Shown here: positions 1 through 64,000 of the stretch, piece after piece
How the letters are laid out: every line of letters begins with the position of its first letter
Position numbering within the stretch: the stretch's first letter is position 1
Assembly: GCA_946407895.1 (NCBI GenBank)
Contig: CAMJQA010000005.1
Coordinates: forward strand, 1 to 64,000
Direction: 5' to 3'
Source: an uncultured Prevotellaceae bacterium
GTDB lineage: Bacteria > Bacteroidota > Bacteroidia > Bacteroidales > Bacteroidaceae
DNA length: 64,000 nt
The notes under the pieces: generated by a model
Databases searched by the model: none
Told to the model about the DNA's origin: nothing
What the model saw: the letters and a program-made list of their open reading frames with translations, nothing else
Program-made: the position numbers and the translations under genes

Positions 1-23
1 TGTTTGCTCTCGCTGCTCCAAAA

Positions 24-55
24 TTTGGTATTTCGCTCGCTTATTCGTACCTTTG
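24..55 (+). promoter_or_regulatory. Bacteroidetes-type promoter of greA: TTTG (24-27) - 20 bp - TACCTTTG (48-55)
   Basis: Matches the -33 TTTG / -7 TAnnTTTG consensus, 25 bp upstream of the ATG at 80; spacer contains CGCTCGCTTATTCG. Confidence 0.6.
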
Positions 56-79
56 CATAAAATATGAGACGGAACGGAT

Positions 80-544
80 ATGGAATATATGTCACAAGAA
101 GGCTATGACAAACTGGTAGCCGAACTGCATCAGCTGGAGAGCGTGGAATACCCCAAGGTAAAGGAGGCCCTCATAGAGGCACGTGAAAAGGGCGACCTCA
201 GCGAGAACTACGAGTATCGTGCTGCCCGCCGTGAACAGGCACGTCTGTTGAGCAGGATTCGCTTCAAGCAGAGGGTGCTGGAATATGCTCGTGTATTGGA
301 TACAAAAAGGCTGGACACTGATACCGCAGGACTGCTCTCAACGGTGGGCATGACCAATATGGCAAACAACACGCAGATGACTTATATGATAGTGAGCCCA
401 CATGAAGCCAACCTGAAAGAGAAGAAAATCTCCATCAAGTCGCCCATCGCTCAGGCTATTCTGGGCAAGAAGGTGGGCGATGTAGTGGAAGTCAACGTCC
501 CGGCCGGCATTCAGAAGTTACGTATCGACACGATTGAGCGATAA
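80..544 (+). CDS. greA: Transcription elongation factor GreA/GreB family
   Basis: N-terminal coiled coil with EAREKGDLSENYEYRAA and C-terminal SPIAQAILGKKVGDVVEV. Confidence 0.85.
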   Translation: MEYMSQEGYDKLVAELHQLESVEYPKVKEALIEAREKGDLSENYEYRAARREQARLLSRIRFKQRVLEYARVLDTKRLDTDTAGLLSTVGMTNMANNTQMTYMIVSPHEANLKEKKISIKSPIAQAILGKKVGDVVEVNVPAGIQKLRIDTIER

Positions 545-652
545 TACTCAAATAAATATGGTATTCCGCTCGCTTATTGACTTTCAGTCGAAATTTCTAT
601 CGTTCGACAAAAGAAAATCATTCCTTTTGTTCTCACTTAATCGAAATTTTCG

Positions 653-660
653 TAACTTTG
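653..660 (+). promoter_or_regulatory. -7 element TAACTTTG upstream of udk
   Basis: TAnnTTTG match 47 bp upstream of the ATG. Confidence 0.4.
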
Positions 661-706
661 TCCCCGGAAACCTTACAATAGCAACCTCAAAACAGGAAGT
701 ATAGAC

Positions 707-1342
707 ATGTATATTATAGGTATAGCAGGAGGAACAGGATCGGGTAAGACAACTGTGGTAAGGAAGATTCTGGAAACGCTACCCACCGACCGCGTGGCCC
801 TGATTCCACAGGATTCATATTACAACGACACCACCCACCTGTCGATGGAAGAGCGGCGGCGCATCAACTTCGACCATCCCAACGCATTCGACTGGGCCCT
901 GCTCACAGAGCAAATACAGCGGTTGCGACAGGGACAGAGCATTGAGCAACCCACATACAGCTACATCATCAGCAACCGCCTGGAGGAGACTGTACACGTG
1001 GAGCCCTGCGAGGTAATCATCATCGAAGGCATCATGGCCCTATGGCGCAAGGAGCTGCGCGACCTGATGGACCTGAAGATCTTCGTGGATGCCGACCCCG
1101 ACGAACGCCTGATTCGCGTAATACAGCGCGATACCGTGGAGCGCGGACGCACCACACAGATGGTTATAGACCGCTACCTGGACGTGCTGAAGCCCATGCA
1201 CGAGGAATTCATAGAACCCACAAAGCGATATGCCGACCTCATCATCCCCCAGGGCGGAAACAACCTGAGGGCCATAGAGATTATGCGAACCTACATCATT
1301 CACCGCCTGAAACCGGCAAGCCTGTCGCCCGATCATCCATAA
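707..1342 (+). CDS. udk: Uridine kinase
   Basis: P-loop GIAGGTGSGKTT, QDSYY, NFDHPNAFDW motifs. Confidence 0.92.
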   Translation: MYIIGIAGGTGSGKTTVVRKILETLPTDRVALIPQDSYYNDTTHLSMEERRRINFDHPNAFDWALLTEQIQRLRQGQSIEQPTYSYIISNRLEETVHVEPCEVIIIEGIMALWRKELRDLMDLKIFVDADPDERLIRVIQRDTVERGRTTQMVIDRYLDVLKPMHEEFIEPTKRYADLIIPQGGNNLRAIEIMRTYIIHRLKPASLSPDHP

Positions 1343-1528
1343 GGGTAATTCACGGTTTTTTCTTGCTTTCAGAAGAAAAAAAGAGCCGGATATTTTGCCA
1401 GTCGGGATTTTCTGTGTAATTTTGCACCCTGAAAAGAACGAATAAGCGAGCGAAAGGACTTTCGAGCCATGTTCGCTTGGTTCGTTCAAGACTTTAGAGC
1501 GCAGCTCAAAAACAGATGTACGGCATCT

Positions 1529-1600
1529 GCCCCTGTAGTTCAATGGATAGAACTACGGTTTCCTAAACCGTCAATCCGGGTTCGATTCCCGGCGGGGGTA
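1529..1600 (+). tRNA. tRNA-Arg (anticodon CCT)
   Basis: Cloverleaf: acceptor GCCCCTG/CGGGGGT, anticodon stem ACGGT/ACCGT with loop TTCCTAA, T-arm CCGGGTTCGATTCCCGG. Confidence 0.9.
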
Positions 1601-1755
1601 CATATTGAGAGTTCACCGTCCTTAGCCTATAGCCCATACGCCTCTCGACGAGCTGCAGGCGGGATATAGCCTCCCCCCCACCCAGAGACGTGACGGACAC
1701 TTCGGACCTATATAATAATTATTGACCCTTATATATATTTAAATATAAACAGGAT

Positions 1756-3597
1756 ATGGCAGATTCAATTGAGATTAAGGAACTGGACCAGGTGGTGGTC
1801 CGCTTCTCGGGTGATTCCGGCGACGGTATGCAGTTGGCCGGAAATATTTTTTCTACGGTATCGGCTACGGTCGGAAACAGCATAAGCACCTTCCCCGACT
1901 ATCCTGCTGACATTCGCGCCCCGCAAGGCTCACTTACGGGCGTCAGCGGATTCCAGGTGCACATCGGTGCAAACCAGGTCTTCACACCAGGAGACCAGTG
2001 CGACGTGCTTGTAGCCATGAACGCCGCCGCCCTGAAGACACAATACCGCTATGCCAAGCCCAACGCCACGATTATCATAGACACAGACTCCTTCGGACCG
2101 AAGGATCTGGAGAAGGCAGCCTTCCAGACGGATGACCCGCTAAAGGAAATGGGCATCGACCCAGACCGCGTCATCGCCTGCCCGCTGACACAGATGGTGA
2201 AGGACTGCCTGGCCGACAGCGGCATGGACGTGAAGAGCATCATGAAGTGCCGCAATATGTTTGCACTGGGTCTTGTATGCTGGCTCTTCAGTCGCGACCT
2301 GGACATAGCCTTCAATTTCCTGCGCGAGAAATTTGCCAAGAAACCTGCCATAGCCGAGGCTAACATACGCGTCATACAGGCCGGCTACGACTACGGACAC
2401 AACACGCATAGCTCGGCCGCCAACGTTTACCGCATTGAGACGCGCCACAAGGTGCCCGGAAGATATATGGACATCACAGGAAACAAGGCCACGGCCTACG
2501 GCTTCATCGCCGCTGCCGAAAAGGCCGGGCTGAAACTATACCTGGGCTCTTACCCCATTACCCCGGCCACAGACGTGCTGCATGAATTGTCAAAGCACAA
2601 GAGCCTGGGCGTAACCACCGTGCAGTGCGAGGACGAGATAGCTGGCTGTGCCAGTGCCGTAGGCGCTTCGTTTGCCGGAGCACTGGGCGTCACGAGTACC
2701 AGCGGACCCGGCATCTGCCTGAAGAGCGAGGCTATGAACCTGGCCGTCATCATGGAGCTGCCGCTGGTGGTGCTTGATGTACAGCGCGGCGGTCCGGCCA
2801 CAGGACTGCCCACCAAGAGCGAGCAGACCGACCTGCTGCAGGTGCTCTTCGGACGCAACGGCGAAAGCCCCATGCCCGTAATGGCTGCTGCCAGTCCGAC
2901 CGACTGCTTCGATGCAGCCTACCATGCCTGCAAGATAGCCCTGGAACACATGACCCCCGTAGTGCTGCTGACCGACGCCTTCGTGGCCAATGGCTCCGGT
3001 GCATTCAGGTTGCCCGACCTCAACGACTACCCCGCAATAGAACCACCATACGTGCCCGAGGAACTGCGTGGAAAATGGACGCCATACATGAGAGCCGAAA
3101 ACGGCACCCGATACTGGGCCGTGCCAGGACGAGAAGGCTTTGAGCACATACTGGGCGGACTGGAAAAGGATGACAAGACGGGAGCCATCAGCACGAATCC
3201 CGAGAACCATAACCTGATGACGCAGAAACGTGCGCAGAAGATTGCTAACATACCCGTGCCCGACCTGGAAGTACTGGGCGACAGCGAGGATGCCGAACTG
3301 CTCATTGTGGGCTTTGGCGGCACATACGGACACCTGCACGCAGCAATGGATGAGCTGAGAGCCAAGGGGAGGAAGGTAGCCATGGCACACTTCCGCTACA
3401 TCAATCCCCTGCCTGCAAACACGGCCGAGGTGCTCAGCCGATATCCGAAGGTAGTGGTGGCCGAACAGAATATGGGCCAGCTGGCTGCCTGGCTGCGCAT
3501 GAAGGTGGACGGCTTCGTTCCCGCTCAGTATAATGAAGTGAAGGGACAACCCTTCGTGACCGGAGAACTGATAAAGGCATTCGAGGCCCTGATGTAA
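1756..3597 (+). CDS. korA: 2-oxoacid (2-oxoglutarate):acceptor oxidoreductase, subunit alpha (gamma-alpha fusion)
   Basis: GDSGDGMQLAGNIFS..., YPITPATDVLHELSKHK; adjacent beta subunit. Confidence 0.88.
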   Translation: MADSIEIKELDQVVVRFSGDSGDGMQLAGNIFSTVSATVGNSISTFPDYPADIRAPQGSLTGVSGFQVHIGANQVFTPGDQCDVLVAMNAAALKTQYRYAKPNATIIIDTDSFGPKDLEKAAFQTDDPLKEMGIDPDRVIACPLTQMVKDCLADSGMDVKSIMKCRNMFALGLVCWLFSRDLDIAFNFLREKFAKKPAIAEANIRVIQAGYDYGHNTHSSAANVYRIETRHKVPGRYMDITGNKATAYGFIAAAEKAGLKLYLGSYPITPATDVLHELSKHKSLGVTTVQCEDEIAGCASAVGASFAGALGVTSTSGPGICLKSEAMNLAVIMELPLVVLDVQRGGPATGLPTKSEQTDLLQVLFGRNGESPMPVMAAASPTDCFDAAYHACKIALEHMTPVVLLTDAFVANGSGAFRLPDLNDYPAIEPPYVPEELRGKWTPYMRAENGTRYWAVPGREGFEHILGGLEKDDKTGAISTNPENHNLMTQKRAQKIANIPVPDLEVLGDSEDAELLIVGFGGTYGHLHAAMDELRAKGRKVAMAHFRYINPLPANTAEVLSRYPKVVVAEQNMGQLAAWLRMKVDGFVPAQYNEVKGQPFVTGELIKAFEALM

Positions 3598-3642
3598 CAC
3601 ATATATATATAATAAGGTATAATTTGAAAAAAGAGAAATATC

Positions 3643-4650
3643 ATGTCTGAATATACATTCCAAGACTTCAAGAAAGGGCAGCCCAGATGGTGTCCCGGCT
3701 GCGGAGACCATTTCTTCCTGAACAGCCTGCACAAGGCAATGGCCGAAATAGGCATAGCACCCAGTCAGACCGCAGTAATCTCCGGTATAGGCTGCAGTAG
3801 CCGCCTGCCTCACTATATGGCCACTTACGGCATGAACACCATCCACGGACGCGCAGCAGCAATAGCCACCGGATGCAAGGTTGCCAACCCGCGCCTCACG
3901 GTATGGCAGGTTAGTGGCGACGGCGACGGACTGGCCATTGGCGGCAACCACTTCATTCATGCCAACCGGCGCAACATAGACTTGAACATGATTCTGCTGA
4001 ACAACCGCATATATGGACTTACAAAGGGACAGTACAGCCCCACCAGCCCCCGCGGATTTGTTAGCAAGAGCAGTCCATACGGCACGGTGGAGGATCCCTT
4101 CCGCCCGGCTGAATTGTGCTTCGGTGCCCGCGGCCACTTCTTTGCACGTGCCGTAGCAACGGATGCTCCGGGAACCATAGAGATCCTGAAGGCTGCACAG
4201 CAGCACAAAGGAGCCAGCGTATGCGAGATATTGCAGAACTGCGTCATCTTCAACAATGGCACTCATGATAGTGTTTATACAAAAGAAGGGCGTGCCCGCA
4301 ATGCTATTTATGTACGTCATGGAGAGCCACTCGTCTTCGGCGAGCACAATGAATACGGACTGATGCAAGAAGGGTTCGGGCTGAAGATAGTAGAGATTGG
4401 CAAGGCTGGGGTGACGATGGATGACATTCTGGTACACGATGCTCATGCCGAGGACAACACCCTGCAGCTGAAACTGGCCCTGATGGGCGATGGCGACGGC
4501 TTCCCTATTGCCCTGGGCGTTATCAGAGACGTGGAAGCTCCCACATATAATGATGCAGTGGAAGCACAGATTGAGGAGGTAAAGGCGAAGAAGCCCTACC
4601 ACACCTTTGCCGAACTATTGGAGACCAACGATATCTGGGAAGTGCGTTGA
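3643..4650 (+). CDS. korB: 2-oxoacid (2-oxoglutarate):acceptor oxidoreductase, subunit beta
   Basis: RWCPGCGDHFFLNSL, TPP-binding GDGDGLAIGGNHFIHANRRN. Confidence 0.88.
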   Translation: MSEYTFQDFKKGQPRWCPGCGDHFFLNSLHKAMAEIGIAPSQTAVISGIGCSSRLPHYMATYGMNTIHGRAAAIATGCKVANPRLTVWQVSGDGDGLAIGGNHFIHANRRNIDLNMILLNNRIYGLTKGQYSPTSPRGFVSKSSPYGTVEDPFRPAELCFGARGHFFARAVATDAPGTIEILKAAQQHKGASVCEILQNCVIFNNGTHDSVYTKEGRARNAIYVRHGEPLVFGEHNEYGLMQEGFGLKIVEIGKAGVTMDDILVHDAHAEDNTLQLKLALMGDGDGFPIALGVIRDVEAPTYNDAVEAQIEEVKAKKPYHTFAELLETNDIWEVR

Positions 4651-4686
4651 GCATTCCCCAGTAGCTTAAAAGTTTAATATATATAT

Positions 4687-6429
4687 ATGAAAAAGACTGT
4701 ATTGCTTATGGTGGCTTTGGCCTGGTCGGTTCAAGCTATGCCTCAGAAAAAGAGGGAAGCAAAACTCCCAGCGCTTCCCCCAATGCCCGAGATTCCCGCC
4801 CCACTGCCCAAAGGCAGCGTGACAATGGGGCCTGTAAATGAATTTCCGGAGGTTCAGCTGGACATACCCATTACCGACGGACCATTCAAGCCATCGTGGG
4901 AGAGTATTGAGAAGAACTATCCCGGCACACCGCAGTGGCTGCGCGATGCCAAGTTCGGCATTTGGGTACATTTTGGTCCCCAGGCTGCCGGCGAGAGCGG
5001 CGACTGGTATGCCCGGCGCCTATACTACGAGCAGGATCCAGCCTACCAGAATCACCTGAAGCGATTCGGACACCCCTCTGAAGTAGGTTACAAGGACGTG
5101 CTGCATACATGGAACCCCTCGAAACTTGATCCGAAGTATCTGACCAAGCTCTATAAGAAGGCAGGTGCCCGCTTTCTGATGATACAGGGCGTACACCACG
5201 ATAACTTCGATCTGTGGAACTCGCAGTACCAGCCCTGGAACTCGGTCAACGTAGGCCCCCACCGGGATTTGCTGCGCGAGTGGGCCGATGTATGCCACAA
5301 GGAAGGCATGCGCTACGGCGTTACATTCCACCACGAATATACATGGTGGTGGTGGCAGTCTGCTTTCAACAGCGACTCACAGGGAGATAAGGCCGGAGTA
5401 CCCTACGACGGCAACCTGACACTGGCCGACGGCAAGGGCAAGTGGTGGGAAGGCCTTGACCCTCGACGCCTGTATGGCATAAACCTGCAAGAATACAAGT
5501 CGGTATTCACCAGTTTCCTGCCGGACGCAGGCATCTTCACCCGCCATCTTGACTATTGCCGATGGTATGCCACACAGTGGGCGCTGCGCATGATGGACGT
5601 TACGGCCAATTATTCACCCGACTTCATCTACACAGACGGCACGACACAGGGCCCCTTCAGCGGTGACCAGACCGGAGCGGGCTATAAATGCAATGCCATG
5701 CCATTGGTGATGGCAGATTTCTACAACCGCCAACTCCGGGATCGTGGGAGCGTAGAAGGCTTTAGTGTAGTCAAATTCCGCCGCCCCACCAACGGCACGG
5801 TCACCACGGCAGAGTTCGGTTTCCCCGATGACATCAACACCTCGCAGCCCTGGATACGTGAGTGTCCCGTTGGCGACTGGTTCTACCGGCCTGGCTTCTA
5901 CTATGATGCACCGTCGGTGGTGCGCTTCGTGGTGGAGGCTGTCTGCCGCGACGGCAATGCGGCACTGAACATACCCATGCGTCCTGACGGCTCGCTTGAT
6001 GACACCTGCGAGGAAATGCTCCTCAAGGTCGGCCGTTGGATGAAAGCATGCGGCGAGGGCATCTATGGCAGCAAGGCATGGCAAGTGCTGGGCGAAGGCC
6101 AGACGGACCAGAACGGCCACCTGATGAAGTTGCCAGGCGGAGGATTGGACAAGAGTATTGCCGACTTCCCCTTTACATCCCAGGACATCCGTTTCACCGA
6201 AGGGAAGAACGGAGCCGTATATGCTTTCTGCATGAAGGCACCCCATGGCGGAGATGTCATTCGCATTAAGAACCTGGGCACGAATGCCGGACGAATACAG
6301 GAGATTCACCACGTGAAGCTGCTGGGCCATAAAGGCAAGCTGCAGTGGCACCGCACAGCCGATGCACTGGAGATAACCTGCCCAGAGCAACTGCCCTTCG
6401 AATCGGTACTGGCATTCCGCATCAATTGA
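4687..6429 (+). CDS. Alpha-L-fucosidase-like glycoside hydrolase (GH29)
   Basis: Signal peptide; PGTPQWLRDAKFGIWVHFGPQAAGESGDWYARR, HHDNFDLWNSQYQPWNSVNVGPHRDLLREWAD. Confidence 0.82.
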   Translation: MKKTVLLMVALAWSVQAMPQKKREAKLPALPPMPEIPAPLPKGSVTMGPVNEFPEVQLDIPITDGPFKPSWESIEKNYPGTPQWLRDAKFGIWVHFGPQAAGESGDWYARRLYYEQDPAYQNHLKRFGHPSEVGYKDVLHTWNPSKLDPKYLTKLYKKAGARFLMIQGVHHDNFDLWNSQYQPWNSVNVGPHRDLLREWADVCHKEGMRYGVTFHHEYTWWWWQSAFNSDSQGDKAGVPYDGNLTLADGKGKWWEGLDPRRLYGINLQEYKSVFTSFLPDAGIFTRHLDYCRWYATQWALRMMDVTANYSPDFIYTDGTTQGPFSGDQTGAGYKCNAMPLVMADFYNRQLRDRGSVEGFSVVKFRRPTNGTVTTAEFGFPDDINTSQPWIRECPVGDWFYRPGFYYDAPSVVRFVVEAVCRDGNAALNIPMRPDGSLDDTCEEMLLKVGRWMKACGEGIYGSKAWQVLGEGQTDQNGHLMKLPGGGLDKSIADFPFTSQDIRFTEGKNGAVYAFCMKAPHGGDVIRIKNLGTNAGRIQEIHHVKLLGHKGKLQWHRTADALEITCPEQLPFESVLAFRIN

Positions 6430-6463
6430 TAATAACCTTTAAATCCTAATTAAAAGTAACGAT

Positions 6464-8497
6464 ATGAAAAAAAGTCGTTTCTTGAACCTATTGCTGATTG
6501 CTTTGTTTTCCACATCGACCTACGGTGCAAAGAAGCCAGTAGAAAAGGATGTTTCCTGTGTAGCAAACAGAGCACCATTAGCAGAAAAGACGTACATGGC
6601 CCTGCCATTGGGCGACATACAAGCCGACGGATGGCTTGCAGAGCAATTGAACCGCATGCGCACAGGGCTGACAGGGCATCTGGATGAGATCTACGCCCCT
6701 GTATGCGGCCCACGCAATTGCTGGCTCGGAGGGGATGGAGACGCCTGGGAGCGGGGCCCATACTGGATTGACGGCCTGCTCCCCCTGGCATACATCCTAG
6801 ATGACGAGGCACTGAAGCAGAAAGTTAAGCCCTGGATAGAATGGACATTAGCCTCGCAGCAGGAAAACGGACAGTTCGGGCCTGTCACTGACCGCAGTCC
6901 CGAAGCCGGATTACAGCGCAGTAATGCTCAGGATTGGTGGCCGCGTATGGTTATGCTCAAGATTATGCAGCAACACTACATGGCTACCGGCGACGAGCGT
7001 GTGATACCCTTTCTGACCAAATATTTCCGCTATCAGTTAAAGGAACTGCCCAATAAGCCCCTCGGACACTGGACATTCTGGGGGCAACAGCGCGGAGGCG
7101 ACAATCTGCAAGTAGTTTATTGGCTCTATAACCTCACGGGCGAACCGTTCCTCCTGGAATTGGGCAAGCTCATTCACAGCCAGACAGAACGATGGACTGA
7201 ACTGTTCCAGGAAGGTGAGATCTTCACACGGCAATTGAGTATGCACTGTGTGAATGTTGGCCAGGGTTTCAAAGAACCTGTGGTATATTATCAGCAGTCA
7301 GGAGAGAAGAAATTCCTGGAGGCTCCGAAAACAGGCTTGCAAAAGATGAGGAACACAATGGCCTTGCCCACCGGATTGTGGGGCGGTGATGAACTGTTGC
7401 GCTTCGGCGAACCGACTGTAGGTTCCGAACTATGTACGGCAACAGAAATGATGTTCTCCCTGGAGAGCATGCTGGAGATAACGGGTGATGTGCAATGGGC
7501 CGACCACCTGGAGCGTATAGCCTATAATGCCCTGCCCACTCAGCATGACGATGACTTTATGAGCCGCCAGTATTTCCAGCAGACCAACCAGGTGTGTGTG
7601 ACCAAGACCTGGCGACAATACTCAACTCCACATGCAGATACCGATGCACTCTTCGGCGTACTGAACGGGTATCCTTGCTGCACATGCAACATGCATCAGG
7701 GGTGGCCCAAGCTGACACTGAACCTATGGTATGGTACAACCGACCGGGGACTGGCCGCACTGGTGTATGGCCCCTCGAAAGTAAAAGGTAGCGTGGCCGA
7801 CGGCATCCCCGTCATAATTCGGGAAGAAACGGCCTATCCATTCGACGAGGAGATACGTTTCACCATAGAATATGCCAAGAAGAAGCAAAAGGAGACCCGC
7901 TTCCCCCTACACCTGCGTATCCCCTCATGGTGCAAAAACGCAGAACTGAGGATAAATGGCAATCCTATGGATATGCAAACACCGGCCGGGCAAATTATTG
8001 TTGTCAACCGCGAATGGAGGCAGGGCGATGTACTGACCTTAAAACTGCCCATGCACATTACATCCAGCAGGTGGTATGGCGGCAGCGCAGTCATAGAGCG
8101 CGGTCCCCTGATATATGCATTGAAGATGCAGGAGAACTGGACGAAGAAGACCTTCGAGCCCTCGCAATCTGCCTATGGCAGTTGGTACTACGAGGTTACG
8201 AGTCCCTCAGCCTGGAACTATGGCCTGCGTCTTCAGCAGATTGAGAAACCCGATCAGTATTTTGAGGTGTCGAGGAACGACAGCCCTGCTGTATATCCAT
8301 GGAATGCAGAGGCCGCACCAGTCACCTTGCGCACGAAGGCCATCCGAATGAAAGACTGGAATATATCGCGAGGCTCCTGTGGCATCATGAACTATTATGT
8401 ACAGCAGGGACGCGACTATGAGGAAGACGAGGCAGAAATAGAGTTGATACCCTACGGCTGTACGGCCCTTCGCATCACCGAATTTCCAGTTAGATAA
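6464..8497 (+). CDS. GH127/DUF1680-family beta-L-arabinofuranosidase-like protein
   Basis: Signal peptide; NGYPCCTCNMHQGWPKLTLNLWYGT, GGSAVIERGPLIYALK. Confidence 0.75.
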   Translation: MKKSRFLNLLLIALFSTSTYGAKKPVEKDVSCVANRAPLAEKTYMALPLGDIQADGWLAEQLNRMRTGLTGHLDEIYAPVCGPRNCWLGGDGDAWERGPYWIDGLLPLAYILDDEALKQKVKPWIEWTLASQQENGQFGPVTDRSPEAGLQRSNAQDWWPRMVMLKIMQQHYMATGDERVIPFLTKYFRYQLKELPNKPLGHWTFWGQQRGGDNLQVVYWLYNLTGEPFLLELGKLIHSQTERWTELFQEGEIFTRQLSMHCVNVGQGFKEPVVYYQQSGEKKFLEAPKTGLQKMRNTMALPTGLWGGDELLRFGEPTVGSELCTATEMMFSLESMLEITGDVQWADHLERIAYNALPTQHDDDFMSRQYFQQTNQVCVTKTWRQYSTPHADTDALFGVLNGYPCCTCNMHQGWPKLTLNLWYGTTDRGLAALVYGPSKVKGSVADGIPVIIREETAYPFDEEIRFTIEYAKKKQKETRFPLHLRIPSWCKNAELRINGNPMDMQTPAGQIIVVNREWRQGDVLTLKLPMHITSSRWYGGSAVIERGPLIYALKMQENWTKKTFEPSQSAYGSWYYEVTSPSAWNYGLRLQQIEKPDQYFEVSRNDSPAVYPWNAEAAPVTLRTKAIRMKDWNISRGSCGIMNYYVQQGRDYEEDEAEIELIPYGCTALRITEFPVR

Positions 8498-8646
8498 AAG
8501 CATCATAATAATGAGCTGTCGCAGCCCGGAAATGTAAATATCGAACAACATTGGCACACTCTTTTGCATTTTCTGTGTTAAGAAATAATTCAACCTTTGC
8601 ACTCGCAAAACAAGAACATGTCCAAGATTTAGAAAATAAAGAAAAG

Positions 8647-9711
8647 ATGAAACACACATTTTTTATCGGTTTGGCACTGACAGGGTTCTTCCTGCTGTCG
8701 TGCAGCCAAGAAAAGAAAGATGCAGAGACGCAGACTCCGGTAGTCCGCATAGATACCGTAGCTGCCATGGGGCAGTATGCCGCCCTGCAGTATCCGGGGC
8801 GTGTAGTTCCGGCCCGCGAGGTGAATGCCTCCTTCAAGGTGGCCGGAACGCTCAGGAAAGTATTTGTCGAAGAGGGTCAGCAGGTACGCGCCGGTCAGGT
8901 GCTGGCCGAGATAGACCCCGTGGATTACCAGGTACAGCTCAGTGCCACCGAGGCTGAATATGCCCAGATAAAAGCCGATGCTGAGCGTGTGATAGGCCTT
9001 TATGAAGAGGGCGGCACTACGGCCAGCAATTACGACAAGGCCCGCTACGGCCTGCAACAGATAGAGGCTAAGCTGCAGAATCACCGCAATCAGTTGGCCT
9101 ATACCCGTATCTACGCCCCCTTCTCGGGTCGCATCCAGACAAAGTGGTTCGAGGGCGGCGAGACCGTCTCGGCCGGTATGCCCATCGTATCTGTACTTTC
9201 CGACGGCCACCTGGAGGTGGAAGTGAACCTGCCCGCCACGTCCTATATGCACCGGCAGGAGTTCAGCAGCTATAGCTGTATGCTCGATGTGATGCCCGAT
9301 ACCCCGCTGGCCCTGCAGCCCATCAGCATCCTGCCCAGGGCCAATGCCAATCAGCTCTATACTATGCGCCTTCGCCTGGGCGAGGGCCTGGAGCGTGTGG
9401 CACCAGGCATGTCGGCCTGGGTTACCATACATACCACCGACTCCCTGTCGGGCCAGATGAGCGTACCCTCTACCGCACTGGTTGAGGAGGGCGGCCACTC
9501 CTATCTCTATCGCTATACCCCCGAGTCGGGCATGGTACGCCGCGTGTCGGTCAGCGTAGAGCGGCTCCATACGGATGGCACGGCTGTCGTGTCTGGTGCC
9601 TTGCATCCAGGCGAACTGGTGGTATCCTCGGGTGCTCACCACCTGAAGGACGGCCTGAAGGTCGATCTTCTGGCACCCATATCGAAAACTAACGTGGGAG
9701 GCTTGCTATGA
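8647..9711 (+). CDS. RND efflux periplasmic adaptor (membrane fusion) lipoprotein
   Basis: Lipobox FFLLSCSQ; VNASFKVAGTLRKVFVEEGQQVRAGQVLAEID; ORF track starts at 8551 but signal peptide begins at 8647. Confidence 0.88.
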   Translation: MKHTFFIGLALTGFFLLSCSQEKKDAETQTPVVRIDTVAAMGQYAALQYPGRVVPAREVNASFKVAGTLRKVFVEEGQQVRAGQVLAEIDPVDYQVQLSATEAEYAQIKADAERVIGLYEEGGTTASNYDKARYGLQQIEAKLQNHRNQLAYTRIYAPFSGRIQTKWFEGGETVSAGMPIVSVLSDGHLEVEVNLPATSYMHRQEFSSYSCMLDVMPDTPLALQPISILPRANANQLYTMRLRLGEGLERVAPGMSAWVTIHTTDSLSGQMSVPSTALVEEGGHSYLYRYTPESGMVRRVSVSVERLHTDGTAVVSGALHPGELVVSSGAHHLKDGLKVDLLAPISKTNVGGLL

Positions 9712-12700
9712 TGGATTTCGGGAAATGGGCTTTCATTAACCGCAAGCTGGTTTATTTCCTGGTGGCTGTCCTGCTCCTGGGCGGTGCGTGGTCCTGCTAC
9801 GAGATGAGCAAGCTGGAGGACCCCGAGGTTAAGGTGAAGCTGGCTATGGTTGTCACGACCTATCCGGGTGCCTCGGCCCATCAGGTAGAGATGGAGGTGA
9901 CCGACGTCCTGGAGAAGCAGATACGCACGATGGGCGATATAGATAATGTAGAGAGCTATTCCTATAACGACCTCTCCATCATCCAGGTAGAGCTGCGCAG
10001 CACTATCAGCAACGACCAGGTGGAACAGTGCTGGGACCGTCTGCGACGCAAGGTGCACGATGCCGAGTCTCATTTGCCCGAGGGGGCCAGCATACCCGTA
10101 ACGAAGGAGGACTTCAGCGCCGTCTATGGCATGTTCTATGCCCTCACCTCGGACGGCCTGTCCGAGCGCGACCTCAGCCGATACGCCGAGCTGGTGAAGC
10201 GCGAGGTGGCTTCCCTGGACGGCGTGGACCGCGTAGAAATATATGGCGAGCAGAAAGACTGCATCCATATCCGCCTGCTGCAGGACAAGATGTCCAGCCT
10301 GGGCGTCCTGCCGGCCGAGGTGCTGGCTACCCTGCGGGGGCAGAACCGTACCTCCTATGCCGGCTATTACGATAATGGCGACCAGCGAATCCGCGTTACT
10401 GTGGCCGACCGTTTCCAGACTGTGGCCGATATCCGGCGCATGCTCGTTCAGGGACACGAGGACGACCAGCTACGCATCAGCGACATTGCCGATGTGGAAA
10501 AGAGCACCGAGACGCCCGTCCGCAATGCCCTTACCTACGATGGCCAGCGCGCTCTTGGCCTCCTGGTGGCAGCCTCTTCGAGTGCCGATATCGTAAAGGT
10601 GGGCAAGGCCGTGAACCGTCGCATCGATGACCTGCGACAGACACGTTTCCCCACCGGGGTGGAGTGCCACAAGGTCTTCTATCAGCCCGACCGCGTCACC
10701 TCCTCACTGGGCACCTTCGTCATAAATCTCATTGAGTCCGTCCTTATCGTGGTTATCGTACTGATGTTCACTATGGGGTTCAAGAGCGGGCTCATCATCG
10801 GAGCCAGTCTGGTGGTCATCGTCTTCGGTTCCTTCCTGGTGCTGGGCAGTGCCGACGGAACCCTGCAGCGCGTCTCGCTGGGCTCCTTCATCCTGGCAAT
10901 GGGCATGCTGGTCGATAATGCAATCGTAATAATAGACGGCATACTGGTGGACCTGAAGAGCGGCAAGTCGCGCATGGAAGCCATGACCTCCATTGGACGC
11001 CGCACGGCCATGCCCCTTCTGGGAGCTACGGTCATCGCCATTCTCTCCTTCCTGCCCATCTTCATGTCGCCCGATACGGCAGGCATCTATGTGCGCGACC
11101 TCTTCATCGTACTGGCTGTCAGCCTGCTGCTGAGCTGGGTGCTGGCGCTTACGCATGTCCCCCTGATGGCCGACCGTCTGCTGAAGGGCGAGAAGAAGAC
11201 ATCGGAAGACAGCAGACAGCAGGGCGCAGAGAATCTCTATCAGGGCCGCACCTACGAACTTCTGGGCCGTCTGCTGCGTTTATGCCTTGGGCATCGGCTC
11301 ACCGTCACGGCAGTCATGCTGGGTCTGCTGGCACTCTCGCTCTTGGGCTATCCCTATATGCGCCAGGGCTTCTTCCCCGATATGGTCTATGACCAGTGCT
11401 ATATGGAGTACAAGTTGCCCGAGGGAACCAATAGCACTCGCGTACAGAAAGACCTGGACAGTATCCAGGCCTACCTGCTTACACGTCCCGAGGTGACACA
11501 CATCACAGCCTCCATAGGCGGTACGCCAGGCCGCTACAACCTGGTGCGCACCGTGCCCCTGCCCTCCCTTTCCTACGGCGAACTCATCATCGACTTCAAG
11601 TCTCCCAAGGCACTCGAGGAGAATATCTCGGAGATTCAGTCCTACCTGACGCGTCATTATCCCGATGCCTATGTGAAGGTGAAGAAGTATAACCTGATGT
11701 TCAAGAAGTACCCCATCGAACTGCAGTTCCAGGGGCCCGATCCTGCCGTCCTGCATGCCCTGACGGACAGCGCCATGCAGATTATGAAGCAGAGCGGTCT
11801 GGTACATCTCGTCACTACCGACTGGGAACCTCGGGTGCCTGTGCTCACCGTCGATTACGACCAGGCCTCGGCCCGTACCATCGGGCTGAGCCGCCACGAC
11901 CTGAGCCTCTCCCTCATGACGGCCGGGGGCGGTATTCCCGTGGGTAACTTCTACGAGGGTATCTATCCAAATAATATCTATGTGAAGTGCGTGAACGAGA
12001 AGGGACAGCCCATCGAAAACCTCCAGGACATGCAGGTCTTCTCCATGATGCCCTCGCTGATGGGCCTGGCCAACAAGGATAACCTTGTCCGTCTGAAGAC
12101 GGGCACCCTCACCCGGGAGCAGCTGATGGCCGACCTGCTGGGGACCACCCCCTTGCGCCAGGTGAGCCGCAATATCTCCGTGGAGTGGGAGGATCCTGTA
12201 GTTCCACGCTATAACGGTCAGCGCATGCAGCGGGCACAGTGCTCGCCCCGCGACGGCTACGAGACAGAGAAGACGCGTGCAGCCCTGGCCCGCCAGATAG
12301 AGCAGAAGATTAAGCTGCCCGCCGGATACACCATGAAGTGGCAGGGCGAGAAGGCAGCCAGCGACCGCAGCATGAAGTACCTCTTTGCCAACTTCCCGAT
12401 GGCTATCATCCTCATCATAGCCATCCTCATCATGCTCTTCCGCGACTACCGCAAGCCGCTCATCATTTTCTGCTGCATACCCATGCTTTTCGTGGGTGTC
12501 GTCTCCACGGTACTGCTCACGGGCAAGACCTTCACCTTCGTAGCTATTGTGGGTGCCCTGGGCCTGATAGGTATGATCGTCAAGAACGGCATCGTGCTCA
12601 TGGACGAGATTACCCTGCAACTGGAGAGCGGCGTGGAGCCGATAACGGCCCTCGTACAGAGCAGCCAGAGTCGCCTCCGCCCGGTCATGATGGCTTCGCT

Positions 12701-12872
12701 CACTACCGTACTGGGCATGATACCCCTCCTGGGCGATGCCATGTTTGGCAGTATGGCCGTAACCATTATGGGCGGCCTCCTGTTCGGAACGCTCATTACC
12801 CTGCTGTTCATTCCTGTGCTCTACGCTATGTTCTTCGGAATTAAGAACCAGAAGTCTGCAGATGAAAAGTAA
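9708..12872 (+). CDS. RND efflux transporter permease (AcrB/MMPL type)
   Basis: 1054 aa; DPEVKVKLAMVVTTYPGASAHQVE..., GMLVDNAIVIIDGI, ALGLIGMIVKNGIVLMDEI. Confidence 0.92.
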   Translation: MMDFGKWAFINRKLVYFLVAVLLLGGAWSCYEMSKLEDPEVKVKLAMVVTTYPGASAHQVEMEVTDVLEKQIRTMGDIDNVESYSYNDLSIIQVELRSTISNDQVEQCWDRLRRKVHDAESHLPEGASIPVTKEDFSAVYGMFYALTSDGLSERDLSRYAELVKREVASLDGVDRVEIYGEQKDCIHIRLLQDKMSSLGVLPAEVLATLRGQNRTSYAGYYDNGDQRIRVTVADRFQTVADIRRMLVQGHEDDQLRISDIADVEKSTETPVRNALTYDGQRALGLLVAASSSADIVKVGKAVNRRIDDLRQTRFPTGVECHKVFYQPDRVTSSLGTFVINLIESVLIVVIVLMFTMGFKSGLIIGASLVVIVFGSFLVLGSADGTLQRVSLGSFILAMGMLVDNAIVIIDGILVDLKSGKSRMEAMTSIGRRTAMPLLGATVIAILSFLPIFMSPDTAGIYVRDLFIVLAVSLLLSWVLALTHVPLMADRLLKGEKKTSEDSRQQGAENLYQGRTYELLGRLLRLCLGHRLTVTAVMLGLLALSLLGYPYMRQGFFPDMVYDQCYMEYKLPEGTNSTRVQKDLDSIQAYLLTRPEVTHITASIGGTPGRYNLVRTVPLPSLSYGELIIDFKSPKALEENISEIQSYLTRHYPDAYVKVKKYNLMFKKYPIELQFQGPDPAVLHALTDSAMQIMKQSGLVHLVTTDWEPRVPVLTVDYDQASARTIGLSRHDLSLSLMTAGGGIPVGNFYEGIYPNNIYVKCVNEKGQPIENLQDMQVFSMMPSLMGLANKDNLVRLKTGTLTREQLMADLLGTTPLRQVSRNISVEWEDPVVPRYNGQRMQRAQCSPRDGYETEKTRAALARQIEQKIKLPAGYTMKWQGEKAASDRSMKYLFANFPMAIILIIAILIMLFRDYRKPLIIFCCIPMLFVGVVSTVLLTGKTFTFVAIVGALGLIGMIVKNGIVLMDEITLQLESGVEPITALVQSSQSRLRPVMMASLTTVLGMIPLLGDAMFGSMAVTIMGGLLFGTLITLLFIPVLYAMFFGIKNQKSADEK

Positions 12873-12886
12873 AGAACTGAAGAAAG

Positions 12887-14245
12887 ATGAAACGATATAT
12901 ATATATTATAATAATGTGTCTCGCCCTGCCCCTTTGCCAGGCCCAGGCACAGCCGCTTAGCATAGAACAGTGCCGCCAGATGGCACTGAAGTTCAACAAG
13001 GAGCGCCAGTCGGCCACTCTGAGCACCGAGGCTGCCCGCTTCACCATGAAGAGCTATTATGCCCAGTTCTTCCCCAATCTCTCGCTGGCCGGCTTTGGTA
13101 TTTACGATACGGGCGACGGCGGGCTGAATGTGGAGGGGGGCATGCTTCCCGTGGGCTCTATGGCTACGGGCAGTTTTGTGCCTTCCGGCAGTTTTGCCTA
13201 TTTCCCTGGGCTCAATCTGGACTACAAGCTGGGCTTCATCTACTCGGGCAGCGTGGTCCTGAAGCAACCGCTCTATATGGGAGGCCGTATCCAGGCTGCC
13301 TATAGGATGTCGCGTATGGCCGTCGATCTATACCGTCAGGGTGAGCGGATGACCGAAGCCGAGGTCATACAGCGGGCCGATGAGGCATACGCACGAGTCG
13401 TGAATGCACGCGAGCTACAGCAGGTGGCCGAGAAGTACCAGGCCCTGTTGCTTGAGCTGGACAAGAACGTGGAGAGTGCCGTCCGCCACGGGCTTAAGAT
13501 GGAGAACGACCGCATGAAGGTGCAGGTAAAGCTGAACGAGGTAGAGCTGCAGCTACGCCGTGCCCAGAATGGTGTGCGGCTGGCTACAATGAACCTCTGC
13601 CACGCTACGGGCCAGCCCCTCGGCACCCCCCTGGAGGTAAGCTCCCAGTACCCGGCTGTGGATGATGCCCAGGCCATTCAGACCGATGATGTGAGCGCCC
13701 GGCCGGAGATAGCCATGCTGGACTATCAGCGGCAGATAGCCGGTCAGCAAGTGCGACTGGCACGCAGCGAGATGTTGCCCCAGCTGGCCCTGTTGGCCAA
13801 GTACGGATATACGCATGGAGTGGAGTTCAACGGCCGTAGCCTCCTCGACGGATGGAACTTTGCCGGCGGGGTAACCCTTAGTATCCCCCTCTACCACTTC
13901 GGCGAGCATTCGAACAAGGTTAAGGCCGCCAAGACCAGGCTGCAACAGTCCGAGGTAGAACTCGAGAATAAGCGGGAACTGATGCTGCTGGAACTGAACC
14001 GTGCGGCTAATAACCTGGACGAGGCCCGCCTGGAGGTGTCTCTGGCCGAGAAAACACTTGCTCAGGCCGAGAACAGCATGAAACTGAGCCGTCAGCAATA
14101 CGATGCCGGGCTGGAACCCCTGAGCGACTACCTCGAGTCGCAGGCTACCTGGCAGCAGGCATACGAGTCGCTGGTGAATGCGCATTTCCAGCGCTATCTC
14201 TCTTCGGTGGCCTACCTCAGGTCTGCCGGCATGCTGGTTCAGTGA
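12887..14245 (+). CDS. TolC-family outer membrane efflux protein
   Basis: Signal peptide; LSIEQCRQMALKFNKE and heptad repeats; operon position after RND genes. Confidence 0.88.
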   Translation: MKRYIYIIIMCLALPLCQAQAQPLSIEQCRQMALKFNKERQSATLSTEAARFTMKSYYAQFFPNLSLAGFGIYDTGDGGLNVEGGMLPVGSMATGSFVPSGSFAYFPGLNLDYKLGFIYSGSVVLKQPLYMGGRIQAAYRMSRMAVDLYRQGERMTEAEVIQRADEAYARVVNARELQQVAEKYQALLLELDKNVESAVRHGLKMENDRMKVQVKLNEVELQLRRAQNGVRLATMNLCHATGQPLGTPLEVSSQYPAVDDAQAIQTDDVSARPEIAMLDYQRQIAGQQVRLARSEMLPQLALLAKYGYTHGVEFNGRSLLDGWNFAGGVTLSIPLYHFGEHSNKVKAAKTRLQQSEVELENKRELMLLELNRAANNLDEARLEVSLAEKTLAQAENSMKLSRQQYDAGLEPLSDYLESQATWQQAYESLVNAHFQRYLSSVAYLRSAGMLVQ

Positions 14246-14256
14246 AACGTGTGGGC

Positions 14257-14280
14257 AAGGGGGGCCTTCTTGCCCCCCTT
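14257..14280. terminator. Hairpin AAGGGGGGC-CTTCTT-GCCCCCCTT between convergent genes
   Basis: Perfect 9-bp stem in the gap between TolC (+) and RlpA (-). Confidence 0.5.
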
Positions 14281-14323
14281 CTCTCCTTCCCTTGGCAGGA
14301 TGTAATTCCTCCATCCTTCCTCT

Positions 14324-14800
14324 CTATTTCTCCTTCTTCCCTTCTTCCTTGTCATTATTCTCAAAGAAGTAGGCGGGCGGCTCGTCCAGGTCGAGCAATG
14401 GCGGCACGGGCTTGTCCTCGGCAAGAATCTTGTAGGGGATGCCCGTTTTGGGCAATATGGTAAACTCCATCATGCCGAAGCCCGCGGCTATGATGCCCAG
14501 CTGGCGGGCGGCTGCACGGCTCAGGTCAACAATGAACTTCCTCGAGAAAGGTCCCCGGTCAGTCACCTCCACCACCACTTCCTTTCCATTCTTCAGGTTC
14601 TTCACCTTCAGCATTGTGCCGAAGGGCAGCTTGCGGTGTGCACAGGTCATGCTGTCGCGATTATAGGGCTGCCCGTTGCTCATCTTCCGGCCATGTAGTT
14701 TATCCGAGTAGTAAGAGGCATTCCCCTTGAATGTCTCCTGACCACGAATGATGCCGGCCAGCAATACAACGATAAGGCATACTGCGAGTCTATTTATCAT
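14324..14800 (-). CDS. Septal ring lytic transglycosylase RlpA-family (DPBB) protein
   Basis: FKGNASYYSDKLHGRKMSNGQPYNRDSMTCAHRKLPFGTMLKVKNLKNGKEVVVEVTDRGPF; start moved to MINRLAV signal peptide. Confidence 0.85.
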   Translation of the reverse strand: MINRLAVCLIVVLLAGIIRGQETFKGNASYYSDKLHGRKMSNGQPYNRDSMTCAHRKLPFGTMLKVKNLKNGKEVVVEVTDRGPFSRKFIVDLSRAAARQLGIIAAGFGMMEFTILPKTGIPYKILAEDKPVPPLLDLDEPPAYFFENNDKEEGKKEK

Positions 14801-14933
14801 GCTCGTTTGGTGCATTACGATTGATTTCGGGGTGCAAGGTAGCCCTTTTTCTCCAGTTGGGCAAGTAAATTGTACTTTTATTTTGTGTTTATCACAGTTT
14901 TTCGTAAATTTGTCGGCAATTTCGTATCCATTC

Positions 14934-15752
14934 ATGAATAGAAAAGTATTGTTTCTCGGAATATGCATGGTCTGCTGGACTATGTTTTTCACGTCTTGCG
15001 TATCAAACAAGAAGATGATTTATCTGCAGGGTGCCAAGGATGCCTACGCCGTTCCCCGCGAAATCCTGCAGGCCTTCGAGCTGAAGGTGCAGCCCGACGA
15101 CCAGCTGGCCATATCGGTGAGCAGCAAGGATGCCCAGCTGGTGCAGAAGTTCAACAACACCACGCTCATTGGCGGAGCCAACAACTCCACCACAGGCACC
15201 AACAACATCAACGTATCCTCCGGAGTGGCCTATTTCCAGGTTGACAAGGCCGGCAATATCGCCTTCCCGCTCTATGGCACTCTGCATGTAGGCGGCCTGA
15301 CCACGCGCCAGATCTCCGATATGCTGCAGGAGCGCTTCCGCTCGCAGGACATACTGGATGCCGTGGTGAACACCAAGGTAATGAGCTTCAAGGTCACCGT
15401 AATGGGCGATGTGCAGACTCCCGGCACGCAGACCTATCAGGGCGAACGCCTCACCGTGCTCGAGGCACTGGGCAGGGCGGGCGACCTGAACAACAGCGCA
15501 CATCGTGACCACGTGCTTGTGGTGCGCGAGGAGGACGGACGGCGCACGGCCTATGAGCTCGACCTGCGCGACTACGAATCCGTCTTCCAGTCGCCGGCCT
15601 ACTACCTGCAGCAGAACGACGTCATCTATGTGCAGCCCAACAAGAGCCAGCGCGTAAAGGGCAGCACCGGGTTTACCTGGCTCACCGTGGGCAGCACCCT
15701 CGTGGGTATGGTAGTGTCAGTAGTCTCACTGATCGTAGCCCTGAAGAGGTAG
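14934..15752 (+). CDS. Polysaccharide export (Wza-type) lipoprotein
   Basis: Lipobox FTSCVS; ...VDKAGNIAFPLYGTLHVGGLTTRQISDML, VTVMGDVQTPGTQTYQGERLTVLEALGRAGDL; C-terminal TM. Confidence 0.87.
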   Translation: MNRKVLFLGICMVCWTMFFTSCVSNKKMIYLQGAKDAYAVPREILQAFELKVQPDDQLAISVSSKDAQLVQKFNNTTLIGGANNSTTGTNNINVSSGVAYFQVDKAGNIAFPLYGTLHVGGLTTRQISDMLQERFRSQDILDAVVNTKVMSFKVTVMGDVQTPGTQTYQGERLTVLEALGRAGDLNNSAHRDHVLVVREEDGRRTAYELDLRDYESVFQSPAYYLQQNDVIYVQPNKSQRVKGSTGFTWLTVGSTLVGMVVSVVSLIVALKR

Positions 15753-15799
15753 AACCCTAATCCTTTGAACCCCTTTAAACCCTTGAAACCCCCGAACTA

Positions 15800-18169
15800 A
15801 TGAAACAAGCACATAAAACCGTTGAGGAGACCTTCACCCTGCGTGATGCCCTAGAGATATTCCTGGACCATTGGAAATGGTTCCTTCTGTCCGTCATCCT
15901 GTGCCTTGGCCTGGCCCGTCTGTACATAGCCTCGCGCCCCAATCTATACCGTCGGCAGGCCGTCATGCTCGTAAAAGACGACAGCGGAGTGGGCGGACGC
16001 AGGGCAACGGGCGGCCTGGATGCCCTCATGCAGCTCAATGGCGTGCTCGGAGGAACAAGCATCAAGAACGAGGTTTACATCCTGCGCTCCTTCCAGCTGA
16101 TGCAGGAGGTCGTCAAGAACCTGCACCTTGACGTCACCTACACCTACAAGACCCGCCTGAAGCCCATCTCGCTCTACAACGAGCGCCCCGTCACCGTGCA
16201 GTTCCTCAGCGACTACGCCGAGCCCCTTGCCTTCCGGCTGGAGTTCCACAACGCCCAGGAGTGTACCATCTCCGAGGTGCGCTACGGCCAGAAGCTCCAG
16301 GAGCAGCAGTTCACCCGCCGCGTGCGCATAGGACAGCAGGTCGACACCCCCTACGGCCAGTTCGTCATCCTGCCCGTCGAGGCACGCCTGGAACCCTTCA
16401 TCGGGCACAGCATCACCGTGCGCCGCCTGAGCATCGAGGACGCTGCCATCGTGGCCTGCAGCAAGATCACCAGCAGCGAGATGGACAAGGAGAGCACCCT
16501 GGTGCGCCTCACCTGCACCGACTCCAACATACAGCGGGCCGACGACATACTGAACGGCATACTGGAGGCATACAAGCGCAGCATCATCGAGGACAAGAAC
16601 CAGATGGCCCAGGGCACGGCCGACTTCATCGACGAGCGCATAGAGCTCATCAGCCAGGAGCTGAGCCAGATAGAGGGCCAGCTGGCCCACTTCAAGCAGC
16701 AGACCGGGCTGGTCGATCCCAAGTCGAATGCCGATGCCTGGCTCAATCAGAGCTCCGCTGCCCGTCAGCGCACCGTGCAGGTGGAGACCCAGTGCGAGGT
16801 CGTACGCTACCTGCACGACTACATCCGGCAGAACAGCGGCGAACACAGCCTCATCCCCACCCTTGGCGGCGTGTCCGACCCCGGCATACAGACCCAGATA
16901 AGCCAGTTCAACCAACTCATGCTCGAGCGCAACAAACTGGCCGGCAACGCCAGCGAACAGAGTCCGGCCGTGGCCGAGCTGGACGGCACACTCTCGCAGA
17001 TGAGGGCAGCCATACTGGCCTCCATACAGGGCTTCCTCTCCTCGCTGGAGGTACAGCTGCAGCGCGCACAGCGCGAGGAGAGCGGACTGCGCTCCACCCT
17101 TACCGCCGTGCCCGAGAAGGAGCGCCAGGTGCTCGACATAGCCCGCCAGCAAGGCATCAAGAGCACCCTCTACACCTACCTGCTCAACAAGCGCGAGGAA
17201 ACCGCCCTGCAGCTGGCCATCACCGAGGCCAACATACGCGTCGTGGAGCGCCCCTTCGGCAACCGCTTCCCCGTGGCACCGCGCCGCGCCGTCATCAGCC
17301 TCTTCGCCCTCATCATGAGCCTCGTGCTGCCCTACTTCTACTATCGCGTCAAGGGGCTGCTCAACATGGGCGTACGCGGGCGCAAGGACATTGAGGCCCT
17401 CACCACCATACCCGTGCTTGGCGAGGTGCCCCACCGCAAGGACGGGCTGGGCGACGCCGACATCATCGTGGCCCACCAGGCAGACGACCCCATCTGCGAG
17501 GCATTCCGCATGCTGCGCTTCAGCATGAACTTCATGGGACGCGACGCCCGCGTCATCATGTTCACCAGCACCATGCCCGGCGAGGGCAAGACCTTCATCA
17601 GCCGCAACTTTGCCGCCACCCTGGGCATGACGGGCAAGAAGGTAGTGCTCATGGACACCGACATACGCAAGCGCACACAGAGCAAGCTGTCCTCCATGAG
17701 CCGCCACCAGGGACTCACCTCCTACCTCTCCGGCGCCGTCGACGACGTAAGCCAGCTGGTAGTCACCGAGAATGCCCAGTGCAACCTCGACTTCATGCCA
17801 GCCGGCGTCACGCCGCCCAACCCCGCCGAGCTGCTCATGAGCGACCGCCTGGAGAGCTGCCTCACCGAACTGAAGAAACGCTACGACTATATCATTATAG
17901 ACAACGTGCCGGCCCAGGTTGTGGCCGATGCCGGCATCGTGAACCGCGTGGCCGACCTTACCATCTACGTCATTCGCGAGGGCAAGGTAGACCGCCGCTT
18001 CCTGCCCGAGCTGGAACAGCTCCACCAGGAAGGCAAGTTCAACAACCTGTGCATCGTCATCAACGACGCCACAATGGAGAAGAAACGCTATGGCTACGGC
18101 TATGGCTACGGCGAACCCCAGAAGCGCAGCCTCTGGGACAAGCTCCGGGGCCGGGGCAAGAGGAGGTAA
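15800..18169 (+). CDS. Polysaccharide biosynthesis tyrosine autokinase (Wzc-type)
   Basis: Wzz domain; Walker A STMPGEGKTFISRNFA; DTDIRKRTQ; Tyr-rich tail RYGYGYGYGEP. Confidence 0.88.
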   Translation: MKQAHKTVEETFTLRDALEIFLDHWKWFLLSVILCLGLARLYIASRPNLYRRQAVMLVKDDSGVGGRRATGGLDALMQLNGVLGGTSIKNEVYILRSFQLMQEVVKNLHLDVTYTYKTRLKPISLYNERPVTVQFLSDYAEPLAFRLEFHNAQECTISEVRYGQKLQEQQFTRRVRIGQQVDTPYGQFVILPVEARLEPFIGHSITVRRLSIEDAAIVACSKITSSEMDKESTLVRLTCTDSNIQRADDILNGILEAYKRSIIEDKNQMAQGTADFIDERIELISQELSQIEGQLAHFKQQTGLVDPKSNADAWLNQSSAARQRTVQVETQCEVVRYLHDYIRQNSGEHSLIPTLGGVSDPGIQTQISQFNQLMLERNKLAGNASEQSPAVAELDGTLSQMRAAILASIQGFLSSLEVQLQRAQREESGLRSTLTAVPEKERQVLDIARQQGIKSTLYTYLLNKREETALQLAITEANIRVVERPFGNRFPVAPRRAVISLFALIMSLVLPYFYYRVKGLLNMGVRGRKDIEALTTIPVLGEVPHRKDGLGDADIIVAHQADDPICEAFRMLRFSMNFMGRDARVIMFTSTMPGEGKTFISRNFAATLGMTGKKVVLMDTDIRKRTQSKLSSMSRHQGLTSYLSGAVDDVSQLVVTENAQCNLDFMPAGVTPPNPAELLMSDRLESCLTELKKRYDYIIIDNVPAQVVADAGIVNRVADLTIYVIREGKVDRRFLPELEQLHQEGKFNNLCIVINDATMEKKRYGYGYGYGEPQKRSLWDKLRGRGKRR

Positions 18170-18378
18170 GTAATCATAAATGACAGGCTGAATCTCTATG
18201 TGGCCGATGAGTTTTATAAGAGAAAAAAGGCTAGTCGGTCTTTCACTGCCTCATGCACTTGATTCCTCACCACAGGGGCAATGCGCCAAACCCCAAGGGC
18301 TGTGTTCTCGGAGCGATACCTAGCAAGCAGGAATATTAAGCCATGCAAATTATTGAGACTAAAGGCAATCAAAATTTG

Positions 18379-19461
18379 ATGAATAGAGAAAAAACACTAT
18401 TTCTCTGTTCCAAGATGACTCCGATAGGGTTATATGACTATGTGTTCAAATGGACAGACAGCCTTACGGAGAGGGATTGTATTGCCTGCTTCAATTCTAC
18501 CGAAATGGAATCGGAGGTATTGAAGGCTCTGCTCGTTGCAAAAGTTCCTACCATCTTGTTCGTCATGAACCGCTTCACTGACGTAAATAACATTCAGATA
18601 GAGCGGGCGCTAAAAGAAAACAGAATGCTCATCGTAATCTTGAGGCGCAACGAGCCAAGAGGAAGAGGAGCTACGCCCAGGCTGAGGAATGAATATGTGT
18701 TGTCACTTTGCCCGCATGTCGTTTGTGGTTATATCAACAAGAATGGCAGCGTGTTCCCCCTGCTGGCAGGACGAAGAAACGTTGTAAATCTAATTGACGA
18801 AAACGCATATTTGGTGGCAGCAGAACCATTTCCAAGTCATGAACGATGGACAGTGACACAGGACAAGATGCTGCTTCGGATGTTTTATAATGACATGGGA
18901 ATCCATGCCATCCATAAGCGGTTGCAAAGGACATACGCTGCTGTGCAGTCACGCATCCATTCCATTACGCAACCAGAAGAGTTATTGAAAGGACGAGAGT
19001 TTGAGGATTACGTGCTCAGCCTGTTTAACCTTCAGGAAAGTGATGAACTCATTCTGCAAGAATGGCAGGGCGACAAATCGTATGGAATGATTCAGCCAGA
19101 AAACAATAGCAATCCCGACTTCGTCTTCCGATACAGACAAGACGAATTTGCCGTAGAATGTAAGTGGCGAGGGAAACTAAGTCAAGATTGGGTTAACGAC
19201 TTGTTCCCGCCAAGAAGGATTGATAATTATAAGCATTTCTCCCAAATCCGGCATATGCCAGTAACCGTCATCCTTGGCGTAGGCGGAGAGCCATGCAACC
19301 CGGAATTTCTTTACAAAATTCCTTTAGAGGGAATCATTCCTATCACCTTAGGAAATCAATCAATAGTTGATTATCTATACCCTTTATCGTCGTTCGACAT
19401 TTCTACGTTCTTACAACAAAGTGAGAAGCACAAGGAGAGAGCCTATACACATAATGAATGA
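18379..19461 (+). CDS. Uncharacterised protein: SLOG/DprA-like N-terminal region + Myb/SANT-like HTH + Mrr-like PD-(D/E)XK nuclease domain
   Basis: RNEYVLSLCPHVVCGYINKNGSVFPLLAGRRN resembles DprA/SLOG; RWTVTQDKMLLRMFYNDMGIHAIHKRLQRTYAAVQSRIHSI; GREFEDYVLSLFN...NPDFVFRYRQDEFAVECKWR (D-x13-ExK). Start could also be 18343. Confidence 0.6.
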   Translation: MNREKTLFLCSKMTPIGLYDYVFKWTDSLTERDCIACFNSTEMESEVLKALLVAKVPTILFVMNRFTDVNNIQIERALKENRMLIVILRRNEPRGRGATPRLRNEYVLSLCPHVVCGYINKNGSVFPLLAGRRNVVNLIDENAYLVAAEPFPSHERWTVTQDKMLLRMFYNDMGIHAIHKRLQRTYAAVQSRIHSITQPEELLKGREFEDYVLSLFNLQESDELILQEWQGDKSYGMIQPENNSNPDFVFRYRQDEFAVECKWRGKLSQDWVNDLFPPRRIDNYKHFSQIRHMPVTVILGVGGEPCNPEFLYKIPLEGIIPITLGNQSIVDYLYPLSSFDISTFLQQSEKHKERAYTHNE

Positions 19462-19639
19462 GAAGCGCAAGCAATTTTCTAATGCCTATAAGGCATGGAG
19501 CACAGAAGACGACAAACTACTTGTCACTCTACATCATGAAAACAAAAGCATAAAAGAACTTATGACCATATTTAAGCGTAATGAGGGTGCCATATATTCA
19601 AGAATTCGGAAACTTACAAGCAAGGCCAATAGAGAATAA
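19454..19639 (+). CDS. Small (61 aa) Myb/SANT-like HTH protein
   Basis: AWSTEDDKLLVTLHHENKSIKELMTIFKRNEGAIYSRIRKL aligns with the HTH of the preceding protein; start overlaps the preceding stop by 8 bp. Confidence 0.6.
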   Translation: MNEKRKQFSNAYKAWSTEDDKLLVTLHHENKSIKELMTIFKRNEGAIYSRIRKLTSKANRE

Positions 19640-19833
19640 TAGAATACTTTTATTCTCTATTATGCTGCCACGCCCATAAGCATCTTGCATGCTAATTATA
19701 CTTATATTACTTTGAGACCGTATTTAGGATGAACCTTTCAAGACTCTATATATACCTTCGATTTACCCAAGTATTAGCCCCTATTCATGTGCGATTGAAC
19801 TACATTTGATGCACGTCTGTTGTTCGTTCTTAT

Positions 19834-19898
19834 ATCGAACAACAAACGGACAACAATCGAACAACAAACGGACAACAATCGAACAACAAACGGACAAC
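19834..19898. repeat. Three tandem copies of a 22-bp unit ATCGAACAACAAACGGACAACA
   Basis: Copies at 19834, 19856 and 19878 (last base differs); preceded by inverted TGTTGTTCG (19818-19826). Confidence 0.95.
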
Positions 19899-20143
19899 TA
19901 TGGGGAGAAAGACGAAGGTAGAGCGGAGTTAATATGGAGCTAGTGTAGACAGAAATATGTGCAGAAACGGAGTATCATTGAAGTATAAACGACTGACATT
20001 TCGGAAACTGATAAAGACCACGAAGTTGTCAAGGTTTAGCTCGGCAGCCCGAAGGGAATAGTTAATCAGGCGAATGAAGTTCAGAAACTTAAAATCATTC
20101 CTTTTTGATAATCATTTTTTTTTGATAATTGCGGCAAAAGCAT

Positions 20144-20151
20144 TATCTTTG
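20144..20151 (+). promoter_or_regulatory. -7 element TATCTTTG upstream of the pheC-like gene
   Basis: TAnnTTTG match 60 bp before the ATG at 20212. Confidence 0.4.
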
Positions 20152-20211
20152 CAAGCAAAATGGCAAGAGATGTTATTGAAAACCCCTTTGAAACAGGATA
20201 AGGTGACAGGC

Positions 20212-21042
20212 ATGGCAAGAAGAGGTGTCTGCATGCTGGCCGCAGTGCTGACGCTGTGCTGTGCTGCGGTTACGGTTGCATGCGGGAGCAGTGATAATAA
20301 CACGGAGCAGCAAACGAAAGGCAGGGTTGCAGAGATTGCAGAACGGGGCACATTGCTCGTAGGCACTACCGGAGACTACCGCCCGCTCTCCTTCTGCGAA
20401 CCAGAGACGGGCGAGTATTGGGGCTTTGGCATAGAGGTTGCCAGGGAGATTGCCGGGGGACTGGGCGTTGAGGCGGAGTTCGTAAGGACGTCGTGGCCCA
20501 CGCTGACGGCCGACGTCATGGCCGTGCCACAGAGCTTCGACATGGCTATTGGGGGCATCACCATTACGGATGCCAGGTGCCAGGTCATGCTGATGAGCGA
20601 GGGTTATCTGGCCAACGGAAAGACCATTCTGTGCAGGGCCACGGAGAGCGAACGATACAAGCGGCTGGCGGACATCGACAAGCCTACGGTGCGCGTAATG
20701 GTGAATCCCGGCGGACTGAACGAGAAGTTCGCTAACGAGAACCTTACTCATGCAACGATTATTGTGCACCAGAAGAACGAGGAGATTCCCAGGCTCATCG
20801 CCGAGGGGGAAGCCGATGTGATGATTACGGAGATAACGGAGGCGCCCTACTATGTGCAAACGGACAAGAGGCTGGCGGCCCCGCTACTGGACAAGCCCTT
20901 CACTCGCGGGGAGATTGGCGTACTGATGCAAAAGGGGCAGGAGGACTTGCTGCAGGCGGTGAACAATACCATTCGCAGGATGAAAGCGGACGGCACCCTG
21001 CGCCGCCTGCATGAGAAGTACGGACTGGGGTATGCATATTGA
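20212..21042 (+). CDS. Periplasmic solute-binding-like lipoprotein similar to cyclohexadienyl dehydratase (PheC)
   Basis: RGTLLVGTTGDYRPLSF, FVRTSWPTLTADVM, FDMAIGGITITDARC, VNPGGLNEKFANENL, ADVMITEITEAPYY; lipobox AVTVACG. Confidence 0.65.
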   Translation: MARRGVCMLAAVLTLCCAAVTVACGSSDNNTEQQTKGRVAEIAERGTLLVGTTGDYRPLSFCEPETGEYWGFGIEVAREIAGGLGVEAEFVRTSWPTLTADVMAVPQSFDMAIGGITITDARCQVMLMSEGYLANGKTILCRATESERYKRLADIDKPTVRVMVNPGGLNEKFANENLTHATIIVHQKNEEIPRLIAEGEADVMITEITEAPYYVQTDKRLAAPLLDKPFTRGEIGVLMQKGQEDLLQAVNNTIRRMKADGTLRRLHEKYGLGYAY

Positions 21043-21156
21043 AGGTTCAAGGTCAAGGTTTAAGGTTCTTGCTACCAAAGGGACGCAAGAAAACCGATGA
21101 CAAACCTGTAATGCTTTCTGCGTATTTTGACTATTGTCTCCCTCCTTCGCGCCTTG

Positions 21157-21180
21157 ACAATTCAAGCGAGCTTGAATTGT
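21157..21180. repeat. Perfect 11-bp inverted repeat ACAATTCAAGC-GA-GCTTGAATTGT
   Basis: Read directly; intergenic, no coding support. Confidence 0.85.
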
Positions 21181-21197
21181 TCTCGGTTTGTCGTCGG

Positions 21198-21302
21198 TTC
21201 TGCGATTTCTGCGTGACCTAAAAAATTATTTTCTACGCTTACTGCTTGCCCAGGTCTTTGAGCGTAGCGACCCTATTATTTTGTCACGCAGAAATCGCAG
21301 AA
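21198..21302. repeat. 105-bp element bounded by perfect 20-bp inverted repeats TTCTGCGATTTCTGCGTGAC / GTCACGCAGAAATCGCAGAA
   Basis: Arms 21198-21217 and 21283-21302. Confidence 0.9.
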
Positions 21303-21631
21303 ATACGCAGAAATTACCGCCCAAATATTCAATCACACCTTGAACATAGGCACAAGATGGTATGTGTCCATCAAAGCCAACTACGATATACTTTTCATAA
21401 AATACCCTTCCAGGTTCACTTATGCAGTCAAGCCATAATTCTTCTGCTATGCTATGCATATCGTCTTCATCTATTAAACTCTCTATATTACCACCTATTT
21501 TTTCTATAAAATGGTATTTCTTTATGGAACAACCCTGTGAAAAGCGATTTTTTTTTTGTATATTTGCACCCGTTTACTTATCAATAGCCAATAAATCTGC
21601 CTTTGAAACTCCCAATTAAAAAAAATATGAT

Positions 21632-23626
21632 ATGAAGAAGCACATTTTCCTGGGTATGGCACTACTGTTACTCTGTGCCTGCACCACTAATTCATCGTTC
21701 CGCGGCGACCCTGCTCTTGCCTATGCTGAACAGGAAGCAGCCCTGTGGACGGCCGAGCTGCAAAAGATTACCCCGCTGCAGGGTAAGCCATTGAAGGTAA
21801 GATTCCGGCAGGAGGCTGACATGGACAGCCTGGGCCAGTTTGGCTACCGGTTCGACAAAGATCACCGGCTCACGCTGCGTGCGTCGGATGCTGTGGGCGC
21901 TCTGCACGCCCTATACACCTTCTGCGAGGTGCTGGGCACCACGTTCGACATCACCGGCCCCATCATGCCCGCCAGTGTGGACTGGGCCAAGGTGGAGGAG
22001 ACTGACAGCCTGGTTACGCCCCACATCAGATGGCGGGGCATACGGCAGCACGTGAACTTCAGCATGGACATCTCCTCCTATTCGATACCCGAGGCGCGCG
22101 AGTATCTGCAGAACCTGGTGCGCATGCGCTTCAATAAGCTCACCATCCACAGCTACCCCTACCAGTGGTATGCCGAGGACGTTACGGGCGAGATGCACTA
22201 TGCCGGCAGCTTCTTCTACGGCCAGACGCACTGGTGCAACAGGTGGGACCTCCTGCACGAACTGTGCCTGGGAAGGAACGACTCGGTCTTCTGCATCCCC
22301 GGAGCGGAAGAGGTCTTCAGCGACAAGGCAAAGCGGAGCGAGGTAGCCATGAACTGGATGCGCCAGCTGATAAAGACGGCCAAGGAGCTGGGACTGAGGG
22401 TGCAGTTCAGCTGCGAGAACCGACACTTTACCGTGGAGCAGACGAAGAAGCTGGCCTATCTGCTCACCGACAACTATGCCATCGACGACCTGGAGTTCAT
22501 TACAGAGGAAATGGGCGGATGGAACGACGACATGCCCTATGCCACACAGCAGATAGATACCGCCGCGGCTACCATCAGGGCACTGGAAGCCGACCCCGCA
22601 TTCCGGGGGCGCGTGAAGGAACTGAAGCTGGGCATATACTGCGTACTGCACCACCGCATAGGCGACCTCTTCCAGCATGCCAGGCAGGTGCTGCCCAATC
22701 ATTACATCACGGTGCTCTCGCAGTATGCCAGCCGGGGCGTGGCTGCGGCCTATCCGGCCTTCATAACCAATGCCGAGGACCTGAAATGGACGGAACTGTA
22801 CTCGTGGGTGGAGTTCGACGGACAGATGTATATACAGCAGAACCACGTGGAGGGCATTGACGACCTGATAAAACAGATGGACCAGACAGCACCCGGCGTA
22901 CAGCATCGCAGCCTGCTGTTCAACCACTGGCGCACGGCAGAGAACCGCACCTCGTTCCGCTATGCTGCGGAAGCTACAATCATGCGCGACCGCCGGCAGG
23001 ACGACTTCTACCGCGAATATGCACGGCGCCTGGGTATAGAGGACACGAAGGCCTTCCTGGAGATGCAGCACGCCATGCAGGAACTGCATGCCTTCGACGT
23101 GGACCATCATGGCAACATAGGCTTTGCGGCCATCGACTTCTGGCAGCGCGAAAGCCAGCATACCGGCTATAACCCGGAAGACGTGAAGTGGTCGGCCGAG
23201 AAATTCCTGGAGGTGGGCGAGATGCTGACCGCACTCTACGACAATGCAAAGACCGAGGCGGCGAAGGAATACCTGGCCCTCCTGGGCAACCGCGTACTGT
23301 GCTCCAAGCTCTACCTGGATTGCATACTGCAGGGTATAGCCCTGCGCGATGTGCCGCACAAGGAAGACGGCTCCGTGCCGGCTGCCAACCAGAAGCAGGC
23401 CAGGGATATATGTGAGAAATGCATTGCCGGATACGAGCGGATGCTGCGGATCATGGCTCAGCAGATGCCCGACCGCGGATGCCTGGGAACAATAGTAAGT
23501 ATATGGAACGGACCTGTACTGGGAATGATGACGCTGAATCACAAACTGACCGGCGCCGACCTGGATGCCCCGCTCAGGAACGAAGTGTCGCTGGATGCTC
23601 CTCCATTGCCTACGTTTGCAAAATAA
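21632..23626 (+). CDS. Glycoside-hydrolase-like lipoprotein with GH20b/GH67-type N-terminal domain
   Basis: Lipobox LLLLCACTTN; YRFDKDHRLTLRASDAVGALHALYTFCEVLG; HIRWRGIRQHVNFSMDISSYSIPEAREYLQNLVRMRFNKLTIHSYPYQWY. Confidence 0.5.
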   Translation: MKKHIFLGMALLLLCACTTNSSFRGDPALAYAEQEAALWTAELQKITPLQGKPLKVRFRQEADMDSLGQFGYRFDKDHRLTLRASDAVGALHALYTFCEVLGTTFDITGPIMPASVDWAKVEETDSLVTPHIRWRGIRQHVNFSMDISSYSIPEAREYLQNLVRMRFNKLTIHSYPYQWYAEDVTGEMHYAGSFFYGQTHWCNRWDLLHELCLGRNDSVFCIPGAEEVFSDKAKRSEVAMNWMRQLIKTAKELGLRVQFSCENRHFTVEQTKKLAYLLTDNYAIDDLEFITEEMGGWNDDMPYATQQIDTAAATIRALEADPAFRGRVKELKLGIYCVLHHRIGDLFQHARQVLPNHYITVLSQYASRGVAAAYPAFITNAEDLKWTELYSWVEFDGQMYIQQNHVEGIDDLIKQMDQTAPGVQHRSLLFNHWRTAENRTSFRYAAEATIMRDRRQDDFYREYARRLGIEDTKAFLEMQHAMQELHAFDVDHHGNIGFAAIDFWQRESQHTGYNPEDVKWSAEKFLEVGEMLTALYDNAKTEAAKEYLALLGNRVLCSKLYLDCILQGIALRDVPHKEDGSVPAANQKQARDICEKCIAGYERMLRIMAQQMPDRGCLGTIVSIWNGPVLGMMTLNHKLTGADLDAPLRNEVSLDAPPLPTFAK

Positions 23627-23644
23627 CCTCCCAAAAAGAAAATG

Positions 23645-23681
23645 AATCGGTCATTGGCGCGTAACTGCCTGATGACCGATT
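23645..23681. terminator. Bidirectional hairpin AATCGGTCAT...ATGACCGATT between convergent genes
   Basis: 10-bp stem followed by T/A-rich sequence on both sides. Confidence 0.6.
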
Positions 23682-23685
23682 TTAG

Positions 23686-24936
23686 TTAGTGCCTGCGCCA
23701 GCTCCATAGGGTGGGGCAGACACGTAGATAGAGGCCAAAGGAGAAGTTCAATTCCTGATGGGACGGCTGTGTGGCACTGCGGCCTGTCCAGCACTGGAAG
23801 GCCTCCACCTCGGCACCCAGCACGTAGTGGCGGGCAAAGGTATAGTGATAGTCGGCCCGCGCATAGGCTGTGCTCAGCCCCAGGTGGCTCTCTCCGTCGC
23901 GTATGCTCAAGGTGCTGAAGAAGGGATTTCCGTAGAGGCTGACGAAGTGGCGCGGGGCACGGAAGAATCCGCCCTGCAGGCAGAGGCCGTCCCAGAGGGA
24001 GAGGCCAGCCAGGGCATGGAAGGCCGCACCCGTATCGAAGGGCCAGAGCTGTCCGCTCTGCTGCCAAGTGCCCAGCACGTTGGCCTCGGCATGGAACTGG
24101 CGAAGCACGCGGCGTCCGACGTGCCAGCGCAGGCCGGCTCCCAGCGAGGCATTGCAGAGTGTCTGCACGCCCAGGGCTGTCGTGTCCTGTTCGCCACCGC
24201 GGTGCTGGATAACGAGGTTCAGGGGCAGATACCACTCCACCGGAGCATTCAGCCGGCCGGGCATTACCTGCCAGCTGGCACCCACGGTGAAGGCTTCCTG
24301 ATGGCTGTCCTCCTCGAAGATATAGCTCTGCCAGTTGAGCCACGTATCGGCATGCAGGCGACGACGGTCCCAGAGGAGCTGGAAACCCATCTCGGGATCC
24401 TCGGAGAGGTTAAGCTCTTGGTTGAAGAGCGGTTGCGCAAGACGGTGATTCTGAGCGCCATATATATTGCCAAGTACAAGGGTCAGATGGCGAAACTCGG
24501 CCTGGGCACGGAACCAGGGCAAGAGGTGTGCACCATGCTGATATTGCTGGCCCTTCCAGCGGGCAATGTCGTGGTAGGCATAGCAGGGGTACTTGTTGGC
24601 ACCATTATAGACGAGGGCATGAAGGCCAAGCTCCAAGTTGATCTGCCGCAGGGGGGTATAGGCCACATGGGGGCGCACCCACAGGCCGGGCAGGGAATAG
24701 CCCTTGGTGAGCTGGCTGCTGTATTCGTTGTCGCGAAAGAAGCTTATATTGTCAAGCCCAATGCGCAGGGTGTGTACCTGGCTGCTGTCTATGCGGTAGT
24801 CGCTGGTGGCCAGGCGGTTCCACATCTGGGCATGAAGAGCGAACGGTAAAAGACAAAGGGCTATGAAAAGCCTCAGCCTCAGCCCCACACCGGAGGCCGG
24901 GGGCAGTTGAATGAGAAGAATATTAGCTTTTGCCAT
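23686..24936 (-). CDS. Probable outer-membrane beta-barrel-like protein of unknown function
   Basis: Signal-like N-terminus, alternating aromatic strands, no recognised motif. Confidence 0.45.
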   Translation of the reverse strand: MAKANILLIQLPPASGVGLRLRLFIALCLLPFALHAQMWNRLATSDYRIDSSQVHTLRIGLDNISFFRDNEYSSQLTKGYSLPGLWVRPHVAYTPLRQINLELGLHALVYNGANKYPCYAYHDIARWKGQQYQHGAHLLPWFRAQAEFRHLTLVLGNIYGAQNHRLAQPLFNQELNLSEDPEMGFQLLWDRRRLHADTWLNWQSYIFEEDSHQEAFTVGASWQVMPGRLNAPVEWYLPLNLVIQHRGGEQDTTALGVQTLCNASLGAGLRWHVGRRVLRQFHAEANVLGTWQQSGQLWPFDTGAAFHALAGLSLWDGLCLQGGFFRAPRHFVSLYGNPFFSTLSIRDGESHLGLSTAYARADYHYTFARHYVLGAEVEAFQCWTGRSATQPSHQELNFSFGLYLRVCPTLWSWRRH

Positions 24937-24955
24937 AATAACTCTTGAACCCTGC

Positions 24956-25576
24956 CTATTTCCGTCCCTTGTATATGAGGTATAGTACAACGGCTATGCC
25001 CAGCGTGAGCATGGCAATCTTCAGTTCGCCGCTGTACTCGGCCATCTTCTCCTCGAGCTGGCCGCTGAAGTGGCGGCCTATGTACCAGCCCATGCCAGCC
25101 AGAATGGTGTTCCAAAGGCCGGCACCAAGAGCTGTGTAGAGCAGGAAACGGCCCAGGGGCATGCGCGACAGGCCAGCGGGAATGCTGATGAGCTGGCGCA
25201 CAGCGGGCATCAGGCGGCCGAAGAAGGTGCCTGCTGCTCCGTGTGAGGCAAAGTACTGCTCGGCCTGCTGCACCTTCCGCTCGTCGATAAGGCAGATGTG
25301 CCCCAGGCGGCTGTTGGCAAACCGATAGACGAGTGGACGGCCCAGGTAGAGGGCCAGCCAGTAGTTGATGAGTGCACCCAGGCAGGCACCCAGCGTGGCA
25401 CAGAGGATGATGAGCAGGATGTTCTGCTCGCCGGTAGTGGCAGCCATATAGGCGGCCGGCGGTACGACCACTTCGCTGGGGAAGGGGATAAAACTGCTCT
25501 CGATGGTCATCAGCAGGGTGATGACCCAGTAGTTGAGGTGCTCGAGGCACCAGGCTATGAAGGGAATGCTTTGCAT
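24956..25576 (-). CDS. DedA-family membrane protein
   Basis: ESSFIPFPSEVVVPPAAYMA, FFGRLMPAVRQLISIPAGLSRMPLGRFLLYTALGAGLWN; start placed at MQSIPF rather than the upstream TTG. Confidence 0.88.
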   Translation of the reverse strand: MQSIPFIAWCLEHLNYWVITLLMTIESSFIPFPSEVVVPPAAYMAATTGEQNILLIILCATLGACLGALINYWLALYLGRPLVYRFANSRLGHICLIDERKVQQAEQYFASHGAAGTFFGRLMPAVRQLISIPAGLSRMPLGRFLLYTALGAGLWNTILAGMGWYIGRHFSGQLEEKMAEYSGELKIAMLTLGIAVVLYLIYKGRK

Positions 25577-25622
25577 AAAAGGTTCAAAAGGTTCAATATC
25601 TGTTTTCCTCAGGGGGACGGTT

Positions 25623-26771
25623 TTACACGAATTTGCGGCGGAAAGTACGCTTGTCGGTACTGCGCCAGCGGAGCCATGAAGCAATGTCCCAGCGGGGGAT
25701 GCGATGGCGCAGCAGGGGCAGGGTGAATATATAAGCCGGCAGGCCGAGGGCTTGGGTAGTGAGGTGGAACGAGTATTGGCGGGCAAGGGCCAGAATGAAC
25801 CACAGGGCAACGACTGCTGCAGTCACCTGCCACATAGGCCATGAGAGCCAGCAGAGCAGAACGCCCGATAGCAGGAATAGGGGGGGAGCCAAGAGGCGCG
25901 CGGCATAGCGAAGGCGTGTACCGAGCAGATGGTGCTGGTGGTGACGCGTCTCGACGAAGAATGTACGTTCACGGGTCCAAACCCTTGGATGAGGAGCTTT
26001 CTGTCGGAGTATAGCATCGCGAGCTATGCTGACGGCACAACGGGCGGCTGGAACGTTGTGGCTGAGAAGCAATGCCTCTGCACCGCTGGTGAGCAGGGCA
26101 CTGGAGGCAAAGCCTTGGTGCTGGAAGAAGAGGCTACGCCGGTAGGCCAGGCAGGCAGGGTCGCCGTGGAATGGAGCTGTACGCTGGCGGCTGGGTAGCC
26201 ACATCATTTGGTGCCAGAGGCGATGGAACTGCATGCACCGGACTCTCCAACGGCCCGAAGGCTCGAGAACTGAAATGCCTAAGACGGCATCGGATTGCTC
26301 GTCAAATGGTGCAGTGAAGGCACTGAGCCAATGTGCGTCGGCCGGCTGGCATCCGGCTTGCAGGAATACAACCCAATCATATTGTGCCAGACGGACACCC
26401 AGGGTAAGTGCCAGGCGCTGCATGCTGATGTCGCGTGCCGAGGCCGGGCAAAGCGTGTGCAGAAGATGGGGGTAGGCCTGTTCTAAATCCTCGAGGAGAG
26501 ACAGCGTCTCGTCGCTGCTTTGCTGATCGACCACAATGACCTCGAAAGGTGCCTCGTAGTCTTGGCCAAGCAGTAGTGGCAAACAGTTGCGAAGGTAGGC
26601 GCTGTGGTCGTGGACGGGAATGATGATGGATACGGCCTGCCGGGACTGTGTGTTTCCCTGGCTGGCCGTCTGCCGGCGGACGAGGCGTCCCAGCGAACCG
26701 TAGCAGTATGCATGCCAAAGGCAGGCAGCCCATGAAAGCAGGACGATGGGGATCAGGGGTACAATTTCCAT
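25623..26771 (-). CDS. Glycosyltransferase family 2 membrane protein
   Basis: VSIIIPVHDHSAYLRNCLPLLLGQDYEAPFEVIVVDQQSSDETLSLL plus hydrophobic C-terminus. Confidence 0.82.
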   Translation of the reverse strand: MEIVPLIPIVLLSWAACLWHAYCYGSLGRLVRRQTASQGNTQSRQAVSIIIPVHDHSAYLRNCLPLLLGQDYEAPFEVIVVDQQSSDETLSLLEDLEQAYPHLLHTLCPASARDISMQRLALTLGVRLAQYDWVVFLQAGCQPADAHWLSAFTAPFDEQSDAVLGISVLEPSGRWRVRCMQFHRLWHQMMWLPSRQRTAPFHGDPACLAYRRSLFFQHQGFASSALLTSGAEALLLSHNVPAARCAVSIARDAILRQKAPHPRVWTRERTFFVETRHHQHHLLGTRLRYAARLLAPPLFLLSGVLLCWLSWPMWQVTAAVVALWFILALARQYSFHLTTQALGLPAYIFTLPLLRHRIPRWDIASWLRWRSTDKRTFRRKFV

Positions 26772-26775
26772 GAGT

Positions 26776-27942
26776 TCAACTGAGGTCTTCTGTAGTATAA
26801 CTGTCGGGCAGGCGCCGACTATTGTACTGGCTGGCCATCGTCTCACCATAAGCGCCAGCTGAACGGATGGCCAGGAGGTTGCCACGCTGCGTTTCAGGCA
26901 GGGCGTATTCAGTGGCAAAAACATCGCTGCTCTCACAGATGGGACCGACAACATCATAATTCATGTGATGCCCCTGGCTGCTGAGGTTCTGGATGCGGTG
27001 CAGGGCGTGGTAGAGGGCAGGGCGGATAAGCTCTGTCATGCCAGCATCTACAATGGCAAATCGTTTCCGGCTTCCCTCCTTGACGTAGAGGCATCGCGTA
27101 ATGAGTGAGCCACACTGTCCGACAATAGCGCGTCCCAGTTCGAAGTGCAGTTGCTGGCCGGGGCGCAGTTTCAGATGGCGTGCATAGGTCTGGAAGTAAG
27201 GCTTAAAATCCGGGACGGGATGTGCGTCGGGGTCGGCATAGTCGATACCCAATCCGCCACCTACGTTAATGTGTTCAACCGGGCCTATACCCTGAGCCTC
27301 AAGCCTGTCTTGCAGCTCGTTGATGCGCAGGCACAGGGCTGCGAAGTCGTCCATCTCCAGAATCTGGCTGCCGATATGGAAATGCAGGCCAGAGAAATGA
27401 ATGTGGCTCATGGAATGGGCTAAGGCGATAACGCGCTCCATATCCTCCATGGCGATACCGAACTTGTTTTCGGCAAGGCCCGTGGTTATGTTGGAATGCG
27501 TGTGTGCTCCGACGTCGGGATTGATACGGAAGCATACTCTGGCCTCTGTGTCCTGGCGCTCAGCCAGTTCGTTGATGACCTCCAGCTCGGGCACACTCTC
27601 AACATTGAAGCACCCGATGCCGGCCTCCAGAGCCAAGCGGATTTCCCAGTCGGCCTTGCCCACGCCGGCAAAGACAATCTTGCGGGCGGGGAAGCCGGCC
27701 TCCAGGCATGCCTGAATCTCGCCGCCACTTACGCAGTCGGCTCCCAGTCCGGCACTGACAATATGGGAAAGCACTTTGGGATTCGTGCATGCCTTCACTG
27801 CATAGTGAACCTGGAAGGTGGGGTATGGAGCGGTCTGCTCATTGATGGTGCGAAGCGTTTGGTCGAGCAGCGCCGTGTCGTAATAATAGAAAGGCGTTGC
27901 CAGGTTCTGAAACTTCTCCAGGGGGAATACTGTTGCCGTCAT
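26776..27942 (-). CDS. lysA: Diaminopimelate decarboxylase
   Basis: FQVHYAVKACTNPKVL, HFHIGSQI, NVGGGLGIDY, CESSDVFA. Confidence 0.9.
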   Translation of the reverse strand: MTATVFPLEKFQNLATPFYYYDTALLDQTLRTINEQTAPYPTFQVHYAVKACTNPKVLSHIVSAGLGADCVSGGEIQACLEAGFPARKIVFAGVGKADWEIRLALEAGIGCFNVESVPELEVINELAERQDTEARVCFRINPDVGAHTHSNITTGLAENKFGIAMEDMERVIALAHSMSHIHFSGLHFHIGSQILEMDDFAALCLRINELQDRLEAQGIGPVEHINVGGGLGIDYADPDAHPVPDFKPYFQTYARHLKLRPGQQLHFELGRAIVGQCGSLITRCLYVKEGSRKRFAIVDAGMTELIRPALYHALHRIQNLSSQGHHMNYDVVGPICESSDVFATEYALPETQRGNLLAIRSAGAYGETMASQYNSRRLPDSYTTEDLS

Positions 27943-29264
27943 TTCTCAGTAGGGAAGAGGGTGTTGCTGAGGGCTTGCAGGGTATGCTGCTTGTCTTCGG
28001 CCCGCACGAGGAATGAGATGTTGTGGTTGGAACCGCCATAGCTGATCATTCGTACGGGCACATCGTGCAGGGCGCTGCAGGCCAGGGTCTCAAAGCCGAT
28101 GTTATCGGTGCTCAGGTCGCCCACGACACAGATGATGACCATGTCATGTTCTACGGTAACTGTGCCGTACTTCTTCAGCTCATCAACGATATCGGCCATG
28201 TGGTCGGGGTTGTCGATGGTGACGGAGACGCCCACCTCGCTGGTGCATACCATATCGATACTGGTCTTGTAGGTCTCGAAGATCTCGAACACCTTGCGCA
28301 GGAAGCCGTGAGCCAGCAGCATACGGCTGCTCTGGATCTGTATGCAGATAATCTTGTCCTTAGCTGCCACAGCCTTGATGGTGCCGGGCTGGAAGTCATT
28401 GTTGATGATGGTGCCGGGGGCCGTGGGATCGAGCGTATTGAGCAGACGCACCGGTACACCGGCGAACTTGGCCGGCTGTATGCAGGTGGGATGCAGGATC
28501 TTGGCACCGAAGTAGGCCAACTCGGCGGCCTCCTCAAAATGGAGCTGGCGCACCGGTTCGGTGTGCTCCACTACGCGCGGGTCATTGTTGTGCATGCCGT
28601 CAATGTCGGTCCAGATGTGAATCTCCTCGGCCTGGATGGCAGCACCGATGAGGCAGGCTGTGTAGTCGGAACCGCCTCGGAGCAGATTGTCCACCTCGCC
28701 GTAGGCATTGCGGCAGATGAAGCCCTGGGTGATGTATATCTTGCGGTCGGGGTTGACCTTCAGGGCCTCCAGGCAGCGTTCGCGGATGTAGTTAAAGTCG
28801 GGCTCGGCATTCTTGTCTGTGCGGATGATGTCGAGTGCATTGAGCAGGATGGCGCTGACGCCGGCTTCCTGTAGGTAGTTTGTTACCATGTTTGTGCTCA
28901 TGATCTCGCCCTGGGCCAGGATGACTTTCTCCTCGAACGAGGTGAAGTGTACCTTGGTGAAGGAGCGCAGGTAGTCGAATTCATCGCGCAGGAACTGGGC
29001 TGTCTTGTTGCGCCAGGTCTCGGTGGAATAGAGTGCCTGGACGTGGCGCATATACGTCTGCTCCAGTCGGTTGATGATGGTGTTGGCACCCTCGGGGTTC
29101 TTCTTGTAGAGATAGTTGGCTATCTCCACCAGGGTGTTCGTTGTGCCCGACATGGCAGAGAGTACGACTATCTTCTGCTGGCCGTCGGTTGTGATGAGCT
29201 TGGCCACTTCTTTCATTCGCTGGGGGGAACCTACGGACGTGCCCCCGAATTTCAGTACTTTCAT
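27939..29264 (-). CDS. lysC: Aspartate kinase (monofunctional)
   Basis: MKVLKFGGTSVGSPQRM, GGSDYTACLIGAAI, WTDIDGMHNNDPR, ACT domains. Confidence 0.9.
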   Translation of the reverse strand: MKVLKFGGTSVGSPQRMKEVAKLITTDGQQKIVVLSAMSGTTNTLVEIANYLYKKNPEGANTIINRLEQTYMRHVQALYSTETWRNKTAQFLRDEFDYLRSFTKVHFTSFEEKVILAQGEIMSTNMVTNYLQEAGVSAILLNALDIIRTDKNAEPDFNYIRERCLEALKVNPDRKIYITQGFICRNAYGEVDNLLRGGSDYTACLIGAAIQAEEIHIWTDIDGMHNNDPRVVEHTEPVRQLHFEEAAELAYFGAKILHPTCIQPAKFAGVPVRLLNTLDPTAPGTIINNDFQPGTIKAVAAKDKIICIQIQSSRMLLAHGFLRKVFEIFETYKTSIDMVCTSEVGVSVTIDNPDHMADIVDELKKYGTVTVEHDMVIICVVGDLSTDNIGFETLACSALHDVPVRMISYGGSNHNISFLVRAEDKQHTLQALSNTLFPTEK

Positions 29265-29361
29265 CTTCTTGTTATAGTTGATATAGTTGCTATAGTTGCT
29301 ATTTCTTGTGTATGTATTAATCTCCTGAACCTGCCTGAAAGCCGGATGCCTTTTCTCTTAC

Positions 29362-30096
29362 TTATAAAGCGTCGGAGGTGTGCATGCCACTTTCTGTGGG
29401 CCTTTCATCGGGGGCGGGCAGCTGGGCTGCGGGGTCCTGTCGGGTCAACAGGCCATTGCCGCACTGATAGACGATGCCCGGGAAGTATTGGGGCCACTGC
29501 AGGTTGTGTGTGCTGATGATGATGCTTGTGTTCTGCTGGCGCCGTATCTCGTCGAGGGTAGCCAGGATAAGCTCGCCATTCTCGGTGTCCAGGTTGCCCG
29601 TCGGCTCATCGGCCAGGATGACCTTGGGATTGTTCAGCAGGGCGCGTGCTATGCTTACGCGCTGCTGTTCGCCCCCCGAGAGCTCCCAGATGTGCTTGTC
29701 TATGTGCGGCTGCAGCTTCACGATGCCAAGCACTTCCTCGATGCGTTCTTGCCTCCGGGCCTTTTTCTTCCAGTCGGTTGCGCGCAGCACGAAGTCAAGG
29801 TTCTGGCGCACCGTACGGTCGGGCAGCAGTCGGAAGTCCTGGAAGACGATGCCCAATTCGCGGCGGAGCATAGGATGCTGGCTCGTGCGGAGGTGGAGCA
29901 GGTCGTAGCCCAGTATCTGGGCCCGTTCGCCCTGGCACTTCACCTCGCCGTAGAGCGTCTTCAGCAGTGATGACTTTCCGCTGCCTACCGGGCCTACGAG
30001 ATAGACCATCTCGCCGGCTTCAACCTGGAAGCATACGTCTCCCAGAACGCGGTGCTCGCCTTGGTAAATGTCTATGTTCTGATAGTCAATCGTCAT
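29362..30096 (-). CDS. ftsE: FtsE-like ABC transporter ATP-binding protein
   Basis: [44 protein letters not shown]. Confidence 0.75.
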
Positions 30097-30099
30097 GTC

Positions 30100-30726
30100 T
30101 TAGTGCTTTTTCCAGCCGGGTTGATGGCGTTCCATGAGTTCGCGTGCCAAGTCCTCGATGCGCAGGCCTTTCTCGGTGAGCAGGACGATGAGGTGATACA
30201 GCATGTCGGAACCTTCATAGACGAGCCGCTCGTTGGTGCCATTGACGGCCTCGATGACCAGTTCCAGCGCTTCCTCGCCCACCTTCTGCGCCATACGGTT
30301 CAGGCCGTCGCGGAAGAGGCTGGTGGTGTAGCTGCCTTCGGGCATCTCGCGGTGGCGCTGCTCGATGAAGTCGCTCAGCTGGCTCAGGAAAAGTAGGGGG
30401 TTGGAGTCGTTCTCTTCGCCCCAGCAGGTATCGGTGCCTTTGTGGCAAGTGGGGCCGTCGGGATGAACGCGCACCAGCAGGGTATCGCCGTCGCAGTCAT
30501 TCTTGATATCGACCAGCCGTAGGTAGTTGCCGCTGGTCTCGCCCTTCGTCCACAGGCACTGCCGTGAGCGGCTCCAGAAAGTCACCAGCCCCGTCTCCAG
30601 GGTCTTCTGATAGGCCTCTTCGTTCATGTAGCCCAACATGAGCACTTGCCTGGTGTCGGCATCCTGAACGATGGCAGGAACCAGACCGTTGCATTTCTGA
30701 AAGTCTATGTTCATATCTTGTGTCAT
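30100..30726 (-). CDS. hisI: Bifunctional phosphoribosyl-AMP cyclohydrolase / phosphoribosyl-ATP diphosphatase
   Basis: [52 protein letters not shown]; start may be 30714. Confidence 0.92.
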
Positions 30727-30756
30727 GAGTTATATCTTTGTATTCACGTATTTCTC

Positions 30757-31512
30757 TTATAGCCTGATGTTTATATCATCATTTCTTAAGTATGTCTTCA
30801 GATCTTTGATACCTATTTCGCCAAAGTGGAAAACGCTGGCTGCCAGTGCGGCATCGGCCTGTCCCAGGGTGAAGGCATCGCGGAAGTGGGACATCTGGCC
30901 GGCACCGCCCGAGGCAATGACTGGGATGGTGAGCGAGGTGGCCAGTCGGGCCAGTGCCTCGCAGGCAAAACCTGTCTTCACGCCATCGTGATTCATGCTT
31001 GTGAAGAGTATTTCGCCGGCGCCCCGGTCGTTGGCTTCGCGGGCCCACTCGAAGAGGCCGCGCTGGGTGGGAACCCGTCCGCCGTTCAGGTAGCAGGTCC
31101 ATCCCGCTTCGTCCAGTCGGGCATCGATGGCTACCACGCAGACCTGGCTGCCGAAGTGGCGTACGATTTCATCTATCAGCCCAGGTCGTCGGAGGGCGGC
31201 GCTGTTCACACTCACCTTGTCGGCTCCGGCTGCCAGCAGGCGCTCGACATCGGAAAGCTCGCTGATGCCTCCGCCAACGGTGAAGGGGATGCTTATCTCG
31301 GCCGCTACGCGCTGCACTATCTGTGCAAAGGTCTTCCGACCCTCGTGGCTTGCGGTGATGTCCAGGAAGACCAGTTCGTCGGCTCCCTGTTCGCTATAGG
31401 CCCGGCCCAGCTCCACCGGGTCGCCGGCGTGCCGCAGGTTCAGGAAGTTGGTTCCCTTCACGGTCTGCCCGTCCTTGACATCCAGGCAGGGTATGATTCG
31501 TTTTGCTAACAT
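30757..31512 (-). CDS. hisF: Imidazole glycerol phosphate synthase subunit HisF
   Basis: [50 protein letters not shown]. Confidence 0.95.
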
Positions 31513-31515
31513 GTC

Positions 31516-32250
31516 TCAGTTCTTTTGTGTCCGTTCCAGCAGTTCCTCCAGGTCGATTCGTCCCTCGTAGATGGCCTTCCCGAAGACAACAGCGGGGATG
31601 CCGGCCTCCTGGAGGTCGATGATGTCTTCGAGGCAGCTTACACCGCCCGAGGCTATGAGATAGCACTGCGGATGGGCCTGCATCACATTGCGGTAGAGGT
31701 CAGTGGCAGGGCCGCCCAGCGTGCCGTCCCGGCTGATTTCCGTGCATAGCACATAGCGTGTACCGGCCTTGATGTAGCGTTCGAGGAAGTCGGGTAATGA
31801 CTCGTGGCTGTCTTCGAGCCACCCGTTTATGCTCACCTTGCCCTGCCGGACGTCGGCTCCCAGTATCATGCGCTCGGGGCCGTATTGTTCCAGCCACTGC
31901 ATGAAGAGCTCGGGCTTCGTCACTGCAATGCTGCCGGCCGTTACCATTGCAGCACCCGCCTCAAGCACCTGCCGGATATCTTCGTCGGTCTTCACGCCGC
32001 CGCCGAAATCTACGGTCAGGCTGGTCTGCTCGCAAATGCGCCTGAGAACCGGCAGGTTCACTACATGACGGCTCTTGGCACCGTCAAGATCTACCAGGTG
32101 AAGGCGCTTGAAGCCCAGCTTCTCGAAGCGGAGAGCCATCTTAACCGGGTCGTCGGCATAGACTTTCTGTGAGGCGTAGTCGCCCTTCGTCAGCCGGACG
32201 CACTTGCCGTCGATGAGGTCTATTGCGGGTATGAGCTCAATGGGTTTCAT
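31516..32250 (-). CDS. hisA: Phosphoribosylformimino-5-aminoimidazole carboxamide ribotide isomerase
   Basis: IELIPAIDLIDGKCVRLTKGDY; overlaps hisH by 4 bp. Confidence 0.95.
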   Translation of the reverse strand: MKPIELIPAIDLIDGKCVRLTKGDYASQKVYADDPVKMALRFEKLGFKRLHLVDLDGAKSRHVVNLPVLRRICEQTSLTVDFGGGVKTDEDIRQVLEAGAAMVTAGSIAVTKPELFMQWLEQYGPERMILGADVRQGKVSINGWLEDSHESLPDFLERYIKAGTRYVLCTEISRDGTLGGPATDLYRNVMQAHPQCYLIASGGVSCLEDIIDLQEAGIPAVVFGKAIYEGRIDLEELLERTQKN

Positions 32251-32837
32251 AGTTCCAGGAAGTTACGTAGTATGCGCTCGCCCACGCTGCCGCTCTTCTC
32301 GGGGTGGAACTGCGTGGCATAGAAGTTGTCGCGATGCAGGGCCGCGCTGAAGGGCTGTATGTATTGCGTCTCGGCTGCCGTCCAAGGGCAGACAGGTACG
32401 TAGAAGCTGTGTACGAAATACACGAATTCGCCACCCTGAAAACCCCGGAAGAGTGGGGTGGCAGGCCGTTCCAGCTGATTCCATCCCATGTGTGGCACCT
32501 TGTCCTGGGGCGCTTGAGGGCGAAAGCGGAGCACGGGCACGTCAAAGATGCCCAGGCAATCGACGTTGCCTTCTTCGCTGTGGCTGCACATCAGTTGTTG
32601 TCCGATGCAGATGCCCAGCACGGGCTGGCGCAGTTCCCTGATGAGGCGGTCCAGTCCGCGTTCCCTTAGGTAGGCCATAGCGTTGCTGGCTTCCCCCTGT
32701 CCCGGAAATATGACGCGGTCGGCTTCCGTCAGGGTCTTGGCATCGTCTGTCAGCACGGCTTCTACGCCCAATCGCTGCAGGGCGTGGAGGACGGAATAGA
32801 TATTACCGGCATTATATTTGACTACGGCTACATTCAT
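32247..32837 (-). CDS. hisH: Imidazole glycerol phosphate synthase subunit HisH (glutamine amidotransferase)
   Basis: YNAGNIYSVLHAL, VLGICIGQQLMCSHSEE, HPEKSG. Confidence 0.93.
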   Translation of the reverse strand: MNVAVVKYNAGNIYSVLHALQRLGVEAVLTDDAKTLTEADRVIFPGQGEASNAMAYLRERGLDRLIRELRQPVLGICIGQQLMCSHSEEGNVDCLGIFDVPVLRFRPQAPQDKVPHMGWNQLERPATPLFRGFQGGEFVYFVHSFYVPVCPWTAAETQYIQPFSAALHRDNFYATQFHPEKSGSVGERILRNFLEL

Positions 32838-32858
32838 CTTTTTACACTTTTCGGGGTG

Positions 32859-32889
32859 CAAAGGTACGAATAAGCGAGCGATAAGCAAA
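32859..32889 (-). promoter_or_regulatory. Promoter of the his operon: TTTG-19 bp-TACCTTTG on the minus strand
   Basis: CAAAGGTA (32859-32866) and CAAA (32886-32889) on + strand; spacer contains CGCTCGCTTATTCG as in greA. Confidence 0.6.
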
Positions 32890-33040
32890 ATAAATCATAA
32901 AATTTATTTTCTTATCCGAGCGAGAGTATCTTCGACCAAAGGTCAAAGGTGCGATTAAGCGAGCGAAATACCAAATAAATTTGAGTTTATCCGAGCGAGA
33001 GTATCTTCAACCAAAGGTTAAAGGTACGAATAAGCGAGCG
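32860..33040. repeat. Three imperfect direct copies of AAAGGTRCGAWTAAGCGAGCGA... (starts 32860, 32945, 33020)
   Basis: Shared AAAGGT.CGA.TAAGCGAGCG and TTATCCGAGCGAGAGTATCTTC.ACCAAAGGT. Confidence 0.9.
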
Positions 33041-33043
33041 ATG

Positions 33044-34531
33044 CTACCTGTCCTGCCTCTTCAGTACGATACGGTGGTCAATGCAGGCGGGGAGCTCCTC
33101 TTCGTAGTGTGAAACCATGACCAGCGTCTTGTGTCTGCGGCGGCAGAAAGCCTCGATGATGTCCTTTACCCGGCAGCGCTGCTTTTCGTCAAGGCCATGA
33201 AGAGGCTCGTCCAGGATCAACAACTCGGGGTCTTTTACAAAGGCGCGGGCCAGGAGGCAGAGGCGTTGCTCGCCGCTACTGAGCCGCAGGAAGGTGCGGT
33301 CGGCCAGCGATTCTATGCCCATCACCCTCATCCAGCCCAGGAATACGGCCCGCTGTTCGGGACGTGGCCGCTGGTAGAGTCCCACCGAGTCATGAAGTCC
33401 GCTGGCTACGATGTCGATGGCCGGGAGGTCGCGCATGTAAGCCCTGTGCATCTCGGGACTGACGTATCCAATATGGCGCTTTATTTCCCAGATACTCTCG
33501 CCCGATCCGCGGCGGTGCCCGAAGAGTGCGATGTCGCAGGCGTATGCCTGTGGATTGTCTGCACATACCAGGCTGAGCAGCGTACTCTTCCCGGAGCCGT
33601 TCTGGCCTGTCAGTGCCCAGCGCTCTCCTTCGTGAACGCTCCAGCTGAGGTCGTCCAGGATGGTACGTTGTCCGTAGCGGATGCTGACGTGACTGAAGTT
33701 CAGTATCTCGCCCCCTTCCTTGGGGTAGAAACTTTCGGCGGTAATGTTGTGCTGTGGCAGGCTGTTTATCCACTCCTCTTCCTCGGCGGGCAGGCCAGTC
33801 GGGCATTCCTCTGCTTGGCTTAAAAATGACTGGCGTGTCTGTTTCGGCATAAGGCGGAGTCCCCGTACGGGCAGAATGTGGGTGATGAAGGCGGGAATCT
33901 CTTCGCGCCGGCTCAGCACCAGTATGACTTGCAGTCCCGTCCGGCTGATGAGCTCTTCCAGCAAGTCTTTGAGCTGTTGGCGAGTTGGCGCATCCAGGCC
34001 AATGAAGGGGTTGTCCAGTATCAGAGCCCTCGGTTCGCCCATCAGGGCGCGGGTCAGTTGGAACTTGCGCAGCTCGCCGCTGCTCAGGGTAATGATGTAT
34101 TTGTCGAGCAGGTTTTCCAGGTGGAAAAGTCTTACCAGCTTATCGACCGCATCCTTCTTCTCCTGCGTAGTTCCATGCCATGGTGTTTTCCTGAGCAGGT
34201 CGGCCACGGTGGGCGTCTGCTCGTCTATGTCGTGCTGGTTCCATCGCTGCTGATAGTAGTAGGTGCCGTCGCTCTCACCGTATGAGTCGCGGAAGGATAT
34301 GTAGCGCAGGTTATCGCTGACGAGCCGGTGATCGCCCGGGCCGAAGTCGTACTGCACTTCGTTCATCAGCAGGGGGTAGTGGCCGGTCAGGATTTCTACC
34401 AGGCGGCTCTTTCCGGCGGCGTTGTCGCCTATGATGGCCACCTGCTCGCCCGGCAGGATTTCCAAGTTGACGGGTTCTGCCATTCGCCAGTCGGGGTGTC
34501 GGGTTATGCCGTTTTCTATCTTAATGTGCAT
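33044..34531 (-). CDS. ABC transporter ATP-binding protein with two ATPase domains (ModF/PhrA-like)
   Basis: Two Walker A motifs (GDNAAGKSRLVEIL, GQNGSGKSTLLSLV) and two signature/Walker B regions; no TM segment. Confidence 0.8.
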   Translation of the reverse strand: MHIKIENGITRHPDWRMAEPVNLEILPGEQVAIIGDNAAGKSRLVEILTGHYPLLMNEVQYDFGPGDHRLVSDNLRYISFRDSYGESDGTYYYQQRWNQHDIDEQTPTVADLLRKTPWHGTTQEKKDAVDKLVRLFHLENLLDKYIITLSSGELRKFQLTRALMGEPRALILDNPFIGLDAPTRQQLKDLLEELISRTGLQVILVLSRREEIPAFITHILPVRGLRLMPKQTRQSFLSQAEECPTGLPAEEEEWINSLPQHNITAESFYPKEGGEILNFSHVSIRYGQRTILDDLSWSVHEGERWALTGQNGSGKSTLLSLVCADNPQAYACDIALFGHRRGSGESIWEIKRHIGYVSPEMHRAYMRDLPAIDIVASGLHDSVGLYQRPRPEQRAVFLGWMRVMGIESLADRTFLRLSSGEQRLCLLARAFVKDPELLILDEPLHGLDEKQRCRVKDIIEAFCRRRHKTLVMVSHYEEELPACIDHRIVLKRQDR

Positions 34532-34593
34532 GGGATGTGGACTTAATGGGGGACATAAATGGGAACTTGATGGGGTGGGGGATGGGGAGGGCT

Positions 34594-35169
34594 CTAACCC
34601 TTTTTGGGGGGCCTGCCTTCGTTTATCCGGTCGCTGTTCTTCCTTGCGAAGTCTTTCCAGCTGGAATACTTGTGGTCAGTCTCTGGGCGACCCATTTGCA
34701 GATAGTGGCAATAGGCTGCACCCAATGCGTCTGTGGCATCCAGGTAGCGGCCCATTTCCTCGGCGTTAAGCTTCAGCATGCGGCGCAGCATGTCGGCCAC
34801 CTGCTCCTTGCTGGCATTGCCGTTTCCGGTGATGGCCATCTTTATTTTCATAGGGGCATATTCGGTGATGGGTACCTGCCGGCTGATGGCTGCAGCCATC
34901 GCTACCCCTTGGGCGCGTCCCAGCTTCAGCATGCTCTGCACATTCTTTCCGAAGAAGGGGGCTTCGATGGCCAGTTCGTCGGGCAGGTAGGCCTGTATGA
35001 TACCGCTCACGCGCTCGAAGATATGGCCCAGTTTCAGGTAGTGGTCGGCATACCGGCGCAGGTCGATGACGCCCAGGGCTATCATCTCGGCCTGCCGTCC
35101 GCTGACGCGAAGCACACCGTAGCCCATCAGGTTGGTACCTGGGTCTATGCCCAAAATCACTTTCTCCAT
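34594..35169 (-). CDS. ruvC: Crossover junction endodeoxyribonuclease RuvC
   Basis: [60 protein letters not shown]. Confidence 0.93.
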
Positions 35170-35201
35170 TACTTCACTCTTTGACTCTTTTTTTTACTCT
35201 G

Positions 35202-35510
35202 TCAGACCTCCTCCATCAGGGTGCTGAATCCGACTATGCGGTTGTCGAAGACACGCTTCATCTCCTCGGCCAGTGATTCTCCCTGGCGTAGAAGCCACTT
35301 GTGCAGAATGGCACTGCTGGGCACAGAGAACTGCAGGGAGAAACACTCCGTCTTCTCATCGTGATGGCTCAGCACGCGCAGCAGTCGCGGCTCGTCGAGT
35401 ACGCCGTCCTGCTCAATGGCAGGCAGCATCGTCTGCTGTACCCAGATGACGAAGTTGCGGGCATCGGGCACGGGCATCGAATAGGTGGTGTTGAATATCA
35501 ATTTCTTCAT
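35202..35510 (-). CDS. DUF4286-like small protein
   Basis: MKKLIFNTTYSMPVPDARNFVIWVQQTMLPAI; position next to ruvC. Confidence 0.65.
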   Translation of the reverse strand: MKKLIFNTTYSMPVPDARNFVIWVQQTMLPAIEQDGVLDEPRLLRVLSHHDEKTECFSLQFSVPSSAILHKWLLRQGESLAEEMKRVFDNRIVGFSTLMEEV

Positions 35511-35518
35511 TTCGGGGG

Positions 35519-35549
35519 CAAAGTTACGATTAAGCGAGCGATAAGCAAA
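35519..35549 (-). promoter_or_regulatory. Promoter TTTG-19 bp-TAACTTTG (minus strand) for the DUF4286-like gene
   Basis: CAAAGTTA 35519-35526 and CAAA 35546-35549; spacer CGCTCGCTTAATCG. Confidence 0.55.
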
Positions 35550-35674
35550 ATAAAAGGCATTTTAATTTTGCTAATCCGAGCGGAAGTACCTTCGGCAAGG
35601 CCAGAGGGGCGAAAAAAAGGTGGTAATTCACACTTTTTATACCTTATAATATGTCTTATTCCAAAAATAATCCT

Positions 35675-35682
35675 TAACTTTG
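35675..35682 (+). promoter_or_regulatory. -7 element TAACTTTG upstream of the DUF1573 gene
   Basis: TAnnTTTG, 36 bp before the ATG. Confidence 0.45.
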
Positions 35683-35717
35683 CCCCCGAATTCATAGTAA
35701 AACAAGAAAAAAACGTT

Positions 35718-36155
35718 ATGAAGAAACTTTTTATCCTTTGTCTGACCGCAGCCCTCTCGATGGGTGTTCATGCTCAGGTTCAGACGCAGAAAGTAAATGT
35801 GAGTGAGGTTAAGCCTACTGCCGATTCAAAAGCCGACAAGTTTGCCGAGATAAAGTTTGATACCCTGCGCCACAACTTCGGCAAGTTCAGCAAGGAGGAA
35901 CCCATTGTGGAGTGCAGCTTTGCTTTTACCAATACCGGTACGGCTCCACTTGTCATTCACCAGGCCTTTGCCAGCTGTGGTTGCACCGTGCCCAAGTTTA
36001 CCAAGGAACCCATCAAGCCCGGTGAGCGCGGCGTTATCGATGTAACGTACAACGGCAAGGACAAGTTCCCCGGTCACTTCCAGAAGACGGTGACAATACG
36101 CTCCAATGCGCAGACCGAGGTCGTACGCCTCGTCATTGAGGGGACGATGGAGTAG
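35718..36155 (+). CDS. DUF1573-family exported protein
   Basis: Signal peptide; IKFDTLRHNFGKFSKEEPIVECSFAFTNTGTAPLVIHQAFASCGCTVPKFTKEPIKPGERGVIDVTYN. Confidence 0.85.
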   Translation: MKKLFILCLTAALSMGVHAQVQTQKVNVSEVKPTADSKADKFAEIKFDTLRHNFGKFSKEEPIVECSFAFTNTGTAPLVIHQAFASCGCTVPKFTKEPIKPGERGVIDVTYNGKDKFPGHFQKTVTIRSNAQTEVVRLVIEGTME

Positions 36156-36196
36156 TCCCCCCAGCCCGTCACCGTTTTTCAGTTAACCTTAACCTT

Positions 36197-38302
36197 ATGT
36201 TCAGTAGAAAATCCGTTCAGAGGCTGGCCTCGGTGGCAGCCCTCTGCCTTTGTACCCTGGGAGCCTCGGCTGCCGGGGAAAAAACGTCTGTATCGAAAGG
36301 TGATACCATCTGGTGCGTAGCTTCTCGCCAGAACGACCTGGCCCGGCTGCTCGAGAGCGAGGGCTTCGTGCTTGTTCGCGGCGGGAATAACCTTACGGCC
36401 CTCTTCCTGGCACCACAGGGCGCACCCGTTCTCCTGCTCGGCAACGGTTCCACCGAGCCCGTTCAACTGTCGGAGGAGGAGGTCAAGCTGATAGAGCGCA
36501 AGGGCTTGCGCGTCTATGCCGACTATACGGCAATGCCAGGACAGGAAGTGCAGTTGCGCGGAGTGGGATGGGAGCGAGTTGTCGTTACCGAAAAGATGGG
36601 TCAGACGCTCAAGCCCATGGACCTGCTCTCCATCAATCGTGCCCGCTTCATCCCCGTCAAGGGCGTACGGCCTTCTATGGTCATTGCCCGGGTGGCAGGC
36701 TTCGACGATGCCGTCTTTGGTTTGACAGACACGCAGACCTTCCCCCTGGTGGACCATCCCAGGCGTAATATCTGCATCTCAACGGCCTGCCTGAGCGATT
36801 TCTCCCGCCTGCGTCTTATGCCCGAGAACCGGTGGCAGGCCTTCTGGGAGGCACAGCTTAGCGACCTTCTGCGCCGCGAGGTACATTTCGGCTCCTGGCC
36901 CACACGGGTTACGCCCGCCTATACCGCTTCGGAGCAACTGCCCGATACGGCCAGGATACATGCCGTACGGAAGGGCGTAGATTGGTTCTGGGCCGGCCAC
37001 TTACTGGTGCACCCCTCATGGAAGCCCGCCTACCTCGATAAGTATCAGGTCATCGATCCTCCTGTGGGACCCGAACTGCCTGCCGATGCCCAAACCGGAG
37101 ACGGCAGCCTGGGCATACTGGAGGGGCACTGCTCGGCCATTGATGCCGACGGGCACCAGGCCTATCGCTACAGCCTGCGCACCGATGTGCACGGCGAATC
37201 GGCTATGGCCCTGGCCCTGGCCGCCAAACTGCTGGGACAGGAAAAGTACGCGCAGACGGCCCACCGACTGGTGGAGGTGGCTATAAAGGAAGGAATCGCC
37301 GGGCCTCGCAACGACCCTAATAACCCTGCCTATGGCCTTGTCTCCTGGGGCTTCTCGAACGACTATCTGCGCAGTGTCTATTATGGCGACGACAATGCCC
37401 GCTTCCTGCTGGGCGCCCTGCTGGCAGTCCGTCTGCTGGGCGAGCACCAATGGGACGATCAGCTGCGCCGGGCCATAGATGCCAACTTCCAGACTACCAG
37501 TGAGGATGGCTTCCGGGGGCCCAGGCTCGAGCATGCCGATGTCGAGAAGAACGGGCGGGAGTTCTACCAGAAACGTCACCTCTTCAATCCCCATCCCCAC
37601 TACGAGAGCTGGATGTGGGCCGTCTATCTCTGGCTATACGGCCAGACGGGCGAGAAGGCCTATCTGGACCTGGCCGAGAAGGGTATCTCCAAGACGATGG
37701 CTGTCTATCCCGACGGGCTTCGCTGGACCAATGGCCTGCAGCAGGAGCGAGGACGCTTGGTATTGCCCCTGGCCTGGCTGTATCGCGTATCTCCCACCGA
37801 CGAGCACCGCCAGTGGCTGGACCGTGTAGTAAACGACCTGAAGGCCAACCAGGTGCCCTGCGGAGCTATCCGCGAGGAACTGGGTGACCCCTCGAAGGGT
37901 GACTTCGGCGGTCCCCGCAATAATCAGGAGTACGGTGGCAACGAGGCGCCGCTCATCTTCCATAATGGCGACCCCGTGGCCGATATGCTCTATACTTCCA
38001 ACTTTGCCTTCTTCGGGCTGAACGAGGCGGCCCGGGCTACAGGCGACCCTGCCATAGCCGAGATGACCAGGCGCCTGGGCGACTTCCTGGTGCGCATACA
38101 AGCCTGTAGCACAGAGTGCCCGGGTGTGGATGGGGCTTGGTACCGTGCCTTCAACTATCGCGACTGGAACTGGTGGGCCTCCAATTCCGATGCCGGATGG
38201 GGCAACCTCAGTACCCTGACGGGCTGGATACAGAGCTGGATTGTAGGTACCCTGGCCATGATGCAGATGAATACTTCATACTGGGAGCTTACCGAGCAGT
38301 GA
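36197..38302 (+). CDS. Secreted protein, probable alpha/alpha-toroid (carbohydrate-active-like), function unknown
   Basis: Signal peptide; helical repeats in C-terminal half; no definite family motif recognised. Confidence 0.45.
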   Translation: MFSRKSVQRLASVAALCLCTLGASAAGEKTSVSKGDTIWCVASRQNDLARLLESEGFVLVRGGNNLTALFLAPQGAPVLLLGNGSTEPVQLSEEEVKLIERKGLRVYADYTAMPGQEVQLRGVGWERVVVTEKMGQTLKPMDLLSINRARFIPVKGVRPSMVIARVAGFDDAVFGLTDTQTFPLVDHPRRNICISTACLSDFSRLRLMPENRWQAFWEAQLSDLLRREVHFGSWPTRVTPAYTASEQLPDTARIHAVRKGVDWFWAGHLLVHPSWKPAYLDKYQVIDPPVGPELPADAQTGDGSLGILEGHCSAIDADGHQAYRYSLRTDVHGESAMALALAAKLLGQEKYAQTAHRLVEVAIKEGIAGPRNDPNNPAYGLVSWGFSNDYLRSVYYGDDNARFLLGALLAVRLLGEHQWDDQLRRAIDANFQTTSEDGFRGPRLEHADVEKNGREFYQKRHLFNPHPHYESWMWAVYLWLYGQTGEKAYLDLAEKGISKTMAVYPDGLRWTNGLQQERGRLVLPLAWLYRVSPTDEHRQWLDRVVNDLKANQVPCGAIREELGDPSKGDFGGPRNNQEYGGNEAPLIFHNGDPVADMLYTSNFAFFGLNEAARATGDPAIAEMTRRLGDFLVRIQACSTECPGVDGAWYRAFNYRDWNWWASNSDAGWGNLSTLTGWIQSWIVGTLAMMQMNTSYWELTEQ

Positions 38303-38443
38303 GTGCAGACTCAAAACTTGTTTGAAGTCTGCCGAGTCGCGAGGTAAGAAGGCTGAAAGTCAACTTATCAAGCAGTGAGCGCAGACTCAAAACTTGTTTG
38401 AAGTCTGCCGAGTCGTGAGGTAAGAAGGCAGAAAGTCAGTTTA
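38295..38443. repeat. Two tandem copies of a ~76-bp hairpin unit (AGCAGYGAGYGCAGACTCAAAACTTGTTTGAAGTCTGCCGAGTCGYGAGGTAAGAAGG...)
   Basis: Copies begin at 38295 and 38371; stop codon of the upstream CDS lies inside copy 1. Confidence 0.95.
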
Positions 38444-38487
38444 CGCATTAAGGGAAACGGAGCAAGAGCGGCACCGGTTACAGAAAA

Positions 38488-39990
38488 ATGACGCGTCTTT
38501 GCAAGGAATGCTTATGGAATGGACAGCTGACGCTGCGGCTTGTGCTGTGGCTGATGCTGACCAGCCTTTTGCCGTCGAAGGTGCTTGCCTGTGGCAGTCC
38601 GCTGGCAGTTGGTGAGGAAGAGCTGACCGAGGAGAATGGAGTCGTTTATAAGAATGGCTGCATAGTGGTAGGCGTCAAGGACCGGTCGCGCGAGGGTTAC
38701 GATCTGAGGGAAGGTACGCGTGCCCTGGCTCCCTTTGCCTTCAAGGATTGCCGTAACATGAGAATCCTCCGCTTGCCGGTTTCGATAGAACGAATAGGCA
38801 ATTTCGCTTTCGAGAATTGTTCGAGTCTGAGCAGCATAGAGCTGCCTGCAGAATTGAAGGAGATAGGGGCCAGTGCCTTTTACAAATGTGTCAGTTTGGC
38901 GGAGGTGGCAATCCCTTCAGGAGTGCAGGCGCTGGAGGATGAGACGTTCTTCCACTGCTCTTCCCTCGAGAAAGTGAGCTTGCCAAAGGGGCTGAGGCGC
39001 ATTGGGGAATTCGCTTTCTGCGGATGCCTGAGCCTGAAGGCCATTGCACTGCCCGAGAATGTTTCTGATATCGGGGATGCCGCATTCTCCGACTGCCAGA
39101 GCCTGCAGCACATTACTATTCCCAGGGGCGTGGAAGCTGTTCTCCATTCTACATTCCAAAATTGCCGGAGCTTGGAAAGCGTTTCGCTGCCAAACGGGAT
39201 GAGGCATTTGGGGGTGAATGCGTTCAGAGGCTGTTCCGCCCTTGTTGACGTTCAGGCTCCGTATTCAATAGAGAATGTCGAAGGCGGTGCATTCTACGGC
39301 TGTACGAGTCTGCCAGCCGAGGATGGCGTATGCTACATCGGCGATGTTGCGGTGGGCGTAGCCGACAGGCAGCAGGAAACCTACAGGCTGAAGGCCGATA
39401 CGCGAATCATCTGCGATGCCTTTCACGACTGCGTCAATTTGAACCGTATTGATATTCCTCAGGCTGTTTGCCAGATTCGTGGTCAGGCTTTCACAAACTG
39501 CGAGTCTCTCCCGGAAGTCAGTATTCCGGGTGGGGTGGAGGAGCTTGCCGATTGTGTCTTTGAGGGCTGCAAAAAACTGAGCAGCATTCGGTTCGGCAAG
39601 GGGCTGAAGCGTATTGAAGGCAACGCATTCCGTTCCTGCGCCAGCCTTACCCGGCTGGTCATTCCGCAGGGCGTGGAGCGTATAGGCTTCTGTGCATTCG
39701 CAGAGTGCGAGGGGATAGCCTGCGTGGAGCTGCCCGAGAGCCTCAGAGAGCTGGATGGCGACGCTTTCAGCGGTTGCATAAGGCTTGCCGACATTTTCTC
39801 GTTCTCGCCCCGTCCCTTCCGGTTGTCGGGCTCGTTCGAAGGAGCCAATGAGAAAACCGTATTGTGGGTTCCTCGTGGAAGCCGCCGTATCTACGAGAAG
39901 GAGATATTTGCGCCCGATAGACTGCCCGTTGCTTTCCTGGGTAGGATTCGGGAAATGAATCATTCAACTTCTGCCAGGCATAGGGATTAA
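38488..39990 (+). CDS. BspA-like leucine-rich-repeat (LRR_5) surface protein
   Basis: Repeated IxxxAFxxCxSLxxVxIPxGVxxI units. Confidence 0.88.
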   Translation: MTRLCKECLWNGQLTLRLVLWLMLTSLLPSKVLACGSPLAVGEEELTEENGVVYKNGCIVVGVKDRSREGYDLREGTRALAPFAFKDCRNMRILRLPVSIERIGNFAFENCSSLSSIELPAELKEIGASAFYKCVSLAEVAIPSGVQALEDETFFHCSSLEKVSLPKGLRRIGEFAFCGCLSLKAIALPENVSDIGDAAFSDCQSLQHITIPRGVEAVLHSTFQNCRSLESVSLPNGMRHLGVNAFRGCSALVDVQAPYSIENVEGGAFYGCTSLPAEDGVCYIGDVAVGVADRQQETYRLKADTRIICDAFHDCVNLNRIDIPQAVCQIRGQAFTNCESLPEVSIPGGVEELADCVFEGCKKLSSIRFGKGLKRIEGNAFRSCASLTRLVIPQGVERIGFCAFAECEGIACVELPESLRELDGDAFSGCIRLADIFSFSPRPFRLSGSFEGANEKTVLWVPRGSRRIYEKEIFAPDRLPVAFLGRIREMNHSTSARHRD

Positions 39991-40445
39991 GGTACCCTGC
40001 CAGGCATTCAGTCTATGGCCGGGTCAGGGGGGACATTCAACTTTTTTGGGGGGAAGGACAAAGGGACGTGTTTTTTGCATTTTGCATTTGCGTGGAAAAC
40101 AGTTTTTGGGTTACTTCCTGAGCACTTGGATGCTGTTTTTCCTGTTGCGGATATTCCCTATAGGGTAATTATGGGTTGCCGATACCCACAAATTATGCGT
40201 AATATGTCCCCTAAGACTAAAAACTAATGTAATTAATTATATATATATTTATATATATAATTTAATTACTTATATATAATATAGTATTATAAATAGTATA
40301 GTATAGTTGAACCTTGTTTTTTATTAAATGCAAAATGCAAAATGCAAAAATCCCTGCCATTTTGTCAGTCTTGCATCGGTATGGTATTAAATGTTTACAT
40401 TCTGGGGGCTGGCGGATTGTTGCCTCGGGGGTGCCTGGGAGACAG

Positions 40446-40477
40446 AAAGGCCTTTGCACAATTGCGCAAAGGCCTTT
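40446..40477. terminator. Hairpin AAAGGCCTTTGC-ACAATTGC-GCAAAGGCCTTT
   Basis: Perfect 12-bp stem in a convergent intergenic region. Confidence 0.45.
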
Positions 40478-40587
40478 GAAAATTTCATAAACCCGCCTCC
40501 CGCAAAATCGGCTCCCCTGAGGCGTTGAAAAACGTTTGGGGCGGGATAGTCAGGCGGATGGTAATTTTATCTGACAAACAGGTGCGT

Positions 40588-40672
40588 ATGGCACATTCTG
40601 CTTGAGTAGCTTCTGGGCGAACATGCTCAGGTAAGAGCGTGCCTCCACCTCTACCGACTGGCAGCAGCTGGT
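40588..40672 (-). pseudogene. Remnant of a second esterase C-terminus downstream of the intact esterase
   Basis: In-frame continuation after TAG repeats YLSMFAQKL; a 26-bp identical stretch lies 75 bp from the gene copy. Confidence 0.5.
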
Positions 40673-41944
<1,272 letters not shown>

Positions 41945-42007
41945 TTATATTTTGCACGTATATGGCTTTTTTTGGCCCTATTCCTTTGCCGTTTCGGAAT
42001 ATTTTAT

Positions 42008-42015
42008 TAACTTTG
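42008..42015 (+). promoter_or_regulatory. -7 element TAACTTTG upstream of the GH78 gene
   Basis: TAnnTTTG, 19 bp before the ATG. Confidence 0.4.
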
Positions 42016-42033
42016 CAGGCAAAAGAGTTAAAA

Positions 42034-44745
42034 ATGAAGCGCATTGCATCCATCTTGTTTGCCACACTCTGCTGCTTTATCGCGGCCCGTGCAGCCAGTC
42101 TTCACCACCTGCGCGTCAATCGCCTGGCGGAGCCTGCAGGCGTTATTCGCGGTGCACAGTTCAGCTGGATGGTGAGCTCCGACCAGGCTGACGCTCAGCA
42201 GGTGGCATACGCCATCAGGGCCGCTGCATCGCCCGAGGCGCTCAAGGCGGGCGGACGAGCCCTGCTGTGGGACACGGGGCGCGTGGAGAGCGGCGAGACG
42301 CTGCAGATTCCCTGGCAGGGACGCAAGATGCCCAGCGCCAGCCGCATCTGGTGGCAGCTGGAGGTGTGGCTCAGTACGGGCGAGCATGTGGTTAGCCCCG
42401 TGCAGATGTTCCAGACGGCCCTTACGCCGCGCGACTGGGGACGGGCCCGCTGGATTGGCGTGAACGGTTTTGACAGCATTGTCGTGGACTCTTCAGGGCG
42501 TCAGTCGATGCCCGCCCACTACCTGCGCCGCGAGTTCGATGTGCAGAGGCCTGTGCGCCGAGCCACCCTCTACGTTTCGGGAATCGGGCACACGGCCATG
42601 TTCGTGAACGGTAAGCCTGTCTCGGCAGACGTCTTCGGCACGGTGCAGACAAACTGGGACAAGACGGTATATTACAATACGTACGACGTTACCGCCCTGA
42701 TGCGCCGCGGACGCAACGCAATGGGCATGGAGCTGGGCGCCGGATATGCACTCGGCCTCCGGCAAAGCTGCCCCAGCTACGGCGGGCCCCGAATGATGTC
42801 GCAACTCATTATCGAGACCGACACAGACACCCTGAAGATAGCATCCGATACACAATGGAAGGCCACAGACCGAGGTCCCGTCCGCAGCAACAACCTGTAT
42901 GACGGCGAACTCTACGACGCCCGGATGGAGCTGGGCGCCTGGACGATGCCCGGCTACAACGACAGCCGCTGGGCTCAGGCCGACGAGATGCCCGTGCCCG
43001 AGGGCAACTTAGAGCCGCAGCCCTGCCCGGGAATCAGAACGCAGGCCGAGCTGCATCCCGTCAGCATAAAGGCCCTGGGCGGCGGACGCTACATAGCCGA
43101 TATGGGGCAGAACATGGTGGGACAGCTCCGGGTAAGCCTCAGCGGCCGGGCCGGTCAGCCCGTGGTGATGCGATTTGCTGAGGGCGTCAATGCCGACACC
43201 ACCCAGCTCTATACCGACAACCTGCGCTCGGCCCTCTGCACCAATACCTACATTCCCGTCCGGGGCGGTGTATTCAGCTACCAGCCCTCCACCGTATATC
43301 AGGGATTCCGCTTCGTGGAGATAAGCGGCCTGGCCCGCAAGCCCCGTGCACAGGACCTCACCGGCTGTGTGCAGTATGACCAGATGGAGGAGAGGGCCAC
43401 CTTCGAGTGCGACAACCAACTGCTCAACCAGCTCCACAGCAACGCCCTCTGGGGCATTCGAGGAAACTATCACGGCATGCCCACAGACTGCCCGCAGCGC
43501 GACGAACGGCTCGGATGGACCGGCGACCGCGTAACGGGGTGCTGGGGCGAGAACACGCTGCTCGACAACGGAGCCCTCTATTACAAGTGGCTGCGCGACC
43601 TGCAGGACACTCAGGACGAACGGGGCCAGCTGGCCGACATAGCGCCCGAGTACTGGAAGGGACTGCGTAGCACAAACGTCACCTGGACGGGTGCGGCCGT
43701 ATATGCCACCTATATGCTCTACCGCCGATACGGCGACATTTCCGCTGTGCGTACCTACTATCCCATGCTGCAGAACTGGGTACGCTTTATCATGCAGAAC
43801 GGCATGCAGGACGGTATCGTCACTAAGGACAGATATGGCGACTGGTGCATGCCGCCCGAACGGGAGGAACTCATTCACAGCGAAGACCCGGCACGCAAGA
43901 CCGAGGGCGCCATACTCAGCACTACCGTCTTCTATGATATCCTGCGCATGATGCGCGAGATGGGAACCCTCCTGAGCAACACCGCCGACGCACAGTACTT
44001 CGCCCGCACAGCCGCACAGATGAAAGCTGCCTATAACCAGAAGTACTTCAATGCCGATTCGGCCTTTTACGGCAACAATACTGTTACCGCAAACATCCTG
44101 TCGCTGCAGTTGGGACTCGTGCCCGACGGATATGAGGAGAAAGTGATGCAGAACATCGTACGCGTGACCGAGGAGGACTTCCAGGGCCACGTCTCGTGTG
44201 GCGTGCTGGGCATACAGCACCTCATGAGAGGCCTGACGCGGCGCGGTCAGCTCCCCCTGGCCTGGCGCATCGTGACGCAGCGCTCTTATCCCAGCTACGG
44301 ATATATGATAGACCACGGCGCAACAACCATCTGGGAGCTGTGGAACGGCAACACGGCCAATCCGGGCATGAACAGCGGAAACCATGTTATGCTGCTGGGC
44401 GACCTGCTGCTCTGGTACTACGAAGACCTGGCAGGCATTCGCAACGCAGAGGGCAGCCTGGGATACAAGCATCTACTGATGGCTCCCTGCTTCCCCGAGG
44501 AACTGCATCATGTCAAGGCCAGTCAGCTGACCGCAAGCGGAATGGTGCGCAGCGAGTGGAACCGGCAGGGCGACCGCCTGGAATGGACCATCGAACTGCC
44601 TGCCACCACACGGGCCACCCTGCGCCTGCCGGCTCGCTTCCAAGTCAGTCCCAGTGGTCCGGGCGTACACAGCGTGCAGACCGAGGGTGACGAAACCGTC
44701 ATCGAACTGGGCAGCGGACGCTATACGCTGCGCAGTCAGCAATAG
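42034..44745 (+). CDS. Alpha-L-rhamnosidase (GH78)
   Basis: LRREFDVQRPVRRATLYVSGIGHTAMFVNGKPV, GMPTDCPQRDERLGWTGD, GATTIWELWNGN. Confidence 0.9.
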   Translation: MKRIASILFATLCCFIAARAASLHHLRVNRLAEPAGVIRGAQFSWMVSSDQADAQQVAYAIRAAASPEALKAGGRALLWDTGRVESGETLQIPWQGRKMPSASRIWWQLEVWLSTGEHVVSPVQMFQTALTPRDWGRARWIGVNGFDSIVVDSSGRQSMPAHYLRREFDVQRPVRRATLYVSGIGHTAMFVNGKPVSADVFGTVQTNWDKTVYYNTYDVTALMRRGRNAMGMELGAGYALGLRQSCPSYGGPRMMSQLIIETDTDTLKIASDTQWKATDRGPVRSNNLYDGELYDARMELGAWTMPGYNDSRWAQADEMPVPEGNLEPQPCPGIRTQAELHPVSIKALGGGRYIADMGQNMVGQLRVSLSGRAGQPVVMRFAEGVNADTTQLYTDNLRSALCTNTYIPVRGGVFSYQPSTVYQGFRFVEISGLARKPRAQDLTGCVQYDQMEERATFECDNQLLNQLHSNALWGIRGNYHGMPTDCPQRDERLGWTGDRVTGCWGENTLLDNGALYYKWLRDLQDTQDERGQLADIAPEYWKGLRSTNVTWTGAAVYATYMLYRRYGDISAVRTYYPMLQNWVRFIMQNGMQDGIVTKDRYGDWCMPPEREELIHSEDPARKTEGAILSTTVFYDILRMMREMGTLLSNTADAQYFARTAAQMKAAYNQKYFNADSAFYGNNTVTANILSLQLGLVPDGYEEKVMQNIVRVTEEDFQGHVSCGVLGIQHLMRGLTRRGQLPLAWRIVTQRSYPSYGYMIDHGATTIWELWNGNTANPGMNSGNHVMLLGDLLLWYYEDLAGIRNAEGSLGYKHLLMAPCFPEELHHVKASQLTASGMVRSEWNRQGDRLEWTIELPATTRATLRLPARFQVSPSGPGVHSVQTEGDETVIELGSGRYTLRSQQ

Positions 44746-44796
44746 AGCCTGTAATGTAAAATGAAGAATAAGAACTAAATATAAACCTTAGACAAG

Positions 44797-45495
44797 ATGA
44801 TAGTTAACGACCTACAACGCCTCCGCTGGCAGATTCTGGACGAGGCATTGCGCGACCCCGTGATGGAGTACTTCATGGGCGAGCGTACCAAGACGAACGA
44901 AACGGGCAATACCCGCAGTCTGATTTACTACGTCAACAAGCGCCTGAAAGCCGTCAACCGTAACTACAGCTGCAGCAAGCGCATGCTGCAGAACGACGTA
45001 AACCTCTTCCAGGAGAAGGGCGGACGGCTGGAGCCACGCTTCCGTCGCGGCCACAAACGCATACTGCGCTATATCAACCTGGAGTGGAAGAACCCGCTGC
45101 TGCGCCCGGCCCGTTCGCTGATGACCGAGCAGGAGGAAGCCGTACCTGCACAGAGCACCTTTGCCGGCCCCTTGGGACAGGGCACACAGGCGGCCGTTAC
45201 CCTGCGCATTTCAGGAGACACCGAGCCCCTGATGCAGCTGCTGGGCAATCCCGAGGTATTGCAACGCCAGGCAGATGTGAAGTCCGGCTCAACTACGCTC
45301 ACTCTGGAACTCGACCTTTCGCCCGCCCTGCAGGCCATGTTCTTCGGATTGGAGGGCATAGAGGTGCTGGCACCCGAATCTCTTCGCGATAACTATCGCC
45401 AGAGGCTGGCTGCCGCGCAGAAGGCCTATGGACAGCAGGCTCAGCCTAAGCAGAAGAAGGAGGAGCAACTTTCACTTTTCGATGACTTGTTCTAA
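44797..45495 (+). CDS. WYL-family-like protein (N-terminal HTH plus WCX-like C-terminus) lacking an obvious WYL core; C-terminal QLSLF
   Basis: LQRLRWQILDEALRD...YSCSKRMLQNDVNLFQEKGG; TLELDLSPALQAMFFGLEGIEVLAPESLRDNYRQRL; tail KQKKEEQLSLFDDLF. Confidence 0.5.
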   Translation: MIVNDLQRLRWQILDEALRDPVMEYFMGERTKTNETGNTRSLIYYVNKRLKAVNRNYSCSKRMLQNDVNLFQEKGGRLEPRFRRGHKRILRYINLEWKNPLLRPARSLMTEQEEAVPAQSTFAGPLGQGTQAAVTLRISGDTEPLMQLLGNPEVLQRQADVKSGSTTLTLELDLSPALQAMFFGLEGIEVLAPESLRDNYRQRLAAAQKAYGQQAQPKQKKEEQLSLFDDLF

Positions 45496-45513
45496 TAAGC
45501 AGCAGGAATACTT

Positions 45514-47346
45514 ATGAGACATACAATTATGATCATTGCAGCAGCTTTTTTGTGCTGCGCCGCCTCTTGTACCCGCGAGCAGGACTCGCAGAAGGCGATG
45601 ACCCAGGTAGGTTTCGAAAACGTAAAGATAGAGGACGCTTTTTGGAGTCCGCGACTCGAGAACAACGCCCGGCACACCATTCCCGTCTGTCTGGACCAGA
45701 TAGAGAACCAGACAGGCCGCATACGCAACTTTGAGAACGCAGCCCGCAGGGAAGGGCAACACTCGGGCATCTTCTTCGACGACTCGGATGTCTATAAGGC
45801 AGTAGAGGGCGTGGCCTACAGCCTGGCAAGCCATCCCGATGCCGAGCTCGAACGGCACATGGACGAGTGGATAGACAAGTTCGCTGCCGCTCAGCTGGAG
45901 GACGGCTATTTGAATACTTATTACATCCTGACTGGCCTGGATAAGCGATGGACCGACATGGACAAGCATGAGATGTACTGTGCCGGACACATGCTCGAAG
46001 CCGGTATTGCCTACTACAAGGCTACGGGCAAGGACAAACTGCTACAAGTGGCTCGCCGGATGGTTGACTATATGATAGAGACCTTCATGCTGGCCGACCG
46101 TCCCTGGGTGCCCGGGCACGAGGAGATAGAACTGGCCCTGTGCAAACTCTATGCCCTGACGGGCGAACAGAAGTACCTCGACTTCGCCCACTGGCTCTTG
46201 GAGCAGCGCGGACGAGGAGTGAGCAACCTGGGCCAGATATCCCCCCTGGCTCAATATCAGGACGAGGTGCCCGTCAGCCAGTTGCGCGAGATTTGCGGTC
46301 ATGCCGTCAGGGCCATGTACCTCTTCTGCGGAATGGCCGATGTAGCTTCCTACGTTCCGGGCACAGGCTATATGGAGGCCCTTGACTCCCTATGGGAAGA
46401 TGTGACGGGGCGCCGGATGTACGTCACAGGCGGTATTGGCGTAGCCTATCGTGGTGAAGGCTTTAGTGCCCCCTACGACCTGCCCAACTATGATGCCTAT
46501 TGCGAGACCTGCGCCTCAATAGGCATGGTGCTGTGGAACCATCGCATGAACGAGTGGAAGGGCGATGCCAAGTATGTCAACGTCCTGGAGCGCTCCCTAT
46601 ATAACGGCGTGCTGGCCGGCATCAACCTGACGGGCGACCTCTTCTTCTACGTCAATCCGCTGGCCTCTCGCGGACAGCATCATCGCCAGGCCTGGTACGG
46701 TTGTGCCTGTTGTCCCAGCAACGTATGTCGCTTCATTCCATCGGTGGGAAACTATATCTACGGCACCAGCCGGGATGCACTCTGGGTGAACCTGTACGTC
46801 GGCAGCGAGGCAACTTGCCGGGTTGGGCGCCAGGATGTCAGGTTAAAGATGGAGACGGGTCTGCCCTGGAAGGGTACTTCTCGGCTGACCTTCAATACGC
46901 CGATGAAGGGCTCCCTACGCCTGCGTCTGCCCGATTGGGCTAAGAGTATCGCCCTCAGCGTGAACGGGCAGCCTGCCGACTACAAGACGGACCGCGGCTA
47001 TGCCGTGCTGGACCGTAAGTGGAAGCAGGGCGACGTTGTAGAACTGCTGACCGAACTTAGCGTGAAGCCCCTGCAGGCTGATCCGCGAGTGAAGGAGGAC
47101 GAAGGGCAGCGTGCCATTCAGCGCGGCCCCCTCATCTATTGTGCCGAACAGGTGGACAACCCCGAGAACTTCCAGGATATAGCCATTTCGGATGAAACGA
47201 AGTGGCAGGAACGGCCCGTAGAGATTCTGGGCGGTATAACCGAACTTGTGGGGCGACAGGAGGAGCAGACCATCACTCTGATTCCCTACTATGCCTGGGA
47301 CAATCGCGAGGCCTGCGAGATGCGCGTCTGGTTGCCTTGGAAATAA
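45514..47346 (+). CDS. GH127/DUF1680-family beta-L-arabinofuranosidase-like lipoprotein
   Basis: Lipobox LCCAASCT; WSPRLENNARHTIPVCLDQIENQTGRI; WYGCACCPSNVCRFIPSVGNYIYG; YCETCASIG. Confidence 0.88.
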   Translation: MRHTIMIIAAAFLCCAASCTREQDSQKAMTQVGFENVKIEDAFWSPRLENNARHTIPVCLDQIENQTGRIRNFENAARREGQHSGIFFDDSDVYKAVEGVAYSLASHPDAELERHMDEWIDKFAAAQLEDGYLNTYYILTGLDKRWTDMDKHEMYCAGHMLEAGIAYYKATGKDKLLQVARRMVDYMIETFMLADRPWVPGHEEIELALCKLYALTGEQKYLDFAHWLLEQRGRGVSNLGQISPLAQYQDEVPVSQLREICGHAVRAMYLFCGMADVASYVPGTGYMEALDSLWEDVTGRRMYVTGGIGVAYRGEGFSAPYDLPNYDAYCETCASIGMVLWNHRMNEWKGDAKYVNVLERSLYNGVLAGINLTGDLFFYVNPLASRGQHHRQAWYGCACCPSNVCRFIPSVGNYIYGTSRDALWVNLYVGSEATCRVGRQDVRLKMETGLPWKGTSRLTFNTPMKGSLRLRLPDWAKSIALSVNGQPADYKTDRGYAVLDRKWKQGDVVELLTELSVKPLQADPRVKEDEGQRAIQRGPLIYCAEQVDNPENFQDIAISDETKWQERPVEILGGITELVGRQEEQTITLIPYYAWDNREACEMRVWLPWK

Positions 47347-47380
47347 ACGTACTATTATATAAGATAAGGAATAGGGAACG

Positions 47381-48865
47381 ATGGCAAAGATGCTGAAAAT
47401 AGTCCTGCCTCTGTGGCTTGTACTCGGTATGCTTCCCCTCAGGGCGCAACAATGGCAAAGCGTCGATGATGCGTCACTAAGCGAAAGAGAACGCGTTCAC
47501 CTCTCAGACTATGAGGTTAGCATTCGCACTCGAGACGGGCTTTGTCAACAGGTCAAAGTGGCTGGAGCACTTGTCTCCAATATAGAAAAGCGTGGCGAAG
47601 ACGGCGACCGCGGCATTAACGGCACGGACACAGCCGGACACGCCCGCTCGCTGATGGGCGTAGCAATGTTCACTCACGATTTCTCGCAGAAAGGAGGGCG
47701 CTATGTAATGGTCAGAGTAAAGCGTCAGGGCCCCGCCTTCCGCGATGTGGCGATACGGCCGACCGCCAGGCATATAAAACCGAAACGCGTTGATGCACAG
47801 ACCATTGAATTCAAACTGGAACGCCCAGAGAAGGTTAGTGTAGAGTTTGATGGAGACCGCGACCACAACCTCTTCGTCTTTGCCGATATGCCCCTGGAAA
47901 GACCCGATAGTGAAGACCTCATCTACTTCGGGCCGGGCGAGCACGAGGCCGGATTCATCAATATGCATTCCGGCCAGACCGTCTTCATAGACGAAGGTGC
48001 GGTGGTTTATGGGCAGATTGATGCCCGCGGCGCCGACCACATCCGCATTATGGGGCGAGGCATCTTGTGCGGTTCTGGGGCCGTACACGACTTTCAGCGC
48101 CGCCGCTCCATGATTTATTGCCGCGGCTGCAGGGATGTCCGTGTCGAGGGCGTTTTGTTTCGCGGTTCCCCTTCCTGGACGCTCTGCTTTTCCGACTGCG
48201 ACAGTGTTCTGCTGGACAATATAAAGGAAATCTGTTGGATGCGCAATTCCGACGGCATCGACCTCTGCAATACGTCGAATGTGGTCATCCGCAATTCCTT
48301 CCTGCGCAACTATGACGACAACATTTCCCTGAAGAATTACGAAGTGCAGAGCGGGCGCAGCACATCGAACATACTGATGACCGACTGCACGCTTTGGGCT
48401 GATTGCGCCCACAATATTGTAGTGGGGCCTGAGAACTGGCCAACCCTGCCGATGCAGAACGTCAGCTTCGAGAACATTGACGTCTTGGAGGCGCGCGAGA
48501 CGGCCTATCCCTGGCGGGGTGCAATAGGGGTTATGGGCTCTGACGAAGGCACGTTCCGCAATGTACTCTTCCGCAACGTGCGGATTGACAACGTTCGGGG
48601 CGGCCAGCCCTTTGCCGTTGAGTTCTGCCGATATAGGTCGATGGGCCGGCAGGTAGGGAATGTCCGCCTGGAGAACATCTCAATAGAGGGCGACACCCTG
48701 GGCATGCCTCGCAGTACCGTAAAGGGACTCGACGGTGAGCACCGCATTGAAGGCTTCCAACTGCGCAACCTGCGGATAAACGGAAAGAAGGTGAAACCCA
48801 GAGAGATGGAGCGCTATGTAGAAACAAATGAATTCGTCAGCCCACTCAGTGATTCACTCTTCTGA
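47381..48865 (+). CDS. Right-handed beta-helix glycosidase, GH28 (polygalacturonase)-like
   Basis: RNSDGIDLCNTSNVVIRNSFLRNYDDNISLKNY and beta-helix repeats; signal peptide. Confidence 0.65.
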   Translation: MAKMLKIVLPLWLVLGMLPLRAQQWQSVDDASLSERERVHLSDYEVSIRTRDGLCQQVKVAGALVSNIEKRGEDGDRGINGTDTAGHARSLMGVAMFTHDFSQKGGRYVMVRVKRQGPAFRDVAIRPTARHIKPKRVDAQTIEFKLERPEKVSVEFDGDRDHNLFVFADMPLERPDSEDLIYFGPGEHEAGFINMHSGQTVFIDEGAVVYGQIDARGADHIRIMGRGILCGSGAVHDFQRRRSMIYCRGCRDVRVEGVLFRGSPSWTLCFSDCDSVLLDNIKEICWMRNSDGIDLCNTSNVVIRNSFLRNYDDNISLKNYEVQSGRSTSNILMTDCTLWADCAHNIVVGPENWPTLPMQNVSFENIDVLEARETAYPWRGAIGVMGSDEGTFRNVLFRNVRIDNVRGGQPFAVEFCRYRSMGRQVGNVRLENISIEGDTLGMPRSTVKGLDGEHRIEGFQLRNLRINGKKVKPREMERYVETNEFVSPLSDSLF

Positions 48866-48948
48866 ACGTCTGGAGCAGCGAGTGCCATCGGAAGCTTGCT
48901 TACGAATGGCCGAGTCGTGACAGACGAAGACCGTAGGTCCGCTCGGCT

Positions 48949-49024
48949 TTCTTGCGTCCCTTTGGTAGCAAGCGCCACCCTACGGGATGTCGAGCGGCCG
49001 CTTGCAACCGAAGGGACGCAAGAA
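48949..49024. repeat. 76-bp element: 26-bp inverted repeats (24/26 match) around a 24-bp loop
   Basis: TTCTTGCGTCCCTTTGGTAGCAAGCG (48949-48974) vs CGCTTGCAACCGAAGGGACGCAAGAA (48999-49024). Confidence 0.92.
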
Positions 49025-49073
49025 CCTTTTGAACCTTTTGAACCTTTTGAACCTTTTGAACCTTTTGAACCTT
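49022..49073. repeat. 9-bp tandem repeat GAACCTTTT, 5 copies plus partial, just 5' of the GH5 start codon
   Basis: Read directly. Confidence 0.95.
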
Positions 49074-49079
49074 ATTATT

Positions 49080-50165
49080 ATGCAACGACGAGACTTTCTT
49101 AAATCCCTGGGCGCAACGGCTGGAATGCTGATGATGCCCCATCTGTCAACCGACGCTATGGCCGGCCGTAGCGGCAAGGCTCACCCCGAGCGCTGGCGCG
49201 GCTTCAACCTGTTGAACTATTTTACTGCCGGATATCCCGAACCCTTCAGCGAGGAGGAGTTCAAGTGGATTCACGACTGGGGCTTCAACTTTGTGCGGCT
49301 GCCCCTGAGCTACTGGAACTGGAGCCGTCCGGGCGAGTATTACGAGATGGACGAGAAGGTGCTGCAGGATATTGACCGTGCCGTAGAATGGGGCCGGAAG
49401 TATAAAATACACGTCTGCATCAATCTGCATCGCGCTCCCGGCTACTGCGTCAACCAGCCCCAGGAGCCGCAGGACCTCTTCCGCGACCAGGAGGCGCTCG
49501 ATGGTTGTGCCTATCAGTGGGGCGTGCTGGCTCGTCGCTATCGCAAGCACTCTAACAAGTACCTGAGCTTCAACCTGCTGAACGAGGTGGCCAAGATTCC
49601 GGAGGCTGACTACGAGCGCGTTGTGAGGCGCCTGGTAGGCGAGATACGAGGTCATTCTCCCCACCGCCTTATCCTCATTGACGGCCTTGAGTGGGGCCGG
49701 CGGCCGCTGCTTGCTGTGCCCGACCTTGAGGGAATCATTCAGTGCGGGCGCGGCTACGAGCCGATGGTCATCTCGCACTATGCCGCCTCGTGGGTCTTTG
49801 GCGACAAGCCGATGTGGCTGGCCAAGGATAAGCTCTCCTGGCCGCTCGACCTCGACGGGCAGCACATGGACAAGCTGTGGCTGCAGGAGCAGCAGATGAA
49901 GAGCTGGAGGCCGCTCCTCGAACAGGGGGGGCAGGTCTTCATTGGGGAGTTTGGCAGCCATAACCAAACGCCTCACAAGGTGGCGCTCAACTGGCTGCGC
50001 GACAACCTGAGCCTCTTCAGCCAGCTGGGGTGGGGATGGGCCATCTGGAACCTGCGCGGCTCGTTCGGCATCATGGACAGCGGCCGAAGCGACGTTGAGT
50101 ACGAAGACTTCCACGGGCACAAGCTCGACCGTCAGATGCTGAGCCTGCTGCAAGAGTTTGCCTGA
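49080..50165 (+). CDS. GH5-family endoglucanase/cellulase-like protein with RR-containing leader
   Basis: MQRRDFLKSLGATAGMLMM leader; WGFNFVRLPLSYWNW, LSFNLLNEVAK (NE catalytic), VFIGEFGSHNQT. Confidence 0.82.
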   Translation: MQRRDFLKSLGATAGMLMMPHLSTDAMAGRSGKAHPERWRGFNLLNYFTAGYPEPFSEEEFKWIHDWGFNFVRLPLSYWNWSRPGEYYEMDEKVLQDIDRAVEWGRKYKIHVCINLHRAPGYCVNQPQEPQDLFRDQEALDGCAYQWGVLARRYRKHSNKYLSFNLLNEVAKIPEADYERVVRRLVGEIRGHSPHRLILIDGLEWGRRPLLAVPDLEGIIQCGRGYEPMVISHYAASWVFGDKPMWLAKDKLSWPLDLDGQHMDKLWLQEQQMKSWRPLLEQGGQVFIGEFGSHNQTPHKVALNWLRDNLSLFSQLGWGWAIWNLRGSFGIMDSGRSDVEYEDFHGHKLDRQMLSLLQEFA

Positions 50166-50316
50166 ACGCTTCTGATTGCCTATGTCGTGAGCGCGGGGCA
50201 CGCCGGGCATTTGTAACCATAACGTAATGAGTTTTTCTTGGCTGCCTCTGTGGTTTGCCGTAATTTTGCAGCCTAAACCAGAAGAGATGGCAGGAAAATA
50301 AGTTAGGTTTTGTATT

Positions 50317-51312
50317 ATGGGAAATATGGTTTTGCCCCTTTGGGCCTGGATAGTCTTCTATGTAATAGTCTTGCTGATGCTGTTTGCCGACCTCAAGATG
50401 TTCGGGCGGAAGGGTCAGCACGAGGTGAACATCCGCGAGGCGCTTGGCATGACGGCCCTGTGGATAGGCGTCGCAATGTTGTTCTGCGCGGGCATTTACC
50501 TGTTCTATCCCGTCGAGCCTCACGAGAAGGCGATGGAGTTCCTGGCGGGCTACCTGATAGAGAAGTCCCTCTCGATGGACAACCTGTTTGTATTCCTGAT
50601 GCTGTTTACCTTCTTCGGCATAGAGCGGAAGTATCAGCACGAGGTTTTGTTCTGGGGCATCTTCGGAGCCCTGGTGCTGCGCAGCATATTCATCTTTGCC
50701 GGTGCTGCAGTAGTGGAAAGGTTCGAGTGGGTGCTGGGTCTATTTGGTCTGTTCCTTATCTACACTGGGGCCAAGATGTTTGCCCACAGGGGCGAGCAGC
50801 AGTCCGACCCCTCGCAGAACATCATTGTGCGCTTGTTCCGCAGGATGTATCCCGTGACGGACAGAGTCCAGGGCGACCACTTTTTCATCATCGAGAACGG
50901 GCGGCGCATGGCCACTCCGCTCTTCGTAGCCCTGCTTGTCATCGAGACGACCGACGTGGCCTTTGCCGTTGACAGCATTCCAGCCGTATTCAGCGTCAGC
51001 CGCGACCCCTTCATCGTGCTTACCAGCAACGTCTTTGCCATACTCGGACTCCGCGCCCTCTACTTCGCCCTGGCCGCCGTGGCAAAGTACTTCTGCTACC
51101 TCAGGTACGGCCTCGGCCTGATCCTCATCTTTGTGGGGCTGAAGATGTTGCTGGCCATGAGTGAGTACGTCAATGCCCTGGCAAGCCTCTGCGGACTACG
51201 CCTGCAGCTGCCGCACGTTGAGGTTTCCACACCCGTGAGCTTGTCCGTCATCTTCGGAGTGCTCATCCTGTCGATGCTTTTTTCCGTAGTTTCGCCAGGC
51301 AAAAAGCGGTGA
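50317..51312 (+). CDS. TerC-family integral membrane protein (Alx-like)
   Basis: EFLAGYLIEKSLSMDNLFVFLMLFTFFGI, ETTDVAFAVDSIPAVFSVSRDPFIVLTSNVFAILGLRALYF. Confidence 0.9.
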   Translation: MGNMVLPLWAWIVFYVIVLLMLFADLKMFGRKGQHEVNIREALGMTALWIGVAMLFCAGIYLFYPVEPHEKAMEFLAGYLIEKSLSMDNLFVFLMLFTFFGIERKYQHEVLFWGIFGALVLRSIFIFAGAAVVERFEWVLGLFGLFLIYTGAKMFAHRGEQQSDPSQNIIVRLFRRMYPVTDRVQGDHFFIIENGRRMATPLFVALLVIETTDVAFAVDSIPAVFSVSRDPFIVLTSNVFAILGLRALYFALAAVAKYFCYLRYGLGLILIFVGLKMLLAMSEYVNALASLCGLRLQLPHVEVSTPVSLSVIFGVLILSMLFSVVSPGKKR

Positions 51313-51373
51313 TAATCCAAAATCTTTTTGTAACTTTGCAACCAGAACCAATGCCCGCGGGCACATTTATATT

Positions 51374-52093
51374 ATGGAAAAGAAAAGAGTGTTAGTAGTT
51401 GACGACGAGCGAGACCTGTGCGACATCCTCCTCTTCAACATCCAATCCAAGGGCTACGAGGCTGAGGCGGTGTACTCGGCCGAAGACGCCTTGAGGCGAA
51501 TCGCTGACGGCAGGCCCTACGACCTGCTGCTGCTCGATGTGATGATGCCAGGCATGTCGGGCTTCGAGCTGGCCGAGCGGCTGAAGGGCGACACGGCTAC
51601 CGCAGGCATTCCCATCATCTTCCTGACCGCAAAGGATGCAGAGGGCGACATGCTGCAAGGCTTTGCCCTTGGCGCCGACGACTATGTGGCCAAGCCGTTC
51701 TCCGTGCGCGAGGTGTTGGCCCGCATCAGGGCCGTACTGAACAGGACGTCCGACAGCCCGCTGCAGCCATCGTCCGGCGCCGGCGCGCAGCTCGTATTTG
51801 ACGGCCTGCTTATGGATGCCGGCAGCAAGAGCGTAACCGTAGATGGCCTCACCGTTGCACTCACCCGCACGGAGTACGAACTGCTGCGCCTCCTGCTGGA
51901 GCATAGCGGAACCGTCTTCAGCCGGCAGCAGTTGCTCAGCCGGGTATGGCCCCGCGAGGTTGTGGTGACCGAGCGCACCGTCGATGTGAACATAGCCCGC
52001 CTCAGGAAGAAGCTGGGCCCCTACGGCATCTGCCTCGTCTCGCGTACGGGCTTCGGATACAGCTTCGTGAGGAAATCGATTAGCAAACTTTAG
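51374..52093 (+). CDS. OmpR/PhoB-family response regulator
   Basis: VLVVDDERDLCDIL, LLLLDVMMPGMSG, winged helix LTRTEYELLRLLLEHSGTVFSRQQLL. Confidence 0.92.
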   Translation: MEKKRVLVVDDERDLCDILLFNIQSKGYEAEAVYSAEDALRRIADGRPYDLLLLDVMMPGMSGFELAERLKGDTATAGIPIIFLTAKDAEGDMLQGFALGADDYVAKPFSVREVLARIRAVLNRTSDSPLQPSSGAGAQLVFDGLLMDAGSKSVTVDGLTVALTRTEYELLRLLLEHSGTVFSRQQLLSRVWPREVVVTERTVDVNIARLRKKLGPYGICLVSRTGFGYSFVRKSISKL

Positions 52094-52100
52094 GCGGCTC

Positions 52101-53030
52101 ATGAAGAACAAACTCTCCGAGGGACACAAGATGTGGCTCAGCGTGATGGCCGTATTCCTCATCTATGCCACCGTATCCCTGCTCTTCGAGGACTACGACC
52201 GCCGCTTCCTCAACACCTTCTCCCAGGCCAGCGACTGGCACCTCCTGCTCTTCTCGCTACTCGTCATGTCCGGCCTCGGCTTCCTGCTGTTTCGCTATGC
52301 CCGGCGGATGGACGAGCGCATCAGCCGCGAACAAGCCGAGAAGGAGAACACAATGCGCCGCGAGCTGACCCAGAACATAGCCCATGAGCTGAAGACGCCC
52401 ACCGCAAGCATACTCGGATACACCGAGACCCTGCTGGAAAACCCCACCCTGAGCGATGAGGTCCGCCAGCAGTTCATAGAGCGGACCCACTCGCAGGCTC
52501 AGCGACTCACAGCCCTGCTCCAGGACATAACCACGCTCAACAAGATGGACTATGCCCCCGAACGCCTCCGCCAGGAGCGCGTCGACCTGTCACTGCTGGT
52601 GGCCGACATCGTCTCCGAGACGGCACTTGCCATCCGCCAGCGCCAGATGGTGCTGCATAACCTACTGCCCCAGGACATCATCGTGCGGGGCGATTCGTCC
52701 CTCTTGTACAGCATTTTCCGCAACCTTGTAGACAACGCCATCAGCTATGCCGGAGCCGGTACGGTGATAGAAATCTCGGCCCAGCGCGCCGCCGACCTCT
52801 GGCTGTTCACCTTCCGCGACAACGGCATCGGCATCCCCGAGGAGCACTTGCCACGCATCTTCGAGCGCTTCTACCGCATCGACAAGGGCCGCAGCCGCGA
52901 CATGGGCGGCACGGGCCTGGGCCTGGCCATCGTGAAGAATGCCGTGCTCCTCCACGGCGGACACATCACAGTCACAAGCCCCGCGGGCGGCGGCCTCACC
53001 TTTGAGTTCACCCTGCCCAGCCTTGTCTGA
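52101..53030 (+). CDS. Sensor histidine kinase
   Basis: NIAHELKTPTASILGYTETLL, NLVDNAISYAG, GTGLGLAIVKNAV. Confidence 0.92.
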   Translation: MKNKLSEGHKMWLSVMAVFLIYATVSLLFEDYDRRFLNTFSQASDWHLLLFSLLVMSGLGFLLFRYARRMDERISREQAEKENTMRRELTQNIAHELKTPTASILGYTETLLENPTLSDEVRQQFIERTHSQAQRLTALLQDITTLNKMDYAPERLRQERVDLSLLVADIVSETALAIRQRQMVLHNLLPQDIIVRGDSSLLYSIFRNLVDNAISYAGAGTVIEISAQRAADLWLFTFRDNGIGIPEEHLPRIFERFYRIDKGRSRDMGGTGLGLAIVKNAVLLHGGHITVTSPAGGGLTFEFTLPSLV

Positions 53031-53145
53031 GTGGTAACCCGCCCGTCTGACTTGCCTGACCTGACCGTCTGACTTGCCTTGTATGGAGGAACCGGGCCCC
53101 TGGCAGTGGTAGTATGAACTTAGTCCCCAAAACAGGCCGTTTCAG

Positions 53146-53205
53146 CTGAAGTATACTTCGCATGGCATGTAAAGTCACTTTACATGGCAACTGAAGTATA
53201 CTTCG
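53146..53205. repeat. Symmetric triple palindrome: CTGAAGTATACTTCG / CATGTAAAGTCACTTTACATG / CTGAAGTATACTTCG
   Basis: Palindrome centres 53153.5, 53176 and 53198.5. Confidence 0.95.
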
Positions 53206-53236
53206 TGAAAAACGGGGGTTTTCTACAGGCATAAAG

Positions 53237-53266
53237 AAAGCCGGCTAAAACGTGTAGCCGGCCTTT
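53237..53266. terminator. Bidirectional hairpin AAAGCCGGCTA...TAGCCGGCCTTT
   Basis: Stem GCCGGCTA/TAGCCGGC flanked by A/T on both sides, convergent genes. Confidence 0.65.
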
Positions 53267-53303
53267 CCCGTTATACCTTATTAATATATACGCGCGGGGG
53301 GAA

Positions 53304-54215
53304 CTATACCTCAGCCCACTGAGCCTTCATCAGCTCCACGGCTGCCGTGGTGGTTGCCGTGCGGTCGCCCTGAGTGCCACACTCCAGGGTGATGAACTTG
53401 TCGTAGCCCATCTCCTTCAGTGCGCGGAAGCCGTCGCGATAGTCGTCCTTCTCGCCGTCCTCGCCGGGCATCAGCCTGCGTCCGCGGCTGGCGATGTGCA
53501 CGTGCTGCAGGTACTTCGTGCCGGCCGACCAGAATGCGCCGTAGTCGGAGGTCTCCTCCTTCATGTGCCAGAAGTCGCCCATGCACTTCACGCCGTCGCT
53601 CTGTGCATCGCGTGCAATGGCTGCAGCATCAGCCACCAGGCGCATATAGAAGCACTCGGCGCGGTTCAGGGGCTCCAGGATGACGGTCGTGCCGCACTTT
53701 ACGGCATACTCGCCCAGCTCGTGGAGCTGCTCGCACAGGTAGTTGCGCGTGTCCATGGTGTGAGGCTTGCAGGGCTGCTGGCCGTTGAAGGCGGGCACCA
53801 TCACCACGCCCGTGCTGCCCAGCTCGCCTGCGGCGGCAATGATCTCGCGCATCGTGGTGTCGAACTGTTCCTTCACTGCGGGGTCCTCGCTCAGGATGAA
53901 GCCGTCGAATCCGGCACAGATGGCGGCCACGCTGATGTTGCGGTTCTTCAGCGCATCCTGTATCTCCTGTACCCTTCCGGCCAGTCCGCGCCCACCGGGC
54001 TCGAATCCTACAACGCCCAGGCTCTCCATGTAGTCGAGCTTCTCGTTGAGGCTCTCCCCAGGAGGTATGCCTTCCTGGAAGGAAATTTTAATCTCGGGTC
54101 CTGCACATTTCTCTTCTTTCTTCCCAGCCGTGCAGGAGGTCAGGCTCAGGGCGGGGGCTACGGCCAGTGAGGCCATCCCTGCCAGCGAGCAGTTCATAAA
54201 GTCTCTTCTTCTCAT
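53304..54215 (-). CDS. Exported sugar phosphate isomerase/epimerase-like TIM-barrel protein
   Basis: MRRRDFMNCSLAGMASLAVAPALSLTSC leader; ISFQEGIPPGESLNEKLDYMESLGVVGFEPGG; DFWHMKEE. Confidence 0.8.
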   Translation of the reverse strand: MRRRDFMNCSLAGMASLAVAPALSLTSCTAGKKEEKCAGPEIKISFQEGIPPGESLNEKLDYMESLGVVGFEPGGRGLAGRVQEIQDALKNRNISVAAICAGFDGFILSEDPAVKEQFDTTMREIIAAAGELGSTGVVMVPAFNGQQPCKPHTMDTRNYLCEQLHELGEYAVKCGTTVILEPLNRAECFYMRLVADAAAIARDAQSDGVKCMGDFWHMKEETSDYGAFWSAGTKYLQHVHIASRGRRLMPGEDGEKDDYRDGFRALKEMGYDKFITLECGTQGDRTATTTAAVELMKAQWAEV

Positions 54216-54334
54216 AAAATAATGTGTTACGGATGTGTTTATTGAATTATGCTTTAGATGACAGAGGGGTTGACGGATAAAGGAATGCGCCCAGTTGCCG
54301 CCAGGGGCAAAAGGGCGCATGCCGGGTTATCGTC

Positions 54335-55699
54335 TTATCCCTGGGGCGAACCGGGAACAGCTACGGTGAACTTGTCGAGTGGCAACGGACCGAGCTTCAG
54401 CTCGCCGGCCATGCTCAGGTAGTCCTGCTCGGCAGCCAGGAAGTCATCCCAGTTGACGGTCTGGCCCGTGTAAGCCGACTCGCGGCCCATGGCACCGGCC
54501 AGTGTGGAGTAAGCCGTATCGGTGGCTTCATCGTGAGCCTCGCCCTTGCGGATGTGGTTCACCCAGTCAACATGCTCGAGCACGTAGGGGTTGAACTGCT
54601 GGAACTCAGCCTTTGCAGCCTCGCCGTCGTACTTCCAGATGGTGTTGCCCTGCAGGTCCTTAATCTCGCTCGATGCGCTGTACCAGCAGCCCTTCGTGCC
54701 CTGGATGAACTCGCTTACGTTGTTGCTGCAACCGTCAATCTGGCGGCACATACTGTGCAGGTGGACGCCGTTCTCGAACTCAAAGTCGATGCTGAAGTTG
54801 TCGAACTGGTCGCCCGTGATGCGGCGCTGGCGGCTGCCGAAACCTGTGGCGCGCAGGGGCTTCTTGCCTGTCATCCACATGAATACGTCGATGTTATGCA
54901 CGTGCTGCTCTACGATATGGTCGCCCGAGAGCCACTTCCAGTTCACCCAGTCGCGGATGTTCCATTCCATGTCGCTCCATCCTGCCTCGCGGCTGCGATA
55001 CCACAGCATACCGCCGTTCCAGTAAACGTTACCGCCGGTGATGTCGCCGATAAGGCCCTGCTGTATCTGCTTGAAGGCCTCTACGTAGGAACGCTCGTGG
55101 TGGCGCTGCGTACCGGTTATCACGCTCAGCCCCTTGGCCTGAGCCTGCTTGGCGGCAGCGATGACGGTGCGTACACCCTTGGGGTCAACGGCCACGGGCT
55201 TCTCCAGGAAGGCATGAACGCCCTTCTCAACGGCATACTGGAAATGAACGGGACGGAATACGGGAGGAGTGGTCAGGATAACCATATCCACATTGTCGAT
55301 AACCTTCTGGTAGGCATCGAAGCCAATGAAGCAAGTCTCGTCGGGCACTACCTGGTTGTACTTCTCCTTCAGCATGTTCTTCACGCCATTCAGACGATCC
55401 TCGAATACGTCGCCCAGGGCAGCTACTACGATGCCGTCGGCAGCCTCGAGCAGGTTCTCCACGGCACCCGAGCCACGGCCGCCGCAGCCCACCAGGCCTA
55501 CACGAAGTTCCTTACCCTCGATAGCCTTGTCGGGCATTTCGGGTACATAATATTCTCCGGGCTGACGCAAGGGAATCAGACCAGTCTTTTTCTCGCCGCC
55601 TGCGCAGGAAGACAGGAGGGCAGATGAACCTACTACACCCGCACCAAGCATGGCCGAGTACGAGAAGAAATCTCTTCTGCTGATGTTTTTCTTTTCCAT
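54335..55699 (-). CDS. Exported Gfo/Idh/MocA-family oxidoreductase
   Basis: SRRDFFSYSAMLGAGVVGSSALLSSC leader; LRVGLVGCGGRGSGAVENLLEA, EKPVAVDPKGVRTV. Confidence 0.88.
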   Translation of the reverse strand: MEKKNISRRDFFSYSAMLGAGVVGSSALLSSCAGGEKKTGLIPLRQPGEYYVPEMPDKAIEGKELRVGLVGCGGRGSGAVENLLEAADGIVVAALGDVFEDRLNGVKNMLKEKYNQVVPDETCFIGFDAYQKVIDNVDMVILTTPPVFRPVHFQYAVEKGVHAFLEKPVAVDPKGVRTVIAAAKQAQAKGLSVITGTQRHHERSYVEAFKQIQQGLIGDITGGNVYWNGGMLWYRSREAGWSDMEWNIRDWVNWKWLSGDHIVEQHVHNIDVFMWMTGKKPLRATGFGSRQRRITGDQFDNFSIDFEFENGVHLHSMCRQIDGCSNNVSEFIQGTKGCWYSASSEIKDLQGNTIWKYDGEAAKAEFQQFNPYVLEHVDWVNHIRKGEAHDEATDTAYSTLAGAMGRESAYTGQTVNWDDFLAAEQDYLSMAGELKLGPLPLDKFTVAVPGSPQG

Positions 55700-55861
55700 A
55701 ATGTTTGTTTCGTTTTTGTTTTATGGTTTATAAATAGTTTTGTTTCTATATTCTGTACACTTAAACAATTGATAATTCCTCAACAAGCGAAACGGCAGAG
55801 CCGAGCGATAATGGAACCTTTTTCTTTTAAACCTTTGAACCTTGAACCTTGAACCTTTCTA

Positions 55862-57394
55862 TTACTTCACGCTTGCAGGTACTTCGCAGACAATGCGGAA
55901 ACCGATGCCCTTGATGTCGGAGTACCACCAGATGCTCTTGGGGTTCTGGGGGTCAGTCTTCAGCCAGGCCTCCGAGTCGGTATGATTGCGGGCGGCACAG
56001 CGCAACAGGCAGGCGTCGTCGGAATAGCTTCCGCCACGCACTACGTATTCATCGCCCTCGTTGCAGATGGGGTCCTGCACGCCGTCTTGCCACTTGCTGT
56101 AGGCCTCTGGGCTGTACTTGTCGGCACAGTGCTCCATGACGTTGCCCAGCATGTTCTTCAGCCCGAAGGGGTTGGCAGCTACCTTCTGCGGCTCCTGCGT
56201 CTTGCCCATGCTGTTGTTCATATAGATGACATAGCCGTTTATCTGGGTGGTGTCGATGCCGAAGATGCGCTTCATGAAGCCTTCGTTGGTGTATTTCTTG
56301 GGGCTGCCGTCGAAGAAGTAGGCACTCTCCGTGCCGCCTCTGGCTGCATATTCCCATTCGGCTTCAGTGGGCAGGCGATACTTCTTGCCCGTCTTCAGCG
56401 AGAGCCACTGGCAGAAGGTCTGCGCGGCGTAGTGCGTCATGGTGATGGCCGGACGGTTGCCCATGCCCCATCCCTGGTCGGGGAATCCGAAGGGTGGGGT
56501 AGGACCCGATACGGCATCCACGTCGGGGCGGCTGTTGTTGGCATAAATCTTCGATGGCGGGGTGCGTCCCTCGCTCATCGTCTCGTTATAGAATGCCCAG
56601 TACTGGTTCCACGTCACCTCCGTCTCGGCCATGAAGAAGCGTGTAAGCTTTACCTCGCGCTGAGGTCCCTCGTCTTCCTGCCTGAAGGCTTCCTTCTTGG
56701 GGCTGCCCATCTTGAACGAGCCGCCCGGGATGGCCACCATGTTTATGGTAATAGGTGTGCCGGGCACCGTCTCGGTGAAGTTCTCGAAGCTGGTGACTAC
56801 TGTGGCCGAGTCGTACCGTATGCTGGTGTCCAGTACCACGGGGCCCTCGACTTTCCCATGCTTGTAATTTGGCATGTAGTGTCCGGCATCCAGGTGGCAG
56901 CTTATGCACTGCAGGTCAAGCTTCTCCTGGTTCTCCTCGAAGTAGAGGTGAGCCTTCACCGCATCGTCGTTGACGCCCTGCGGGAAAAGGTTGGTGTGGC
57001 ACTTCGTGCAACTATTGTTCGAGATATACTTCTGTGCCTGAGCCAGTTCCCTCTTGGCCTCCCAGTTTATGTCTGCGCTGTCCTTGGTGAGGTGCGACCA
57101 GATGTCCTTCACGCCCATGCGTGCCTTTGCCGTGAAGTGTCCCCAGGTGCCTTTGGGCGGCAGGTGACACTCGGCGCAGTCGGTCATTACGCCCGTCTTG
57201 TTGTTACCTCCATGAATGGATTTCTTCCAAGTGTCCTCAGCATGTGGATGGTCGTGGCAGGCCATACAGGCCTCGTTGGTGGACGTGGCGTTCCACATCC
57301 AGTCGAATGCAATCATGACGCCAAAGCCCAGAGCGAAACATCCTATGGCTATCGGCAGATATACGGTCTTCCTTTTTTTCGGATTCTTAGTCAT
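55862..57394 (-). CDS. Fusion: NapC/NrfH-like tetraheme cytochrome c (N-terminal) + SUMF1/FGE-like domain (C-terminal)
   Basis: N-terminal TM; four CxxCH (CMACH, CAECH, CTKCH, CISCH); then MVAIPGGSFKMGSPKKEAFRQEDEGPQREVKLTRFFMAETEVTWNQY...YRLPTEAEWEYAARGG...VVRGGSYSDDACLLRCAARN...GIGFRIV. Confidence 0.88.
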   Translation of the reverse strand: MTKNPKKRKTVYLPIAIGCFALGFGVMIAFDWMWNATSTNEACMACHDHPHAEDTWKKSIHGGNNKTGVMTDCAECHLPPKGTWGHFTAKARMGVKDIWSHLTKDSADINWEAKRELAQAQKYISNNSCTKCHTNLFPQGVNDDAVKAHLYFEENQEKLDLQCISCHLDAGHYMPNYKHGKVEGPVVLDTSIRYDSATVVTSFENFTETVPGTPITINMVAIPGGSFKMGSPKKEAFRQEDEGPQREVKLTRFFMAETEVTWNQYWAFYNETMSEGRTPPSKIYANNSRPDVDAVSGPTPPFGFPDQGWGMGNRPAITMTHYAAQTFCQWLSLKTGKKYRLPTEAEWEYAARGGTESAYFFDGSPKKYTNEGFMKRIFGIDTTQINGYVIYMNNSMGKTQEPQKVAANPFGLKNMLGNVMEHCADKYSPEAYSKWQDGVQDPICNEGDEYVVRGGSYSDDACLLRCAARNHTDSEAWLKTDPQNPKSIWWYSDIKGIGFRIVCEVPASVK

Positions 57395-57639
57395 TTTAAA
57401 CGAATTTTAGCCCTAAACAGGGCCTAAACCGTACAAAAATACAAAAAAGAATTGATTATTTCAGTTTTTTTGCATTTTTCTATCGTTTAAGCCCGCTCTT
57501 TTTGATTATTTTAACATTATTGCGCTCCAAAATGTCATCAAAATCTCCTTTTAGCTCTTCTTTTAGTGCAGAAAATGGCTTTCACAACGAAAAAGAATGT
57601 ATCTTTGCAGGCAGAAAACCAGAAATAGATGATTATACC

Positions 57640-59703
57640 ATGCATTGCAGACATTATTTAATTGCGGCCTGTATGGCCGTCTCTACCCTTTCATGGGCTG
57701 ATGATGTAGAACTTTACGATGTGATGCCCGATACGTGGGTGTGTATGGACGACTTGGGCCGGAATGTGGCAAGCAGCGACCGTGGAATCACTCGCTTCAA
57801 GAAGGATGAAGCTTGCCAGGTGGGCATATTCTACTACTTATGGCATGGTCAGCACGGTGCCGAGACGAAGGACATCACCCGCCTCTTGCAGGCTGACCCG
57901 GATAATCCCAAATGGGGCGGCCAGGGTGCATTCCACTGGGGCAGCAAGCCGGCTCTGGGATACTATAAGGGCGGCACGGCCTATATCGTAGCCCGCCACA
58001 TGCAGATGCTTATGGATGCGGGCATCGACTTCTACTTCTTCGATGTGACGAATGCCTTTACCTATGACGACCAGGTTCGGGTGGTCATGAGGGAGATTGA
58101 CCGCCGCGAGAAGCTGGGACTGAAGACCCCCAAGTTAGTCTTCACCTGCCATTCCAGCAGTGCAAGCACCGTCACCAGGCTCTACAATACCTGGTACGCC
58201 AATCCCGCTTACGACAAATACTGGTTCATGTGGGAGAAGAAGCCGCTGATTCTGGTGGAGAATGGCACAGAGGCCAGCCTGGCTGACAACATCAGGCAGC
58301 GCTTTACTTTCAGATACTGCTGGGCTTGGGATACGGGAGAGAAGAAATGGCCCTGGCTGGCCAATTATCCGCAAGAGGCTTGTGTGAAGACCTCGGGAGG
58401 CCAGAAGGTGCAGGAACAGATTTCCGTAAGTGCCGCTCAGCATCCATACTCCAAGATGGGTAAGAGCTACACCTTTGCCGACGGGCGCGGGCAGCGCAAG
58501 TTCGATAAATATGGATTATGCCGGGAAACCCCACGCGGCCTCTACCTTCAGGAACAGTTCAACCGCGCCATTCAAGTGCATCCCCAAGTGCTGATGATCA
58601 CACAGTGGAATGAGTGGATGGCCCAGCGTTTCGTCATCGAGGACTCGGGCCAGTACGGTCTTGTGCGTCCGGGCGCTACGGCCAAGGTTGGCGAAACATA
58701 CTTCGTGGATGTCTATAACCAGGAGTTTAGCCGCGATATAGAACCCTCGGCCGACTCCCTCATCCGCGACAACTACTACCTGCTCATGACCTCCAACATC
58801 CGCAAGTATCGTGGCGTAACGCGTATTCCCGTGCCGGTTGTCAGCAAGTCCATCGATTTGCAGGGCGATTTCTCGCAGTGGGAAGACATTACGCCAGAGT
58901 TCCGCGATGAGCCGGGCGATACATACTACACCTCCGCCACGGCTCAAAACGCTGAGACCAGGCGCCGCAAGGCTGTGGATATTACCAAAGCCAAGGTTAC
59001 GAAGGACGAGGAATACCTCTATTTCTATGTTGAGGCTGCGGCCGATATTCCTCAGCTGGGCACTTCATCGAATACCGTTCGCTGGATGACGCTCCTGCTC
59101 AACTCAGACCTTGCTTACCTTTCTAACGGTTGGTATGGCTACGATTATATGGTATCTAACGAAGGCGGTGTGCTGAAACTCTATGCCTACGACCTGGATG
59201 CGTGCGAGTGGAAGGTGGTTCAGGACGAGGTGCCCTACACCTTGCAGGGAAAGCAGATGATGCTGCGGCTAAAACGTGCAGACGTAGCTTTGCTGGAGGA
59301 GGCAGATTTTGACTTCAAGTGGATAGATAATATAGCCAAGACAACCACGGATATCCTGGATTTCCTCTCAAACGGCGAGTGTGCTCCAGACTTCCGTTTC
59401 AACTATCGCTACAAGGGCAGCCAGCTTGAATCCAGCCCTGTGTCGCTCGGAGCCCTGCCAAAGTCCGGGCCAGACTTCAGCGTGGAATTCTGTGCGACCG
59501 GGGCTGCCTTCAGTTTCAGCCTGCCGCATGAGGGGGAGGTTCGCCTTGATTTCTTCGATGTGATGGGGCGCGGCTTGGATAGCCAGAGTCGTCGGTTGTC
59601 AGCCGGGCACCACCAGTTGCAGGCCTCTCTGCCCCGCGGCGCTTGCATCGTGCGCTATAATCTGGCCGGCCGGCTTGGCGCGCGCAAGATATTTGTGGAA
59701 TAG
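57640..59703 (+). CDS. GH99/GH71-like secreted glycosidase with C-terminal accessory region
   Basis: Signal peptide; CQVGIFYYLWHGQHG..., MLMDAGIDFYFFDVTNAFTY; likely start MHCRHY at 57640. Confidence 0.6.
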   Translation: MHCRHYLIAACMAVSTLSWADDVELYDVMPDTWVCMDDLGRNVASSDRGITRFKKDEACQVGIFYYLWHGQHGAETKDITRLLQADPDNPKWGGQGAFHWGSKPALGYYKGGTAYIVARHMQMLMDAGIDFYFFDVTNAFTYDDQVRVVMREIDRREKLGLKTPKLVFTCHSSSASTVTRLYNTWYANPAYDKYWFMWEKKPLILVENGTEASLADNIRQRFTFRYCWAWDTGEKKWPWLANYPQEACVKTSGGQKVQEQISVSAAQHPYSKMGKSYTFADGRGQRKFDKYGLCRETPRGLYLQEQFNRAIQVHPQVLMITQWNEWMAQRFVIEDSGQYGLVRPGATAKVGETYFVDVYNQEFSRDIEPSADSLIRDNYYLLMTSNIRKYRGVTRIPVPVVSKSIDLQGDFSQWEDITPEFRDEPGDTYYTSATAQNAETRRRKAVDITKAKVTKDEEYLYFYVEAAADIPQLGTSSNTVRWMTLLLNSDLAYLSNGWYGYDYMVSNEGGVLKLYAYDLDACEWKVVQDEVPYTLQGKQMMLRLKRADVALLEEADFDFKWIDNIAKTTTDILDFLSNGECAPDFRFNYRYKGSQLESSPVSLGALPKSGPDFSVEFCATGAAFSFSLPHEGEVRLDFFDVMGRGLDSQSRRLSAGHHQLQASLPRGACIVRYNLAGRLGARKIFVE

Positions 59704-59716
59704 TTTTTCTTGCAAG

Positions 59717-59846
59717 ACCCGGGTTTAGCAAAATTTACACCTGGGTTTAGCAATATTTATACCCGGGTCTAGCAAAATCTATACCCGGGTCTTGCAAAAT
59801 TTACACCCGGGTTTAGCAAAATCTGAACCCGGGTGTAACAATAAAC
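59717..59846. repeat. Six tandem ~22-bp units with palindromic core ACCCGGGT (consensus ACCCGGGTYTAGCAAAATYTAY)
   Basis: Copies start at 59717, 59739, 59761, 59783, 59805 and 59827 (last partial). Confidence 0.96.
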
Positions 59847-59940
59847 TATGGCTTGAGGATTTGTAGGGGGCAAGGTGTTGCCCGCTCTACATAATGTAGC
59901 TGTCCGATCCAGCGTAGAGGCACTATTTGCCGTTAGAAGT

Positions 59941-62004
59941 CTACGGCATCGCTTTGAGGTCGGTGGGCAGCCAGACGGCCATACGCCCCTTCCCCCGATG
60001 TGCCCAGGCGTAGTAGGGGATGAGTGTAAGCTTCTCGTCCTTTGGCTGCAGGCGTCCGCTATTGTCGAATTGCAGGGTCTGTGCCTGTGTGGTCAGGGTC
60101 AGAATGTCTGTGTCGGCTATTGTTGTATGCCCCGTACTGAACTGTGGCTTTTGGTTCAACAGGATATTCAGTACATCGCAGGTGTTGTCGGCCCATTCAG
60201 CACAATATACCAGCGGCCCGCGCTCAATGGCAGCACGTCCGCGGTCTGCCTCAATCTCCTTGTTGGCACGCACCAGGCGGGCTTCCATGTCCAGGTGTAT
60301 CTCCACCTTGTCTCCCTTCTTCCACTTGCGGTCCACCACGAAGTAACCGTCCTTCAGGTCGCTTTCCACAGCCTCTCCGTTCACGCTTACCTTGTAGGCC
60401 AACTGCTTACCATCGGCATATTCATACAGGTCGCTGGGCACAACTTCGCCGCGCACCCATCCCGGAATGCGTATCTTCAGGGCAAACTGGCCGGATGCCT
60501 TCTTCATGGTCAGGGCTATATCGCCATCCCATGGATAGTTGGTGCTCTGCTCTACGGTCACCGCCTTGCCGTTTACTTTCATCGTAGCCTCGTTGCTGGC
60601 AAAGAGGTTCACGTACATGGCATTGCCCTTTACGGCATAGATATACTGGGGCAGCGAGGGTATGAAGCGGGCTACGTTCGATGGGCAGCAGGCACATCCG
60701 AACCAGGGCTGGCGCTCATAATTGCCATCGGAGGCCAGCGGGTTGGGGTAGAAGAAGCGGCCGCCGTCTATGGAGATGCCCGAGAGCACGCCATTGTACA
60801 GTGTGCGTTCCAGCGCATCGTAGTATTTGCTCTCTCCGTGCAGCAGGAAGAGGCGGTAGTTCAGATATACCTGGGCGATGGCGGCACACGTCTCGCAGTA
60901 GGCTGTCAGGTTGGGCAGTTCATAGTTGTCGCCAAAGCGTTCGCCGCTCGCCGTGGCCCCTACGCCGCCGGTCAGGTAGTATTTCTTTTTCACAATGTTC
61001 TGCCAGATGCGGTCGATGGCCTCTATGTACGTCTTGTCGCCGGTCAGGGCAGCTACGTCGGCCATACCGGCATACATATATCCGGCCCGCACGGCGTGGC
61101 CTACAGCCTCGTCCTGCTCGGTGACGGGCTTGTGGCACTGCGAGTATTCGAAGATGCAGTGCGAGTAGCCTTGGGCATCATGGAAGGTGCCGTATCCGTC
61201 CTGCCCCTGAGGCTTATACCAGCTGGGGTCTTTCTGTCCGCGCTGGTCCAGGAAGAATTTGGCCTGGTCCAGATACTTGCGGTTGCCTGTGGCGGTGTAT
61301 AGCTTGGCCAGTCCCATCTCGGCTATCTGATGTCCCGGCACCACACTCACTTGCCCCGCTGCATTGCCAATCTCGCGGCAGACGCAGTCGGCATATCGTA
61401 TGGCTATGTCCAGCAGGCTTCTCTTCCCTGTGGCATTATAGTGGGCTACGGCTGCCTCGCACAGGTGCCCCAGGTTGTACAGCTCGTGCGAGGCCTCCTC
61501 TACCTTCTCCCACCGCTTGCTGCCCGACCAGTGATGAGGCTTCTGGGGGTTCTGTGTGCGTGCCGTGTAGAGATATCCGTCGGGTTCCTGTGCCGAAGCG
61601 ATGATGGCTATCACACGGTCGCAGTATTTGCCTATGGGCTCTCCGTTGATGGTTGCATCGGGATGTGTCTGCATCAGATAGGCTGCGCCTTCCAGTGTCT
61701 TGTAGGGATCTGTGTCGTCGAAGGAGAAGCCCATCGTAACGGGGAATGTCTTCGACGGGTCCTTGATGTGCTCGGCAGCCTGCTCGAAGTTCTTGTATCG
61801 GTGCTCCGATTCGCATTTGCTGAAGGCCAGGGGTATCGTTACGTTCCTGCTGGCCTGCAGGCGCTGCCCCCAGAAGGTATTGGGCGTGACCTTAACGGCG
61901 GTGAAGGGAACAGGCGTGGTGGGGTAGCCCGATTTGTCGCTCTGGGCTTGTGTAGTGCTGGCAGCAGCAAAGGCCAGCATACAGATGAAGAGATGCTTTT
62001 TCAT
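59941..62004 (-). CDS. GH127/DUF1680-family beta-L-arabinofuranosidase-like protein
   Basis: FWGQRLQASRNVTIPLAFSKCES, WFGCACCPSNVARFIPSLPQYIYA, AYCETCAAIA. Confidence 0.88.
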   Translation of the reverse strand: MKKHLFICMLAFAAASTTQAQSDKSGYPTTPVPFTAVKVTPNTFWGQRLQASRNVTIPLAFSKCESEHRYKNFEQAAEHIKDPSKTFPVTMGFSFDDTDPYKTLEGAAYLMQTHPDATINGEPIGKYCDRVIAIIASAQEPDGYLYTARTQNPQKPHHWSGSKRWEKVEEASHELYNLGHLCEAAVAHYNATGKRSLLDIAIRYADCVCREIGNAAGQVSVVPGHQIAEMGLAKLYTATGNRKYLDQAKFFLDQRGQKDPSWYKPQGQDGYGTFHDAQGYSHCIFEYSQCHKPVTEQDEAVGHAVRAGYMYAGMADVAALTGDKTYIEAIDRIWQNIVKKKYYLTGGVGATASGERFGDNYELPNLTAYCETCAAIAQVYLNYRLFLLHGESKYYDALERTLYNGVLSGISIDGGRFFYPNPLASDGNYERQPWFGCACCPSNVARFIPSLPQYIYAVKGNAMYVNLFASNEATMKVNGKAVTVEQSTNYPWDGDIALTMKKASGQFALKIRIPGWVRGEVVPSDLYEYADGKQLAYKVSVNGEAVESDLKDGYFVVDRKWKKGDKVEIHLDMEARLVRANKEIEADRGRAAIERGPLVYCAEWADNTCDVLNILLNQKPQFSTGHTTIADTDILTLTTQAQTLQFDNSGRLQPKDEKLTLIPYYAWAHRGKGRMAVWLPTDLKAMP

Positions 62005-62126
62005 GAACTGGTGTATGTTGATTATGCGCTACAAAGATACGCAGATTTTGCCGAATCGCAAAATCTGGCGTATCCTATTTTTGTCTTTCGTCTTGATTTG
62101 GAAAGAATGGGGCTGGTAGCGCTGTG

Positions 62127-62900
62127 TTACTTGATGTTCTTGCGTATGCGGGTCAGGTAGGCATTCAGCGCTTCCTCGTCGCGGTCGTCAATAATCTGTA
62201 TGAGTTCTTTCAGCTCGGAGCGTATCTGTTCCACATGGCTTTTCGTACGCGGGTTGAACAGGATTTCGCGCAGCAGTGTGTCATCCTCCGAGAGCACGCC
62301 GCGGGCTATCTTCAGGTGGCGCTTGAAGGTGGTGCCAGGCGCATCCTGGTGCTTCATAACGGCCGAGAAGACAAATGTGCTCACGAACGGCACAGACAGG
62401 CTGTAGGCCATAGCCTCGTCGTGTTCCTCGAAGGTGTATTCGTGTACATTCAGCCCCAGCCGCCGATAGAGGTCCAGGAAGAATACACGGCCCAGGTAGT
62501 CGCCCTCGTTGATGACAATGGCATTCTCATTGCTGAGTGCGCCCAGGTTTGCAAAGGTGGGACCGAACATCGGATGGGTGCTTACGTAGTGCATGCCCGT
62601 GCTCTCATAGAATTCTTTGAATCCGGTCTTCACACTGCTGATGTCGCTGATAATGCAGTCCTGGTGCAGGTAGGGTATCACCTGCTTGAACACATCGATG
62701 GTGTATTTCAGCGTTACGGCATTGATGACCAGGTCGGGTCGGAACGTGCGTATCTCCTCCAGGTTGGTAAAGCGCTGTGTGTTGTACAGGAAACGCATCC
62801 GTTTCTGGTCTATCTCATATACGGCACATTCGTGCTCGAAACTCAATACGTCGGTAAAGAAGCTTCCCATCTTGCCGGCGCCAAGGATCAGTATTTTCAT
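62127..62900 (-). CDS. tyrA: Prephenate dehydrogenase
   Basis: MKILILGAGKMGSFFTDVLSFEHECAVYEID, YVSTHPMFGPTFANL; adjacent to DAHPS/CM. Confidence 0.82.
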   Translation of the reverse strand: MKILILGAGKMGSFFTDVLSFEHECAVYEIDQKRMRFLYNTQRFTNLEEIRTFRPDLVINAVTLKYTIDVFKQVIPYLHQDCIISDISSVKTGFKEFYESTGMHYVSTHPMFGPTFANLGALSNENAIVINEGDYLGRVFFLDLYRRLGLNVHEYTFEEHDEAMAYSLSVPFVSTFVFSAVMKHQDAPGTTFKRHLKIARGVLSEDDTLLREILFNPRTKSHVEQIRSELKELIQIIDDRDEEALNAYLTRIRKNIK

Positions 62901-62914
62901 ATCTTTTTTTGAGC

Positions 62915-63979
62915 CTATTTGTTTATAATCTCCATCTGTTGCCTTACACTCTCCTCGTGGATGGCCTCATATACGCGGCGAACAAAGGATGCACTCATAC
63001 CGCACATACTGCCCTGGGCACCTCGCTTGTCCAATATCTCAGAATAGCGGGCGGTCTGCACCACACCCATATTGTGCTCCTTCTTGTATATGGCTATCTC
63101 GCGGCTCACCCGCATACGCTTTGTCAACAGGTCCATCAAGTGGTCGTCCATATCGTCAATCTGCTTGCGCATGCTGGCCAGGGATTCCGTCATCTCCACA
63201 TTGTCGCGCACTATAAGGCGGTCCAGGATGAAGTCCAGCACGTCGGGAGTCACTTGCTGCTTGGCATCGCTCCATGCCTCGTCGGGGTTGCAGTGGCTTT
63301 CCACGATCAGACCGTCGAATCCCATATCCATAGCCTGCTGGCAGAGCGGGGCTATCAAATCGCGCCGTCCGCCGATGTGGCTGGGGTCGCATACGACCGG
63401 CAGGTTGGGTATGCGGCGGTGCAGCTCGATGGGTATGTGCCAGAGCGGTGTGTTGCGGTACAGCTTCTGGTCCACGCTGCTGAAGCCGCGGTGTATGGCG
63501 CCCAGCCGTCTTATGCCGGCAGCATGGATGCGCTGCAGGGCACCTATCCATAGTTCCAGGTCGGGGCTTACGGGATTCTTTACCAGTACGGGCACGTCCA
63601 CACCCTTCAGGCTGTCGGCCAGTTCCTGCACGGCGAAGGGATTGGCACTGGTGCGGGCACCTACCCACAGAATGTCTATGCCGTATTTCAGGGCCAGCTC
63701 CACATGGTGAGGCGTAGCCACCTCGGTAGCTGTGAGCATGCCCGTCTCCTGTTTCACTCGGGCCATCCAGGGCAGAGCCTTCTCGCCTTGCCCCTCGAAG
63801 CCTCCGGGCTTCGTGCGGGGTTTCCATACACCGCCGCGAAACATGTGGCAGCCTTTCTCGGCCAGCTGATGGGCAGTAGTCATTACTTGCTCCTCCGTCT
63901 CGGCCGAGCAGGGGCCGGCTATCACGAAGGGGCGTTTGTTGTCACTGGGAAAACATAGGGGTTGTAAGTCGAATTCCAT
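62915..63979 (-). CDS. Bifunctional 3-deoxy-7-phosphoheptulonate synthase / chorismate mutase type II
   Basis: FVIAGPCSAETEEQVMTTA, FRGGVWKPRTKPGGFEG, C-terminal chorismate mutase helices. Confidence 0.93.
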   Translation of the reverse strand: MEFDLQPLCFPSDNKRPFVIAGPCSAETEEQVMTTAHQLAEKGCHMFRGGVWKPRTKPGGFEGQGEKALPWMARVKQETGMLTATEVATPHHVELALKYGIDILWVGARTSANPFAVQELADSLKGVDVPVLVKNPVSPDLELWIGALQRIHAAGIRRLGAIHRGFSSVDQKLYRNTPLWHIPIELHRRIPNLPVVCDPSHIGGRRDLIAPLCQQAMDMGFDGLIVESHCNPDEAWSDAKQQVTPDVLDFILDRLIVRDNVEMTESLASMRKQIDDMDDHLMDLLTKRMRVSREIAIYKKEHNMGVVQTARYSEILDKRGAQGSMCGMSASFVRRVYEAIHEESVRQQMEIINK

Positions 63980-64000
63980 ATCGTTATTGTTATAGTATTT

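Follow-up and report, generated by a model that had tools for sequence, protein, structure and literature searches.

Two overlapping open reading frames in the window, which is the entire 64,000-nucleotide stretch of DNA analysed here, are the two parts of one accessory gene, which a tandem duplication of 4 bases has split here, a conclusion we hold with very high confidence. The intact protein is predicted to be a single chain carrying a DprA/SLOG-like domain, a Myb-like helix-turn-helix (HTH), an Hjc/RecU-like PD-(D/E)XK nuclease and, optionally, a second HTH. Overall, the locus is probably a split accessory gene for a single-chain nuclease under the control of a DprA-type sensor, acting in stand-alone or second-line defence. 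The relevant features are the following.

18343 to 19461, forward strand: ORF1, 372 amino acids, with a SLOG/DprA-like domain, HTH1 and a PD-(D/E)XK nuclease domain; a truncated form of a protein of about 430 amino acids.
18343 to 18792, forward strand: predicted SLOG/DprA-like Rossmann domain, residues 1-150, with the motifs GN..LL, FLCS, E-x-EVLKALL and RN.
18838 to 18972, forward strand: HTH1, residues 166-210, a tri-helical Myb-like/sigma-r4-like helix-turn-helix.
18976 to 19377, forward strand: predicted PD-(D/E)XK nuclease domain, residues 212-345.
19454 to 19461, forward strand: 4-base tandem duplication (ATGA ATGA), identified in DNA alignments with intact homologues.
19454 to 19639, forward strand: ORF2, 61 amino acids, comprising HTH2, normally the C-terminal domain of the ORF1 protein and detached in the window.

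One gene split by a 4-base duplication

ORF1, whose start at position 18343 is consistent with all homologues, overlaps ORF2 at ATGAATGA. The first-pass annotation had described two overlapping frames with particular motifs, all of which are found in the sequence, and had read them as a two-gene module. This second part of the description fails, since at 12 homologous loci a single open frame runs through ORF1 and on into ORF2, which forms its C-terminus. When the window is aligned at the DNA level with five intact homologues, a single 4-base insertion interrupts an otherwise collinear and continuous frame, and the same is true of the alignment with locus L022. This ATGA duplication (19454-19461) is the sole frame-changing difference at the junction. 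It shifts the frame and so creates the stop codon of ORF1 (TGA, 19459-19461), while the tail is left with an ATG at 19454. Thus, the one-gene reading follows from the fused tail of 12 loci and from the insertion that the window carries. The window copy retains an intact nuclease half, with the tail HTH separated from it; the overlapping ATG could allow translation of this tail by coupling, or the tail could be left untranslated.

Searches of related genomes recovered approximately 32 loci with the SLOG-HTH-nuclease architecture, all of them within the order (copies judged identical by coordinates and sequence are merged in these counts). The tail is fused in the same frame at 12 loci (L021/L002, L022/L070, L003, L004, L005, L007, L026, L075, L076, L077, L105 and L107), where the intact product is a single protein of about 420-465 amino acids. 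It is absent, with no separate copy, from about 13 others (L008, L009, L011, L024, L025, L027, L029, L092, L103, L104, L108, L109 and L110). A tail in a frame of its own, with a usable ATG, is seen in only two of the loci examined, the window and one relative (L023). The linker of L023 is broken by an in-frame TAG, that of L106 by a single GAA to TAA change and that of L079 by an indel beside a C6 run. Neither of the latter two tails has its own start codon, and the L106 tail is almost identical to that of L107. The frame is broken in the nuclease region in L006 and L010, and L111/L113 carry frame breaks too. Four of the six breaks in HTH2-bearing copies lie inside the same linker of about 36 residues in the 431-residue protein (binomial P 6e-4, assuming that breaks are uniform along the 431 residues). 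The simplest reading of these linker breaks is that loss of the tail is tolerated.

A two-gene defence or toxin-antitoxin module, in which the 61-amino-acid HTH protein represses or neutralises the nuclease, would suit the overlapping ATGA arrangement, which is typical of coupled genes, and the purifying selection still acting on ORF2. However, HTH2 is part of the same chain at 12 loci, and the natural homologues without HTH2 already disfavour such a module. The two-gene layout is conserved at no other locus, and two of the four linker-split copies have tails without a start codon. The suggestion of the first-pass annotation that the small HTH partner is a repressor or antidote fares no better: nuclease and HTH normally form one chain, and because about 13 homologues have no tail, HTH2 is not an obligate antidote or repressor. 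We regard a two-gene module as very unlikely. An apparent toxin-antitoxin-like operon can arise from one frameshift, which matters for efforts to discover defence systems on the basis of gene pairs.

The source genome is a draft of 121 contigs, so a possible alternative to a genuine break is that positions 19454-19461 were misassembled. Many of the homologous loci likewise come from draft assemblies, in which single frame breaks may be errors. In our judgement, however, a 4-base tandem duplication is an unusual kind of assembly error. Programmed frameshifting and phase variation were also weighed for the junction, and rejected. The repeat consists of two units only, and other copies are broken by unlike events (TAG, TAA and a C6 indel), which gives no support to a shared slippage mechanism.

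The region of ORF1 and ORF2 has a G+C content of 0.37-0.48, compared with 0.57-0.66 in wzc, in agreement with the earlier remark that it is more AT-rich than this neighbouring gene. The 174 bp upstream have no second copy elsewhere in the genome. Beyond the 3' end of the split gene, a 22-bp sequence (ATCGAACAACAAACGGACAACA) is repeated in tandem in three perfect copies (19834-19898).

Predicted sensor and nuclease domains

No meaningful match to ORF1, and none of DprA type, was found in Pfam, NCBIfam or PADLOC. As judged from standalone relatives and the modelled fold, and not from a direct profile match, the N-terminal domain is related to DprA. Standalone SLOG relatives of about 150 amino acids match the Pfam DprA family (PF02481) with an E value of 2.7e-7, above the gathering score, and also match PADLOC PsyrA (6.7e-12) and ShosA (1.3e-4). 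A profile gives a weak alignment to S. pneumoniae DprA (E 0.013) that includes the RN motif. AF2 models of the L022 protein and of window ORF1 have an alternating alpha/beta fold at the N-terminus, for which the best PDB match by Foldseek is ShosA (8zva; E 2.2e-4 and 7.0e-4), with HpDprA at 6.9e-4. ShosA, DprA, Hjc and RecU are all among the first PDB matches of these models. Confidence in the models is middling (mean pLDDT 71 for L022 and 70 for window ORF1; pTM 0.43-0.47), the alignments behind them are shallow at 8-9 sequences, and the per-query TM-scores are low, as each alignment covers a single domain. DprA/Smf proteins share the order of Rossmann elements and the RN motif, with homology traced through the standalone relatives, whereas the protein described here has no Pfam match of its own and has nuclease and HTH domains after its Rossmann domain.

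The helices of HTH1 are predicted by AF2 at residues 171-182, 187-194 and 198-208, and homologues give weak matches to Pfam Sigma70_r4. In the adjoining nuclease domain, the FE, DK, PD and ECKWR motifs are unchanged over nine divergent members, with invariant residues F-E221, D244-K245, P-D259 and E272-x-K274. Foldseek matches the modelled domain to Hjc and RecU, and there is a weak match to Pfam PDDEXK_11. With a conserved acidic residue and ExK on the common core fold of the models, the domain is a PD-(D/E)XK member and a predicted nuclease. Archaeal Hjc, RecU resolvases and PDDEXK_11 share this fold and these residues, whereas the nuclease here is embedded between two HTH domains and its profile has no significant sequence match in the PDB. 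The SLOG/DprA-like, HTH and PD-(D/E)XK domains named by the first-pass annotation are thus borne out by the standalone relatives, the models and the invariant residues. Structure prediction for ORF1 and L022, which it had proposed as a check, gives a Rossmann-type SLOG-like fold and an intact PD-(D/E)XK core.

Given the frame breaks in L006, L010, L023, L079, L106 and L111/L113, the window copy could be a dying, functionless pseudogene, one of several degraded copies. We consider this unlikely. ORF1 retains every catalytic residue and stops at the domain boundary where natural homologues without a tail also end, and dN/dS is low throughout.

The same PD-(D/E)XK domain is found in uncharacterised, probably membrane-anchored proteins of about 220-290 amino acids, one of them 375 (L030-L036, L038, L040, L041, L043, L093 and L094). 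Such proteins of Bacteroidota (e.g. L031, L032 and L094) carry a nuclease domain of the same family, but an N-terminal hydrophobic segment, transmembrane by eye, takes the place of SLOG and HTH. In L033 and L035, a second, shorter paralogue lies directly downstream.

The detached HTH tail

HTH2 is predicted to be tri-helical, like HTH1. The only matches to its profile are generic HTH and Myb domains, and no dedicated Pfam family was found. In the window, HTH2 has a dN/dS of 0.09-0.16, similar to that of the body of the protein, and its window-specific changes comprise one nonsynonymous and two synonymous substitutions, so purifying selection is still visible. Because the detached tail keeps this low dN/dS, the break must have happened recently unless the tail continues to be used.

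The selection on HTH2 would suit a functional fission in which termination-reinitiation at ATGAATGA yields both pieces, which then combine into a two-subunit enzyme. The clustering of four of six breaks in one linker points the same way, in that breaks there are at least tolerated. However, a dispensable tail with recent breaks would give this pattern too, and neither the L106 nor the L079 tail has a start codon. We consider functional fission distinctly unlikely.

In an order-wide profile search, each module was also found alone: the SLOG domain by itself, the nuclease domain following a hydrophobic segment that is probably transmembrane (L030-L036 and L094), and the HTH tail in other proteins. 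The tail forms the end of UvrD-type helicases of two sizes (L055 and L135-L137, labelled by Pfam for L055 and by eye for L135-L137) and of PUR/DUF3276 proteins (L045 and L050), and is present in a 93-amino-acid protein (L052). These examples, along with L057, outline a portable C-terminal HTH module in Bacteroidota, found also in small standalone proteins, with the signature W-x(4)-D ... F-x-R-x-x-G-x-I-x-x-R.

Distribution, neighbours and possible function

Full-length copies are distributed patchily, occurring in 19 of 139 genomes of the genus (14%) and in 7 of the 30 sampled genera of the family. No relative was detected in viral contigs by a single-protein scan, nor in phage or plasmid collections. 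Defence neighbours are clear for four homologues. PARIS lies 200 bp downstream of L024 (AriA, E 1.5e-111; AriB, 2.2e-116) and is followed by type II methyltransferases, a type I restriction-modification system is 1.2 kb downstream of L021, PD-T4-4 is upstream of L026, and HEC-01A/B is about 100 bp downstream of L060. The neighbours are suggestive for L062, which has an AAA-type pair downstream, and for L022. Some relatives beside anti-virus defence genes occur in gut and rumen bacteria. At E<=1e-20, PADLOC assigns 79 families to 135 neighbour proteins versus 21 to 136 control proteins from random regions, a coarse control that counts profile families and not systems. Besides candidate (PDC) families, the control list contains nothing more than matches such as MzaA, CARF-RtcR, mad3 and capP, and PARIS, HEC-01, PD-T4-4 and type I restriction-modification are absent from it.

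Most homologues, including that of the window, have ordinary chromosomal or housekeeping neighbours. The first-pass annotation had envisaged a compact defence or DNA-processing system and had proposed to ask whether homologues lie in defence islands. The patchy distribution and the defence neighbours of a minority of homologues agree with a defence system, but the window copy has no such neighbours. The chromosomal site is the same between related genomes (L059/L061, L060/L062 and L087/L088) and different between lineages. L060 and L062 occupy one site (about 7400-13300), in which the SLOG-nuclease gene lies between a reductase gene and a DUF4298-like gene, accompanied by a different AAA-ATPase gene pair in each genome, HEC-01 in one of them; this shared site looks like a defence hot spot.

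The resemblance of the nuclease to junction resolvases, Hjc and RecU being its closest folds, makes a role in chromosomal DNA repair, recombination or transformation a real alternative, in which a DprA-like protein would feed a Holliday-junction-type nuclease. DprA acts in transformation, and the many copies with housekeeping neighbours at sites kept between related genomes would also fit. However, the gene is present in only 14% of the genomes of the genus, sites differ between lineages, and several copies adjoin dedicated defence systems. We consider such a role rather unlikely.

For the defence reading that we prefer, it is quite likely that the nuclease is controlled by the DprA-like sensor, whereas we give an anti-phage role slightly less than an even chance. 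By analogy with DprA-like and other SLOG proteins, the SLOG domain would bind abnormal single-stranded DNA or a nucleotide signal. The HTH domain or domains might keep the protein on duplex DNA, and the nuclease, probably a dimer like Hjc and RecU, could then cut invading or branched DNA. The protein would act as a stand-alone defence or as a second-line nuclease that travels in defence hot spots. More speculatively, the protein could be a stand-alone immune nuclease, a single chain whose DprA-type sensor exerts direct control over a Holliday-junction-like nuclease and whose C-terminal HTH tail is swappable, being drawn from a common DNA-targeting module of Bacteroidota that also serves UvrD-type helicases and PUR proteins.

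DprA-like proteins have precedents in defence. One such protein, acting with a phosphoribosyltransferase, defends E. coli against T7 and lambda, and DprA homologues are the antitoxins of ShosTA, SyrTA and RqlHI (PMC9122126). ShosA and PsyrA share the DprA-like SLOG domain, ShosA (8zva) being the best PDB fold match, and ShosTA and PsyrTA are likewise defence-associated. However, the partner of ShosA or PsyrA is a toxin encoded by a gene of its own, whereas the protein described here has its nuclease effector fused in cis. No adjacent ShosT phosphoribosyltransferase or PsyrT toxin gene was seen among the frames read by eye in the window and homologues or among the top families listed in the pooled PADLOC neighbour scan. 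Thoeris ThsA (SIR2-SLOG) follows the same design of a SLOG sensor and effector in a single chain (PMC11204291). Its effector is an NADase (SIR2) rather than a nuclease, its SLOG domain belongs to a different branch, and no TIR partner gene was seen at the SLOG-nuclease loci. The pairing of a SLOG sensor with an effector is a known theme, of which this protein is a new variant, and the libraries used contain no Pfam, NCBIfam or PADLOC model for it. If it proves active, the protein would link a DprA-like sensor in cis to an effector that cuts DNA, a compact arrangement that could be tested with a single gene, and would broaden the recently recognised defensive role of DprA-like proteins.

Two genomes (L058 and L066) have homologues located at the gltD 3' end, in opposite orientation. 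A gene row of SLOG, Xre-type HTH and SLOG with a long C-terminal region is conserved in two genomes (L044:350-2622 and L046:874-3159), and its last protein resembles the PADLOC candidate PDC-M16B.
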